Shown: in pieces, positions 1-52,413 of the stretch
Layout: each line of letters opens with the position of its first letter
How positions within the stretch are numbered: position 1 is the stretch's first letter
Assembly: GCA_017524145.1 (NCBI GenBank)
Contig: JAFWUI010000025.1
Coordinates: 1-52,413, forward strand
DNA from: Oxalobacter sp.
GTDB lineage: Bacteria > Pseudomonadota > Gammaproteobacteria > Burkholderiales > Burkholderiaceae_D
Reading direction: 5' to 3'
Length of the DNA stretch: 52,413 nucleotides
Translations under genes and position numbers: made by a program
The notes under the pieces: model-generated
Databases searched by the model: none
Told to the model about the DNA's origin: nothing
Seen by the model: the letters and a program-made list of their open reading frames with translations, nothing else

Positions 1-1164
1 CCCGATCGCCATGACTTCGCCGACGGATTTCATCTGGGTGGTCAGGTGTGGGTCGGCCTGCGGGAATTTCTCGAAGGTGAAGCGCGGCACCTTGGTGACG
101 ACGTAGTCGATGGTGGGTTCGAAGGAGACCGGGGTCGCACCATTGGTCATTTCGTTCTTCAGCTCGTCCAGTGTATAGCCAACAGCCAGTTTGGTTGAGA
201 CCTTTGCAATCGGGAAACCGGTCGCCTTGGAGGCCAGCGCCGAGGAACGGGAAACGCGCGGGTTCATCTCGATGACGATCATGCGCCCGTCCCGGGGATT
301 GGCGGCGAACTGGATATTGGAGCCACCGGCCTCTACGCCAATTTCACGCATGATGGCAATGGAAGCGTCACGCATCATCCCGTATTCTTTATCAGTCAGT
401 GTCTGGACGGGTGCCACGGTGATGGAGTCACCGGTATGGATGCCCATCGGGTCCAGGTTCTCGATGGAACAGATGATGATGCAGTTGTCCGCACGGTCAC
501 GCATCACTTCCATTTCAAGTTCTTTCCAGCCAAGCAGGGATTCCTCGATCAGGAGTTCATTGGCGGGCGATGCTTCAAGCCCACGGCGGCAGATGGCATC
601 GAATTCTTCTGCATTGTAGGCAACACCGCCACCGGTCCCGCCCAGGGTGAAGGAGGGCCGGATGATGACCGGGAAACCGATGCGCCGCTGGACTTCCCAG
701 GCTTCTTCCAGGGAATGGGCAATCCCGGAACGGGCGGATTCCAGCCCGATACGGGTCATCGCATCCCGGAACTTCAGGCGGTCTTCCGCCTTGTCGATGG
801 CTTCTGGCGATGCGCCAATCAGTTCGACGCCGTATTTCTCGAGCACCCCGTTGCGGTACAGGTCCAGTGCGCAGTTCAGTGCGGTCTGGCCGCCCATGGT
901 CGGCAGGATGGCATCGGGACGTTCTTTCTCGATGACTTTTTCAACAACCTGCCAGGTGATGGGCTCGATGTAGGTCACATCCGCCATGTTGGGGTCGGTC
1001 ATGATGGTCGCCGGGTTGCTGTTGATGAGGATGACCCGGTACCCTTCCTCGCGCAGCGCCTTGCAGGCCTGGGCGCCGGAATAGTCGAATTCACATGCCT
1101 GGCCGATGATGATTGGACCGGCTCCGATGATGAGGATGCTTTTGATGTCTGTTCGTTTTGGCAT
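1..1164 (-). CDS. carB: Carbamoyl-phosphate synthase large subunit, N-terminal part (cut by window edge)
   Basis: The large subunit makes carbamoyl phosphate from bicarbonate, two ATP and ammonia for arginine and pyrimidine synthesis. The 388 codons present begin [17 protein letters not shown] and continue through the first ATP-grasp (carboxyphosphate) domain. TMGGQTALN, the glycine-rich GGTGGG and the [18 protein letters not shown] segment are all present, so this half looks intact. The gene runs off the left edge after [14 protein letters not shown]; the carbamate-kinase half and the allosteric domain lie outside. It follows carA by 65 nt, and a short hairpin (GCTGCC/GGCAGC, 1183-1198) lies just before its start. 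Third codon positions look more G+C-rich than in the neighbouring genes. Confidence 0.96.
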
Positions 1165-1229
1165 TTTTCTGCACGCTGTTCTGCTGCCTGATGGCAGCGT
1201 TTATCCATTTACCGCAATCCTGTGCCTGT

Positions 1230-2396
1230 TCAGGCAGGCTGCTGCCCCTTTCCCTTGGCTTCTGCCATCAGGCCGATGAACCTGTCCAGAAGAAGACCTG
1301 TCCCGTCTGGCGCAAAAGATGCTGTCAGATGCCCCTGGAAGCCTATCACGGGCTTATCAGTCCTTTCAAACCCTTGCAGTGACCCATCAAACAGGGACTT
1401 GTGGGTCATACGGCAGTTCGAAGGCAGGGAGCCAGCATCGACAGCAAAGTCTTGGTTCTGGGCGGTAATCAGTACCCTGCCAGTGTCCAGGTCCTGGACA
1501 GGATGGTTGACCCCATGGTGACCGGTTTTCAGTTTCGCTGCCTTTGCACCAGATGCCAACGCCATGATCTGGTGTCCCAGACCGATGCCGAATGTCGGTA
1601 TGCCTTTCTCAATCAGTTCCCGGGCTGTCTTGATGGCATAGCCACAGGACTGGGGATTGCCTGGTCCATCAGAAAGGAAAACCCCGTCCGGAGACAGTTT
1701 CAGGACCTCTTCAACAGAGGATTCCGCCGGCAGGACGGTCACCTTGCAACCGCGTTCCACCAGGACACGCAAGGTGCTGCGCTTGGCACCGAAATCAAGG
1801 GCGACAATATGGTATTCCTGGGAAGCGGGTTTCTTGTAACCGGTCCCCAACTCCCAGCAGGCTTCATCCCATTCATAGGGTTTGATGGAACTCACCGCCT
1901 TGGCAAGGTCCTGGCCGGCAAGGCTTGGGCAGCCTCTTGCCAGCATCAGTGCACGGTCTGCATCATCACCGGTGACAATGGCACCGCCCTGTGAGCCTTT
2001 CGTCCTGAGGATGCGGGTGAGCTTGCGGGTGTCAATCCCGCAGATGGCGACGATGCCCTGTTCTTTCAGGTAGTCTGGCAAGGATTTTGTTGCCCGGAAA
2101 TTGGAAGGTACCTGTTCGACCTCCTTGACAATGAGCCCTGCTGTCTGAACCTTGCCGTTTCCAGACTCGATGTCTTCAGGATTGACACCGACATTGCCGA
2201 TATGTGGATAGGTCAAGGCAACAATCTGCCCGGTATAGCTGGGGTCTGTCAGTGCTTCCTGGTACCCGAGCATCAGGGTGTTGTATACGACTTCACCGGT
2301 GGTTTCTCCTGGAGCACCGATGGAATAGCCACGGAATACCGTGCCATCTGCAAGTGCCAGGACTGCCGGAACCTGTTGACCGAAAGGAAATTGCAA
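1230..2396 (-). CDS. carA: Carbamoyl-phosphate synthase small subunit with a degenerate glutaminase site
   Basis: Normally this class I amidotransferase subunit hydrolyses glutamine and channels ammonia to CarB. The fold is complete at 388 aa: an N-terminal domain with LADGTVFRG and TDPSY, and a C-terminal GATase domain with GPGNP, GHHGVNHPV and THKSLFDG. The nucleophile motif GICLGHQ reads GIGLGHQ (about residue 272, codon GGT at 1581-1583). The HPE motif reads HLT (His kept, Glu to Thr), and QNHGF reads QNQDF. Glutaminase activity is therefore probably lost, with CarB fed by free ammonia; that is inference. I chose the TTG at 2396 because AAAGGAGG lies 5 nt upstream and the N-terminus then matches the family length. 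An in-frame ATG at 2444 with a weak RBS is the alternative. Confidence 0.93.
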   Translation of the reverse strand: MQFPFGQQVPAVLALADGTVFRGYSIGAPGETTGEVVYNTLMLGYQEALTDPSYTGQIVALTYPHIGNVGVNPEDIESGNGKVQTAGLIVKEVEQVPSNFRATKSLPDYLKEQGIVAICGIDTRKLTRILRTKGSQGGAIVTGDDADRALMLARGCPSLAGQDLAKAVSSIKPYEWDEACWELGTGYKKPASQEYHIVALDFGAKRSTLRVLVERGCKVTVLPAESSVEEVLKLSPDGVFLSDGPGNPQSCGYAIKTARELIEKGIPTFGIGLGHQIMALASGAKAAKLKTGHHGVNHPVQDLDTGRVLITAQNQDFAVDAGSLPSNCRMTHKSLFDGSLQGFERTDKPVIGFQGHLTASFAPDGTGLLLDRFIGLMAEAKGKGQQPA

Positions 2397-2548
2397 GACC
2401 GCCTCCTTTGTTGTTACACCATGTTCCCTGTTTTTTATGCCCATAGGAAACCTTTTGACTTCTCCTTTTCAGAGCAAGCCATCTGGATTGGGAAATGGGG
2501 GCGACACAGGTCTATTTATGGTAATTGTTGAAGAGTTATACTTCAGCG

Positions 2549-2577
2549 AGTATAGCTGAAAACAGGGTTGTCAGCAA
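2549..2577 (-). promoter_or_regulatory. Probable carAB promoter with overlapping inverted repeats
   Basis: On the minus strand TTGCTG (2572-2577) and TATACT (2549-2554) are separated by 17 nt, giving a leader of about 150 nt before carA. The -10 region is built of two interleaved inverted repeats, TTCAGC/GCTGAA and TATAC/GTATA, so a regulator could cover it. No known box was matched. Confidence 0.5.
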
Positions 2578-2679
2578 ACAATCCCAATACCAGAAAAGCA
2601 ACACGGAAAACCGTCTGACCTCTGCCATACAGACCGTTCTTTGGCATCAATCAGAAACTGTTGCTTGCTACCTACCAGA

Positions 2680-3786
2680 TTACTGTTTTGCCTGTTTCAG
2701 CAAGGCTTCCCATTCTTTTTCAATCGACCTGTCCGCAAAATAGTCAATACGCATCGCCTTGCGTACACGGGCAAGTGTTTCATTAGTGGTTTCAACCGCT
2801 TTTGCCGTCCCTTCACGCAGGATGTCATAGACTGAACCGATATCGGCTTCCCATTTTGCCCGTTCAGCACGGATGGGCCGCAGCATTTCTTCCATGACAT
2901 TGATCAGGAATTTCTTGCAGGTGCCGTCCCCCAAGCCTCCCCGACGGTAATGTGCTTTCATCTCTTCAAGGTTGGCATAATCCGGCAGGTATTCTGCAAA
3001 ATGCCCGTCTGTGCAAAGCGCATCCAGATAGGTGAAAACAACGTTGCCTTCTATATGGCCAGGGTCTTCAATTTTCAGATGAAGCGGATCGGTAAACATC
3101 TTCCCGTTGACCTGTTTCTTGACAGTCTTGGCATCATCAGAAAGATAGATGCAGTTCCCCAAGGATTTGCTCATCTTTGCCTTTCCATCAACCCCTGGAA
3201 GACGGCGCTGCATTTCATTTTCAGGAATCATTGCCTTGGGCAGCACCAAGGTTTCTCCATAGACATTGTTGAACTTTTCGACGATTTCACGGGCCTGTTC
3301 AATCATCGGTAATTGGTCCTCACCGACAGGCACCACATTGGCATTGAAAGCAGTGATGTCTGCCGCCTGGGAAACAGGATAGCAGAAGAACCCTGCCGGC
3401 AGCCCTTCATCAGCAAATCCCCGCATCTGGATTTCTGCTTTCACAGTGGGGTTTCGTGAAAGGCGTGCGGTGGTGACCAGATTGAGATAGTAGAAAGTCA
3501 AGGCATGCAGTGCCGGCAAAGCTGACTGGACACAGATTGTCGTCTTCGAAGGGTCAATCCCAACTGACAGGTAGTCCAGCATCACATTGATGATGTTGTC
3601 TCGGATTTTCCGGGGATTATCGGCATTGTCGGTCAATGCCTGATCGTCCGCAATCATGATATTGATTTCATCGAACATCCCTGAATTCTGAAGTTCTACA
3701 CGGCGCTTCAGTGAACCGACATAGTGTCCAAGATGCAAACGTCCTGTCGGACGGTCGCCAGTAAGAATGATTTGCTTTTCTGCCAT
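2680..3786 (-). CDS. trpS: Tryptophanyl-tRNA synthetase
   Basis: Class I aminoacyl-tRNA synthetase that charges tRNA-Trp with tryptophan in the cytoplasm. The Rossmann-fold signature HLGH is at residues 18-21 and KMSKS at 204-208, with the family segment GDRPTGRLHLGHYVGSL at the N-terminus. Length is 368 aa, slightly longer than the E. coli enzyme. The ATG at 3786 is chosen because the upstream alternative at 3810 is a TTG adding non-family residues. It is last in a minus-strand string of PHP phosphatase, htpX, yciO, M50 protease and trpS, 33 nt after the protease stop. No clear terminator follows before the carA promoter region. Confidence 0.96.
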   Translation of the reverse strand: MAEKQIILTGDRPTGRLHLGHYVGSLKRRVELQNSGMFDEINIMIADDQALTDNADNPRKIRDNIINVMLDYLSVGIDPSKTTICVQSALPALHALTFYYLNLVTTARLSRNPTVKAEIQMRGFADEGLPAGFFCYPVSQAADITAFNANVVPVGEDQLPMIEQAREIVEKFNNVYGETLVLPKAMIPENEMQRRLPGVDGKAKMSKSLGNCIYLSDDAKTVKKQVNGKMFTDPLHLKIEDPGHIEGNVVFTYLDALCTDGHFAEYLPDYANLEEMKAHYRRGGLGDGTCKKFLINVMEEMLRPIRAERAKWEADIGSVYDILREGTAKAVETTNETLARVRKAMRIDYFADRSIEKEWEALLKQAKQ

Positions 3787-3819
3787 AATCAATTTTCCGT
3801 CATAAGCCAACCGGATTAT

Positions 3820-4497
3820 TCAAGACAACCCCAAAAAATACAACAATGGATAAAGGAACAGGTTGATCAACCACCTGCCCAGCATCATGACGGGCCGCAT
3901 CCAGTATGTGGTCACGCCCAGATAGATCAGTCCCATCAGGATGAAAAATCCATACCGCTCAACCTTGGCAAACCCGGCTGCCAGATGAGGCGGCAACAGG
4001 CTTAGCATTATGCGTCCTCCGTCCATCGGTGGCAATGGGAAAAGGTTGAAAGCAAAAAGAACCAGATTGACAACAATGCCTGCGTTGACGATTTTCAACA
4101 AAAAGGGATTCCCCGGGAAACAAAGCAGGACAGCCAGTTTCAACAGGCTCCAGATGAAAGCCATCACAAGATTGGAGAAAGGGCCTGCCAATGCCACCAG
4201 GATGGTATCACGGCGCAGATGCCGCAACTGTGCAAAATTGACCGGAACAGGCTTTGCATAACCGAAGATGAAAGAACTCCCTGTCGCCAGCAGGATTAAA
4301 GGAATAATGACTGTTCCCAGCATGTCAATATGCCTGATGGGATTCATGGATACCCGCCCCTGCAGATAGGCTGTAGCATCCCCCAACCGGTAAGCCGTAT
4401 AAGCATGCGCCGCTTCATGAAGGGTAATTGCTGTAAGCAAAGGAACAGCCCATACCAGAACGGTCTCAATGAGGTTTTCTATATTCTGAAAATCCAT
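3820..4497 (-). CDS. Site-2 protease family (M50) membrane metalloprotease
   Basis: Integral membrane zinc protease of the compact M50 (YwhC-like) type, 225 aa. The zinc-binding HEAAH lies in the first membrane segment (residues 27-31), and the third-ligand motif NLFPLPPMDGG at about 151-161. Four to five further hydrophobic stretches are present and there is no PDZ domain, unlike RseP. The substrate is unknown. This short form is commonly found next to yciO and trpS in betaproteobacteria, as here, 12 nt after yciO. The ATG at 4497 is the only reasonable start. Confidence 0.9.
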   Translation of the reverse strand: MDFQNIENLIETVLVWAVPLLTAITLHEAAHAYTAYRLGDATAYLQGRVSMNPIRHIDMLGTVIIPLILLATGSSFIFGYAKPVPVNFAQLRHLRRDTILVALAGPFSNLVMAFIWSLLKLAVLLCFPGNPFLLKIVNAGIVVNLVLFAFNLFPLPPMDGGRIMLSLLPPHLAAGFAKVERYGFFILMGLIYLGVTTYWMRPVMMLGRWLINLFLYPLLYFLGLS

Positions 4498-4509
4498 ATC
4501 AACAGAATG

Positions 4510-5145
4510 TCAAGCCTCTGAAACCCCGATATTGGCTGGATCTGCCCGTCCTTTACGGACCAGTTTCGGCTCCCCTTCTGTCAAGTCAATGACGGTCGTC
4601 GGCAACAATCCACACGCCCCGCCATCAAGAACCGCATCAACCAATTTCTGAAGCTGTTCCTGGATTTCATAACCTTCTGTCAACGGATCTTCTTCATCAG
4701 GCAGGATTACCGTTGTCCCAATCAAAGGTTCCCCGATTTCTTCCAGCAATGCCTGGATGACTGGATTGTCAGGAATACGGAGACCAATCGTCTTACGTGA
4801 AGGGTGGGAAAGCCGCCGGGGCACCTCGCGTGACGCCTCTAAAATGAAGGTATAGGCTCCTGGGGTTGCCATTTTCAATAAACGGTATGCCGCATTGTCC
4901 ACCCTGGCATAAGAACCCAGTTCCCGCAGATCCCGGCATAACAAAGTCATCAAGTGCTTTTCATCAATCTGGCGGATACGGCGGATACGGTCAACTGCCG
5001 CTTTGTCATCCAAGCAGCAGATCAGCGCGTAACTGGAATCGGTCGGCGCCACCACGACACCACCTGCCCGGAGGATATCCGCAACTTTCTTGACCTGCCG
5101 TAGTTGGGGATTCTGTGGATGGACTTCAATATATTGACTGGTCAT
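4510..5145 (-). CDS. yciO: YciO/Sua5/YrdC-family protein (L-threonylcarbamoyladenylate synthase type)
   Basis: Single-domain YrdC-fold protein of 211 aa. Family features are PTDSSYALICCL near residue 36, the basic-patch sequence SHPSRKTIGLRIPDNP around 115-130 and a C-terminal GACGLLPTTVIDL. YciO proteins resemble TsaC, which makes threonylcarbamoyl-AMP for the t6A tRNA modification, but many cannot replace it. A second, full-length Sua5 at 36585-37634 is the better candidate for the essential enzyme. The start has a good RBS (GAGGAATTGGC before ATG). It lies 9 nt after htpX, so co-transcription is likely. Confidence 0.88.
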   Translation of the reverse strand: MTSQYIEVHPQNPQLRQVKKVADILRAGGVVVAPTDSSYALICCLDDKAAVDRIRRIRQIDEKHLMTLLCRDLRELGSYARVDNAAYRLLKMATPGAYTFILEASREVPRRLSHPSRKTIGLRIPDNPVIQALLEEIGEPLIGTTVILPDEEDPLTEGYEIQEQLQKLVDAVLDGGACGLLPTTVIDLTEGEPKLVRKGRADPANIGVSEA

Positions 5146-5154
5146 GCCAATTCC

Positions 5155-6039
5155 TCACATATAGGTACGGTTACGCAGCGCCTCAATCCGCTTTTCAATT
5201 GGTGGATGTGTCGCAAACAGCGAGAGGAAAGCACCACCACCATTGATACCAAAGGCTGTCATATTCTTCGGCAGCATCCCCGGCTGCATCTGACCAAGAC
5301 GGTACAAGGCATGTTCCATTGGGCGGCCATCACCCATCAGGTTGGCAGCCCCGGCATCGGCATAGAACTCACGCCGTCTTGAAAACCATGCAACGATGAT
5401 ATTGGCAATGAATCCAAACAGGATTTCACAAGCCATGACAGTAAAGAAATAGCCGATCCCGATTCCCCGGTTTTCTTCAGAATTACGGGAAAGGAAACTG
5501 TCCACAACGAAACCAACCACCCGCGCCAGGAAAATGACGAAGGTATTCACTACCCCCTGGATCAGGGTCAGTGTCACCATATCCCCATTGGCGATATGTG
5601 AGATTTCATGTCCAAGCACCGCCTCAACTTCTTCATGGTTCATGCTTTGGAGCAGGCCAGTTGAAACTGCAACAAGGGCAGAATTCTTGAAAGCACCGGT
5701 TGCAAAGGCATTCGGTTCACCGTCATATACAGCAACTTCAGGCATCTTGATGCCCGCTGAGGTCGACAATCTCCGTACAGTATCCAGCAACCATCTTTCC
5801 GCACCGTTCCGTGGCTGGTCAATCACAACTGCACCTGTTGACCATTTCGCCATCCGTTTGCTCATCAGCAGTGAGATAATGGCTCCAGTGAATCCCAATA
5901 CCAGGGAAAACAGCAGCAATGCATGGAAATCAATCCCACGCGCAGTGAGATACCGGTTGACACCCAGCAACGACAATGTGAACGACATCACCAATATCAC
6001 CGCCAGATTTGTAACGATAAAAAGAAACGTCCTTTTCAC
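5155..6039 (-). CDS. htpX: Membrane zinc metalloprotease HtpX
   Basis: Inner-membrane M48 protease that degrades misfolded membrane proteins, 294 aa, the usual size. Two N-terminal membrane segments (about residues 5-25 and 38-58) precede the zinc motif HEISH (144-148). Two more hydrophobic segments follow, then the third-ligand region [15 protein letters not shown] near 220. Translation starts at GTG 6039 behind GGAGGGTGTTCA. The gene sits between the PHP phosphatase and yciO, which are usually adjacent, so it may be an insertion in this lineage. The 108-nt upstream gap could hold its own promoter, but no sigma-32 motif was evident. Confidence 0.95.
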
Positions 6040-6147
6040 TGAACACCCTCCAATTCAACATCCGATATATATTAACAGGATAACAGGCATCTTCCGTTCC
6101 CCAGCACTGAAAAATGTAAGTTTCTGAAACAGGAAAAACCAGACAAT

Positions 6148-6996
6148 TCAGTTGTTTGGCATAAAAACGGGACTTTCATAAACCGGATTCACCCGACAAG
6201 GGAAATCAGGCAGGCAACCGACATCAACCGGAGATTCTCCTGGTGCATGGAAATCGGAACCAACTGAGGCCAGGAAACCATACCGGTTAGCCACCCTGGC
6301 ATATTCCAGATACTGGTCAGGGGTATGGCTACCGGTAACAACTTCAATACCGACACCACCCAGTTCCTTGAATTCAGCAAGGAGTTCGTGCATTGCAAGG
6401 TCACTCAGGTTATAACGTCCAGGATGCGCCAGAATGGCAATGCCTCCAGCCTCTTGAATCCATCTGACGGCTTCTGCCAATGTTGCCCACCGATGGGCAA
6501 TATAGGCAGGACCACCTTCTTTCAGATAACGGCCGAATGCTTTGGATATTGATGGACAGACACCAGCTTCAACCAGATAGCGTGCAAAATGCTTCCTGGA
6601 AATCAGGCTGGGATTCGTGACATACTTCAGGGCACCTTGGTAAGCCCCCTCAATCCCCAGCTCAGCAAACCGTTCTCCCATCCGTTCTGCACGGGCTTTC
6701 CGTCCATCCCGGTTATGCCACAACCGGTCAATCAACAAAGGATCTTTTTCATTGACATGCAACCCCACAATATGGATTGTGGTTTTTCCCCATGTAATGG
6801 AAACCTCAACACCAGGAATGAGCCGGATTCCCAACCGTTCCGCAGCTTCCTTCGCTTCAGGAATCCCCCCTACTTCATCATGGTCAGTCAATGCCATCAT
6901 ACTGGCACCATTACGGTATGCCCGTTCCACCAGTCCAACTGGTGTAAGGATGCCGTCTGAAACACGGGAATGGGAATGCAGGTCAATATCCAACAT
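6148..6996 (-). CDS. PHP-domain 3',5'-nucleotide bisphosphate phosphatase / 5'-3' exonuclease (RNase AM type)
   Basis: PHP-fold metal-dependent phosphoesterase, 282 aa, of the YciV/TrpH group. In E. coli this group releases phosphate from pAp-like nucleotides and trims RNA 5' ends. The N-terminal metal motif DLHSHSRVSDG (residues 5-15), ALTDHDEVGG, HIVGLHV and AILAHPGRY, and the C-terminal VGSDFHAPGES, supply the expected His/Asp/Glu ligands. It begins 3 nt after the alpha/beta-hydrolase stop and is probably co-transcribed with it. The substrate was not tested; the assignment is by family. Confidence 0.88.
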   Translation of the reverse strand: MLDIDLHSHSRVSDGILTPVGLVERAYRNGASMMALTDHDEVGGIPEAKEAAERLGIRLIPGVEVSITWGKTTIHIVGLHVNEKDPLLIDRLWHNRDGRKARAERMGERFAELGIEGAYQGALKYVTNPSLISRKHFARYLVEAGVCPSISKAFGRYLKEGGPAYIAHRWATLAEAVRWIQEAGGIAILAHPGRYNLSDLAMHELLAEFKELGGVGIEVVTGSHTPDQYLEYARVANRYGFLASVGSDFHAPGESPVDVGCLPDFPCRVNPVYESPVFMPNN

Positions 6997-6999
6997 TAT

Positions 7000-7896
7000 T
7001 CATCCCTCCCCACTTGCTGTCTGTCCGCAAGCCATGAACCGTTCAATATAGGCGGCAACCTGTTCCGGCTGGTCATGCTGCATCATATGACCAGAATCCG
7101 TCACCACGACATACTCAAGCTGCGGTATCCGGGAAGCACGGCGTATGATTTCCTCTTGGGCACCTTCTGGGTTCCGCTTGCGGATACCCATCCATGAAAA
7201 CTCCCCTTCAATGAACATGACGGGTGCAGTAATCCTGCTCCAACAGGCAAGGATTTCATCAAGTCTTGTCAGAGAAGGAACCAGCTTGTGTTTGGGATCA
7301 GCCAAGAATTTCCATTCACCAGTATCGGTCTTCTCTGCCCAATAATCTGCCAAGAACTCTGCCCGTTCCAATGTCAGGCGTGGATTGTTTGCCATCAGTT
7401 TATTGACTACAGCCTGACGGTTCCGGTAAGGACGGAGACGCTTCGGTTTTTTCTTGGCATCCAACCAACGTTCCAGACGTCCGGGAACCATTTCTGGCAA
7501 GTTTTCTGCAATCCCATACCCTTCCATACTGACAAGCTTCTCTATCCGATGGGGGCGGATACCTGCATAGACACTGGTGATTTTCCCACCCAGGCTATGC
7601 CCGACCAGTTTGACAGGTTCATCAGGCGAATAATAATCCAATACAGCTTCCAGGTCCGCCAAGTAATCTGACAGCCAATAATCCCCTTCTGCCCAGCCTG
7701 AATGACCGAATCCCCGGACATCCGGTGCAATGACATGCCAGTCCTGCTTGAACGCATCGACAACAAACTGGAATGACGCTGCAATATCCATCCATCCGTG
7801 GAGCATGAAAAGCTTGGGAGCATCCTCATTTCCCCAATGACGGACACAAAGTTTCAAACCATTGGCATCAATATATTCTGTACGTGAAGATTTCAT
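7000..7896 (-). CDS. Alpha/beta hydrolase
   Basis: Soluble serine hydrolase of 298 aa with MLHGWMD (oxyanion loop, about residue 31), nucleophile elbow VGHSLGG (Ser101) and C-terminal catalytic-His region TDSGHMMQHDQ. The natural substrate cannot be told from sequence. The family includes esterases and epoxide hydrolase-like enzymes, often called only 'alpha/beta fold hydrolase'. The ATG at 7896 is preferred because upstream residues are hydrophobic and unlike the family. A TATAAT lies about 30 nt upstream of it, which would give a short leader. First gene of the minus-strand run that continues to trpS. Confidence 0.85.
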   Translation of the reverse strand: MKSSRTEYIDANGLKLCVRHWGNEDAPKLFMLHGWMDIAASFQFVVDAFKQDWHVIAPDVRGFGHSGWAEGDYWLSDYLADLEAVLDYYSPDEPVKLVGHSLGGKITSVYAGIRPHRIEKLVSMEGYGIAENLPEMVPGRLERWLDAKKKPKRLRPYRNRQAVVNKLMANNPRLTLERAEFLADYWAEKTDTGEWKFLADPKHKLVPSLTRLDEILACWSRITAPVMFIEGEFSWMGIRKRNPEGAQEEIIRRASRIPQLEYVVVTDSGHMMQHDQPEQVAAYIERFMACGQTASGEG

Positions 7897-8060
7897 AGTC
7901 AGGATAATCAGAACGGAAGCTGCCATTATAACCAGCCAAGCCTCATTCCTAATGGGACATTGCCAAAAAAGCAAGGAATATGCGCTGATATATAGGGATG
8001 TTCGGCTTATCTGCAATAGGTTGATTGTAAAATATTGTTTTTCACGATTGAAAGTCAGTT

Positions 8061-8618
8061 ATGCCTATCTATCGACTTGGAGACAAAATCCCAAAAATCC
8101 ATCCAACCGCTTGGATTGCAGACAATGCCACCATCATCGGAGACGTTACCATTGGTCCAAAAGCTTCAGTCTGGTTCAACGTAGTCATCCGTGCTGACAA
8201 TGACCGCATTACCATCGGAGAGAATAGCAATATCCAGGATGGTTCCGTCCTGCATGCAGACCCAGGATTTCCGCTTTCCATCGGCAACAACGTCACTGTC
8301 GGACATATGGTCATGCTGCATGGCTGTACTGTAAAGGACGGCTGTATGGTCGGTATCCGTTCAACAATCCTGAATGGTTCTGTAATTGAAGAAAACAGTC
8401 TGGTTGGCGCCGGTTCCCTGATTGCAGAAAACAAAAGCTTTGCCCCAAATGTGGTCTTGATGGGAACTCCTGCCCGCATCGCCAAGACAATGGATGAAAG
8501 CCGGGCAAAACGGATGCCCCGTGCGGCAGAACATTATGTCTGGAACCGCCAGCGTTTCCATGAAAACCTGCAGGAAATCACAAGGGCAGACTGCCCTTTC
8601 GATAATACCAAAGGTTAA
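8061..8618 (+). CDS. Gamma carbonic anhydrase family protein (YrdA/CaiE-like hexapeptide repeat)
   Basis: Left-handed beta-helix protein of 185 aa built of hexapeptide repeats such as ATIIGDVTIG and SVIEENSLVGAGS. Three metal-binding histidines of the gamma-carbonic-anhydrase type appear at H65 (VLHADP), H82 and H87 (VGHMVMLHG). Catalysis (CO2 hydration) is possible, but many members show little activity. It is divergent from the alpha/beta hydrolase and followed 43 nt later by hslO. Confidence 0.9.
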   Translation: MPIYRLGDKIPKIHPTAWIADNATIIGDVTIGPKASVWFNVVIRADNDRITIGENSNIQDGSVLHADPGFPLSIGNNVTVGHMVMLHGCTVKDGCMVGIRSTILNGSVIEENSLVGAGSLIAENKSFAPNVVLMGTPARIAKTMDESRAKRMPRAAEHYVWNRQRFHENLQEITRADCPFDNTKG

Positions 8619-8661
8619 ATACCATCTAAATAATATCCTTCATATATTCTATCAATATTCT

Positions 8662-9591
8662 ATGAGCGATAAACTTCAGAAAATCCTTTTCCAAAATGCC
8701 AATGTCAGGGGTGGGCTTGTCGAACTTTCTGATGCCTGGACAGAAATGCTGTCTCATCAGGCATACCCTACTCCTGTCATCAGACTGCTTGGAGAAATGA
8801 CAGCAGCCGTTGCCCTTCTCAGTGGAAGCATAAAATTCAATGGCTCGACGGTCATGCAGATCCATGGTGATGGCCCTGTCCGCCTGCTGGTCGTTGAATG
8901 CAGCAACACCATGCAGATCAGGGCAACAGCAAAACTCAATGACCATATACCAGTCCAGGAAACGGATACATTCAGCAGACTGGTCAATGCCAATGGACAG
9001 GGACGCTGCATCATCACCCTTGACCCTCATGAGAAAATTCCAGGACAGCGTCCTTATCAAGGCATAGTCTCACTGGATGGCAGAACCGTTGCTGAGGTTA
9101 TTGAAAATTATATGAAGCGTTCTGAACAGCTTGATACCCGGATATGGCTGGCTGCCGATACTGCCAACGCAAAGGGATTGATGCTCCAAAGGATGCCCGC
9201 CCAGCTGGATGAAAAAGGGGCTGCTATCACAGACAGCAAAGACGATGAAGACCATTGGCATCATCTGGTTGCCCTGGCATCAACGCTGACTGCCAATGAA
9301 ATGCTGGCAACAGATATCGAAACACTTCAACACCGGTTGTTCTGGGAAGAGGATATGACCGCTTTTGATGCACTGCACCCTGTTTTCCATTGCAGCTGCA
9401 GCCGTGAGAAGGTTGGGAACATGCTTAAGATGCTGGGGCACGCAGAAGTCAACCAAGCCCTTAAGGAGCAGGGCGCCCTGACCATCAATTGTGATTACTG
9501 CGGGAAATCCTATACTTTTGACAGCATCGACTGTAATGCCTTGTTCTCCCCAACCATCACATCTGATCCCCCTTCCGGAACACGTCATTGA
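8662..9591 (+). CDS. hslO: Redox-regulated holdase chaperone Hsp33
   Basis: Cytosolic chaperone activated by oxidation, protecting unfolded proteins under oxidative and heat stress. At 309 aa it is close to the family norm. The C-terminal redox switch is intact: CSC at residues 244-246 and CDYC at 277-280 form the zinc site. The start at 8662 (MSDKLQKILF) is chosen over upstream in-frame starts because those residues overlap the gamma-carbonic-anhydrase gene in another frame and do not match Hsp33. A hairpin between the convergent hslO and DUF349 genes probably ends the transcript. Confidence 0.96.
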   Translation: MSDKLQKILFQNANVRGGLVELSDAWTEMLSHQAYPTPVIRLLGEMTAAVALLSGSIKFNGSTVMQIHGDGPVRLLVVECSNTMQIRATAKLNDHIPVQETDTFSRLVNANGQGRCIITLDPHEKIPGQRPYQGIVSLDGRTVAEVIENYMKRSEQLDTRIWLAADTANAKGLMLQRMPAQLDEKGAAITDSKDDEDHWHHLVALASTLTANEMLATDIETLQHRLFWEEDMTAFDALHPVFHCSCSREKVGNMLKMLGHAEVNQALKEQGALTINCDYCGKSYTFDSIDCNALFSPTITSDPPSGTRH

Positions 9592-9595
9592 GATA

Positions 9596-9627
9596 GATGG
9601 GATATGCGGGGCATACCCGCCCCCATC
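9596..9627. terminator. Hairpin between convergent genes
   Basis: GATGGG/CCCATC outer and GCGGG/CCCGC inner stems fill the 38-nt gap between the convergent hslO and DUF349 genes. There is no U-run, so this is a weak or Rho-assisted bidirectional stop at best. Confidence 0.45.
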
Positions 9628-9629
9628 CA

Positions 9630-12272
9630 TCATGCGGCTTTGGATACTTTTGTCAACAATGCACAAATCCGGGAGATATCACCTTCTTCGGCAGGGGCTG
9701 GCAATTCCAGCAATGCTTTCGCAACTTCTTCAGCAGAAGGTTTCCCGTCATTGCCCAGTGCATGCTGCTGCATTTCAGCCTGTTTCTGCTGACGTTCTTC
9801 CTCAAGCCCAACAGGTGATTCCAGTCCATAAACAACCTCAAATTCCAGCAGGCTGTTTTTCATATCCGTAAGATTGTTCAACAGACGGCGGGCATAAGCG
9901 ACATTCCTAGAAGCGGCAGCCTTGAGTCCATTATAGAAACGGTTGGATAACAGAGATTCAAGATGGCTGTCTGATAATGGCGGCAATGCCTTCCATCGTT
10001 GGTCGAAATCTTCATCCGAAAATGCCTCATCGAACCGCCCACTGTCAGAAAGGAATCCCAAAACCAGGTTTTCAAGCTCAGAACACAGTTTCAGTCTCTC
10101 GATAAGCCCTGAAGACACTGCTGTTGCCAATCCCTCTTTCTTCAGCCGCTTCAGCATTTCTGCACAACGGCTGACCGCTTCATCAAAACGTTTCTGAATT
10201 ACAGGACCAGAGGCCTGAGGGACGCCCCCAGTTTCATCCCACCGTCTTGTCAATGATTGGAACTGCTCATCAAAGGCATCCAGACCATCAGCCATATCCA
10301 AAGCTTCCAGTTCTGCACAAATCGATTCCTTCCGCTGGAGATTCTCAAGACGTCCCTGCTCCTCCTGCCTGTCTTTTTCCATCCGCCGGCCATGCAAAGC
10401 TTCACAGGCAGCCTTGAAACGGTTCCATAGTTTGCTGTCCTTGCGGTTATCCAATGGGAAATTCTTGGCAACAGCCTGCCATTTCAGCTGTATGGCACGG
10501 AGTTTTTTGCCCGATTCAGGATGGCTTGAATCAATTTTACCGATTTCTGCAATCAGGTCTTCACGCCGTTGTACTTCCAAGCGGGTCTGTTCATAAAGCT
10601 TGTCACGGACAGGCCCCAATGCTTCCGTCATTTCAGCATCCAGACGTTTTTTCTCATTCCTGCCGACAATCCCAAGCTGCCGCCAAGACAGTAAGGTCTG
10701 CCGGTAAAAATTGATGACAGGCTTCCAATCAACCGACCGACCAGCTTCCTTGGCCTTGTCAAACTCTTCCTGGAACCTTTCCGCATAAGTCTTGATATCA
10801 GCGATGATGCCTTCCGCATAACGGATATTCTTCTTTTTCCCTTCCGCATGCTCACGTGCATGGGCTAAAACCGGTTCATAAGCCTTATTGCAGGCAGCAT
10901 CAAATGTTGCCCACTGTTCCCGAGTCGCCATGCCAGAAACGGTATTCAATTCCTTCCATTGACTCCTCAACTGCATGACGGCATCCGCCAAGTCATCGAT
11001 ACTCAGCTTTTTCTGGCAAAGCGTTTCTGCCGCCTTGATCAGGTTCTCACGGGAAAGACGGTCACTCCATTTTGCCCAATCATTCAACTGACGCAGTTCA
11101 GCTTGCATCTGACTGCATTTTTCAAGAAGTCCCTTGTCAACAATCCGGCTGTCCAGATGAATCTGGCTGAGCGCTTCACTATGATGCTGTGCTTCCTGGA
11201 TGGCTCCCGCATCAATCGCTTCCCGCAATGCCTTCAGATGATTGTTGAAAGCCTCTCTGTCTTCTGCAGTCTCTTCCAGCAACTGTTGTCTTTCTTCCTG
11301 CTTTTTGGCTTCAGAAAGTGCTTTCTGCTGTTCTTTCTTGAGATTCTCACAAGCAATAATCTTATCGCGAAGCGCGCTATAACGTTTGAACAAAGGCGTA
11401 TAGTGGTCCTGTGTCACCTGAGGCAACTGCCCCCACTCCTGTTCCAATGCCAGCCTGTTGAGCGATTCAACCGGTTCCTGTTCATTTTTCTCCAACCAGA
11501 GAACCCTTGTCTGGACAGATTCCGACTCTTTGACCGATTTTTCAGTTTCTGATTTCAGATTCAGGAGTCTGGATTCAAATTCACCAATTGTATTCTTGGG
11601 CAAAGAAGACGCCTCAAGGGACTGTTTCCACCCTGCCAGCCGCTGTTCAAGGCCTGACAATACCGGAAGGATTTCCTCAGGATTTCCCGCCTGCTGTAGT
11701 ACAAGGGCATCCAAAGATTCCGAAGCCTGACGGATCTCCTGCTGGAGCGACAGCTGGTCCTGCAACCGGTCCCCAAGCTGTTTCAGGCAGGCTTCATAGT
11801 GCGCTTTCTTCTCGGCAGGAATCACCGCCTCATTGCCCTGATAGACATCATGCCAGTGGCGCTCAAGATCCGCCACCTGGTTCGGCGCAAGCCCTGCTTT
11901 CTTTACCAGACTGTCGGCTTCTGCCAGAACCGCATCAGCTTTTGCCAGGATTTCCTGGGACTGCTTCATCTCATTCAGGCGGTTCTGCATCAGACGGTAG
12001 ACACGGCGGTCTGTCTTCTGGGTGAATGCCCTGACCTCAGTCATCGCCTCAACGGATTGCAGTCTCAATGCTGCCGCATAACGGGCATCGGCAAAACGGG
12101 TCTCCTTCAGGAATTCGATAATGACAGACTCATCATCCGGCAGATGCTCTACACTCTGCACGGCTTCAATCTTGGCGTCATTCTGGACAGGCGCTGCTTT
12201 CTTCCTGCGCGGCTGCACATCCTGACGGACAGACTGCTTTCTGCCAAAAAGTTTCGATAAAAAACCAAACAT
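9630..12272 (-). CDS. DUF349 domain-containing protein
   Basis: Large soluble protein of 880 aa, rich in Glu, Lys, Gln and Leu, mostly predicted helix and coiled coil. It contains several DUF349-type helical repeats, recognised by segments such as LKWQAVAKNFPLD followed by LWNRFKAACEAL, and WRQLGIVGRNEKKRL. The N-terminus (MFGFLSKLFGRKQ) is short and basic-hydrophobic. Proteins of this architecture occur across beta- and gammaproteobacteria without a settled role. It stands alone and is divergent from mdcR. Its leader contains a terminator-like hairpin (12344-12370). Confidence 0.9.
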   Translation of the reverse strand: MFGFLSKLFGRKQSVRQDVQPRRKKAAPVQNDAKIEAVQSVEHLPDDESVIIEFLKETRFADARYAAALRLQSVEAMTEVRAFTQKTDRRVYRLMQNRLNEMKQSQEILAKADAVLAEADSLVKKAGLAPNQVADLERHWHDVYQGNEAVIPAEKKAHYEACLKQLGDRLQDQLSLQQEIRQASESLDALVLQQAGNPEEILPVLSGLEQRLAGWKQSLEASSLPKNTIGEFESRLLNLKSETEKSVKESESVQTRVLWLEKNEQEPVESLNRLALEQEWGQLPQVTQDHYTPLFKRYSALRDKIIACENLKKEQQKALSEAKKQEERQQLLEETAEDREAFNNHLKALREAIDAGAIQEAQHHSEALSQIHLDSRIVDKGLLEKCSQMQAELRQLNDWAKWSDRLSRENLIKAAETLCQKKLSIDDLADAVMQLRSQWKELNTVSGMATREQWATFDAACNKAYEPVLAHAREHAEGKKKNIRYAEGIIADIKTYAERFQEEFDKAKEAGRSVDWKPVINFYRQTLLSWRQLGIVGRNEKKRLDAEMTEALGPVRDKLYEQTRLEVQRREDLIAEIGKIDSSHPESGKKLRAIQLKWQAVAKNFPLDNRKDSKLWNRFKAACEALHGRRMEKDRQEEQGRLENLQRKESICAELEALDMADGLDAFDEQFQSLTRRWDETGGVPQASGPVIQKRFDEAVSRCAEMLKRLKKEGLATAVSSGLIERLKLCSELENLVLGFLSDSGRFDEAFSDEDFDQRWKALPPLSDSHLESLLSNRFYNGLKAAASRNVAYARRLLNNLTDMKNSLLEFEVVYGLESPVGLEEERQQKQAEMQQHALGNDGKPSAEEVAKALLELPAPAEEGDISRICALLTKVSKAA

Positions 12273-12343
12273 AAAATTACGGAACCCGTCACCTTCAAAA
12301 CACTATATGATAACAAGACAATCGGAAAATTGCTTTTCCTATC

Positions 12344-12370
12344 CAAAAAAAAAGCGCATTTTAACGCTTT
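12344..12370 (-). terminator. Intrinsic-terminator-like hairpin upstream of the DUF349 gene
   Basis: On the minus strand AAAGCG, an 8-nt loop and CGCTTT are followed by an unbroken T-run of nine or more. It lies about 75 nt before the DUF349 start and has no annotated minus-strand gene upstream. It may be an attenuator or the end of a small RNA. Confidence 0.55.
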
Positions 12371-12426
12371 GCCTTTCCCAGGAATTTCTCAAATCCTTCT
12401 CATTTTTTCTTGGTGGAAATCCGTAA

Positions 12427-12438
12427 TAAGATATCTTA
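12427..12438. promoter_or_regulatory. Perfect 12-bp palindrome in the mdcR/DUF349 intergenic region
   Basis: TAAGATATCTTA lies about 95 nt before mdcR in an AT-rich divergent promoter region. It is a plausible operator for MdcR autoregulation or another dimeric regulator. No family consensus was matched. Confidence 0.3.
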
Positions 12439-12533
12439 AGGATATTCTTATAGTATTAAAATGGAATATATAGATAGACAGTGACGGGATTAGCAGGGAC
12501 AATGCATCATCTGCACACCTTTTTGATAGACAC

Positions 12534-13463
12534 ATGCTCAACCCTGAACTGACCCTCCGGAAACTGGAAATCCTGCTGGCTTTCATGGAAAAACAGCACA
12601 TCGGACGTGCTGCGGAAAAACTCAGCATGTCCAACGTCAGCGTGCATCGGGCACTGCATTCACTGGAAGAAGTCTTACGCTGCCCCCTTTTCGTGCATAA
12701 CGGCCGCAACCTCAACCCCCTGCCAGCAGCAGAAACACTTGCCCGGTACGCCAGTGAACTGGTTGCCTTGACCCGCAGGGCTGTCGAAGCAACCCGTGAA
12801 ACCGCAGGATTCAGCAACGGACGCATGAGGCTTGGCAGCCTCTATTCCCTGACAACCGATTTTGTACCCCGCCTGATCCTAGGCCTGAAACAGCGCAGAC
12901 CCGAACTGCAGATCGACCTGTCAATGGATTCCAACCAGAACATGATGGCAAAACTGCAGGACCAGCATCTGGATGCCGTCCTGCTATCCCTGAAAGACAG
13001 GGAACAGCAGGTTGCCGGTATGGAAATCCTGCCACTGTTTGAAGACCCGCTCTACCTGGCCGCCCCTGCCCATTCCCAAGCAGCCAGCCATTTCCCTGCT
13101 TCCGGTACCATTGACCTGAAAACCTTCCAGAAGGAACGTTTTGTCGCATTGAATGAAGGCTTTGCAACAACACAGGGCGCAGATGAAGCTTTCAGGGAAG
13201 CAGGCTTCACCCCTGATACTGTCACCCGTCTGGATGATATTTTCTCCCTGATGAACCTCGTACAGGCAGGCGTGGGATGCGCCATTGTCCCAAGACGTAT
13301 CAGCCAAGCTTACAGCAAAGGGGTTGTTTTCGCAGAACTGGACAGCCAGTATCAGAACCGTCAGCAGATTGCGATGGTTTTCCCTCGCAACAAGGAACGC
13401 GATCCCGATACGTTGTCACTGATTGCCGAAGCCAGGATGGTCGCCAAATCATACCGTACCTGA
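12534..13463 (+). CDS. mdcR: LysR-family regulator of malonate decarboxylation
   Basis: LysR-type transcription factor, 309 aa: a winged helix-turn-helix at about residues 8-65 (RKLEILLAFMEKQHIGRAAE, then SNVSVHRALHSLEE) and a periplasmic-binding-protein-like effector domain from about 95 to the end. MdcR-type regulators sense malonate and activate mdc operons. The assignment rests on LysR features and on position, 12 nt from and convergent with mdcH. A T-N11-A operator in front of mdcA (19664-19686) is its likely target. The start at ATG 12534 has only a weak RBS. Confidence 0.87.
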   Translation: MLNPELTLRKLEILLAFMEKQHIGRAAEKLSMSNVSVHRALHSLEEVLRCPLFVHNGRNLNPLPAAETLARYASELVALTRRAVEATRETAGFSNGRMRLGSLYSLTTDFVPRLILGLKQRRPELQIDLSMDSNQNMMAKLQDQHLDAVLLSLKDREQQVAGMEILPLFEDPLYLAAPAHSQAASHFPASGTIDLKTFQKERFVALNEGFATTQGADEAFREAGFTPDTVTRLDDIFSLMNLVQAGVGCAIVPRRISQAYSKGVVFAELDSQYQNRQQIAMVFPRNKERDPDTLSLIAEARMVAKSYRT

Positions 13464-13475
13464 CTGCACGAGACA

Positions 13476-14408
13476 TCACCGCCGCTTCAATCTCAAGATA
13501 AGCTGAAGCACAGATTCGATGCCTTGCTGCTGGACAGCAACGGCTTCCCCCTGTTCCATGACCCTGGAAAACAGTCCAGTCAAGACAGAACCTGGCGGCA
13601 TCTCAACAGCAAGCCTTGCGCCTCTTTCGTAAGCGGCTGTCATTGCGTTGAACCAGCGGACAGGCCGAGCCATATTGTTGGCAATATCATCGGCAATCCG
13701 CTCTGGCTGCCAGAGCACACGCCCTGTACTGCCACTGAGATAAGCTGTTTTAGGCCTCTTCATCGGGACAGCATTGACTGCTTCCTCAAATACCGCAGCA
13801 GGTCTATCCAGCAAGGGGCAATGTGACGGCACAGCAACCTTCAGCCGTTCAGCCCTTGCACTGTACTCTTCACGTGCAAGCTGCATGACCTTCTGCATGG
13901 CGGTTTCAGAGCCTGCAATGACAAATTGGTCAGATGCATTGAAATTCGCCATATAGACAGGCATATCCGGTGCATTGACTGAATCGACCAGTTTCACCAA
14001 TGGCGTTTCTGTCACACCGCTGATGGCGGAAAGGCCATAGCCTTCCGGCCAAGCCGACTGCATCAGGTCACCCCGTAAGGCAACCAGCCTGACCGCATCT
14101 TCAAAACCCAATGCCCCGGATACAACGGCTGCTGGGAATGCACCAATTGAAAGACCAGAAACAAAATCCGGCTTTGCCCTCTGCTTTGCCAGCCAATCTG
14201 CACTGGCGACACCGGCAATCAGGATGCAGAGCTGGACAGCACGGGTTGTCTTCAAGGCTTCAGGGGTATCCAATGCCAGGACATCTTCTCCCAATGCATT
14301 AGAAGCCTTCGCATACCATCTATCACAGGGTATCTGCCCTGCCAACGCATGCAACATACCGGGAACCTGGGCACCCTGCCCTGGGAAAGTGAAAATCACC
14401 CTATCCAT
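13476..14408 (-). CDS. mdcH: Malonate decarboxylase subunit epsilon (malonyl-CoA:ACP transacylase type)
   Basis: Loads a malonyl group from malonyl-CoA onto the prosthetic group of the decarboxylase carrier protein to prime the enzyme. At 310 aa it has the FabD-like acyltransferase fold: TFPGQGAQVPGM at the N-terminus, nucleophile elbow SGLSIGAF (Ser87) and the active-site His in VPSHCPLLD. The ATG at 14408 overlaps the mdcG stop by 8 nt, showing translational coupling; a TTG one codon upstream also exists. Last gene of the mdc operon. Confidence 0.93.
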   Translation of the reverse strand: MDRVIFTFPGQGAQVPGMLHALAGQIPCDRWYAKASNALGEDVLALDTPEALKTTRAVQLCILIAGVASADWLAKQRAKPDFVSGLSIGAFPAAVVSGALGFEDAVRLVALRGDLMQSAWPEGYGLSAISGVTETPLVKLVDSVNAPDMPVYMANFNASDQFVIAGSETAMQKVMQLAREEYSARAERLKVAVPSHCPLLDRPAAVFEEAVNAVPMKRPKTAYLSGSTGRVLWQPERIADDIANNMARPVRWFNAMTAAYERGARLAVEMPPGSVLTGLFSRVMEQGEAVAVQQQGIESVLQLILRLKRR

Positions 14409-15090
14409 CAACCTGCCTTTCCAATGGTTTCATTTGCCAAGGAGCCACCGTCAGGACAGGTCCCTGATTGGTCTTCAGCAAAACCCTGCCTGTCCCTTCG
14501 CGCAGCCATTCTTTCAGTGAAAACGCGCCTGCCGGAACCTCGACCTGGATATCCGTACGGCATGGCAACTGCTCCAGGATTTCAGACACTTCCGAGAAAT
14601 GCGTTTTTGGCACAGGTTCAGGGCAACGAACCAGCAGGTCAAGGTCGCTTTCATCATGCATCACCGCCAATCCTGTCGCCAAGGCAAATGCACAGCTTCC
14701 AGTGACACCCCAAACAGCTTCCCAACCGGTCTCCAACAGCATCTGGAGTGCCTTCACCGGCTTCATCCCTGAAAAAGGCACGTCTTCCATAATCCGGAGA
14801 CTGTCAATGATATCTTCTGGAGACAGTTTCCTGACCACATCCTGACGACTGATCCATGTTGCTACACGCTCCGAACGTTTCCTGCCCCGGATACCGACCG
14901 GTATCAGGCCATCCGCCGAAAAATCCCGCCGGACAACGACCGGCATATCATCAGTCCAGAAAGCAGCAACCCACTCTGGCAGACCACATTTCCCAGACAG
15001 GGCACGGGGTTTCAGCCAGAGCAGGTCATGGGCGCGATAAACACCACCCTGGAAAGAACGGAGAGCGGTTTCCTTCCCTTTGGCAGTCAT
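14401..15090 (-). CDS. mdcG: Malonate decarboxylase holo-ACP synthase (phosphoribosyl-dephospho-CoA transferase)
   Basis: Transfers the 2'-(5''-triphosphoribosyl)-3'-dephospho-CoA group made by MdcB onto the serine of MdcC. Length is 229 aa. Family features are the N-terminal YRAHDLLWLKPRAL and a nucleotidyltransferase-like HDESDLDLLVRCP containing the acidic metal-binding residues, around 150-160. It lies in the usual place between mdcE and mdcH, 21 nt after mdcE, with its end overlapping mdcH. Confidence 0.92.
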   Translation of the reverse strand: MTAKGKETALRSFQGGVYRAHDLLWLKPRALSGKCGLPEWVAAFWTDDMPVVVRRDFSADGLIPVGIRGRKRSERVATWISRQDVVRKLSPEDIIDSLRIMEDVPFSGMKPVKALQMLLETGWEAVWGVTGSCAFALATGLAVMHDESDLDLLVRCPEPVPKTHFSEVSEILEQLPCRTDIQVEVPAGAFSLKEWLREGTGRVLLKTNQGPVLTVAPWQMKPLERQVDG

Positions 15091-15111
15091 CGCAGTTTTC
15101 CTTCCAGCTTT

Positions 15112-15924
15112 TCAGGCAGCCCACTGCTCACGCATCATCCGACGGACCAGTACCGTACCGGCACGGTTTGGAGAACCCAACCGGTTATCCAGCGAGGTAC
15201 CATGATTCCTTGCCGTGACAACGGCCTTCTTGACTGTTTCAACCACCAGATTGACTTCTGCTTTGGTCGGTGATGACGGGTCAGCAATATCCAGCAGTTT
15301 TTCCAGCAGTCCCAAGGTTGCGTAGTTGGAAATGTCATAAGCCATCGGAGGAATGGTTGATGCCAGTTCTTCCAGGGAATCCACTGTCCGCTTCGTAATC
15401 CTGGCAGCAGATGCCTTGCCCATCGCATGAATCAGGACTTCCTTATCATTGAAAGCAATCAGACGGTTCGCCTGATAACCATGTGCCAGGAACGCACCAG
15501 ACATCGCCTTGCCGACAATCAGCCCGATGACCGGATGACCGGCAAGACGGGCAGTGGCATAAGCACCTGCGGCTGCAGAAAGTGCCAGATGAATGCCAAA
15601 AGCCTCTTCCCGACGACCATATGCCTGGGAAGGCACATCGATGACCGCAATGATTGCCCGTTTTTCCGCCTTGTCCCTGTCCTGCTCGACTGCCTCAGCG
15701 ACAACCTTACCCAAAGCCCATCCTTCCAGAAGGCCGACTTCACCCCTTGCGGCACGGGGATACTGATTGTCAGGATCAGGCACCACAGCAATCATACGGG
15801 CAGCCTTGCCATCCAGTTCACCATCGGCAACCCTGACAGAAGCACATTGACCGGTACGGACGGTATAACCCTCTGTCATGATATCGAACCAGATATCGCC
15901 CCGGGATAGTTTCTTATCAACCAT
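15112..15924 (-). CDS. mdcE: Malonate decarboxylase subunit gamma
   Basis: With MdcD forms the carboxyltransferase-like part that decarboxylates malonyl-S-ACP to acetyl-S-ACP. Crotonase-superfamily fold, 270 aa, with AIIAVIDVPSQAYGRREEAFG and VIGLIVGKAMSGAFLAHGYQ-type oxyanion segments. No biotin domain is associated, in agreement with the biotin-independent system. Two start codons are possible: ATG 15930 overlaps the mdcD stop, while ATG 15924 is better spaced from the GGAAGGAG ribosome site and is preferred. It ends 21 nt before mdcG. Confidence 0.93.
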   Translation of the reverse strand: MVDKKLSRGDIWFDIMTEGYTVRTGQCASVRVADGELDGKAARMIAVVPDPDNQYPRAARGEVGLLEGWALGKVVAEAVEQDRDKAEKRAIIAVIDVPSQAYGRREEAFGIHLALSAAAGAYATARLAGHPVIGLIVGKAMSGAFLAHGYQANRLIAFNDKEVLIHAMGKASAARITKRTVDSLEELASTIPPMAYDISNYATLGLLEKLLDIADPSSPTKAEVNLVVETVKKAVVTARNHGTSLDNRLGSPNRAGTVLVRRMMREQWAA

Positions 15925-15926
15925 TT

Positions 15927-16760
15927 TCATGCTCCTTCCGCAAAGAGTTCTGTTACCATATCCGCATTGACCTGCTTGGATGTATCAAAAGACACCAATC
16001 GGTTCAGGAATTCATCATAACGTTCACACCGCAGTGATTCCGGGCGTCCCTTCTCAATGAAATCAATGACAGCACCACGGATATCCTGAAGGGAATCTTC
16101 CGCCAGGTAATCCACAAAGCCGTTACGGGCACGTGCCTCACCGCCTGTCATGCTCCAGATGAACGGCCTGTCACGGGAATCATATTCAGCAATACCGGCT
16201 TCCTGTTCGATGACCTGGGGACCATTCAGTCCCAGACGGGCTTCACGGGTGACAATCAGACGGCTACAGAGCGCAGCGGCAATCGACATCCCCCCGAAAC
16301 AGCCGACCGTCCCAGCAACAATCCCGATAACCGGTACATAACGGCGGAGATTGACAATCGCTGCATGGATATCAGCGATTGCAGCCAGCCCCAGATTGGC
16401 TTCCTGAAGGCGCACACCGCCTGTTTCAAGGCACAGGACAGCCTGGGTGGTCTTGCCTTTGGCACAGTCTTCTGTTGCCAGGTCCAACGCCGCAGCCATC
16501 TTCGCACCGGAAATCTCGCCCATGCTACCGCCTTGGAAAACACCTTCAATCGCGACAACGACTGACCGTCTGCCATTGATGGTGCCCTGTGCAACCACCA
16601 TGCCATCATCTGCCTGTGGCACAATCCCCTGTGGTTCCAGCCATGGCGACATCACAAAATCAAACGGTCCCAGCAGTTCACGGTAACTGCCTGCATCCAG
16701 CAGCCCCTTTGCGCGGTCACGCGCTGACAGTTCAATAAAGCGGACATCCTGCTTACTCAT
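15927..16760 (-). CDS. mdcD: Malonate decarboxylase subunit beta
   Basis: Partner of MdcE in the decarboxylation step, 277 aa, related to acetyl-CoA carboxylase beta and crotonase-fold proteins. Visible features are SARDRAKGLLDAGSYRELLGPFD near the N-terminus, a glycine-rich GIVAGTVGCFGGMSIAAALC segment and a LGLNGPQVIEQEAG loop. The ATG at 16760 is chosen because GGAGGAGG lies at ideal distance; it overlaps the mdcC stop by 8 nt. The end overlaps the mdcE start region, so C, D and E are translationally coupled. Confidence 0.94.
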   Translation of the reverse strand: MSKQDVRFIELSARDRAKGLLDAGSYRELLGPFDFVMSPWLEPQGIVPQADDGMVVAQGTINGRRSVVVAIEGVFQGGSMGEISGAKMAAALDLATEDCAKGKTTQAVLCLETGGVRLQEANLGLAAIADIHAAIVNLRRYVPVIGIVAGTVGCFGGMSIAAALCSRLIVTREARLGLNGPQVIEQEAGIAEYDSRDRPFIWSMTGGEARARNGFVDYLAEDSLQDIRGAVIDFIEKGRPESLRCERYDEFLNRLVSFDTSKQVNADMVTELFAEGA

Positions 16761-17052
16761 AATCAGCCTCCTCCAAAACCTGTTCAATCCTCAACCGTGC
16801 AACCCCTGGTGTCGCGCCAAAATCATGGACAACCAGTTGCCCCGCAGGCAATCTGCGTGCTGTTGCAATACGGTCAAACAGACGCTGCCAGCGCAACGTA
16901 CTGCCATCAACCGAAGTCCTGACAACAATGGACAACTCTGCAACTGAACCAGGCCTGAACAGGACTTCTAGGTCGCCTGACCCAACAACACCTGCCAATG
17001 CCTGCCTGCCTTTCCCGGCAGTTCCCGGATATGTCAATTCAATCTTTTCCAT
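16753..17052 (-). CDS. mdcC: Malonate decarboxylase acyl carrier protein (subunit delta)
   Basis: Small acyl carrier protein of 99 aa that carries acetyl and malonyl groups on a phosphoribosyl-dephospho-CoA arm. Ser25 in GVVGSGDLEVLF matches the known attachment serine of this family. It resembles the citrate lyase gamma subunit (CitD) rather than fatty-acid ACP. It starts 11 nt after mdcB, and its stop overlaps the mdcD start. Confidence 0.94.
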   Translation of the reverse strand: MEKIELTYPGTAGKGRQALAGVVGSGDLEVLFRPGSVAELSIVVRTSVDGSTLRWQRLFDRIATARRLPAGQLVVHDFGATPGVARLRIEQVLEEADYE

Positions 17053-17063
17053 GTCTTTCCCCC

Positions 17064-17927
17064 TTATGCCTTCGTGATGCTGTCCAAGAAAAACGCTGCC
17101 GCCAGCAGATCGGCTGCACCACCCGGTGAAACATTTGCTTCTATCATGTCCTTTTCAAGCCGGTCATATGCCTTCCGGCCAGACAGGCTGCCGAAACCAC
17201 CTTCATCCAGAACCTTCCGTGCACCTTTATTCATTGTCTGCAAAGCATCCTCCCCGCCCCGTGACAGGACACAGGTATCCGGCAGGTCTGCCATGATTGC
17301 CATCAATGCGTCGATATGCGCAACCTGTCTGGTAGCCATACCAGCTGTTTCATTCCCATACAGCTTGCGGAGATACGGCAGAGCCTTCATCACATGCGGG
17401 AAACCCATCTGTGCTTCCCCACGCGCGCCCGGCACACGGTACCGATGACAGGCATACTGCCCTTTCGAGAACACTGACGGGCAAGCGGTGTCTTCGATAC
17501 GCGCCAGTGACGCAGCAGTTGCAACCAACTCCCGGGCAGAAACTTCCCCCTGATGCATGGCAGAAGCTGTTGCCATCAAACCAAGGCTCCAGACAGCACC
17601 CCGATGGGTATTGACGCCACCTGTCACCTGCATCATTTCCTTTTCCCCCTGGCGGCCGATGGCACCGATCTGACGGCGCAGCGCAGAATCTGGCTTCCGC
17701 ATCCAACCTGCCAATGCCATCCGGTAAAAAGTCGGTTCCAAAGACTGCGCAGACCTTTCCATCAGAGCCAGGTCCATGTCGGTATGGGCACCGCTTCCAC
17801 GCCGGTCAACCAGACCGGGTTTCGGTGTCAGCCGTGCCTCCTCCAGCAATGCCCTGACAGCCTTTGCTGCAAGTCCTGAAGCCATGGCTTCAACACGGTC
17901 AACATCCAGTTTCCTCTGCGCCATCAT
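17064..17927 (-). CDS. mdcB: Triphosphoribosyl-dephospho-CoA synthase
   Basis: Condenses dephospho-CoA with ATP to give the precursor of the MdcC prosthetic group. CitG-like protein of 287 aa with ALLEEARLTPKPGLVDRRGSG near the N-terminus, VTGGVNTHRGAVWSLGLM in the middle and NVSPGGAADLLAA at the C-terminus. The ATG at 17927 shares bases with the mdcA TGA stop (TGATG) and has CAGGAG upstream; a second ATG follows at once. Confidence 0.94.
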   Translation of the reverse strand: MMAQRKLDVDRVEAMASGLAAKAVRALLEEARLTPKPGLVDRRGSGAHTDMDLALMERSAQSLEPTFYRMALAGWMRKPDSALRRQIGAIGRQGEKEMMQVTGGVNTHRGAVWSLGLMATASAMHQGEVSARELVATAASLARIEDTACPSVFSKGQYACHRYRVPGARGEAQMGFPHVMKALPYLRKLYGNETAGMATRQVAHIDALMAIMADLPDTCVLSRGGEDALQTMNKGARKVLDEGGFGSLSGRKAYDRLEKDMIEANVSPGGAADLLAAAFFLDSITKA

Positions 17928-19582
17928 CACCAACTCCTGAAACGGGACGGTGGGTTGTACAGGCCACCTGACCATTCAACGAGTTCCGCGATACTGCCCG
18001 CTGCCAGCAGTGTCCGCTTGGCATCCGTCCGTGCAATTCCCAAATCTTCCGGCAAGGCAATCTTGTTCTGTTCGCGCATGGTCTTGATGGATGACGCATC
18101 ACTCTTCATGCCGATTTCCGTCACACCTGCCACTGCAGCCACCATCTGTTTCCGTTCTTCCAATGACTCTGCCCGGTAGAGATATGCAATACCTTCTTCC
18201 GTCAGCACGTGGGTCACATCGTCGCCATAAATCATGACCGGGGCAATCGGCATACCTGACTCTTTCGAAACCTCAACCGCATCCAGATTCTCGACAAAAG
18301 TCGGCTGTGCACCGGACTGCCAAGTTTCCACCATCTGGACCACCAGCTTCCGTCCGCGTTCCAGCAGATCGTTGCCTTCCATCATGTCGAGCCATGCCGG
18401 GGTTGCATGACGACGTCCATGCGGGTCATGCCCCATATTCGGTGCTCCGCCAAAACCAGAAACACGCCCTTTCGTAACCGTTGAAGAATTGGCATTGCCA
18501 TCCAGCTGCAATGTCGCCCCGATGAACATATCCACAGCATACTGGCCAGCCATCTGGCAGAAAGCACGGTTGGAACGCATCGAGCCATCTGGACCAGTAA
18601 AGAAAACATCTGGACGGGCAGCAATGTAATCTTCCATCCCCAGCTCACCACCGAAGCAATGGACCGTTTCCACCCAACCACTTTCAATCGCCGGAATCAG
18701 GGTCGGATGTGGATTCAATGCCCAGTTCCTGCAGATCTTGCCCTTGAGCCCCAGCTGCTCGCCATAAGTCGGCAGCAGCAGCTCAATCGCAGCCGTATTG
18801 AACCCGATACCATGATTCAGCGACTGGACCTGATGCTTCGCATAAATCCCCTTGATTGCCATCATCGCCATCAGGATATGGACAGGCTTAATCAGGCGCG
18901 GGTCACGGGTGAACAGCGGTTCGATGAAAAACGGTCTGTCTGCAACCACCACAAAATCCACCCAGGAACCCGGTATATCGACACGTGGCAGGTCTGCCGG
19001 ATCATCAACCAGTTCATTGACCTGGGCAATCACAATGCCGTTCTTGAAAGCCGTCGGTTCAACAATCGCTGGCGTATCCTCGGTACTTGGACCTGTATAG
19101 AGATTGCCGTCCTTATCTGCCTTGTAAGCGGCAACCAGAGCGACATCGGGAATCAGGTCAACAAAAAGACGGGCATAAAGCTCGATATAGGTATGGATGG
19201 CACCAACCTCAATCATGCCATCTTCCATCAACTGGGACATCCGGAGGCTCTGTGCACCGGAATATGAAAAATCGATTTTCCGGGCAATCCCCTTTTCAAA
19301 AAGGTCCAGATGTTCCGGCAGGCTGACCGTCGGCATGATCATATGCAGGTCATGCAATCTGTCAGGATCGGCTTCCGCCAGCATCCGGGCAAGGAAATCC
19401 GCCTGTTTCTGATTGTTCCCCTCAAGGGCAACCCGGTCACCCGGGGAGATAAGCTTTTCAAGCATGGCTGGCAGGTCATCCGTTGGCAGGACCTTGCCTT
19501 GGACACCCAACCGTTCGATGCACTGCTGTTTCTTCTGACGGCGGGTATCCCACTGTCTGGAAACGGTCTGTTGCTGTGTCAT
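17927..19582 (-). CDS. mdcA: Malonate decarboxylase subunit alpha (acetyl-ACP:malonate ACP transferase)
   Basis: Swaps acetyl for malonyl on the carrier protein, releasing acetate, in the first step of each catalytic cycle. CoA-transferase-like protein of 551 aa with SPGDRVALEGNNQKQADFL, IDFSYSGAQSLRMSQL and RVSGFGGAPNMGHDPHGRRH. The start is ATG 19582 behind AAAGGAG, giving MTQQQTVSRQWDTRRQKK; upstream in-frame codons would add non-family residues. First gene of mdcABCDEGH; no mdcF, mdcL or mdcM transporter gene lies in the operon. A LysR-type operator lies about 80 nt upstream. Confidence 0.95.
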   Translation of the reverse strand: MTQQQTVSRQWDTRRQKKQQCIERLGVQGKVLPTDDLPAMLEKLISPGDRVALEGNNQKQADFLARMLAEADPDRLHDLHMIMPTVSLPEHLDLFEKGIARKIDFSYSGAQSLRMSQLMEDGMIEVGAIHTYIELYARLFVDLIPDVALVAAYKADKDGNLYTGPSTEDTPAIVEPTAFKNGIVIAQVNELVDDPADLPRVDIPGSWVDFVVVADRPFFIEPLFTRDPRLIKPVHILMAMMAIKGIYAKHQVQSLNHGIGFNTAAIELLLPTYGEQLGLKGKICRNWALNPHPTLIPAIESGWVETVHCFGGELGMEDYIAARPDVFFTGPDGSMRSNRAFCQMAGQYAVDMFIGATLQLDGNANSSTVTKGRVSGFGGAPNMGHDPHGRRHATPAWLDMMEGNDLLERGRKLVVQMVETWQSGAQPTFVENLDAVEVSKESGMPIAPVMIYGDDVTHVLTEEGIAYLYRAESLEERKQMVAAVAGVTEIGMKSDASSIKTMREQNKIALPEDLGIARTDAKRTLLAAGSIAELVEWSGGLYNPPSRFRSW

Positions 19583-19663
19583 GGATCTGCTCCTTTCATT
19601 GACTGGACTGATAGGCTCAGGATAAGTCAATGGACACAGTGCATCAATTAAATGGAACGATAG

Positions 19664-19686
19664 ATTATTAGATTGAAACTAATAAT
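19664..19686 (-). promoter_or_regulatory. LysR-type operator upstream of mdcA
   Basis: Perfect inverted repeat with arms ATTATTAG and CTAATAAT separated by 7 nt. It contains the T-N11-A core (TAG-N7-CTA) typical of LysR-family binding sites and lies 82-104 nt before the mdcA start. It is the likely MdcR site. Confidence 0.65.
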
Positions 19687-19705
19687 ATGGTCTGTAAAGG
19701 ATTTA

Positions 19706-19735
19706 TAAAAAAGTGGGGCATAGCCCCCTTCCCAC
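19706..19735 (-). terminator. Rho-independent terminator of the etfBA transcript
   Basis: On the minus strand GTGGG ... CCCAC encloses a GC-rich inner stem (GGGG/CCCC around CTATG), directly followed by TTTTTT. It lies 18 nt after the etfA stop. Confidence 0.85.
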
Positions 19736-19752
19736 AATAAGTCCTGTCTGTA

Positions 19753-20688
19753 TCAGCCCAATGCTGCAATCAGCTGCGGCACAACCTCATTCAGGTCTCC
19801 GACAATGCCATAATCTGCCGACAGGAAAATCGGCGCATCAGCATCCTGGTTGATGGCGACGATGGTCTTGGCATCCTTGATGCCGGCGATATGCTGGACG
19901 GCACCGGAGATGCCGACAGCGATGTAGAGGTCTGGCGCAATGATTTTACCGGTCTGGCCGACCTGCAGTTCGTTGGAGACGTAGCCGGCATCAACAGCGG
20001 CACGGGATGCACCGATGGCTGCACCGAGTTTATCTGCAAGCTGTTCGATAAGCCTGAAGTTTTCTTTGGAACCGATGCCCTGGCCACCAGCTACGACAAT
20101 CCTGGCACTGGAAAGTTCCGGCCTATCTGTCTTGTCAGTCTGCGCTGACACGAATATGGTCTTGCCGGTTCCAGCTACAGCTGCAATTTTTTCTATAGGC
20201 ACTGCTACCGTGTTGTTCTTTTCCGCAAGGGCAAAGGCGGTTGTCCGGACAGTGAGCGCCTTGATGGTATCTGATGTCTGGACGGTGGCGATGGCGTTGC
20301 CGGCATAGATAGGCCGTTCAAAGGTGTCAGATGCGATAACCCTAGTGATTTCAGAGACCTGTTCAATGTCGAGTTTTGCAGCAATGCGGGGCATGAGGGC
20401 TTTGCCGAAGGCGGTTGCCGGAGCAAGCAGGTGGCTGTAGTTCTGTGCAATGGACAAGACCTGTTCCGCCAGATTTTCTGGAAGCTGATGGTCGAGTGAC
20501 GGTGCATCTGCCAGCAGGATTTTTGTGATGCCTTTGATGGTGGCGCTGTCTTCTGCGACTTTCTTGCAGTTGCTGCCTGCGATAAGCAGATGGATGTCTT
20601 CCCCGCACTGTGCTGCGGCGGTGATGGTGCTGAGGGTGCTGTTCCTGACCTGGCCACTGTCGTGTTCTGCGATGACGAGTATTGACAT
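19753..20688 (-). CDS. etfA: Electron transfer flavoprotein subunit alpha
   Basis: FAD-binding subunit of ETF, which shuttles electrons from acyl-CoA or other dehydrogenases to the quinone pool. At 311 aa it has the C-terminal FAD domain signature: [20 protein letters not shown], then [16 protein letters not shown] and [23 protein letters not shown] (read as separate blocks). It begins 27 nt after etfB and is followed by a strong terminator. No acyl-CoA dehydrogenase or ETF:quinone oxidoreductase lies nearby, so the partner is not evident. Confidence 0.95.
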
Positions 20689-20715
20689 GTCTGGGTTTCC
20701 TTTCCGTTGTCCGGG

Positions 20716-21465
20716 TCAGATGACTTTGGCCTGGTTTTTCAGGCGGTCAATGAGGGAGGCGACATCTGGGACTATCTGGACGGCTTTCCGGGCTGGGGGC
20801 TCTGCCACGTTGAGGATGCTGAGTTTTGTGTCGATGCCGATACCCAGTTCTTCAGGTGCAGTCAGTTCAATGGTCTTTTTCCGGGCTTTCATCATATTCG
20901 GCAACGTGACATAACGCGGTTCATTGAGCCGCAGGTCTGCAGTGACAACAGCAGGCAGCTGGAGCTGGAGGGTTTCCTGACCGTCATCGGTCTCACGGGT
21001 GACGGTTGCGGTGCCATCCCCGACGGTGAGGGATGAGATGGCGGTTGCCTGCGGGACGTCCATAAGGGCGGCAAGCATCGGCCCTGTCTGGCTGGCATCG
21101 TCATCGATTGCCTGTTTCCCGAGGATGACGAGGTCGGGCTGTTCTTTATCGGCAATCTGTTTCAGGAGCTTTGCAACGGCAAGCGATGTCAGGACGGCAT
21201 CGGTCTTGATGAGGATGGCCCGGTCGGCACCGATGGCCATGGCGGTGCGGAGCACATCCTGGGCTTTCTCAACGCCACAGGAAACAGCGACGACTTCGTC
21301 TGCCACACCGGCTTCTTTCTGCTTGACGGCCTCTTCGACAGCGATTTCATCGAAGGGGTTCATGGACATCCGGGCGTTGGCGGTCTCGACCCCGGAACCG
21401 TCCGCCTTGACACGGATGCGGACATTGGCGTCCACAACCCGCTTCACTGCTACGAGTATTTTCAT
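20716..21465 (-). CDS. etfB: Electron transfer flavoprotein subunit beta
   Basis: AMP-binding beta subunit of the ETF heterodimer, 249 aa. N-terminal MKILVAVKRVVDANVRIRVK and the central ILGKQAIDDDASQTGPMLAALM are characteristic, with conserved LRLNEPRYVTLPNMMKARKK near the C-terminus. It precedes etfA and follows a TusA-like gene by 24 nt, suggesting an alaS–tusA–etfB–etfA transcript. Confidence 0.95.
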   Translation of the reverse strand: MKILVAVKRVVDANVRIRVKADGSGVETANARMSMNPFDEIAVEEAVKQKEAGVADEVVAVSCGVEKAQDVLRTAMAIGADRAILIKTDAVLTSLAVAKLLKQIADKEQPDLVILGKQAIDDDASQTGPMLAALMDVPQATAISSLTVGDGTATVTRETDDGQETLQLQLPAVVTADLRLNEPRYVTLPNMMKARKKTIELTAPEELGIGIDTKLSILNVAEPPARKAVQIVPDVASLIDRLKNQAKVI

Positions 21466-21489
21466 CTGACAGCTTCTCGTTCTTGATAC

Positions 21490-21732
21490 TTATTTTCTTT
21501 GGATGACGATGGCATAGACACCATCCTGCTCGGTCTGGCCGACAACCGTATTGCCCGTCTGCCTGCCAAAAAACTGGAAATCCCCCACTGCCCCAGGATC
21601 GGTTGTCAACACCTTGAGCAACTGACCGGATTCCAGATTGGCCAGGGCCTTTTTCGCCTTCAGAATCGGCATCGGGCATTTGGTCCCACAGGTATCGATG
21701 GTCAGATCGACAGTTTCTGCTACCTGTACCAT
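21490..21732 (-). CDS. TusA/SirA-family sulfurtransferase
   Basis: Small sulfur-carrier protein of 80 aa with the hallmark CGTKCPMPILKAKKAL (catalytic Cys at about residue 19) and the TusA-type second half containing TTDPGAVGDF. TusA-like proteins relay persulfide sulfur for tRNA thiolation or other thiol chemistry; the acceptor here is unknown. The start codon lies 1 nt after the alaS stop, so translation is probably coupled. Longer in-frame extensions upstream run through alaS in another frame and are rejected. Confidence 0.88.
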   Translation of the reverse strand: MVQVAETVDLTIDTCGTKCPMPILKAKKALANLESGQLLKVLTTDPGAVGDFQFFGRQTGNTVVGQTEQDGVYAIVIQRK

Positions 21733-21733
21733 C

Positions 21734-24349
21734 TCAGCCTGCCAGTTTCTGTTCAACCCAGCCTTTGACACTGTCCAATGCACCTGCCAATGCTTCAGGC
21801 TTTGAACCACCTGCCTGTGCCATATCAGGGCGGCCACCGCCCTTGCCACCGACCTGACCGGCGACAAAATTGACCAGTTCACCGGCTTTAATCCGCTTGG
21901 TGCTATCTACTGTCACCCCAGCAATCAGGCTGACCTTCTCACCATTGACAGAAGCCAGGACAATCGCCGCAGTCTTCAGCTTGTCTTTCAGCTTATCCAT
22001 CATATTGCGCAAAGCGGGTACATCCGCCCCTTCAATGCGTGCAGAAAGCACCTTCATGCCCTGGACTTCAACCGCCTTGCCAGCCAGGTCATCCCCCTGG
22101 CTGGATGCCAACTTGGCTTTCAACCCAGCCAGTTCACGGTCCACAGACTTGACATGGTCCTGCAGCTGACCGATACGTCCCAGCAGGTTGTCTGGCTGGG
22201 TCTTGAGGGCAGATGCCACTTCATTGACCTCCTGTGCCAGATCCTGAACCCAGACCATGGCCGTCAAGCCGGTCACCGCTTCAACACGCCGGATACCGGC
22301 AGCGACACCGCCTTCAGAAACAATCTTGAACAGGCCGATTTCACCCGTCCCCGCCACATGGGTGCCCCCACAGAGTTCACAGGAAGAACCGATATCGCAG
22401 ACACGGACAACATCCCCATACTTTTCACCGAAAAGCGCCATTGCCCCATGGGCGATTGCATCGTCGTATGGCATTTCTTCTGCATTGGTCGGTTGATTCG
22501 CCAGGATTTCACGGTTGACAATTTCTTCAACCTGACGGATCTGTTCCGCCGTGACCGGTGCATTATGGCTGAAGTCAAAACGGGTCTTGTCCGGATCAAC
22601 CAGAGAGCCCCGCTGGGCAACATGGGTGCCCAATACCTGACGGAGTGCCTTATGCATCAGATGGGTTGCCGAATGGTTGCGGGCAATCTGCCTACGGCGT
22701 TCGACATCCACAGAAGCCGTCAAACCATCCCCAATTGCTACAGCACCTTCAATCACCGTGACGTGATGTCCAGATACTCCAGGCTTAATCCGTTGGGTAT
22801 CGGAGACAGCGATTGAAACATCGGCTGCATTTAAGGAGCCTGTATCACCGACCTGCCCCCCCATCTCTGCATAGAATGGGGTTTTATCCAAGACAATGAC
22901 ACCATCCTGCCCCTTTTCAATCCGGTCAACCAGTACACCATCTCTGTATAGTGCAACAACCGTTCCGGTTTCTGTCAGATGGGTGTAACCGGTAAACTGT
23001 GTTTTTTCTCCGTCATAATCCAAGACAGCCGCCATCTTGAACTTGCCAGAAGCCCTTGCGGTTTCCTTCTGTTTTTCCATGGCGGCATTGAATCCATCCT
23101 CATCCACAGAAATCTGGCGTTCACGACAAATATCCTCGGTCAAATCCAATGGGAATCCATAGGTGTCATACAGCGTAAAAGCTGTTTCACCATCCAGCAC
23201 CTTGCCACCATTAGACAATGCCGATTCAAGGATCTTCATCCCGTTGTCAAGTGTTTCACCGAAACGTTCCTCCTCATGGCGTAGGACTTCCTTCACATGG
23301 TCAGCCGCTTCAATAAGCTCTGGATAGGCATCACCCATTTCCTTGACCAATGCATCAACCAATGAGTAAAAGAACGGTTTTGTCTGTCCCAATTTGTAAC
23401 CATGACGTAATGCACGGCGGATGATACGGCGCAGTACATAGCCATGACCGTCACTGCCAGGAATCAATCCATCAACAATCATAAACGCCGTAGAACGGAT
23501 ATGGTCAGCAATGACCTTCAGCGAATTTTCTGCCAGATTATCTGTACCAACCGCCTTTGCCGCCGCCTTGATCAGGTTCTGGAACGTATCAATCTCATAG
23601 TTGCTGTGGACATGCTGCATGATGGCAGCCAGCCGTTCAATGCCCATACCGGTATCGACACACGGTTTCGGCAATGGGGTCATATTACCCTGTTCATCAC
23701 GGTTGAACTGCATGAAGACCAGGTTCCAGATTTCGATATAACGGTCACCATCTTCATCCGGACTTCCCGGCGGGCCACCAGCCACTTCTGGACCATGGTC
23801 ATAGAAAATCTCACTGCAAGGACCGCAAGGACCGGTATCTGCCATCTGCCAGAAATTATCAGAAGCGTAGCGCCCCCCTTTATTGTCACCGATGCGGACA
23901 ATACGGTCTTCCGGCACACCGATTTCCTTCGCCCAGATGTCATAAGCCTCATCATCTTCCTGATAGACCGTGACCCAGAGTTTTTCCTTCGGCAATTTAT
24001 AAACGGTCGTCAGCAGTTCCCATGCATAGGAAATCGCATCCCGCTTGAAATAATCCCCGAAGCTGAAATTACCCAGCATTTCGAAGAAAGTATGGTGGCG
24101 GGCAGTATAACCGACATTTTCAAGGTCATTATGCTTACCTCCGGCACGGACACAACGCTGGCAGGATGTTGCCCGTGTATAAGGGCGTTTATCCAACCCC
24201 AGGAAAACATCCTTGAACTGCACCATCCCGGCATTGGTGAGCATCAGGGTCGGGTCATTGGCCGGTACCAATGAACTTGAACGGACAACGGTATGTCCCT
24301 TAGCTTTAAAAAAGTCCAGGAACTTCTGACGGATTTCGGCTGATTTCAT
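21734..24349 (-). CDS. alaS: Alanyl-tRNA synthetase
   Basis: Class II synthetase charging tRNA-Ala, 871 aa, full length. Catalytic core: [17 protein letters not shown] near residue 85. The editing domain has [11 protein letters not shown] (HxxxH zinc motif, about 560) and [16 protein letters not shown] (about 660), and the C-terminal C-Ala domain ends [11 protein letters not shown]. It appears to be the first gene of an operon with the TusA-like gene and etfBA. It lies 141 nt after purL with the purL terminator between. Confidence 0.97.
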
Positions 24350-24389
24350 TTTGCTGTGACCATAAAACGATAGGCGAAATGATGATTAT

Positions 24390-24419
24390 AAAAGAAAAAC
24401 AGCCGGGTGAACCGGCTGT
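24390..24419 (-). terminator. Rho-independent terminator after purL
   Basis: Minus-strand stem ACAGCCGG/CCGGCTGT with a short loop (TTCAC), followed by a T-rich tract (TTTTTCTTTT), 72 nt after the purL stop. Confidence 0.85.
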
Positions 24420-24430
24420 CAGGACTGTTT

Positions 24431-24476
24431 TGACAATAAAGCAGGCATATTATTGTCACAAAATTTTCTGCCTGCT
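24431..24476 (-). repeat. Interleaved inverted repeats in the purL 3' region
   Basis: Reading the minus strand: AGCAGGCA, 10 nt, TGACAATAA, 2 nt, TGCCTGCT, then at once TTATTGTCA. The two perfect inverted repeats (8 and 9 bp) interlock, so the hairpins exclude each other if fully formed. They lie between the purL stop and its terminator. Confidence 0.7.
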
Positions 24477-24490
24477 GGTACAGGCTACGG

Positions 24491-27400
24491 TCATCCCACC
24501 CATTTCCGGGCATTTTGGAACATGCGCATCCATGGGGAATCTTCTCCCCAGCCATCTGGTGCCCATGAGTTCTGCACTGTCCTGAACGCACGTTCCGCGT
24601 GTGGCATCATGACAGTGAAACGCCCATCCGGTGTGGTCACAGAGGTGATGCCATCCGGTGAGCCATTCGGGTTCAATGGATAAGTTTCGGTCGGTTTGCC
24701 ATCATGGTCGATGTAACGCATGGCAACCTTGGCTTTCCGGATATCTCCCTGCTGGGAGAAGTCTGCACGCCCTTCACCGTGGGAAACGACAATCGGGGTC
24801 TGCAACCCAGCCATACCATCAAAGAAGATGGATGGTGACGCGGTCACTTCGACCATTGAGAAACGCGCTTCAAACTGTTCGGAACGGTTGCGGACGAATT
24901 TCGGCCAGGCGTCAGCCCCCGGAATGATGGATGCCAAGCTGCTCATCATCTGGCAGCCATTGCAGATACCCAGGGCAAAGGTGTCCATACGCCAGAAGAA
25001 GTTCTCGAACTGTTCCTTGAGCTGATTATTGAACAGGATTTTCTTCGCCCAGCCTTCCCCTGCTCCGAGGACATCCCCATAGGAGAAACCGCCGACGGCA
25101 ATCAGTCCTTTGCAGTCATCGAGGTACATGCGGCCGTCCATCAGGTCAGTCATATGGACATCGACCGCTTCAAACCCTGCCCGGTGCATGACATAAGCTG
25201 TCTCGACATGGGAGTTGGAACCCTGTTCACGCAGAATGGCGACCCGGGGCCGCACACCTTTGTTGATGTAAGGTGCAGCGATGTTTTCTGATATATCGAA
25301 TGGTACAACCGGCGAGATGCCCTTATCTGCCGTATTGAGGATCTGGTCGTATTCCTGGTCTGCACAATCTGGATTGTCACGCAGTCTGGCGATGCGCCAG
25401 CTGGTTTCACTCCACAAGCGGTGCAGGTCGATATGGGAACGCAGAAAGACCTCCTGCCCATGCAGTTTGAAGACAATATCATTGCCGACTGCCACTGTGC
25501 CCAGATAATGGATGGTTTCACCAAGACCTGCGTCAATGAACTGTGATGTCACCGTTTCAAGACTGTCTTTACGGACCTGCAGGACAGCGCCCAGTTCTTC
25601 ATTGAAGAGGATGGAGAGCGTTTTGCTGTTGTCAGGTTGGGCGTCAACGGCCGCATCAGCCAGTGCATCCAAGCTGATGTCAAGACCACAATGCCCAGCA
25701 AACGCCATTTCACAGAGGGTCACAAAAAGACCGCCGTCTGAACGGTCATGGTAAGCAAGCAGCAGTCCCTGCTGATTGAGGTCCTGGATGGTGTTGAAAA
25801 AGGCCTTGAGGTCTGCCGCACTGTCCACATCCGGTACGGTTGCACCAATCTGACCGGTGACCTGTGCCAGCGCAGAAGCACCCAACCGGTTCTTGCCCCG
25901 TCCCAGGTCGATTGCCAGCAAGACTGTATCGCCCTTATCTGTCCGAAGCTGTGGTGTCATGGAACGCCTGACATCCTTGACTGGAGCAAAGGCCGAAACA
26001 ATCAGGGAAACCGGTGAAAGGACTTCTTTGTCCTGCCCGCCTTCCTGCCATGTCGTCCGCATGGAAAGGGAATCTTTGCCGACAGGGATACTGAGTCCCA
26101 GGTCAGGGCACAGTTCAAGCCCAACCGCCTTGACGGTATCGTAAAGGGCAGCGTCCTGACCTGGCTGCCCGCAGGCCGCCATCCAGTTGGCAGACAGTTT
26201 GATATCAGAAACTGCTTCAATTGGAGCTGCTGCGATGTTGGTCAGCGCCTCACCGATTGCCATACGGCCGGATGCCGGGGCGTTGATGACCGCCAACGGT
26301 GTCCTTTCGCCCATTGCCATCGCCTCGCCCATATACCCTTCAAAACTCATCAGGGTCACCGCACAGTCTGCGACCGGCACCTGCCAAGGACCGACCATCT
26401 GGTCACGGCAGGTCATCCCGCCAACTGCACGGTCACCAATAGTAATCAGGAACGATTTGTCACCGACCGTCGGCAGCAGCAGGACTTTCTCAGCAACTTC
26501 CCCTAACGTCAGGTCTTTCAGGCTGACTTCAGGATAGTCATGGGTGACATGGGCAACATCACGGTGCATTTTCGGTGGTTTGCCCAGCAGGACATCCATC
26601 GGCATGTTGACCGGTTCATTCTGGTATGCTGAATCAACGACTTTCAGCTGGCGTTCCTCGGTTGCCTTGCCGACAATCGCATAGGGGCAACGCTCACGGA
26701 TACAGAGGTCGTTGAACAGGTCCAGGTTTTCTTCCGCTATCGCAAGCACATAACGTTCCTGGGATTCATTGCTCCAGATTTCGCGGGGGGACATACCGCT
26801 TTCTTCCAATGGGATATTCCGGAGATCGAAGACCGCTCCCCTGTCCGCATCATGGGTGATTTCTGGGAAGGCATTTGAAAGCCCCCCTGCCCCGACATCA
26901 TGGATGGACAGGATTGGATTTTTCTCTTTCATCGCCCAGCAGGCATTGATGACTTCCTGCGCCCGGCGCTGCATTTCAGGGTTGCCCCGTTGGACGGAAT
27001 CGAAATCAAGGTCTGCGGTATTCGCACCGGTCGCCATCGAGGATGCCGCACCACCACCCATGCCAATCCGCATACCGGGACCACCCAGCTGAATCAGCAG
27101 TGCACCGACAGGCAACGGCTGTTTTTTGGTATGGATGTCAGCAATAGACCCCAACCCACCCGCCAGCATGATGGGTTTATGGTAACCGTAGACGGTATTG
27201 CCGACATGCTGTTCATAGGTCCGGAAGTAGCCTGTCAGGTTCGGACGGCCAAACTCGTTGTTGAATGCCGCTCCGCCAATCGGTCCATCAATCATGATCT
27301 GCAAGGAGGAGGCAATCCGGTCCGGCTTGCCGTAAACGGCTTCGTCCTTGGCTTGTGTGGTGACATCCGATGCGTTTTCCCAAGACCTCCTGGCTTCCGG

Positions 27401-28438
27401 CAGCTGGAGGTTCGAGACAGTGAATCCTGTCAGTCCGGCTTTCGGTTTTGCACCACGCCCTGTCGCCCCTTCATCACGGATTTCACCGCCTGAGCCTGTA
27501 GCAGCCCCCGGGAACGGCGAAATGGCTGTCGGATGGTTATGGGTCTCGACCTTCATCAGGATATGCGCCATTTCTTCATTGGGTTGATAGACGCAGTCAC
27601 CTGACTGGTTTTCAGGATAGAAACGCATGACTTTCCCACCTTGGATGATGGAGGAATTGTCCTTGTAGGCGACGATTGTCTTTCCAGGATGTTTCTCGTG
27701 GGTGTTCCGGATCATCGAGAACAGCGAACGGTCCTGTGGCTTGCCATCGATTGTCCAGTCCGCATTGAAAATCTTATGGCGGCAATGCTCACTGTTTGCC
27801 TGGGCAAACATCATCAGCTCGACATCTGTCGGGCTGCGCCCGGCTTTCAGGAAAGCATCGTACAGGTAATCAATCTCATCTTCTGACAGAGCAAGCCCCA
27901 GGTCTGAGTTTGCCTTGACCAAGGCTTCCCTGCCCCCCTGCTGGATATCAACGGATTCGAGGGGCTTCGCATCCAGTTCACGGAACAGGACTTCTGCATC
28001 TTTCCGGTTTGACAGAACCATCTCGGTCATCCTGTCATGCAACAGTCCCACGATGGCAAGACGGGCATCTTCAGGAACCGCAGGCATTTTCCTGTTCCGC
28101 CGGATCCGGTAGGAAATCCCCCTTTCCACACGCTTTACATCTTCAAGCGAACAGCTGTGCAGGATATCAGTCGCCTTGGAAGACCATGGGGAAATCGTCC
28201 CGGCACGGGGAACAACAATATATTCCTCACCTTTCTCAGCCTGTTTATATGGCTCACCATAAGTCAGCAATGATTCCAACCGGGCTAGGTCATTTTCAGA
28301 AAGGTTATCGCCTCCATCCACGAAATGAAGGTAACGGCCAGTGATTTCAGTCACCGAAGAATCGATTTTCTGGATTGCAGAAAGAAGGCGTTGCGCACGG
28401 AAGGCAGAAAGTGCATTGGAACCCGGCAGAATAAGCAT
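24491..28438 (-). CDS. purL: Phosphoribosylformylglycinamidine synthase
   Basis: Fourth step of purine synthesis: converts FGAR, glutamine and ATP to FGAM. Single-chain large form of 1315 aa: an N-terminal PurS-like region, the FGAM synthase core ([22 protein letters not shown]-type ATP site near residue 295) and a C-terminal class I glutaminase. Its glutaminase is intact, with [14 protein letters not shown] carrying the nucleophile and [11 protein letters not shown] the histidine, in contrast to CarA here. The start ATG 28438 gives [21 protein letters not shown] at 28494-28499 (minus) is a likely -10 element. Confidence 0.97.
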
Positions 28439-28579
28439 GATGGCATCCTGAATGGAAATAACAGCAACAATAGGTGAAAAACCCTATCCTGTTATTATAC
28501 CTTGCCGGTTTTCATGAAGAAACAAGAGGAGGGAAACGGTTCCGCCCTTGCTGGATTCATGGCCTCCCTGCCAACTGTT

Positions 28580-29986
28580 TCAAGCTGTTTCCGTATCTTT
28601 GACCAATGGGAAAGCAACCTGGACGACAAGTCCCCCGCCTTCCCGGTTTTTCAGATGCAGCCTGCCTTGGTAACTTTTGGCAATCCGAGCCACAATGGCA
28701 AGTCCCAGGCCTGAACCATTTGCCTGTCCCCGTGCATTATCCATACGGGTAAATGGCCTGAGCATCCTTTCAAAACTGTCTTCAGGCACGCCAACACCAT
28801 GGTCCGCAATTTCCATCAGGACTTCTTTTCCTGATACCATGCAGCTGACATCCACTTCAACAAACGGTTTCCCTGGCGTCTTGCCATAACGGATAGCATT
28901 TGACAGGATATTGTTAACCATCCGCCGGAGTTCAATTTCACCGGCAAGCACATGCAGACCATCCTGAATCTTTGCATTGGCCTGAAATCCGGGTTTTGTC
29001 TTGAATGAATCAAGAACGTTGGAAACCAAGGCGCCCAAATCAACTTTTTCAATAACCTTTGTCTCTGCATCCAGTTTTGCATAATCCAGGAACTGTCCGA
29101 CAATGGCATTCATCTGCGACAGGTCATCCTGCATACCCTGCCTGCTTTCTTCAGGGATATCCAACATTTCAATTTCCAACATCATCCGGGAAAGCGGGGT
29201 ACGCAAGTCATGGGAAATACCTGCAAGAATCTCTGCACGGTCTGTCTCCACCCGAGCCAGGTCTTGAACCATTTGATTGAAACTTTGATTGACATCCCTG
29301 ATTTCTGTAATACCGCTCTCGGGTAATGCTTCCGGGGATTTGCCAACAGCCATCAAACGGGCAGCCTGAGAAAGTCTTGCGAGGGGTTGATTCAGGAATT
29401 TGGAGATGAAACCTGCCCCAATCAGCGACAATACAAGCACAACCCCACTCCAGCCTAACCAGCGCCATACTGAAATGCCCCCGAACCTGCCATTATCCAA
29501 ACGGAGCCAGTAAACATCATCCGCATAATCTTCCTGAAGACGGAAACTGACCCAAAAACCAAGATGTCCATTGACTTTCGGAGAAACAACAGTCCCATCT
29601 CCTAATTTCTGCTGAAGGTAAGGTGCAACGCTCTGCACCATGTCATTTGCCTTTTCCAAAGGCTCAATCTGATCTGATGGTTCTTTCGGATAGATACGGA
29701 TACCCTCTTTGCTGACCAGTTCATATATCAGTTCCTGGCGGGAAGAAGGTTCCGAATGGACAAGTGCAGCCCGTGTAATGGTAACCACCGAAGCAATCTG
29801 TTCAGATACATTCTTCGCACGGTTATCCCGGTCCAGCCAATGAAAACTGGCAATCCAGAATCCCATACTGATTGCCAACAGAATACCAACCAGCACAAAC
29901 GTCCGCCAGAAAAGGCTGCTTCTCCACCATGGAACAGCCTCAACCGGCATCAATGCAGTAGTTGAAAATGGTTTATCGGTTGCCAT
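28580..29986 (-). CDS. Sensor histidine kinase, RisS/EnvZ type
   Basis: Inner-membrane sensor of 468 aa. Two membrane segments (about 28-48 and 178-197) flank a periplasmic sensor region of about 130 residues. A HAMP linker, the H-box LAGISHDLRTPLSRM (His259) and a catalytic domain follow, with N-box MVNNILSNAIRYGK, G1 DHGVGVPED and G2 GSGLGLAIV. It resembles Bordetella RisS and EnvZ. It starts 10 nt after the response-regulator stop, so the two are co-transcribed and form a cognate pair. The signal is unknown; osmolarity or pH are possibilities by analogy only. Confidence 0.92.
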   Translation of the reverse strand: MATDKPFSTTALMPVEAVPWWRSSLFWRTFVLVGILLAISMGFWIASFHWLDRDNRAKNVSEQIASVVTITRAALVHSEPSSRQELIYELVSKEGIRIYPKEPSDQIEPLEKANDMVQSVAPYLQQKLGDGTVVSPKVNGHLGFWVSFRLQEDYADDVYWLRLDNGRFGGISVWRWLGWSGVVLVLSLIGAGFISKFLNQPLARLSQAARLMAVGKSPEALPESGITEIRDVNQSFNQMVQDLARVETDRAEILAGISHDLRTPLSRMMLEIEMLDIPEESRQGMQDDLSQMNAIVGQFLDYAKLDAETKVIEKVDLGALVSNVLDSFKTKPGFQANAKIQDGLHVLAGEIELRRMVNNILSNAIRYGKTPGKPFVEVDVSCMVSGKEVLMEIADHGVGVPEDSFERMLRPFTRMDNARGQANGSGLGLAIVARIAKSYQGRLHLKNREGGGLVVQVAFPLVKDTETA

Positions 29987-29996
29987 CTACCGGTTT

Positions 29997-30749
29997 TCAA
30001 TCACTGGAAACACTATCGGGGATGAAGACATAGCCAACCCCCCAGACTGTCTGGATATACTGGGGATGGGATGGATCCGGTTCAATCAGTTTGCGCAACC
30101 TTGAAATCTGGACGTCAAGACTCCGGTCAAAGACCTCATATTCCCTGCCTTTTGCCAATGCCATCAACTTGTCACGGGACAGGGACTGCCGCGCATTGCG
30201 TGCAAAAGCCTTGAGGACAGCAAATTCCCCGGTTGTCAGGGCAACCTTTTCGCCATTCTTCCGCAGAGTCCTGCTACCCAGATCCAATTCAAACTCACCA
30301 AACCGGAACAGTTGCCTATCCTCCGAAGGGGCTCCAGGTGTCTCATCAGGACGTTTCCGTCTGAGCACAGCACCAATCCGTGCCAGCAGTTCACGGGGAT
30401 TGAATGGTTTGGGCAGATAGTCATCCGCCCCCATTTCAAGGCCGATGATCTTGTCCGTATCCTCCCCTTTTGCCGTCAGCATGATGATGGGAGTCTGATC
30501 TCCCCCACCCCTCAACCGGCGGCAGATGGAAAGCCCATCTTCGCCAGGCAGCATCAAATCCAATACAACCATATCAAACCGTTCCCGCATCCAGAAACGG
30601 TTCATGGCCTTGGCATCTTCCGCCACCGTTACGGTATAACCGTTTTCCGACAGGTAACGGCGCAGGAGATCCCGTAGCCGGGCATCATCATCAACAACAA
30701 GTACCTTCGGCTGGCGTTCATTTTTCTTCTGGACTTCTGCTAAGCTCAT
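29997..30749 (-). CDS. OmpR-family response regulator, RisA type
   Basis: Two-domain regulator of 250 aa: receiver with VLVVDDD and phospho-acceptor Asp64 in VVLDLMLPGEDG, conserved Thr/Lys in MLTAKGED and LPKPFNPRELLAR, then a winged-helix domain ending VWGVGYVFIPD. Very close in style to Bordetella RisA and to OmpR. The ATG at 30749 has an excellent RBS (GGGAGGAAAAA). An OmpR/RstA-like site (30822-30835) lies 73 nt upstream, between this gene and the divergent secreted-protein gene, so autoregulation is possible. Confidence 0.93.
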   Translation of the reverse strand: MSLAEVQKKNERQPKVLVVDDDARLRDLLRRYLSENGYTVTVAEDAKAMNRFWMRERFDMVVLDLMLPGEDGLSICRRLRGGGDQTPIIMLTAKGEDTDKIIGLEMGADDYLPKPFNPRELLARIGAVLRRKRPDETPGAPSEDRQLFRFGEFELDLGSRTLRKNGEKVALTTGEFAVLKAFARNARQSLSRDKLMALAKGREYEVFDRSLDVQISRLRKLIEPDPSHPQYIQTVWGVGYVFIPDSVSSD

Positions 30750-30821
30750 TTTTCCTCCCGATAAAAGGAAAACAATATCAAGACAACTAGACCATCCTGT
30801 TCAAAGCCATGAAAGCAAGAT

Positions 30822-30835
30822 TACATAAAGTTACA
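30822..30835 (+). promoter_or_regulatory. Candidate OmpR/RstA-family binding site
   Basis: TACATAAAGTTACA matches the RstA-type direct repeat TACATNTNGTTACA at 11 of 12 fixed positions. It sits in the divergent region between the response regulator and the secreted-protein gene, centred about 50 nt upstream of a TSS predicted from TATATT at 30867-30872. Confidence 0.45.
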
Positions 30836-30937
30836 ATCTTTTACGGCTTATTTTGTACATTATCGCTATATTGAGCGTATTGGCTATGGATTACCTGTAA
30901 TTCTGCAACACTATACAGAGTTTTCTGAAGAGTTTAT

Positions 30938-31222
30938 ATGAAATCTTTCCTAAAACTGATTGTCGTTCTGAGTACTTTCATAATGGGTTTTGCAACCGCG
31001 GGGCCAATGGTATCCAAGGGACAGAACAATGGACATGCCTACCGTCTCCAAGACCATAACAGGCATTACCCGTACAAACGCCAGAATGCACCCATGATGA
31101 AAACCGGACTCAATGACCACTCCCGAAACCGAAGTTTCAGGTCTAAACGGATGACAGCGGATGAACGGCGCCATCTGAGGAACCAGATCAAGGAAGCAGG
31201 CCGCATGGATTTCTATCGATGA
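30938..31222 (+). CDS. Small exported protein of unknown function
   Basis: 94 aa with an N-terminal signal sequence (basic MKSFLK, then hydrophobic LIVVLSTFIMGFATA, likely cut after ATA/G). The mature part is short, His/Arg/Asn-rich and basic, ending in MTADERRHLRNQIKEAGR. Such ERR-LR-I-EAGR tails occur in small periplasmic proteins of betaproteobacteria that have no assigned role. It is divergent from the two-component genes with a candidate regulator site between, so it may be a target, for example in an envelope or acid response (inference). RBS GAAGAG precedes ATG 30938. Confidence 0.75.
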   Translation: MKSFLKLIVVLSTFIMGFATAGPMVSKGQNNGHAYRLQDHNRHYPYKRQNAPMMKTGLNDHSRNRSFRSKRMTADERRHLRNQIKEAGRMDFYR

Positions 31223-31243
31223 CTTGCCAATTCACTAGATGGA

Positions 31244-31273
31244 TTGACATACCATTGAAAAACATGCGATAAT
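31244..31273 (+). promoter_or_regulatory. Strong promoter upstream of rpmE2
   Basis: TTGACA (31244-31249), 18-nt spacer and GATAAT (31268-31273) match the sigma-70 consensus at 11 of 12 positions. The expected start near 31280 gives a leader of about 140 nt before rpmE2. Confidence 0.65.
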
Positions 31274-31291
31274 CATACGTTTAAAAGTTTC

Positions 31292-31316
31292 AGTTTATTT
31301 TTAATAAACTTTTTTA
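31292..31316 (+). terminator. AT-rich hairpin with U-run in the rpmE2 leader
   Basis: AGTTTATT, a 3-nt loop and AATAAACT are followed by TTTTTT. It lies only about 12 nt after the predicted rpmE2 start site and 70 nt after the stop of the secreted-protein gene. It could end that transcript or attenuate rpmE2. Confidence 0.5.
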
Positions 31317-31418
31317 TCTGAAGATTTGACTTAACCAGGCAAGTTGTCGGCAATCAGGTTGAGAAGCAGGAATAACCTCTGAAGTGCTGGCTGGCTACCG
31401 AAATGATTAGAGGCAATA

Positions 31419-31682
31419 ATGAAAGAAGGCATCCATCCAGAATACCGTGACGTTGTATTCCATGACGTATCATGTGATTTCAAATTCATCACCCGCTCAA
31501 CCATCCAGACCCGTGAAACCATCGAATTTGAAGGAAAAGAATATCCTCTGGTAAAAGTTGAAGTTTCTGCTGAATCCCATCCTTTCTATACCGGTAAATA
31601 CAAGATTGTCGACACTGCTGGCCGCGTTGAAAAATTCCGTCAGAAATTCGGCAAGGTCGGTTCCAAGATTTCTGGCAGCTGA
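31419..31682 (+). CDS. rpmE2: 50S ribosomal protein L31, type B
   Basis: Ribosomal protein of the large subunit, 87 aa. It begins [16 protein letters not shown] and has SHPFYTGK near the C-terminus. It lacks the paired CxxC zinc motifs of type A L31, so it is the zinc-independent form. In many Burkholderiales this is the main L31 rather than a zinc-starvation backup; no Zur-like box was seen upstream. RBS AGAGG precedes ATG 31419 and a classic terminator follows. Confidence 0.96.
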
Positions 31683-31696
31683 TATTTCCATTGATG

Positions 31697-31725
31697 AAAA
31701 AAGCAGCTTCGGCTGCTTTTTTTTT
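31697..31725 (+). terminator. Rho-independent terminator of rpmE2
   Basis: AAGCAGC, TTCG tetraloop and GCTGCTT followed by a run of T, 15 nt after the rpmE2 stop. Confidence 0.93.
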
Positions 31726-31777
31726 CCAACCATCTGATTTAGATTAAACTATCGGTATCATTGATGGTGTTTTCCTG

Positions 31778-33538
31778 ATGATTGATACACCAAACAGCCT
31801 TATCCCAACCAAAAAGCCGGTACGCCTGTCTGCTGCTGCAGCCACGTCCCTGCCACGTTGGGGTATTCTGTTGCTAAGCCTGCTCTACATCCTTCCTGGC
31901 CTGATTGGCAGGGATCCCTGGAAAAATGCGGATGCATTGGGCTTTGGCGTGATGTGGACCATGGCTGAAGGCAGTATCAATGATTGGTTCTGGCCCAACA
32001 TATCCGGGCTTCCTGCCCCAAATACCAGCCCGTTGGCATTCTGGACTGGCGCCATCTGTATCAAGCTCTTTGGATGGCTGCTTGGCGCCCCAATGGCAGC
32101 AAGGGTTGCAACCATCCTTTTCTTCCTCCTTGGTGCGGTCTCAATCTGGAAAACAGCCAATCTTTTAGGACAACGGGCCGATGCACAACCGATGCGGCTT
32201 GCTTTTGGTGGACAGCCAGATCCTGCTGCATATGGCAGGATGCTTGCAGACTGTGCGCTGCTGATTTATCTAGGCTCCCTCGGCCTGCTGACCCATAGCC
32301 ATCAAACCAGTATTGAAGCGCTTTTTGTCGCCTTGATCGCTTATGTGATGTACCGATGTACACGGTACATCAACCTTCCATCCGTCAAAAACGCCTGTAT
32401 GTTGGGCGTTGCATCCGGACTCCTCGCATTGACAAATGGTTTTGTGGTACCCATTGGACTTTATTGCTGTCTGATTGCCGGTATTTTCTTCATCCACCCA
32501 CCACGTCGCCGCCATTTCAGGAATCTCGTCATTGCTGTTGTGATATCAATCTTCATGATAGGAATCTGGTGGCTGGCATTGAATGCCATCCAGCCCTATG
32601 GAAGTTCTCCCTTCAACGATTGGCTGGAATGGAATGCAGAACAATTCACGCTGCCAACAATCCAGTCCATTGCGTTTTTCTTCAAGAAAGGCATCTGGTT
32701 CTTCTGGCCAGCATGGCCTTTTGCCTGTTGGGCAATCTATGCCTGGCGCCGTCAATGGAAAACCGCAGCGCATGTCCTGATGCCTGTTCTGCTCACCATC
32801 ACTTTTGCTATCCTGGCATTCTGCAGCCCATTGGATGAAACCGGCCTCCTGACCTTTATCCCGCCATTGTCTGTTTTGGCAGCACTTGGTTTACCTACGA
32901 TGAAACGGGGAGCCATCAATGCCATTGACTGGTTCTCGGTGATGGCGCTGACGTTGATTGCCCTTTTCATTTGGCTGGCATGGCTCGCACGCCATACTGG
33001 ATGGCCTGCCGGTATTGCCAAAAATGCCATTAAACTGGCACCAGGGTTCACCCCAGAATTCAGCTTGGCTGCAACCGTCATTGCCTTCTGTGCAACATTG
33101 GCATGGTTTGCTTTGGTTTACTGGCGGATTTCCAGACACCCTTCCGTCCTGCTACGTGCTGTTGTCCTGTCTTCAGGCGGAGTCATGCTTTGCTGGATCC
33201 TGCTGGCAACCCTGTGGATGCCTTGGATCAACTACAGCAAGAGCTATGCAGGTATTGCAACTGAAATGGCGCAGAAAATGCCTGAAAAAATGAGCTGTAT
33301 TGCGTCAAATGCCACCCCAGCACAACGCGCCTCCTTTGCTTTCTTCGGGCAAGTGAAATTCGAGAAATTTGGGGGCGAAAGTTGCCGCTATCTCCTGATT
33401 AAAGACAACGTTCCCAAGCGCCACCGTCCAACATCTCCAGAAATATACGAAGGCAAACGTCTGGTTTGGGAAGGGCACCGTCCAAGTGACAGGGAAGAAC
33501 GTTTCCGGCTTTACTATGCTGGCAAGCCCCAGAAATAA
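31778..33538 (+). CDS. Membrane glycosyltransferase, ArnT/PMT (GT39-like) family
   Basis: Polytopic inner-membrane protein of 586 aa with about ten to twelve hydrophobic segments, the ArnT/PMT layout. The first periplasmic loop contains GRDPWKNADALGFGVMWTMA, which holds the acidic residue usually needed for transfer from a polyprenyl-phosphate sugar. A soluble C-terminal region (from about 500) has a cysteine pair, SCIASN and GESCRYL. The donor and acceptor cannot be told; lipid A or a glycan modification is possible. It starts 96 nt after rpmE2, past its terminator. Confidence 0.8.
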   Translation: MIDTPNSLIPTKKPVRLSAAAATSLPRWGILLLSLLYILPGLIGRDPWKNADALGFGVMWTMAEGSINDWFWPNISGLPAPNTSPLAFWTGAICIKLFGWLLGAPMAARVATILFFLLGAVSIWKTANLLGQRADAQPMRLAFGGQPDPAAYGRMLADCALLIYLGSLGLLTHSHQTSIEALFVALIAYVMYRCTRYINLPSVKNACMLGVASGLLALTNGFVVPIGLYCCLIAGIFFIHPPRRRHFRNLVIAVVISIFMIGIWWLALNAIQPYGSSPFNDWLEWNAEQFTLPTIQSIAFFFKKGIWFFWPAWPFACWAIYAWRRQWKTAAHVLMPVLLTITFAILAFCSPLDETGLLTFIPPLSVLAALGLPTMKRGAINAIDWFSVMALTLIALFIWLAWLARHTGWPAGIAKNAIKLAPGFTPEFSLAATVIAFCATLAWFALVYWRISRHPSVLLRAVVLSSGGVMLCWILLATLWMPWINYSKSYAGIATEMAQKMPEKMSCIASNATPAQRASFAFFGQVKFEKFGGESCRYLLIKDNVPKRHRPTSPEIYEGKRLVWEGHRPSDREERFRLYYAGKPQK

Positions 33539-33571
33539 TCTGGCAATACAGCCCTATCCCGCTTCAATGCC

Positions 33572-34120
33572 ATGCATGACAGTCATCAGAATCTGAAACC
33601 TGAAAATACCCACAGGCTGTTCTTGGCATTATTGCCTGATCCGCAGACCGTCAACCGGTTGACAAAATTACAAGAAGGCATCGAGGGTCGGAAAACACCC
33701 CGTGGAAATCTCCACTTGACCCTGATGTTTCTTGGAAGCCAACCGGAATCCCGTATTCCTGAACTGGCAACCTTTATCGACTCATTGGCATTCCAGGCAT
33801 TTGACCTCTGTATCGACAGAAGAGGTTTTTTCTCAAGGCTGAAAATCAGCTGGGCAGGCATTAAAGAGCCTCCTCCCATGCTGGCAAAACTGCATCAAGC
33901 TATCTGGGATTATTGCAGACGGAATTCTATCTTAGAATATGATATGAAACGCCCGTTCCGTCCCCATATCACCTTGGCACGCAATGCAAAACCAACTGGC
34001 ACCCCCATACCCGAACCTTTCATCTGGCATGTCACAAGGCTTGCCCTGATGGAATCCATCATCAGCCACGAACGTGGTAGACCTGCAATCTATAAAGTCC
34101 TGCATGAAAAACGGGCTTGA
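33572..34120 (+). CDS. thpR: RNA 2',3'-cyclic phosphodiesterase (2'-5' RNA ligase family)
   Basis: 2H-phosphoesterase of 182 aa. The two catalytic HxTx motifs are HLTL (His48) and HITL (His132). ThpR opens 2',3'-cyclic phosphate ends of RNA and can ligate tRNA halves in vitro. It begins 33 nt after the glycosyltransferase and is convergent with tcdA (27-nt gap). Confidence 0.92.
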   Translation: MHDSHQNLKPENTHRLFLALLPDPQTVNRLTKLQEGIEGRKTPRGNLHLTLMFLGSQPESRIPELATFIDSLAFQAFDLCIDRRGFFSRLKISWAGIKEPPPMLAKLHQAIWDYCRRNSILEYDMKRPFRPHITLARNAKPTGTPIPEPFIWHVTRLALMESIISHERGRPAIYKVLHEKRA

Positions 34121-34147
34121 TTTTCCCTTGCCTCAAGCTTTAGACGG

Positions 34148-34924
34148 TCATTGCTCTGTAAGAGCAAGTTTTCTCAAAACATACGAAGCTGCCGCCAGAC
34201 CAAATCCAGCAGTAACAGGCATGGCTGTACCAAAACCAGCTGGGTTCATTCCTGGAAGTGGCTCAACTGCCCCTCCGTCAACTGTGGTTGGATACCGGAT
34301 AGGTTCACTTGAATAGACAGCGTCAATCCAGAATTTTGTTTTCAAGCTCCGGGGGAAACCATACTCATTACGCAACCGCTTCCGGACCTTTGCCAACAAC
34401 GGTTCTTGTTGTGTCCGTGTCAGATCGCAGATTTCAATCCGTGTGGGATCTGTTTTCCCACCTGCACCTCCAGATGCCAACAAAGGAATCTGATGCTGTT
34501 TGCAGAAGACAATCAGTTCTGTTTTATTGGTGACATTGTCAATCGCATCAATGACAAAATCAGGCCGTCTAGCACCGATGATTTCCGGCAGGTTTTCTGC
34601 GTTGATGAAAACCTGCAAAGCTTCTACCTGGCACGCTGGATTGATCTGGGCAATCCGTTCAGCCAATACAGTGACTTTTGGTTTACCGATATTGGATGCC
34701 AACGCCTGTATCTGACGGTTGATATTGGTTTCTGCCACCGTATCCCCATCAATCAGTATCAACCTGCCGACGCCACTCCTTGCCAATGACTCAACTGCCC
34801 AAGAACCAACACCACCATTCCCAACAACACAGACAGCCGCTTTCTGCAAACGTTCAAAACCTTCCTGTCCATATAACCTGACAATACCAGCAAACCGGAA
34901 AGTTGCATCAAAACCTTCTTCCAT
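34148..34924 (-). CDS. tcdA: tRNA threonylcarbamoyladenosine dehydratase
   Basis: E1-like enzyme that uses ATP to cyclise t6A to ct6A at position 37 of ANN-decoding tRNAs, 258 aa. Nucleotide site VVGNGGVGSWAVESLARSGV (residues about 33-52), then LIDGDTVAETNINRQIQA and DAIDNVTNKTEL match the ThiF/MoeB/TcdA fold. A full-length Sua5 for t6A synthesis is encoded 2.5 kb away, and tRNA-Lys, a t6A substrate, lies within this window. Its start lies inside a small Cys-rich ORF (34908-34997) that has a better ribosome site, so coupling is likely. Confidence 0.92.
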   Translation of the reverse strand: MEEGFDATFRFAGIVRLYGQEGFERLQKAAVCVVGNGGVGSWAVESLARSGVGRLILIDGDTVAETNINRQIQALASNIGKPKVTVLAERIAQINPACQVEALQVFINAENLPEIIGARRPDFVIDAIDNVTNKTELIVFCKQHQIPLLASGGAGGKTDPTRIEICDLTRTQQEPLLAKVRKRLRNEYGFPRSLKTKFWIDAVYSSEPIRYPTTVDGGAVEPLPGMNPAGFGTAMPVTAGFGLAAASYVLRKLALTEQ

Positions 34925-34997
34925 AGCAATAGCCCTTGGTCAAACCACATTCCGTCAAGCATACCTGAATATCGCACTTGAAACTGTTTTCTGCCAT
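34908..34997 (-). CDS. Putative Cys-rich small ORF (29 aa) overlapping the tcdA start
   Basis: ATG 34997 stands behind a strong RBS (GGAGGG, 5-nt spacing), and the frame runs 29 codons to TGA at 34908, overlapping the first 17 nt of tcdA. The peptide starts MAENSFKCDIQ and has four cysteines (residues 8, 13, 17, 24) and a basic end, GRRF. No family is recognised. It could be a regulatory leader peptide coupling tcdA translation to cysteine or redox state, or simply a spurious frame with a good RBS. Confidence 0.45.
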   Translation of the reverse strand: MAENSFKCDIQVCLTECGLTKGYCYGRRF

Positions 34998-35164
34998 ATA
35001 TTCCCTCCAAAAAAGCCTTTACTGACAGTAAGAAAACATTCACCAAGTAGTTTATGTTGAGGCATTCATATAAACCCAATCCGAAACCACATTTTCAAAG
35101 AGATCAACACCGCGTCTTACAGTTAATGGGAATCTGTTTTAAAATCGTCCTATTGAATGTTATG

Positions 35165-35184
35165 GGTATGTCATGAAACATACC
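35165..35184 (+). promoter_or_regulatory. Stem-loop in the cfa leader
   Basis: GGTATGT, CATGAA loop, ACATACC: a perfect 7-bp stem about 46 nt before the cfa start and 22 nt after a TAAAAT -10-like element. In enteric bacteria the cfa leader is an sRNA target; nothing shows that directly here. Confidence 0.4.
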
Positions 35185-35230
35185 TAGATGCATATCGGAT
35201 TATCTGGATTAACGATTTTGGGAGGCTATT

Positions 35231-36448
35231 GTGTTCTGGGAAACGAAACTGGAAAAATTGGTGAACGGTATCCGTACAACCAACCCACTGCCATTACGGC
35301 TGGAATTATGGACGGGACAAACCTATAATCTGGCTCCTGATGTTCCTCCCAAAGTCACTGTCAAGGTACCCAACCTAGATGCGCTGGGCTGCTTCCTGAA
35401 GCCAACCCTGGATACCTTGGGTTCTGCCTATGTTGAAGGCAAGATTGATGTCGATGGCTCTCTGCAGGACATCGTAGGGCTAGCCAACGAGCTGGCTGAT
35501 ATGTTCGATGCACCAGAATCTTCAACAGCAGCAAAATTCCGGCATTATTTTGGTGGATTCCATAACCGTAAGATTGATGCGGAATCCATCGGCTACCATT
35601 ATGACGTTTCCAATGAGTTCTATCAGCAATGGCTCGATCCCAACATGGTCTATTCCTGCGGTTATTTCGAAAATGAGGATGATGACCTTGCAACCGCTCA
35701 AATCAAGAAGATTGACCATATCCTGACAAAAATCAAAGTACAGCCAGGTGACCGTCTGTTGGATATTGGCTGTGGTTGGGGCGCATTGGCTATCCGTGCA
35801 GCTGAAAAATTCGGTGCAAATGTCGTTGGCATCACCCTCTCAAAGAATCAGTATGAACTTGCCCGTCAGCGTGTCAAGGAAAAAGGACTGGAAAATAAAG
35901 TAGATATCCGGATTCAGGACTACCGCGATGTCAAAGGTTCTTTTGAGCGCATCACCAGTGTCGGCATGTTCGAACATGTCGGACTTCGCCACTTGGTTGA
36001 ATATTTCACCATCATCCGTAACCTGTTGACCGATGACGGTCTGGCAATGAACCACGGCATCACAAGCTGTGATGCCGGCAGCGGAGCAACCCCATTCGGT
36101 GGTGGTGAATTCATTGAAAAATACGTCTTCCCGAACGGTGAACTGCCCCATATCGGCCTGGTCCTCCAGAATATGCAGGAAGCTGGCCTGGAAGCGCTGG
36201 ATATCGAAAACCTCCGTATGCACTATGCAAAGACCTGCGGCATCTGGGCAGAGAATTTCGAGAAGGTCACCGACAAGGTCAAACAGCTGACGGATGAAAA
36301 ACGCTACCGCATCTGGCGTGTTTATCTGGCAGGCTGTTCCTATGCCTTCGAAGCTGACCGTGTCGCCATCTTCCAGGTCCTCTGCACGAAGTCTGGCAAG
36401 AAATATCCTGCCCATGGCTGGAACCGGAATTACATCTATCAGAAATAA
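35231..36448 (+). CDS. cfa: Cyclopropane-fatty-acyl-phospholipid synthase
   Basis: Adds a methylene group from S-adenosylmethionine to double bonds of membrane phospholipid acyl chains, usually in stationary or acid-stressed cells. 405 aa. N-terminal lipid-binding domain; DPNMVYSCGYF; SAM motif LLDIGCGWGALAIRAAEKFG (about residue 176 onward); and SVGMFEHVG with the family's catalytic-loop features. Translation starts at GTG 35231 behind GGGAGG. Possible -10 TAAAAT upstream with a poor -35, as expected for stationary-phase control (inference). Confidence 0.95.
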   Translation: MFWETKLEKLVNGIRTTNPLPLRLELWTGQTYNLAPDVPPKVTVKVPNLDALGCFLKPTLDTLGSAYVEGKIDVDGSLQDIVGLANELADMFDAPESSTAAKFRHYFGGFHNRKIDAESIGYHYDVSNEFYQQWLDPNMVYSCGYFENEDDDLATAQIKKIDHILTKIKVQPGDRLLDIGCGWGALAIRAAEKFGANVVGITLSKNQYELARQRVKEKGLENKVDIRIQDYRDVKGSFERITSVGMFEHVGLRHLVEYFTIIRNLLTDDGLAMNHGITSCDAGSGATPFGGGEFIEKYVFPNGELPHIGLVLQNMQEAGLEALDIENLRMHYAKTCGIWAENFEKVTDKVKQLTDEKRYRIWRVYLAGCSYAFEADRVAIFQVLCTKSGKKYPAHGWNRNYIYQK

Positions 36449-36492
36449 TGTTCTGATGCACCCAAGCAACCGGGCGCATTGATTTCATCAAA

Positions 36493-36530
36493 GGCTATCT
36501 GTACCAGTATTGAACTGGTATCAGATAGCC
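36493..36530. terminator. Long hairpin between convergent cfa and sua5
   Basis: GGCTATCTG and TACCAGT pair with ACTGGTA and CAGATAGCC around a 5-nt loop, with one bulged T. It is followed on the plus strand by a T-rich stretch. Probably a bidirectional terminator. Confidence 0.7.
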
Positions 36531-36584
36531 TGGATTATTTTTGAAGCATCAGAAACAATGGAATAACATTTGCTGGAAAGTCAA

Positions 36585-37634
36585 TCAACATTTCAGCGAT
36601 GGGAATAGTTTTGCCTTCAGTTGCAGTCCCGCTTCAGCCACACCTCCAATACGGTTACGCACTGCATTCCATGCCTGGTCCTGTGGTACCGTCTCGATCA
36701 AGATAACATCAATGTCATGGTCATCGAGTTCCCTGAGTACCGCATACAACTGCTGGGCATATCCGGATGGTGTATCTGGCAGATGCCTTACCATCAATTG
36801 AGGATGATACCCGACCAATTTTTCGGCAAATGCATCTGTATGCAGCAGTAGAGCAACCTTTTTCAATGATTCCAAGGTCAATATCTGTTGTATTTCTGAT
36901 ATTGACAGAACGAATGCAGGAGTCTTTGGCGCATAGTGTGGCTCTGTCTGCTTTATCCCGGTATCAGATAAGGGGGCATTGATGACAGGCAATCTTCCAA
37001 TGACTTCCGCAATCTGCCCTGCCGTAATGACACCCGGACGCAAGATGACAGGTCCTACCGTTTCCAGACGGGATAAATCCAAGATTGTCGATTCAATACC
37101 CAAATCACAGGAACCGCCATCCAAAATCATGCCCAACCGTTCATCTGTGCCGAATTCATCCCTGACATGCTGGGCTGTTGTGGGACTGATATGGCCTGAC
37201 CGGTTTGCTGAAGGCGCTGCAATCCCTCCCCTTCCTTGTTTAAAAACCTTCAGCAAGGCAATGGCAAAAGGATGTGCTGGGCATCTCAGGGCAACAGAAC
37301 CTTTTCCTCGGGAAATGGTATCTGGCACATTGACACTCTTTTTCAACACCAATGTCAAAGGCCCCGGCCAGAAAGCATCCATCAGTTTCCGGGCAGATGC
37401 TGGGATTTCAGATACCCAATAGGTGATGTCGGTATCCTTGGAGATATTGACACTTAAAGGACGGTCAGCAGGACGCCCTTTCAAAGCGAAAATCTGCTGG
37501 ACAGCAACTGGATTCTCTGCATCTGCTCCCAAGCCATAGACTGTCTCAGTTGGAAAAGCCACCAACCGCCCGGATTCCAGCATCTGGGCAGCAGTGGCAA
37601 TTGTTTCTGCATCAATTCCGGGATGCAAAGTCAT
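36585..37634 (-). CDS. L-threonylcarbamoyladenylate synthase, Sua5 type
   Basis: Makes threonylcarbamoyl-AMP from threonine, bicarbonate and ATP for t6A37 of tRNA. 349 aa: YrdC catalytic domain (1-200) with [14 protein letters not shown] and KGRPADRPL, and [12 protein letters not shown], then a C-terminal Sua5 domain (about 215-349). The linker contains PHYAPKTP, which closes the active site in Sua5 proteins. Its ATG overlaps the purC stop (ATGA), so it ends a pgk–fba–purE–purC–sua5 run. Confidence 0.93.
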
Positions 37635-38509
37635 TCTGTCAGTAGACGGAGTGCTTCGTTGTATTTCTCAGTAGTACGTGCTGACACTTCTTCAGGCAAG
37701 CGTGGTGCAGGCGCTTTCTTATCCCACGGCTGGGAAGACAGCCAATCACGGACATACTGCTTATCAAACGAAGGGGGAGACATACCAACCTGATAGCTTG
37801 ATGCCGGCCAGAAACGGGAAGAATCTGGTGTCAGGATCTCATCAATCAGATAAATCTTACCATCATCATCCTGTCCAAATTCAAATTTGGTATCTGCAAT
37901 GATGATGCCCTTGGATGCAGCATATTCAGCAGCGGCCTTATACAGCGTCACTGCCATATCACGGACTTTCTCAGCAGTTTCAGCCCCGACAATCTCCTTC
38001 ATCCTTTCAAAGGAAATGTTTTCATCATGGTCACCGATTTCTGCCTTGGTTGATGGCGTAAAAATCACTTCAGGCAGTTTCTGGGCTTCTTTCAGGCCTT
38101 CAGGCAACTTGATGCCACAGACAGCCCCGGTCTTCTGATAGTCTTTCCAGCCAGTTCCGATGATATAGCCACGGACAATCGCCTCAATCGGCAGGGGTTT
38201 GAATTTCTTGACGACAATCGCGCGCCCCCGGACCTGGTCCCGCTCTTCAGGTGCCACCAAAGTTTCAGGATCGATATCTGTCATGTGGTTCGGCATCAGA
38301 TGCCCGAACTTCTTGAACCAGAAATTGGACATTGCTGTCAGGATTTTCCCTTTTTCTGGAATCGGGTCTTCCATGATGACATCGAATGCAGACAGACGGT
38401 CTGTCTGGATGACAAGCATCTTGTCATCACCGACCGCATAAATATCACGGACTTTCCCGCTATGCAGGAAAGGCAGTGACTTGATATTGGTTTTCATCAA
38501 TCCGGTCAT
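37631..38509 (-). CDS. purC: Phosphoribosylaminoimidazole-succinocarboxamide synthase
   Basis: Joins aspartate to CAIR in purine synthesis, 292 aa. Signatures: [41 protein letters not shown], and [20 protein letters not shown] near the C-terminus (separate blocks). The ATG at 38509 follows GGGGGTGTT and lies 10 nt after purE; in-frame codons further upstream run through purE in another frame and are rejected. It overlaps sua5 by 4 nt. Confidence 0.95.
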
Positions 38510-38519
38510 AACACCCCCA

Positions 38520-39026
38520 TCAATCAAGTTCTGGAATAACGGCATCCTTGACTTTGTCAACCTGCCTATGACGGAATGCAAGCAGTTTTTCCCGCATTTC
38601 AGGATCGTTCAATGCCAGGACAGCAACAACAGCCAAAGCGGCATTGGCGGCTCCTGCCTCACCGATTGCCAAGGTGGAAACAGGGATGCCTTTGGGCATC
38701 TGTACCATGGAAAGAAGCGAATCCATGCCCTTCATGTATTTGGAAGGGATTGGCACCCCAAACACCGGCAGGATGGTATGGGATGCCACGACACCTGCCA
38801 GATGGGCAGCACCGCCAGCACCTGCAATGATTGCCTGGGCACCCTGTGCTTCCATCTTCGCAATCCAATTGGACAGTTCTTCCGGTGTCCTGTGTGCTGA
38901 CAAAGCACGTGTTTCAAAAGGTATCCCAAAATCGCGGCACATCTTTGCCGCTTCTTTCATGATATCCCAGTCGGATGTAGACCCCATCACAATGCCGACC
39001 AGTTTTTTCTCTTGTTTTTCTGCCAT
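38520..39026 (-). CDS. purE: N5-carboxyaminoimidazole ribonucleotide mutase (class I PurE)
   Basis: Rearranges N5-CAIR to CAIR, 168 aa. [22 protein letters not shown] and [17 protein letters not shown] are class I features, so a PurK partner is expected. No purK lies in the window, although it usually follows purE. It is upstream of purC, 10 nt apart, and is preceded by a strong hairpin (39048-39077) after fba. Confidence 0.95.
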
Positions 39027-39047
39027 CTTTTACCTTCTTTGAAAGCA

Positions 39048-39077
39048 GTACAGGTGCAGCCTGAGGTGCACCTGTAC
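39048..39077 (-). terminator. Perfect 11-bp hairpin between fba and purE
   Basis: GTACAGGTGCA and TGCACCTGTAC around an 8-nt loop, 21 nt after the fba stop and 22 nt before purE. There is no clear U-run, so it may be a partial terminator, an RNA-processing or 3'-end-stabilising stem, or an operator. Confidence 0.5.
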
Positions 39078-39097
39078 CTTGTCATCAACATAAACCT

Positions 39098-40162
39098 TTA
39101 CTTCACAATCTGCGAAAGTTCGCCCTTCCGATACCTTTCCGCCATTTTTTCCAGTGGTATCGGTTTGATCTTGGAGGCCTGCCCAGCACTGCCGAACGCA
39201 ATATACCTGGACATACACAGCTTCTTGGCTTCTTCCTGTGCTGCCTTGTTGTACTGCCGAGGATCGAAATGGGAAGGATTCTGTGCCATATAACGGCGGA
39301 TTGCAGCAGTCATCGAAAGACGGATATCAGTATCGATATTGATCTTACGGACACCATGACGGATGCTTTCCTGCAGCTCTTCGACAGGAACCCCATAGGT
39401 CTCACGGATATCCCCGCCATATTCACGGATGACTGCCAACAATTCCTGCGGAACCGAAGAAGAACCATGCATCACCAGATGGGTATTCGGCAGACGGGCA
39501 TGGATTTCCTTCAACCGGTCAAGTGCAAGAATATCACCAGTCGGTTTACGGGTGAATTTATAAGCACCATGGGAAGTCCCGATGGCAATCGCCAACGCAT
39601 CACACTGGGTTGCCTTGACAAAATCCGCCGCCTGCTCAACATCGGTCAACAGCTGCTCGCGGGTCATCTTGCCTTCTGCACCGATACCATCTTCCTTGTC
39701 GGCTTTCAACGTTTCAAGAGAACCCAAAACACCCAGCTCTGCTTCAACTGTCACACCGATTGCATGCGAAAAGCTGACGACTTCCTTGGAAACCGCCACA
39801 TTATAGTCATAGGTGGAAGTTGTCTTACCGTCTGGCATCAGGGAACCATCCATCATCACAGAACTGAAACCAGAGCGGATAGCTGACATACAGACTGCAG
39901 GAGACTGTCCATGATCCTGGTGCATGACAACCGGGATATCTGGATAAGCTTCTACAGCAGCTTCAATCAGATGGCGCAGGAAAGCTTCCCCGGCATACCG
40001 TCTTGCACCTGCGGATGCCTGCATAATGACTGGGGAATTGACTTCAGACGCCGCCGCCATGATGGCACGGACCTGTTCAAGGTTATTGACATTGAATGCT
40101 GGAAGACCGTAACCATTTTCTGCGGCATGGTCAAGCAACTGGCGCATAGACACGATAGACAT
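39098..40162 (-). CDS. fba: Fructose-bisphosphate aldolase, class II
   Basis: Zinc-dependent aldolase of glycolysis and gluconeogenesis, 354 aa, of the subtype found with Calvin-cycle aldolases. Metal and substrate motifs: [29 protein letters not shown] and [10 protein letters not shown], and [25 protein letters not shown] lies before ATG 40162. It follows pgk by 19 nt; pyruvate kinase, often between them in related genomes, is not present here. Confidence 0.96.
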
Positions 40163-40181
40163 CTTCTGTTTCTCCTAGACT

Positions 40182-41387
40182 TTATTTGGTTGCACGCTGC
40201 ATCAAGATACCGACAGCAGGCAGGACCTTTCCTTCAAGAAATTCAAGGAATGCACCACCTCCAGTTGAGATATAGCCGATTTTTTCTGCAATATTGTATT
40301 TTGCAATCGCTGCCAGGGTATCTCCGCCACCAGCCAATGAATAAGCCTCGGAATCAGCAATTGCCATGGCAACAGCACGGGTACCCCCCCCGAACTGCTC
40401 GAACTCAAAAACACCGACAGGTCCATTCCAGACAACTGTGCCTGCATCTGAAATGATTTTTGCATATTGGGCAGATGTTTCCGGTCCAATATCAAGAATC
40501 ATGTCATCTGCCTCAACATCAGAGACTTTCTTGACTGTTGCAACAGCACTGGCGGCAAACTCTTTCGCACAAACGACATCAACAGGCAAAGGAACAGATG
40601 CACCACGGCTGTTCATGATGGACATGATGCTCTTGGCTTCTTCAACCAGTTCTTCTTCCACCAAGGATTTACCGACTGTCAATCCGGCAGCCAACAGGAA
40701 TGTATTGGCAATACCTCCGCCAATAATCAGGTTATCAACCTTATCAGACAGTTTCTTCAACACCTGCAATTTGCCAGAAACCTTTGCACCACCGACAATC
40801 GCCAGCATTGGACGCCGTGGGGTAGCCGTCGCTTTCTGGAGGGCATCCAATTCAGCAGCCATCAAAGGACCAGCACAGGCAACAGGCGCAAACTGTGCTG
40901 CCCCATAAGTGGTTGCCTCTGCACGGTGTGCCGTCCCGAAAGCATCATTGACATAGATATCGCAGAGAGCCGCAATCTTCTTTGCCAAGTCCTCGCTGTT
41001 TTTCTTTTCACCGACATTGAAGCGGGCATTCTCAAGCAGTACAACCTGCCCTGGCTTGACATCAACCCCATCAGTCCAATCACGAACCAATTCCACCTTC
41101 TGCCCCAACAGTTCACCCATACGGACAGCAACTGCTGAAAGGGATTCTGCCTCGGAGAAAACCCCTTCTTTTGGACGCCCAAGATGGGAAGTCACCATCA
41201 CAGCAGCCCCACCCTTAAGGGCAGCCTGGATTGCGGGAACCGACGCACGAATACGGGTATCTTCTGTTATATTGCCGTCTGCATCACGGGGTACATTCAA
41301 ATCAGAACGGATAAAAACGCGCTTGCCTTTCACTTCGCCCTTATCCACCAGGTCAGTCAGACGCTTAAATGAACTTTCAGCTTGCAT
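40182..41387 (-). CDS. pgk: Phosphoglycerate kinase
   Basis: Interconverts 1,3-bisphosphoglycerate and 3-phosphoglycerate with ATP formation, 401 aa. N-domain substrate site [15 protein letters not shown] and [10 protein letters not shown]; nucleotide-domain [15 protein letters not shown], and the hinge/C-terminal [13 protein letters not shown] and [12 protein letters not shown]. First gene of the fba–purE–purC–sua5 run. A terminator of the preceding aminotransferase lies upstream. Confidence 0.97.
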
Positions 41388-41449
41388 AATGGAATGATTA
41401 TTGAAAATAAAGGATATGTTATTTTACCGTACCCAGTTCCCCTGAATCG

Positions 41450-41479
41450 AAAAAAGCACGGAAAAATCCGTGCTTTTTT
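41450..41479 (-). terminator. Bidirectional-looking Rho-independent terminator
   Basis: GCACGGA, AAAA loop, TCCGTGC flanked by A6 and T6, so it works on either strand. It lies 15 nt after the aminotransferase stop and upstream of pgk. Confidence 0.9.
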
Positions 41480-41493
41480 AGGGAAATCCTGAT

Positions 41494-42660
41494 TTACAGG
41501 ATACTGCCTAACCGTTTAATCCCCTCTTGGATGATATCTTCTGTAGCATTGGTGTAATTCAGGCGGAAAGTATTGACATCCGGTGCGCCGACATAGAATG
41601 GATTGCCCGGAACAAAGGCGACTTTCTTCTCCATCGCCTTATTGAACAGCTCCATTGCAGAACGGCCTTTTTCCATCGTCACCCACATGAACATACCGCC
41701 TTCAGGACGGGTATAGGAAACCGTCTTGGGGAAGTATTCATCCATGGCTGCCAGCATGGTCGAAGCCTGCTGACCATACAGGTCAACGATTTTCTTGATA
41801 TGGTCCTCGTAGGAATTGTTGGTCAGATATTCATTGATGGCATACTGGGTAAACACATTGGTATGCAGGTCAGAGCCCTGTTTTGCCGTAACCAGGTAGC
41901 GCATCAACTGCTTGTTCTTGGTGACAACATAACCCAGACGCATACCTGGTGTCACAGTCTTGGAAAAGGACCCCATCAGGATACTCTGTTCATCCAGGTA
42001 TCCAGCTCCGATATATGGCAACGATTCCCCTTGGAAACGCAGTTCGCCATAAGGGTCATCCTCCACAAGCACCGTATCATATTTTGCCAGCACTTCACGG
42101 ACAGCTTTCCGTTTTTCCAATGAGTATGTCAATCCTGTCGGATTCTGGAAATTCGGAACGGTGTACATCACCTTGACCTTGTTCTTCTGCAGGGTCTCTT
42201 CCAGCTTCTGGACATCGATGCCATCATTTTCCAATGGCACAGAGAGGAATTCCGGCTCACAAAGCGACAAAGCCTGGATTGCGCCCAGATAACCCGGTTC
42301 CTCAATCAACACCTGATCGCCTTTGTTCAGCATGACCTTGCCGATTAAGTCAAGCGCCTGCTGTGAACCGTTTGTCAACAGGATATCATCCGGGCTGAAA
42401 TCCAAGCCAAAACGCTTTCTGTACCTCGCGGCAATGGTTTCCTTCAAAGGCACCAGACCTTCAGTTGTGGAATACTGGAACAGCTTACTGCCATATTTCC
42501 GGATGGCATCCTCAATCGCCTGCTGCATTTCCTTGATTGGAAAAGAAATCGGATTGGGCAGACCGCCTGCGAAAGAAATGATTTCTGGATCCCCCAGAAC
42601 CTTCAGGATGTCACGGATGAAAGAGGAAGGGGTATTCAGGATTCTGTTGGAATAGTTCAT
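41494..42660 (-). CDS. PLP-dependent aminotransferase (2-aminoadipate/MocR-like class I)
   Basis: Fold-type I aminotransferase of 388 aa. SFAGGLPNPISFP, LLTNGSQQALDLIGKV and TVPNFQNPTGLTYS match, with the PLP lysine in MGSFSKTVTPGMRLGYV. The group includes LysN, aromatic and broad-range transaminases, so the amino donor is uncertain. The start is not settled: ATG 42660 fits family N-termini, while ATG 42690 lies only about 6 nt downstream of a TATAAT and would give an almost leaderless message. Confidence 0.88.
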   Translation of the reverse strand: MNYSNRILNTPSSFIRDILKVLGDPEIISFAGGLPNPISFPIKEMQQAIEDAIRKYGSKLFQYSTTEGLVPLKETIAARYRKRFGLDFSPDDILLTNGSQQALDLIGKVMLNKGDQVLIEEPGYLGAIQALSLCEPEFLSVPLENDGIDVQKLEETLQKNKVKVMYTVPNFQNPTGLTYSLEKRKAVREVLAKYDTVLVEDDPYGELRFQGESLPYIGAGYLDEQSILMGSFSKTVTPGMRLGYVVTKNKQLMRYLVTAKQGSDLHTNVFTQYAINEYLTNNSYEDHIKKIVDLYGQQASTMLAAMDEYFPKTVSYTRPEGGMFMWVTMEKGRSAMELFNKAMEKKVAFVPGNPFYVGAPDVNTFRLNYTNATEDIIQEGIKRLGSIL

Positions 42661-42695
42661 GGTAATGCCAGCATCAAAGTCTTTGTCCATCGAAA

Positions 42696-42723
42696 ATTAT
42701 ACTGCGGAATAATCAGCTGTAAA
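42696..42723 (-). promoter_or_regulatory. Promoter of the aminotransferase gene
   Basis: TTTACA (42718-42723), 16-nt spacer and TATAAT (42696-42701) on the minus strand, the same elements and spacing as the tRNA-Lys promoter. Confidence 0.75.
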
Positions 42724-42833
42724 CACCATTATCGGTCAGGAAAAACCATATCCATGACTCAGGTCAACAGCCTTCCCACTACATTGAGGCGTATATCCCC
42801 TCAATAGACAGGTAATCAGGAAAAACTTGGGTA

Positions 42834-43325
42834 TCACCGGCTTTCAGGACGGTGCGCCCGATAGATTTTCATGAAGATGGCATCCAATTCCTGTCTGACA
42901 CTGCTGAAATTCTTCGGCCATTCCATATAGCCGGAAGCGTCAAGACTGTCCCCGTTTTTCATCATCAGGCTGAGGGAAAAGCTTCTGCCATCCATAACAT
43001 TCCGGTTATATTTTTTGAAACCATCCCACTGACCGACTTCGTATTTCTTGAAAACCGCTTCAATCTCCCGCATAACCGTCTCATCAACTTCTGCTTCCAC
43101 GGCTTTTTCGTCAGGGACACCCACCGGACGGACCTTTGCAATATATTTCCCTTTGACAGACCGCAATGAATAAGAACAGTTTGAGTACGCCATCGAACCA
43201 CTGGTATAGCAGTAGGAGACGGAAGACAATGCGGAAATTTCTTTACCGGTACCACAACCGGAAAGCAAGACACCTGTTATGACGATGATGCTGGATAACA
43301 GTATTTTCCCTATCCTATCCTTCAT
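42834..43325 (-). CDS. Predicted lipoprotein of unknown function
   Basis: 163 aa with a lipoprotein signal: basic MKDRIGK, hydrophobic ILLSSIIVITGVLL, lipobox LSGC (Cys24). The mature part has two further cysteines (YCYTSGS, SNCSYS), a KKYEVGQWDGF stretch and a C-terminal SSVRQELDAIF helix. No family is recognised. It stands alone between the aminotransferase and tRNA-Lys. The compartment is supported by the signal; the role is unknown. Confidence 0.78.
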   Translation of the reverse strand: MKDRIGKILLSSIIVITGVLLSGCGTGKEISALSSVSYCYTSGSMAYSNCSYSLRSVKGKYIAKVRPVGVPDEKAVEAEVDETVMREIEAVFKKYEVGQWDGFKKYNRNVMDGRSFSLSLMMKNGDSLDASGYMEWPKNFSSVRQELDAIFMKIYRAHRPESR

Positions 43326-43479
43326 GCCCCCTGCCCCTGTTTCCTATCTGCCATATTTTAATTGCATCAGCCTGTTGTTCCCTCAACGACTGAAACTGTT
43401 ATTCCCAGGATTTATCCCATTATGCCTGCTTTTTGACAGTCTGATGAATCTGCCAATGGGCGGAAATAAAAAAATGTGT

Positions 43480-43507
43480 TTTACAAACAGCCAAAAATTG
43501 ATATAAT
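43480..43507 (+). promoter_or_regulatory. tRNA-Lys promoter
   Basis: TTTACA (43480-43485), 16-nt spacer and TATAAT (43502-43507), ending 13 nt before the mature tRNA 5' end. Confidence 0.8.
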
Positions 43508-43520
43508 GAAATCTTCTGTT

Positions 43521-43596
43521 GGGCTGTTAGCTCAGTTGGTAGAGCTGCGGACTCTTAATCCGTAGGTCGTGGGTTCGAGCCCCTCACAGCCCACCA
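43521..43596 (+). tRNA. tRNA-Lys (anticodon CUU)
   Basis: 76 nt with encoded CCA. Acceptor GGGCTGT/ACAGCCC pairs perfectly; D arm GCTC/GAGC; anticodon loop CTCTTAA with CTT; T loop TTCGAGC. The T stem reads GTGGG against CCCTC, leaving one U·U mismatch (positions 50/64). A consensus promoter lies just upstream and a terminator 12 nt downstream. Confidence 0.97.
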
Positions 43597-43607
43597 CCCA
43601 ACACCTT

Positions 43608-43643
43608 GAAAACGCTCGCTTTTTTAGCGGGCGTTTTCTTTTT
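43608..43643 (+). terminator. Terminator of tRNA-Lys
   Basis: GAAAACGC and CGCT pair with AGCG and GCGTTTTC around a T5 loop, followed by TTTTT. Confidence 0.9.
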
Positions 43644-43644
43644 C

Positions 43645-43684
43645 AAAAAAAGAAAACGGGACAGCATACCAGCCATCCCGTTTT
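43645..43684 (-). terminator. Terminator of htpG
   Basis: Minus-strand AAAACGGGA/TCCCGTTTT with a 14-nt loop, followed by a T-rich run, 28 nt after the htpG stop. It abuts the tRNA-Lys terminator. Confidence 0.85.
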
Positions 43685-43711
43685 ACCTTTACAGCGTCCC
43701 GCCTACAGGAA

Positions 43712-45616
43712 TCATTTACCCAGCAGCAGATTGTTCATCAAACGGACATATTCTGCTGGATTTTCCAACGTTCCTCCCTCAGCAAGCACAGCCTGACCGA
43801 ACAAAAGATTGGTCCAGTCATCAAACCGATCGGTTTCATATTTCAGCCGTTGAACCAATGGGTGGTTTGGATTGATTTCAAGGATTGGCTGGGTCGCCCG
43901 GACATTCTGCCCTGCCGCCTTGAGCATCCGCTGCAAATTGGAGGACATATCCTTTTCATCTGCAACCAGACAACATGGCGAATCCGTCAGACGGACCGTC
44001 GTCCGGACATCCTTCGCCTTGCCTTCCAATACTTTCTTCATCTTTTCGATGGTCTCTTTGTAATCGGACTGGCTTTCTTCGTTTTTCTTCTTTTCTTCCT
44101 CATCTGCCAGTTTCAGCAGGTCGAAATCACCCTGTGTAACGGAAACCAGATTCTTTTCCTTGTATTCTGTCAGGAAAGAAAGCATCCATTCATCAACACG
44201 GTCTGTCAGGATGAGGACCTCAACCCCTTTCTTACGGAAGATTTCCAGATGCGGACTGTTTTTCGCAGCATTGTAGTTTTCTGCTGTGATGTAGAAAATG
44301 CGGACCTGCCCTTCCTTCATCCGGGATATATAGTCATCCAGCGAAACATTCTGGACATCTGTATCGTTATGGGTGGAAGCAAAACGCAGCAACTTCGCAA
44401 TCTTTTCCTTGTTGGTCGGATCTTCAGCAATCCCCTCTTTCAGCACCTTGCCAAACTGTTCCCAGAAGGTTGCGTACTGTTCTTTCTTCGCTGGGTCATC
44501 AGACTGTGCCAACTCTTCCAACATCGAAAGGACACGGCGGGTGGAACCATCACGGATCATCCTGACATCACGGGATTCCTGAAGGATTTCACGAGAGACA
44601 TTCAATGGAAGGTCATTGGAATCAATCACCCCACGGACAAAACGCAGGTAGAACGGCAACAGCTGTTCCACATCCTCCATGATGAATACACGTTTGACAT
44701 AAAGTTTCAGGCCATTGCGCTGGGTACGGTCCCAGAGGTTCATCGGGGCTTCCTTGGGAATGTACAGCAACTGGGTATATTCTGTACGGCCTTCCACCTT
44801 GTTATGGGTCCAGACCAGCGGATCATTGAAATCATGGGAAACATGCTTATAGAACTCCTTGTACTGTTCATCCGTGATTTCTGACTTGTTCCGTGACCAA
44901 AGTGCATTCGCCTGATTGACTGTAACCAATTCAGTGACCGTTTTTGTTTCCTTCTTCTCAGGATCCCACTCTTCTTTCGGCATCTGGATAGGAAGCGAGA
45001 TATGGTCTGAATACTTACGGATAATGTTCTGCAATTCCCAGTTATTCAACAGACTGTCTTCCCCTTCGCGGAGATGCAGGATGATGTCCGTACCACGGGA
45101 TGCCTTTTCGATTGTCTCAACCGTGAAACTGCCGGTCCCATCAGATTCCCAACGGACCGCCTGGTCAGCAGGAAGCCCAGCCTTACGGCTTTCCACCGTA
45201 ATCTTGTCAGCGACAATAAAACCCGAATAGAAACCGACACCGAACTGACCAATCAATGCATCATTCTTTTTCTGGTCAGCGGACAGGCGAGACAGGAATT
45301 CCTTGGTCCCGGATTTGGCGATAGTCCCCAGGTTGTTGACAGCATCCTCACGGGTCATCCCGATACCGTTGTCGGAAACCGTGATAGTGCGGGCATCCCT
45401 GTCAAAACTGACCAGGATCTTCAAATCAGTGTCGCCAGCCATCAATTCCGGCTTATCCAACGATTCATAACGGAGCCGGTCGATTGCATCCGATGCATTG
45501 GAAATCAATTCACGCAGGAAAATTTCTTTATTGGAATAAAGTGAATGGATCATCAGCTGCAGGATCTGTTTGACCTCAGTCTGAAAACCCATCGTCTGTT
45601 TTTCTGTTTCAGCCAT
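43712..45616 (-). CDS. htpG: Molecular chaperone HtpG (bacterial Hsp90)
   Basis: ATP-dependent cytosolic chaperone, 634 aa, full length. GHKL ATPase motifs: [18 protein letters not shown] (residues about 38-55), [20 protein letters not shown] and [14 protein letters not shown]; middle domain around [27 protein letters not shown] precedes ATG 45616. Upstream CCCTTGAAA matches the -35 half of a heat-shock (sigma-32) promoter. Confidence 0.97.
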
Positions 45617-45659
45617 TTGTTACCTCTAAAAGAAGGATATTCATTCAACAATTGCCTGC

Positions 45660-45690
45660 TATATATAGCCAATCCCAAACATTTCAAGGG
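45660..45690 (-). promoter_or_regulatory. htpG promoter, sigma-32-like -35
   Basis: Minus strand CCCTTGAAA (45682-45690) fits the sigma-32 -35 motif; the -10 region (GGCTATAT) fits it less well. TTGAAA with 16 nt to TATATA also reads as a sigma-70 promoter. Confidence 0.5.
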
Positions 45691-45814
45691 ATTTTCTCCA
45701 AAATATCCTCCACCAAAAGCCGACTTTCATAGAAGACCTTGTTCTGATAACCTTCTTACTTTAGATAGATAATCATTTCTGGCGGTTCAACCGCCTTCTG
45801 AAAGGAGTTTTCCG

Positions 45815-46372
45815 ATGAATGAAACCATCAACAATCTGCTGAACCGCCGCAGTATCCGTTCTTACAGACCTGAACAGATCACCGATGATGCACTGAATGC
45901 CATCCTGGAATCCGGCATCTATGCCGCCACTTCCCGTGGCAGGGAAGCCTGGTACCTGACCGCTGTACAGAACCCAGCCCTGCTGCAGAAAATCCGTGAT
46001 GCCGTCCGTGATACCCTGCGGAAAGCCGGGGATGAGAAAAGCCTGGCCAAGGCAGATGACCCAAACTTCTGCCCCTTCTATAAAGCCCCTACCCTGATTA
46101 TTGTTTCCGGCAATGACACCCCAAACACCCGCATCGACTGTGCCAATGTCTGCCAGAACATGTGTGTAGCAGCCCAATCGCTGGGACTTGGCTCGTGCTA
46201 TCTGGCCGGCTATATCATGGCATTCCAGGATCCGGCTGTTGCCGCCGAGTTGAAAAAGGCACTGCAGATTCCTGAAGGGTTCAATCCACAGTTCGGTGTC
46301 TGTGTCGGCTACACAGATGAAAAACCGGCAAAACCCGAACGTGACCGGACAAAAGTCAAAATCATCAAATAA
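45815..46372 (+). CDS. Nitroreductase family flavoprotein
   Basis: FMN-dependent oxidoreductase of 185 aa. N-terminal NLLNRRSIRSYRPEQI carries the FMN-phosphate-binding arginines, and the C-terminal half has AAQSLGLGSCYLAGYIMAF and PEGFNPQFGVCVGY. The physiological substrate is unknown. The RBS AAAGGAG is strong. A perfect small inverted repeat (GGCGG/CCGCC, 45781-45795) lies just before it, with TTGTTC–17 nt–TAGATA as a possible promoter. Confidence 0.88.
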   Translation: MNETINNLLNRRSIRSYRPEQITDDALNAILESGIYAATSRGREAWYLTAVQNPALLQKIRDAVRDTLRKAGDEKSLAKADDPNFCPFYKAPTLIIVSGNDTPNTRIDCANVCQNMCVAAQSLGLGSCYLAGYIMAFQDPAVAAELKKALQIPEGFNPQFGVCVGYTDEKPAKPERDRTKVKIIK

Positions 46373-46384
46373 ACATCAGGCGAC

Positions 46385-46421
46385 GAAAATGCCATGTTGA
46401 AATCATCAGCATGGCATTTTC
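46385..46421 (+). terminator. Hairpin after the nitroreductase gene
   Basis: Perfect 12-bp stem GAAAATGCCATG/CATGGCATTTTC starting 13 nt after the stop; no U-run beyond the stem. Confidence 0.6.
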
Positions 46422-46504
46422 AGTCTTAGATGATTGGCTTGGTTTTCTGAAAATATCTGAAAGAATATCCTTTAGATATCTAATGAATATTTGTATATCT
46501 ACAA

Positions 46505-47104
46505 TCAATAGGTCACCAGATTATTGCTGGCTTTCCGGAAAAGATCAGCCGCCTCACCTGCCAATGCAATAATCCTTTCTGCCAGACCTGCCTGATTATC
46601 ATCATTGTCCCGCATGACTTGCGGTTCCAGTTTCAATAACTGCTGGACCTTACCGATTGCCTCGCGGATCCTGTTCCGGTCCCCTTTTCCCAAGGCACTG
46701 CTCTCAGCCAATGCCAGTATACCTTCCTGCCATGATACCTCCCTGGCTGATGACAGGGCATGGAACTGCTGGAGGACTGTCTGCCTGTCGTGCTGAAGCC
46801 TGAAAGTAATGCCATCCACCAAATCCGCAAGATTGGCAGTCATGATACGGAGACGTCCGACCAGGATTTCTGCATTCATCTGGTCGATTTCAAGGATATG
46901 GTTTTTCTGCTGTTTCCTCATCATCCGGTAAAGCACCGCAATGACAATCAGGAACAGCAATCCGCCACCGATAGCCAGCTCATTGCCATAACCACCGCCA
47001 TCATCCGCCATGACAGGCATCATCACCATAGCCCAGAAAAGCAGTTCTATCCTTGCATGACGGAAGATTACGAACAGTTTCTGGATGTAACCTGTAGCTT
47101 TCAT
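46505..47104 (-). CDS. Membrane-anchored protein of unknown function (paralogue 1)
   Basis: 199 aa. Hydrophobic segments at about 20-35 (IELLFWAMVMMPVMA) and 45-62 (IGGGLLFLIVIAVLYRMM), with a Gly-rich DDGGGYGNE between, then a soluble helical domain with ILVGRLRIMTANLADLVDGI. The helical domain resembles that of the next gene. A TTG further upstream is possible, but the ATG at 47104 is preferred. No known family. Confidence 0.7.
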   Translation of the reverse strand: MKATGYIQKLFVIFRHARIELLFWAMVMMPVMADDGGGYGNELAIGGGLLFLIVIAVLYRMMRKQQKNHILEIDQMNAEILVGRLRIMTANLADLVDGITFRLQHDRQTVLQQFHALSSAREVSWQEGILALAESSALGKGDRNRIREAIGKVQQLLKLEPQVMRDNDDNQAGLAERIIALAGEAADLFRKASNNLVTY

Positions 47105-47160
47105 CGAAATAACCGTCTGGAACAAGCTATATCAGTCTATCAGAATCCATCCTGATACCC

Positions 47161-47781
47161 TCATGCCTCAATATGCCAGATGACCTTCCGGAGCAACGCC
47201 AGGGATTCAGATGCCAACTGGCTCAACTTGTCCCGCCACATCATCAAAGCTGATGGTTCAAGCCCTTGCTTTTCCTTGAATTCATGCCATACCTGCATCA
47301 GCTTATGCAATGCCTCAAAGGCTTTCCCGAGGTTTTTCTGCTCTTCCCTTGGCAATCGGCTTGCCTTGACCAATTCCATCAGTGCGCTTTCCCAGGCTGC
47401 ATCATCCAATGGCGGAAGCTCCTTTTCGAGTAAAGGAAAACCCGGCATATCCTGCGGATAAAGCAACAGGCCAAGCTTCTCAAGAAAGGCGGAAAGCTGG
47501 GCATCAATGATATTCAACCTGCCATAAAGGACATGCGCATGCATCCGCTGAAGCATGGCCGCACGGTTGAAACGTTCAGACAGGAAACGCTGGACAACAA
47601 AGAAAATCAGGATCAGTCCACCTGCCAGACAAAGGCCACTGACAATATTCGAGATGCCCCGCCAGGCTTCCGGTGCATACTCCAACAGGACAGCTGTTCC
47701 CCACAGCAAAGCCGCTGTCACACAGTGACGGACAGTATCTGGAATCTTTCGATAGGTCTCCTTGATTTCCTTAAGCTTCAC
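47161..47781 (-). CDS. Membrane-anchored protein of unknown function (paralogue 2)
   Basis: 206 aa, GTG start at 47781. Two membrane segments (about 20-36 and 46-63) and a helical C-terminal domain with HVLYGRLNIIDAQLSAFLEK, which lines up with the same region of the downstream gene (GRL-I--A-L, then W----L-L---S-L and L--LA-E---L-RK). It lies 50 nt after the mechanosensitive channel gene and 56 nt before paralogue 1, so the three may be one transcript. Confidence 0.7.
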   Translation of the reverse strand: MKLKEIKETYRKIPDTVRHCVTAALLWGTAVLLEYAPEAWRGISNIVSGLCLAGGLILIFFVVQRFLSERFNRAAMLQRMHAHVLYGRLNIIDAQLSAFLEKLGLLLYPQDMPGFPLLEKELPPLDDAAWESALMELVKASRLPREEQKNLGKAFEALHKLMQVWHEFKEKQGLEPSALMMWRDKLSQLASESLALLRKVIWHIEA

Positions 47782-47831
47782 GCTGTTTTCCCCGGTGGCA
47801 TGTCCTGTCCTGCCAGTCTACAGGAATCCTT

Positions 47832-49100
47832 TTATGCCTGGATTCCGCGTTTCTCCTTCTCCACGCTGAATCCTTTAGCCTCAAGATCCCTGCCACTCGG
47901 CCGCTGATAGACCGCCAGACCGAACTCAGGGAGGACCGCATAGAGATGATCGATGATATCGGCCTGGACCGACTCATAACGATGCCAATCCGAAGTCGTC
48001 AAGAAACAATAAACCTCAATAGGCATTCCGGTCGGTCCTGGATCCAGCTGACGCGCCATGACAAGGTCTTCCTTGTCAACCTCAGGATGACTGTTCAGAT
48101 ACTGCTCAATATAGGCGCGGAAAACCGTCACATTGGTCTGACGGTAGCTGTTGATATAACCTGCATCATTGGTTTCCCGACCATCCCATTTACCCTGGAT
48201 CCGCTCTTGCATTTCCAGCCAAGACTTCAAAACCGGCAACCGATGGATATTCCTGTCCTCTTCGGCTGTCAGGAAATGGATGCTGGACTGATCCAGGTAG
48301 ATGGCACGCTTGATGCGGCGTCCATTGGATTCCTGCATCGGTCGCCAGTTCTTGAAAGCCTCAGTGACCAGTTTCCTGACGGGAAAAGTCGTTTCAGTCC
48401 TGTCCAGGTTCTGGACCCGTACCGTATGCAAAGCCAAGTCAACAACAGTCCCATCAACACCGATACTGGGAATCTCAATCCAGTCACCGACACGGACAAA
48501 ACCATTGGCAGATATCTGGATACTGGCGACCAGCGACAGCAGCGTATCCTGGAAAACCAGAATCAGCACTGCCGTAACCGCACCCAGTCCAGAAAGCAGC
48601 AGGATCGGCGATTTATTGAATACAAGGGAAACAATCAGGATGGCGGCAATCAGATAAACCGCCAGTTTCAGCAACTGGATATAGCCCCGGATTGGCCGTT
48701 CTGCACTTGACCGCCGGTTGTACAGCGCATTGATGATGTCAAACACACCTGCAACCGCCATCGCCAAGCTCAACACAACGAATGATGCTGCTGTGTGACG
48801 TATAAACAACACCAGACCTTCTGACAGACCGGGGATCAGATGGATGGTTTCTGTATAGGCAGTGGCAGGGGCGATATTGGCAAGACGGGTCGCCACACGG
48901 TTGACCAGCTCATAACCCACATCAGAGATGCCGGTCATACTCAGGACTTTCTGGACAATCTTCAGCAGGATACGCTTGAAAATGAAATGAAGCACCAACG
49001 AGACAATGACCAATATCAACATTGCCGCTGTTGTATAGAGCGTCGGGGAACTCTCAAAGAATGACAGGTAAAAAGCGATAAACTCTCTTACTGTATCCAC
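47832..49100 (-). CDS. Mechanosensitive ion channel, YbdG/MscM-like (MscS superfamily)
   Basis: 422 aa, about five membrane segments followed by a cytoplasmic beta domain. The pore-lining/beta junction reads LLSGLGAVTAVLILVFQDTL, then VASIQISANGFVRVGDWIEI, the standard MscS core. The C-terminal part (YRQTNVTVFRAYIEQYL; GMPIEVYCFLTTSDW) is typical of YbdG-type channels, which give small conductances on osmotic downshock. Starts at GTG 49100 behind AAGGA. It heads the minus-strand group with the two paralogous membrane proteins. Confidence 0.9.
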   Translation of the reverse strand: MDTVREFIAFYLSFFESSPTLYTTAAMLILVIVSLVLHFIFKRILLKIVQKVLSMTGISDVGYELVNRVATRLANIAPATAYTETIHLIPGLSEGLVLFIRHTAASFVVLSLAMAVAGVFDIINALYNRRSSAERPIRGYIQLLKLAVYLIAAILIVSLVFNKSPILLLSGLGAVTAVLILVFQDTLLSLVASIQISANGFVRVGDWIEIPSIGVDGTVVDLALHTVRVQNLDRTETTFPVRKLVTEAFKNWRPMQESNGRRIKRAIYLDQSSIHFLTAEEDRNIHRLPVLKSWLEMQERIQGKWDGRETNDAGYINSYRQTNVTVFRAYIEQYLNSHPEVDKEDLVMARQLDPGPTGMPIEVYCFLTTSDWHRYESVQADIIDHLYAVLPEFGLAVYQRPSGRDLEAKGFSVEKEKRGIQA

Positions 49101-49183
49101 TTATCCATCCTTTCCCATCTGGTCTGACCAGGATAAAGCCGGGCTTATAGTAGCACAATCTGTTTTATGAAGCCCCCTGCGAC

Positions 49184-49215
49184 ACATTGTTTTACAATGT
49201 CAATTTGACTATATT
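49184..49215 (+). promoter_or_regulatory. pepD promoter with overlapping palindrome
   Basis: TTGTTT (49187-49192), 17-nt spacer and TATATT (49210-49215). The perfect inverted repeat ACATTGT/ACAATGT (49184-49200) covers the -35, so a regulator may bind here. Confidence 0.4.
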
Positions 49216-49280
49216 CTTCTGAAACAGGCATTTCCTGTCCTGGGAATCGATAAGATTGCCAAACCGTTTTTGATTTCTTG

Positions 49281-50756
49281 ATGAAGACACCCATGACTGA
49301 CACGAACACCTATCCTTTTGCAGGGCTTGAACCTGCATCCGTCTGGGCACATTTCGCTGCCTTGAGCCGTATTCCCCGCCAATCCAAACACGAAGAAGCC
49401 ATTGTTGCCTTCCTCAAAGACTGGGCAGACCAACAGGGGCTTGAAAACCTTGTTGATAAAGGTGGCAACCTGATCATCCGGAAAGCCGCAACACCAGGAC
49501 GGGAAAAACAGCCGGGTATCATCCTGCAAGGGCATCTGGATATGGTCTGCCAGAAAAATGAAGGCATCGAACACGATTTCTCAAAAGACCCCATCCGTCC
49601 GCTGGTGAATGGCAACATCGTCACTGCTGACAACACCACGCTTGGTGCTGATGATGGCATTGGTATTGCCCTTGCACTAGCAGCATTGGAAGACAGGACT
49701 TTGCAGCACGGTCCCCTCGAGGCACTGTTCACCGTCGATGAAGAAGAAGGCATGGGCGGTGCCAACAACCTTGAAACCGGTATCCTGCAAGGCAAAATCC
49801 TGCTGAACCTCGACAGTGAGACATGGGGAGAATTCTGCATCGGCTGTGCCGGTGGTCTTGATGTCATTGCCAGCCGCCAGCATCAACCTGAGGACATCCC
49901 TGAAGGCTGGAACCCCATACAGGTTACCTTGTCAGGGCTCCGAGGCGGTCATTCCGGTGTCAATATCCATGAAGGCAGGGGCAACGCCATCAAACTGATC
50001 ATCAGACTGCTAAACGCTGTTTCAAAACAGATACCAGTCCGCCTCAGCAGCATTACTGGTGGCACCGCCCGCAATGCCCTCCCCCGTGAAGCTTCTGCAA
50101 TCATCGCTATTGCCCCTGAAAACCGAGATGCCCTGGCTTCCCTGATCCTGTCCTACCTAGCGGTTTACCGTAATGAACTGGCGGGGGTTGATGATGGCAT
50201 CGCTATCGATATCAATGACGCATCTGCCACCTCTGTCATGCCTTTGTCCGACCAGACTGTCTGGCTGAATTCACTGAACGCTGCACCACATGGCGTCTGG
50301 CGCATGAGCCCGACCATTGCTGGTGCTCCCGAAACTTCCAACAATGTTGGCGTCATCAACCTTCAGGCGGACAAAGGCTCCTGCATCTTCATGGCACGCT
50401 CCACAGTCGATAGTGCCTGCGAAGCACTGGCAGATGAAATCATCAGCCTGTTTACCCTGTCAGGCACCAGAACTGAAAAAGAAAACGGCTATCCAGGCTG
50501 GGAACCCCATTTTGATTCCCCAATCCTGGCAACCTGCATGAAAGTATATGAAAAGGTCTTTGGCAACAGACCGACCACCCATATTTTCCATGCCGGCGTG
50601 GAATGCGGTATCCTGAAAGCAAAATATCCAGCACTGGATGCCATCTCATTTGGCCCAACCCTTCATAATCCACATTCCCCAAAAGAATCCCTTGAAATCG
50701 ATACCGTGGAAAAAGCATGGCTGTTCCTGAAAGCCATCCTTGAAACCACTTCCTGA
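49281..50756 (+). CDS. pepD: Aminoacyl-histidine dipeptidase (Xaa-His dipeptidase PepD)
   Basis: M20 zinc peptidase, 491 aa, hydrolysing dipeptides such as carnosine-like Xaa-His. Metal and catalytic motifs: LQGHLDMVCQKN, LGADDGIGIALALAALED, FTVDEEEGMGGANNLE, LNLDSE, and the C-terminal FHAGVECGILKAKYP. The dimerisation (lid) domain starts near GLRGGHSGVNIHEGRGNAIK. ATG 49281 is used; ATG 49293 is an alternative, since neither has a clear RBS. Confidence 0.93.
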   Translation: MKTPMTDTNTYPFAGLEPASVWAHFAALSRIPRQSKHEEAIVAFLKDWADQQGLENLVDKGGNLIIRKAATPGREKQPGIILQGHLDMVCQKNEGIEHDFSKDPIRPLVNGNIVTADNTTLGADDGIGIALALAALEDRTLQHGPLEALFTVDEEEGMGGANNLETGILQGKILLNLDSETWGEFCIGCAGGLDVIASRQHQPEDIPEGWNPIQVTLSGLRGGHSGVNIHEGRGNAIKLIIRLLNAVSKQIPVRLSSITGGTARNALPREASAIIAIAPENRDALASLILSYLAVYRNELAGVDDGIAIDINDASATSVMPLSDQTVWLNSLNAAPHGVWRMSPTIAGAPETSNNVGVINLQADKGSCIFMARSTVDSACEALADEIISLFTLSGTRTEKENGYPGWEPHFDSPILATCMKVYEKVFGNRPTTHIFHAGVECGILKAKYPALDAISFGPTLHNPHSPKESLEIDTVEKAWLFLKAILETTS

Positions 50757-50796
50757 CAAAGACTCAGGAAACCTGTTCCCAACTGTCCAAAAAGAC

Positions 50797-50833
50797 AATA
50801 CCCTGTCAGATCAACAATCACTGACAGGGTATT
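50797..50833 (+). terminator. Hairpin after pepD
   Basis: Perfect 13-bp inverted repeat AATACCCTGTCAG/CTGACAGGGTATT with an 11-nt loop, 40 nt after the stop; no U-run. Confidence 0.6.
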
Positions 50834-50896
50834 GCCGTATTCCTAACAGAACAATAGCTATATTTTAATCCATATGGTTGAAATATTTTCAAATCA

Positions 50897-51220
50897 TCAG
50901 ATATTCCGTCTTGCCATCAATGCCTGATAAAAAGATTCCTGATGTTGCCAGAAGTCCGAGGTATCAATTTTCCCGGCTTTCAGATCTGCCAGATAGCCAG
51001 GAATCTGTGATGCCTTGATATGACGGAGTGTTTCAAGCCTCCCCTCATCAACCCAGGCATCCAAGTCATTGCCATACCAGCCTAATGCAGTATCACCATC
51101 CATCAGATCCGAAACATCCTTGGCAAGCCTCTCAGGGCTATCGTAAACATGGCAGAAATCATCATCAGGCACCTGCAACTGAAGATGGCCACTCGGATAA
51201 AAGATAACGCACATTTCCAT
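50897..51220 (-). CDS. Hypothetical protein
   Basis: Soluble acidic protein of 107 aa. The start at ATG 51220 fits GGAAGGAG at good spacing and gives MEMCVIFYPSGHLQLQVPDD. A central GDTALGWYGNDLDAWVDEG and a C-terminal FWQHQESFYQALMARR are notable, but no family is recognised. It lies 107 nt downstream of the small SOS-type membrane ORF on the same strand with no evident terminator between, so it might be co-transcribed with it. Confidence 0.65.
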   Translation of the reverse strand: MEMCVIFYPSGHLQLQVPDDDFCHVYDSPERLAKDVSDLMDGDTALGWYGNDLDAWVDEGRLETLRHIKASQIPGYLADLKAGKIDTSDFWQHQESFYQALMARRNI

Positions 51221-51327
51221 CCATCCACTCCTTCCGGCTGAACCAGTACGCATCATCTTAACCGAAAAAGCCGGTCTATGCCCATATCACCTATCTTGAG
51301 TCCCTCAAGCATATCCTGGGTCCAAAT

Positions 51328-51423
51328 TCAAAAACCGAATGGCAACTGACAGATCATGATGACGACAAAAACAGAACCGATAAAGGTCAGTACATCCATA
51401 ACTTCAGAAGTGGTTTCATCCAT
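51328..51423 (-). CDS. Putative SOS-controlled small membrane peptide (31 aa)
   Basis: ATG 51423 behind GAAAGGAAAG, 31 codons, TGA at 51328-51330. The peptide has an acidic N-terminus (MDETTSEVMD) and one membrane-length hydrophobic stretch (VLTFIGSVFVVIMICQLPF), ending GF. Four LexA-like boxes lie within 126 nt upstream, overlapping a likely promoter. Size, topology and apparent LexA control recall TisB and DinQ of E. coli and SidA of Caulobacter, but no sequence match is claimed. A toxin, a division inhibitor or a modulator of a membrane protein are all possible. Confidence 0.65.
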   Translation of the reverse strand: MDETTSEVMDVLTFIGSVFVVIMICQLPFGF

Positions 51424-51452
51424 GATTCTTTCCTTTCTATAACTTGATAATA

Positions 51453-51548
51453 CTGTTCATCAACACAGTGTATTTATGTACAGTATTTTACCGCCACTTT
51501 TGAAAACTGTATACATTAACAGTTGAATATTACTGAAAATAACAACAG
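51453..51548 (-). promoter_or_regulatory. Cluster of four LexA-like SOS boxes and promoter
   Basis: CTGT-N8-ACAG cores on the plus strand: 51453-51468 (perfect), 51468-51483 (GTGT for CTGT), 51507-51522 (perfect) and 51533-51548 (CTGA for CTGT). The minus-strand promoter TATACA (51508-51513), 17 nt, TAAAAT (51485-51490) lies inside the cluster. The third box covers the -35 and the second the expected start site near 51478. Confidence 0.7.
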
Positions 51549-51691
51549 TCAAATACTGGATCAATCAACCGGCAAAAAGGAAAGATTTCCAGTCCAGCCC
51601 GCGATGATGGGCATGGCAATACCCGGAAGGCAAGCAAGGATATTGAATAACCTATTGATTTATCAGAGGATATCGTGAAAATAACGGACCA

Positions 51692-52225
51692 TCATTCCTT
51701 ATCAGTCAGGAAGTCACGTTCAATCAGGATGTCTGGGTCAAGCTCTTTGGCATAGGATTTCTCGATTTTATCGATGAACGCCTCTTTCCCGCCCATTGCA
51801 TTGATCAACGAAGTGGGACGGCGCTTTTTCGTAAGAAGCGCCTGCATGATATAGACATAATAGTTGAGGATTCCCGGAATATGGTCCCAGCGTTTAGGGG
51901 CAATCGAGGTGTACAACCATCTGTCTGTAAAATGGATGGGGTCTTCACAGGATTTATGCGCTTTCCGTAATGTCGGCTTATAGACATCCCCCAGGATATC
52001 CTTGATGAAGTCGATATCTGCCTCCTGGCTACGCAGTTCCTGAGTCACTGACCGTTCATAATCTTCAACTTCTGGATATCTCTTCTGGAATTCCTGGATA
52101 GCTTCAACCCCTTCCCGGATCTGTTGCATCCGTGGGCTCTTGTTGTACCAGTCCTTGATCAGTTTCGGTAAACAGACAATGATTACTGCTGCAACCACTG
52201 CCACCACAATCATCCAAGTTTCCAT
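51692..52225 (-). CDS. Membrane-anchored protein of unknown function
   Basis: 177 aa. One N-terminal membrane segment (MIVVAVVAAVIIVCLPKLI, residues 5-23), a charged helical stretch (about 30-75: EGVEAIQEFQKRYPEVEDY), then a compact region with FTDRWLYTSIAPKRWDHIPG and YVYIMQALLTKKRRPTS. Probably bitopic with a cytoplasmic C-terminus. No family is recognised. It precedes the SOS-box cluster on the same strand by 144 nt. Confidence 0.68.
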   Translation of the reverse strand: METWMIVVAVVAAVIIVCLPKLIKDWYNKSPRMQQIREGVEAIQEFQKRYPEVEDYERSVTQELRSQEADIDFIKDILGDVYKPTLRKAHKSCEDPIHFTDRWLYTSIAPKRWDHIPGILNYYVYIMQALLTKKRRPTSLINAMGGKEAFIDKIEKSYAKELDPDILIERDFLTDKE

Positions 52226-52355
52226 AGCAATACGAAAAAGCCGAAATCAGTACCAAAGGCTATTTTACAGACAATACCTGTCATGCTGGAAGAGTACATG
52301 GGAAGGGGCGCATAAAAAGGCAGGGGTGGGTTGGGCTGTGTGTATGCCAGGCATT

Positions 52356-52394
52356 GCAAAAAGCAGAAGCCCCGCATCCTATCGATGCGGGGCT
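52356..52394 (-). terminator. Terminator of a gene beyond the right edge
   Basis: Perfect 11-bp stem AGCCCCGCATC/GATGCGGGGCT with a 5-nt loop. On the minus strand it is followed by TCTGCTTTTT, pointing to a minus-strand gene entering from the right. Confidence 0.7.
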
Positions 52395-52413
52395 CCAGGG
52401 TATGGTGCCTGAC

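Follow-up and report, generated by a model that had tools for sequence, protein, structure and literature searches.

The window, by which the whole analysed stretch of 52,413 nt is meant, carries on its minus strand a gene for a 31-residue hydrophobic peptide, preceded by a tight cluster of LexA-type boxes. The gene, its conservation among relatives, the purifying selection acting on it and the box cluster are established by computation. It is well supported that the peptide is ordinary in kind and new in identity, representing a new family of LexA-controlled micropeptides. The role proposed below, that of a damage-induced checkpoint or division inhibitor, is a tentative one.

The features on which the analysis is based are listed here in window coordinates; ranks and bits refer to a scoring matrix for LexA boxes of the genus, and G010 is a second Oxalobacter genome.

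50897..51220, minus strand: 107-aa gene downstream of the peptide gene, listed as a 119-aa ORF from 51256; the start given here fits the relatives
51328..51423, minus strand: 31-aa hydrophobic peptide gene (MDETTSEVMDVLTFIGSVFVVIMICQLPFGF) with an ATG start, from the ORF list and its translation
51427..51438, minus strand: Shine-Dalgarno-like stretch (AGAAAGGAAAGA) directly 5' of the peptide ATG
51453..51468, unstranded: perfect putative LexA box (CTGTTCATCAACACAG) in the predicted leader; rank 2, 14.6 bits; a perfect box at -45 from the ATG is also present in G010
51468..51483, unstranded: putative LexA box with one mismatch (GTGTATTTATGTACAG) over the inferred transcription start; rank 3, 14.0 bits; kept at -60 in G010
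51485..51513, minus strand: sigma-70-like promoter TATACA-17-TAAAAT from the promoter scan, overlapped or flanked by the boxes
51507..51522, unstranded: perfect putative LexA box (CTGTTAATGTATACAG on the minus strand) over the -35 element; rank 1, 20.2 bits
51533..51548, unstranded: weak fourth LexA-like box with one mismatch; rank 4, 12.6 bits; absent from G010
51692..52225, minus strand: 177-aa ORF, the upstream neighbour on the same strand

Conservation and properties of the peptide

The ATG of the 31-codon frame is adjoined by the Shine-Dalgarno-like motif AGAAAGGA, and a ribosome site of the AAGG or GGAG type lies upstream of the start in all five homologues identified. These homologues come from a set of 13 Oxalobacter genomes, which includes the host genome of the window, a draft of 1.81 Mb that is 87% complete and of which the window is contig 8. 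Five of the 13 genomes contain the peptide gene, namely the window genome, G010, G009, G011 and G003. The G010 peptide is 100% identical to that of the window, and the peptides of G009, G011 and G003 align to it with 45-50% identity. Over the four distinct sequences the residues M1, S6, E7, D10, L12, F14, S17, V20, V21, I22, Q26 and P28 are invariant.

Between the window and G010 the reading frame has undergone eight substitutions, all eight of which are synonymous, against an expected fraction of 0.22-0.27 (P about 5e-6 to 3e-5). Past the stop codon the ungapped identity between the same two genomes drops to 16 of 60 positions. Purifying selection is acting on the amino-acid sequence of the peptide, and not on its translation alone. 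Taken together with the box pairs described below, the synonymous-only change and the collapse of identity past the stop delimit a conserved unit that extends from the promoter through the stop codon.

Each of the five peptides has one hydrophobic segment, with a best 15-residue Kyte-Doolittle mean of 2.8-2.9. The net charge over the peptides ranges from -4 to -1, the window peptide having four acidic and no basic residues. A membrane helix is predicted from the hydropathy, and insertion of the peptide in the membrane is quite probable. Conservation by helix face, a pattern that would indicate a specific partner, gave p values of 0.037 for residues 5-28 and of 0.19 and 0.44 for narrower ranges. 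The window peptide has no match in Pfam, NCBIfam, PHROGs or PADLOC, and the other members show non-significant matches only (Pfam CydS, E 0.053; PGG, E 0.059; a PHROG, E 0.068).

The first-pass annotation of the window had described a 31-codon ORF with a ribosome-binding site and a single hydrophobic segment, and this description is borne out by the conservation in 5 of 13 genomes and by the synonymous-only change relative to G010. The search of related genomes for the frame together with its upstream boxes, which the same annotation had suggested, returned the five homologues, each of them with a box pair.

LexA boxes and promoter

As had been stated before, the upstream region contains two perfect CTGT-N8-ACAG motifs (51453 and 51507) and two with one mismatch (51468 and 51533). 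The box at 51507 is one base away from the recA box of the window genome, CTGTTAATATATACAG. The scoring matrix was constructed from 14 distinct perfect boxes that the genus has at recA, lexA and uvrA/ssb, with the boxes of the peptide left out; because it was trained on perfect boxes only, its CTGT and ACAG letters are fixed by construction. With this matrix the best site outside the cluster in the 52-kb window scores 12.1 bits. The fourth box (51533) appears to be barely above background and, as it is not conserved in G010, is perhaps dispensable.

A lone perfect site carries no meaning, since the 1.8-Mb genome contains 62 perfect CTGT-N8-ACAG sites versus 60 for a reversed control pattern; the initial estimate that about one such motif would occur by chance in a window of this size was about right. 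The case rests on the cluster, the AT-rich core and conservation. Two perfect sites within 96 nt were found in none of 400 dinucleotide shuffles of the window and in none of 20,000 shuffles restricted to the local AT-rich sequence, and the four-site cluster was likewise reached in none of the window or local shuffles. These shuffles, together with the ranks of 1-4 in the window, confirm the earlier claim that the cluster is unlikely to be accidental.

The box positions relative to the ATG, -99, -60 and -45, are the same in the window and G010. In G009, G011 and G003 two boxes are found 25 nt apart, the second of which has one mismatch in G003. Four of the five homologues have two perfect boxes upstream and G003 has one perfect and one single-mismatch box, such that every homologue possesses one perfect box or more, together with another that has no more than one mismatch.

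The TATACA-17-TAAAAT promoter of the first-pass annotation was recovered at 51513-51485 on the minus strand. The stretch scanned there contains two promoter-like sites versus 3.3 expected from shuffles, so that this site alone is no evidence. Equivalent promoters overlapping the boxes are present in G010, G009 and G011, and in G003 no promoter is found at the scan threshold. The predicted leader, as placed from the -10 element, would be ~55 nt long; its folding is no better than that of shuffles (z -1.5 to 0.36).

The SOS regulon of the genus

The boxes over the peptide promoter are of the same CTGT-N8-ACAG kind as the recA and lexA boxes of the genus. At recA a perfect box is present in 10 of the 13 genomes and a one-mismatch box in G007, with none in G004 and G008. 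Ten lexA-type loci were read, six of which have a perfect promoter box and two a box with one mismatch; no promoter box was found at the lexA-type loci of G004 and of G012, the latter being a partial match. The lexA promoter of the window genome itself is located beyond the contig end.

Strict AT-rich boxes occur at four distinct sites in the window genome: the peptide gene, recA, a uvrA/ssb-like pair and one site without an evident gene. In the genus 20 strict-box loci, about half of its strict-box places, include uvrA/ssb, umuC-, umuD- and dinG-like genes, several loci having no evident SOS gene; apart from recA and lexA, these gene names are what we take the frames to encode from reading them. 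No second membrane peptide is evident among the ORFs of these 20 loci, when ATG ORFs with a ribosome-site-like stretch or ORFs of more than 100 aa are considered. Four tandem-box places were found in the genus, including G010:C13 and G002:C134.

Control of the peptide gene by LexA, as predicted from its boxes, is very probable indeed. The proposal of a LexA-controlled (SOS) membrane peptide, already made in the first-pass annotation, is very likely correct, given boxes that rank 1-4, that are kept in all five homologues and that are alike to those of recA and lexA in the genus.

A perfect AT-rich LexA-type box is also located 15-16 nt before a 187-aa ORF at the loci L140, L142 and L154 (G001, G012 and G005, respectively), which makes this ORF a candidate clade-specific SOS gene. 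The three genomes belong to the other Oxalobacter clade; the recA stretches of G001 and G012 are identical, and the three perhaps represent two lines.

Neighbouring genes

Over the five loci the 107-aa gene begins about 107-266 nt after the peptide stop codon. It is present in the same five genomes as the peptide and, in addition, in G004. Scans of the five loci revealed no terminator between the two genes, a weak hairpin at L008 being located inside the peptide ORF, and the 107-aa gene is possibly the second gene of the putative LexA-controlled transcript. Searches of Pfam, NCBIfam and PADLOC gave no match of the 107-aa protein below E 0.1, and its best PHROG match has an E of 0.026. An apparent break of this gene in G010 was rejected: the in-match TGA sits just before the true start, and the gene is intact, with a length of 107 rather than 119 aa.

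The 177-aa ORF is regarded as a neighbour, with no claim of membership of the SOS unit; its homologue in G003 shows a DUF4179 match below cut-off (E 0.0006). The flanks of the peptide gene, i.e. the 107-aa gene and an M20-type peptidase, occur in the five peptide genomes and G004 and in none of the seven others. The gene array around the peptide (window 50897-52225 and L103:3900-6180) has no match over a curated cut-off. Its members are the 177-aa protein, with an N-terminal hydrophobic stretch, the 107-aa protein and a 255-aa protein which is present in G003, G009 and G011 and absent from the window.

Distribution beyond the genus

A profile of the five peptides, searched against 116 family genomes, found nothing outside Oxalobacter below E 0.06. 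Three matches outside the genus among 399 order genomes (E 0.006-0.025) have no box with at most one mismatch and were dropped as chance. In the genome search, which gave matches in 7 of 60 genomes at E up to 10, those in G001 and G030 (E 1.3 and 1.4) lie within frames of 279 and 377 aa and were likewise discarded. A scan of named genomes yielded three loci, all from Oxalobacter: O. paraformigenes HOxBLS (L078), an assembly titled O. formigenes (L077) and Oxalobacter sp. (L076). Nothing was found in viral contigs and phages searched with the peptide, or in plasmids searched with the 119-aa ORF. It is well supported by these searches that, as far as they extend, the family is confined to part of Oxalobacter and has no significant homologue outside the genus.

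The peptide had been called undescribed, which agrees with the literature searched: among titles and abstract openings, a coverage that leaves most subscription papers outside, no description of the peptide and no paper on it or on the Oxalobacter SOS regulon was found. In its main text, the Oxalobacter genome paper PMC9812493 makes no mention of SOS, LexA, recA, toxin, DNA damage or small protein.

Proposed function and alternatives

With boxes located over the leader, the start site and the -35 element, the arrangement fits simple repression by LexA that is lifted on damage. As long as cells are undamaged, LexA dimers would cover these elements, the leader in its early part, and block transcription; upon damage RecA would trigger self-cleavage of LexA, allowing the short leader to be transcribed. 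The peptide would be translated directly from its good ribosome site and then inserted in the inner membrane as a single helix. There it would most likely contact a membrane protein, with the divisome (FtsW/FtsI/FtsN) as the first candidate, and thereby hold up division or growth for a time, as a checkpoint in a genus where SulA has not been detected. This whole chain, a SidA-like checkpoint or division inhibitor with its target class included and its action proposed by analogy, is given a probability of roughly 0.45. It is favoured over a toxin of the TisB/DinQ kind because no consistent antisense sign is present, no SulA is found over the cut-off, and SidA is the nearest functional model.

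Caulobacter, the host of SidA, belongs to another class of bacteria, and its LexA box differs from the CTGT-N8-ACAG type found here. By description, SidA and the window peptide share their size class and are both small membrane peptides, LexA control being indicated by the boxes in the present case; SidA is described as a peptide of 29 aa that is SOS-induced, resides in the inner membrane and interacts with FtsW (PMC4211646). The SOS-induced division inhibitors SulA, YneA and SosA are alike in the proposed role only. SulA differs in that the window peptide has no Pfam match and SulA itself (PF03846) is over the Pfam cut-off in none of the 13 genomes of the genus, as judged with a weak model that is over the cut-off in only 1 of 14 control genomes and gives matches in two (E. 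coli and B. subtilis). Two of the 13 genomes give sub-cut-off matches: G002 (E 0.037) and the window genome (E 0.03), where the match is interrupted by a stop. Against the checkpoint reading, the seven Oxalobacter genomes outside the peptide clade, three of which are under 80% or at 85% complete, have neither the peptide nor SulA over the cut-off, so that SulA-less Oxalobacter seems not to need the peptide.

Of the alternatives, the one that survives best, although it is rather improbable, is that the peptide, induced by damage, modulates a respiratory, transport or envelope complex and is neither a toxin nor a division inhibitor. The peptide would then be of the small-subunit type and possibly act with the 107-aa protein, next to which it is encoded in all five peptide genomes, with no intervening terminator seen at any of the five loci. 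The conserved polar residues S6, E7, D10, S17 and Q26 and the conserved P28 suggest a partner, and one of the five members has the weak Pfam CydS match (E 0.053). However, this match is not significant and is restricted to that one member, and G004 has the 107-aa gene without the peptide, which indicates that the two are separable.

It is considered unlikely that the peptide is a LexA-controlled type I toxin like TisB or DinQ, one that an antisense RNA keeps in check and that in excess depolarises the membrane, causing growth arrest or persistence. In E. coli TisB is described as held back by IstR-1 and DinQ by AgrB (PMC8309996, PMC3567139). TisB (29 aa) resembles the Oxalobacter peptide in size, hydrophobicity and LexA-controlled promoter (PMC8309996), as does DinQ (27 aa) in size, single hydrophobic segment and LexA operator (PMC3567139). 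In contrast, TisB is net basic with three basic residues and DinQ has two, whereas the window peptide has four acidic residues and none that is basic. DinQ furthermore has a GTG start instead of ATG, and no alignment to either toxin was obtained at E up to 100, a weak test for peptides so short. Type I toxins that have no positive residues in their C-terminal part are described, DinQ among them (PMC8309996), and charge is therefore not decisive against a toxin.

The antisense partner expected for such a toxin, raised as a possibility in the first-pass annotation by analogy with tisB/istR, did not find support in these scans. Promoter scan, repeats and Rfam yielded no sign shared by all five loci: no antitoxin RNA of Rfam was matched, no agr-like antisense gene was recognised and no convincing counterpart of IstR-1 was seen, and the leader, as noted above, folds no better than shuffles. 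Signs in favour come from single loci. At L010 a plus-strand promoter-like site (1610-1637) diverges from the ORF in the way istR diverges from tisB, and at L011 a direct repeat (18 nt, 83%) lies between the ORF and the downstream gap, but each is present in only one of the five loci. Repeats touching the leader or ORF are found at L008, L010 and L011; they are short and not common to the loci. Before the ORF, plus-strand promoter-like sites are found at a distance of 420-600 nt only, namely at 50878 in the window, at 1020 in L008 and at 972 in L010, and the counts of promoter-like sites are about those of shuffles at all loci except L010 (6 vs 2.1). A TTGAAA-16-GATATT site on the plus strand, situated at the end of the downstream gene and pointing at the peptide gene, is present both in the window (50878-50905) and in G010 (L008 1020-1047).

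It is very unlikely that the regulated product is the 107-aa protein, with the 31-codon ORF merely adjusting the expression of that protein as a leader or upstream ORF. The 107-aa gene does follow on the same strand at the stated distance in all five loci, but selection acts on the amino-acid sequence of the peptide itself, the length of the gap differs about 2.5-fold among the loci, and the two closest genomes are dissimilar over its first 60 nt. Pure chance, with an untranslated ORF or boxes that are not LexA sites, could appeal to perfect boxes being no commoner in the genome than the reversed pattern, but is made extremely improbable by the cluster relative to shuffles, the synonymous-only change, the boxes of all five homologues, the recA boxes of the genus and the matrix ranks of 1-4.

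Genomes without the peptide

G004 is the only member of the clade without the peptide, and it also has no boxes at recA and lexA. A recA tree groups it with G010 and the host genome of the window (support 100/99); a separate branch (99/98) holds the seven genomes that have neither the peptide nor its neighbours. The distance from the 177-aa gene to the downstream gene is 44 nt in G004 versus 471 nt in the window, and the G004 interval contains neither the peptide nor any box with up to one mismatch. The LexA protein of G004 (L026, G004:C32:76558-77184) aligns over its full length to solved LexA structures and has kept the DNA-binding half. The Ala-Gly bond, Ser119 and Lys156 have established roles in E. 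coli LexA. In G004 Ala-Gly has become Pro-Gly, the Ser119 position is Ala and the Lys156 position is Arg; Ala-Gly, Ser and Lys are all kept in the nine other LexA rows. The G004 protein looks like a natural uncleavable LexA, with the SOS switch lost.

The co-loss in G004 speaks for LexA control of the peptide gene, as a single case, an anecdote rather than a statistic. Among the seven other genomes, several have recA and lexA boxes and no peptide, which implies that the peptide is not obligatory for SOS. The fuller scenario, in which the peptide is an SOS division checkpoint in part of Oxalobacter, forms a new acidic family without sequence kinship to TisB or DinQ and was discarded when the sister species G004 lost LexA self-cleavage, is somewhat unlikely to hold in all its parts. 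In G008, a genome that is 87% complete, no LexA is found over the family cut-off and recA has no box with at most one mismatch; a second loss of the SOS system is possible there.

Biological implications

To our knowledge, how division is paused after DNA damage in bacteria without SulA has been settled in only a few groups. The Oxalobacter peptide provides a small, sharply delimited and testable checkpoint candidate in an oxalate-degrading gut symbiont. G004, in which the LexA self-cleavage residues, the recA and lexA boxes and the peptide are all missing, offers a natural comparison and, if the fuller scenario is true, would represent the natural dismantling of an SOS checkpoint. Conserved LexA boxes combined with synonymous-only change may provide a way to find SOS micropeptides that are too short for ordinary annotation.
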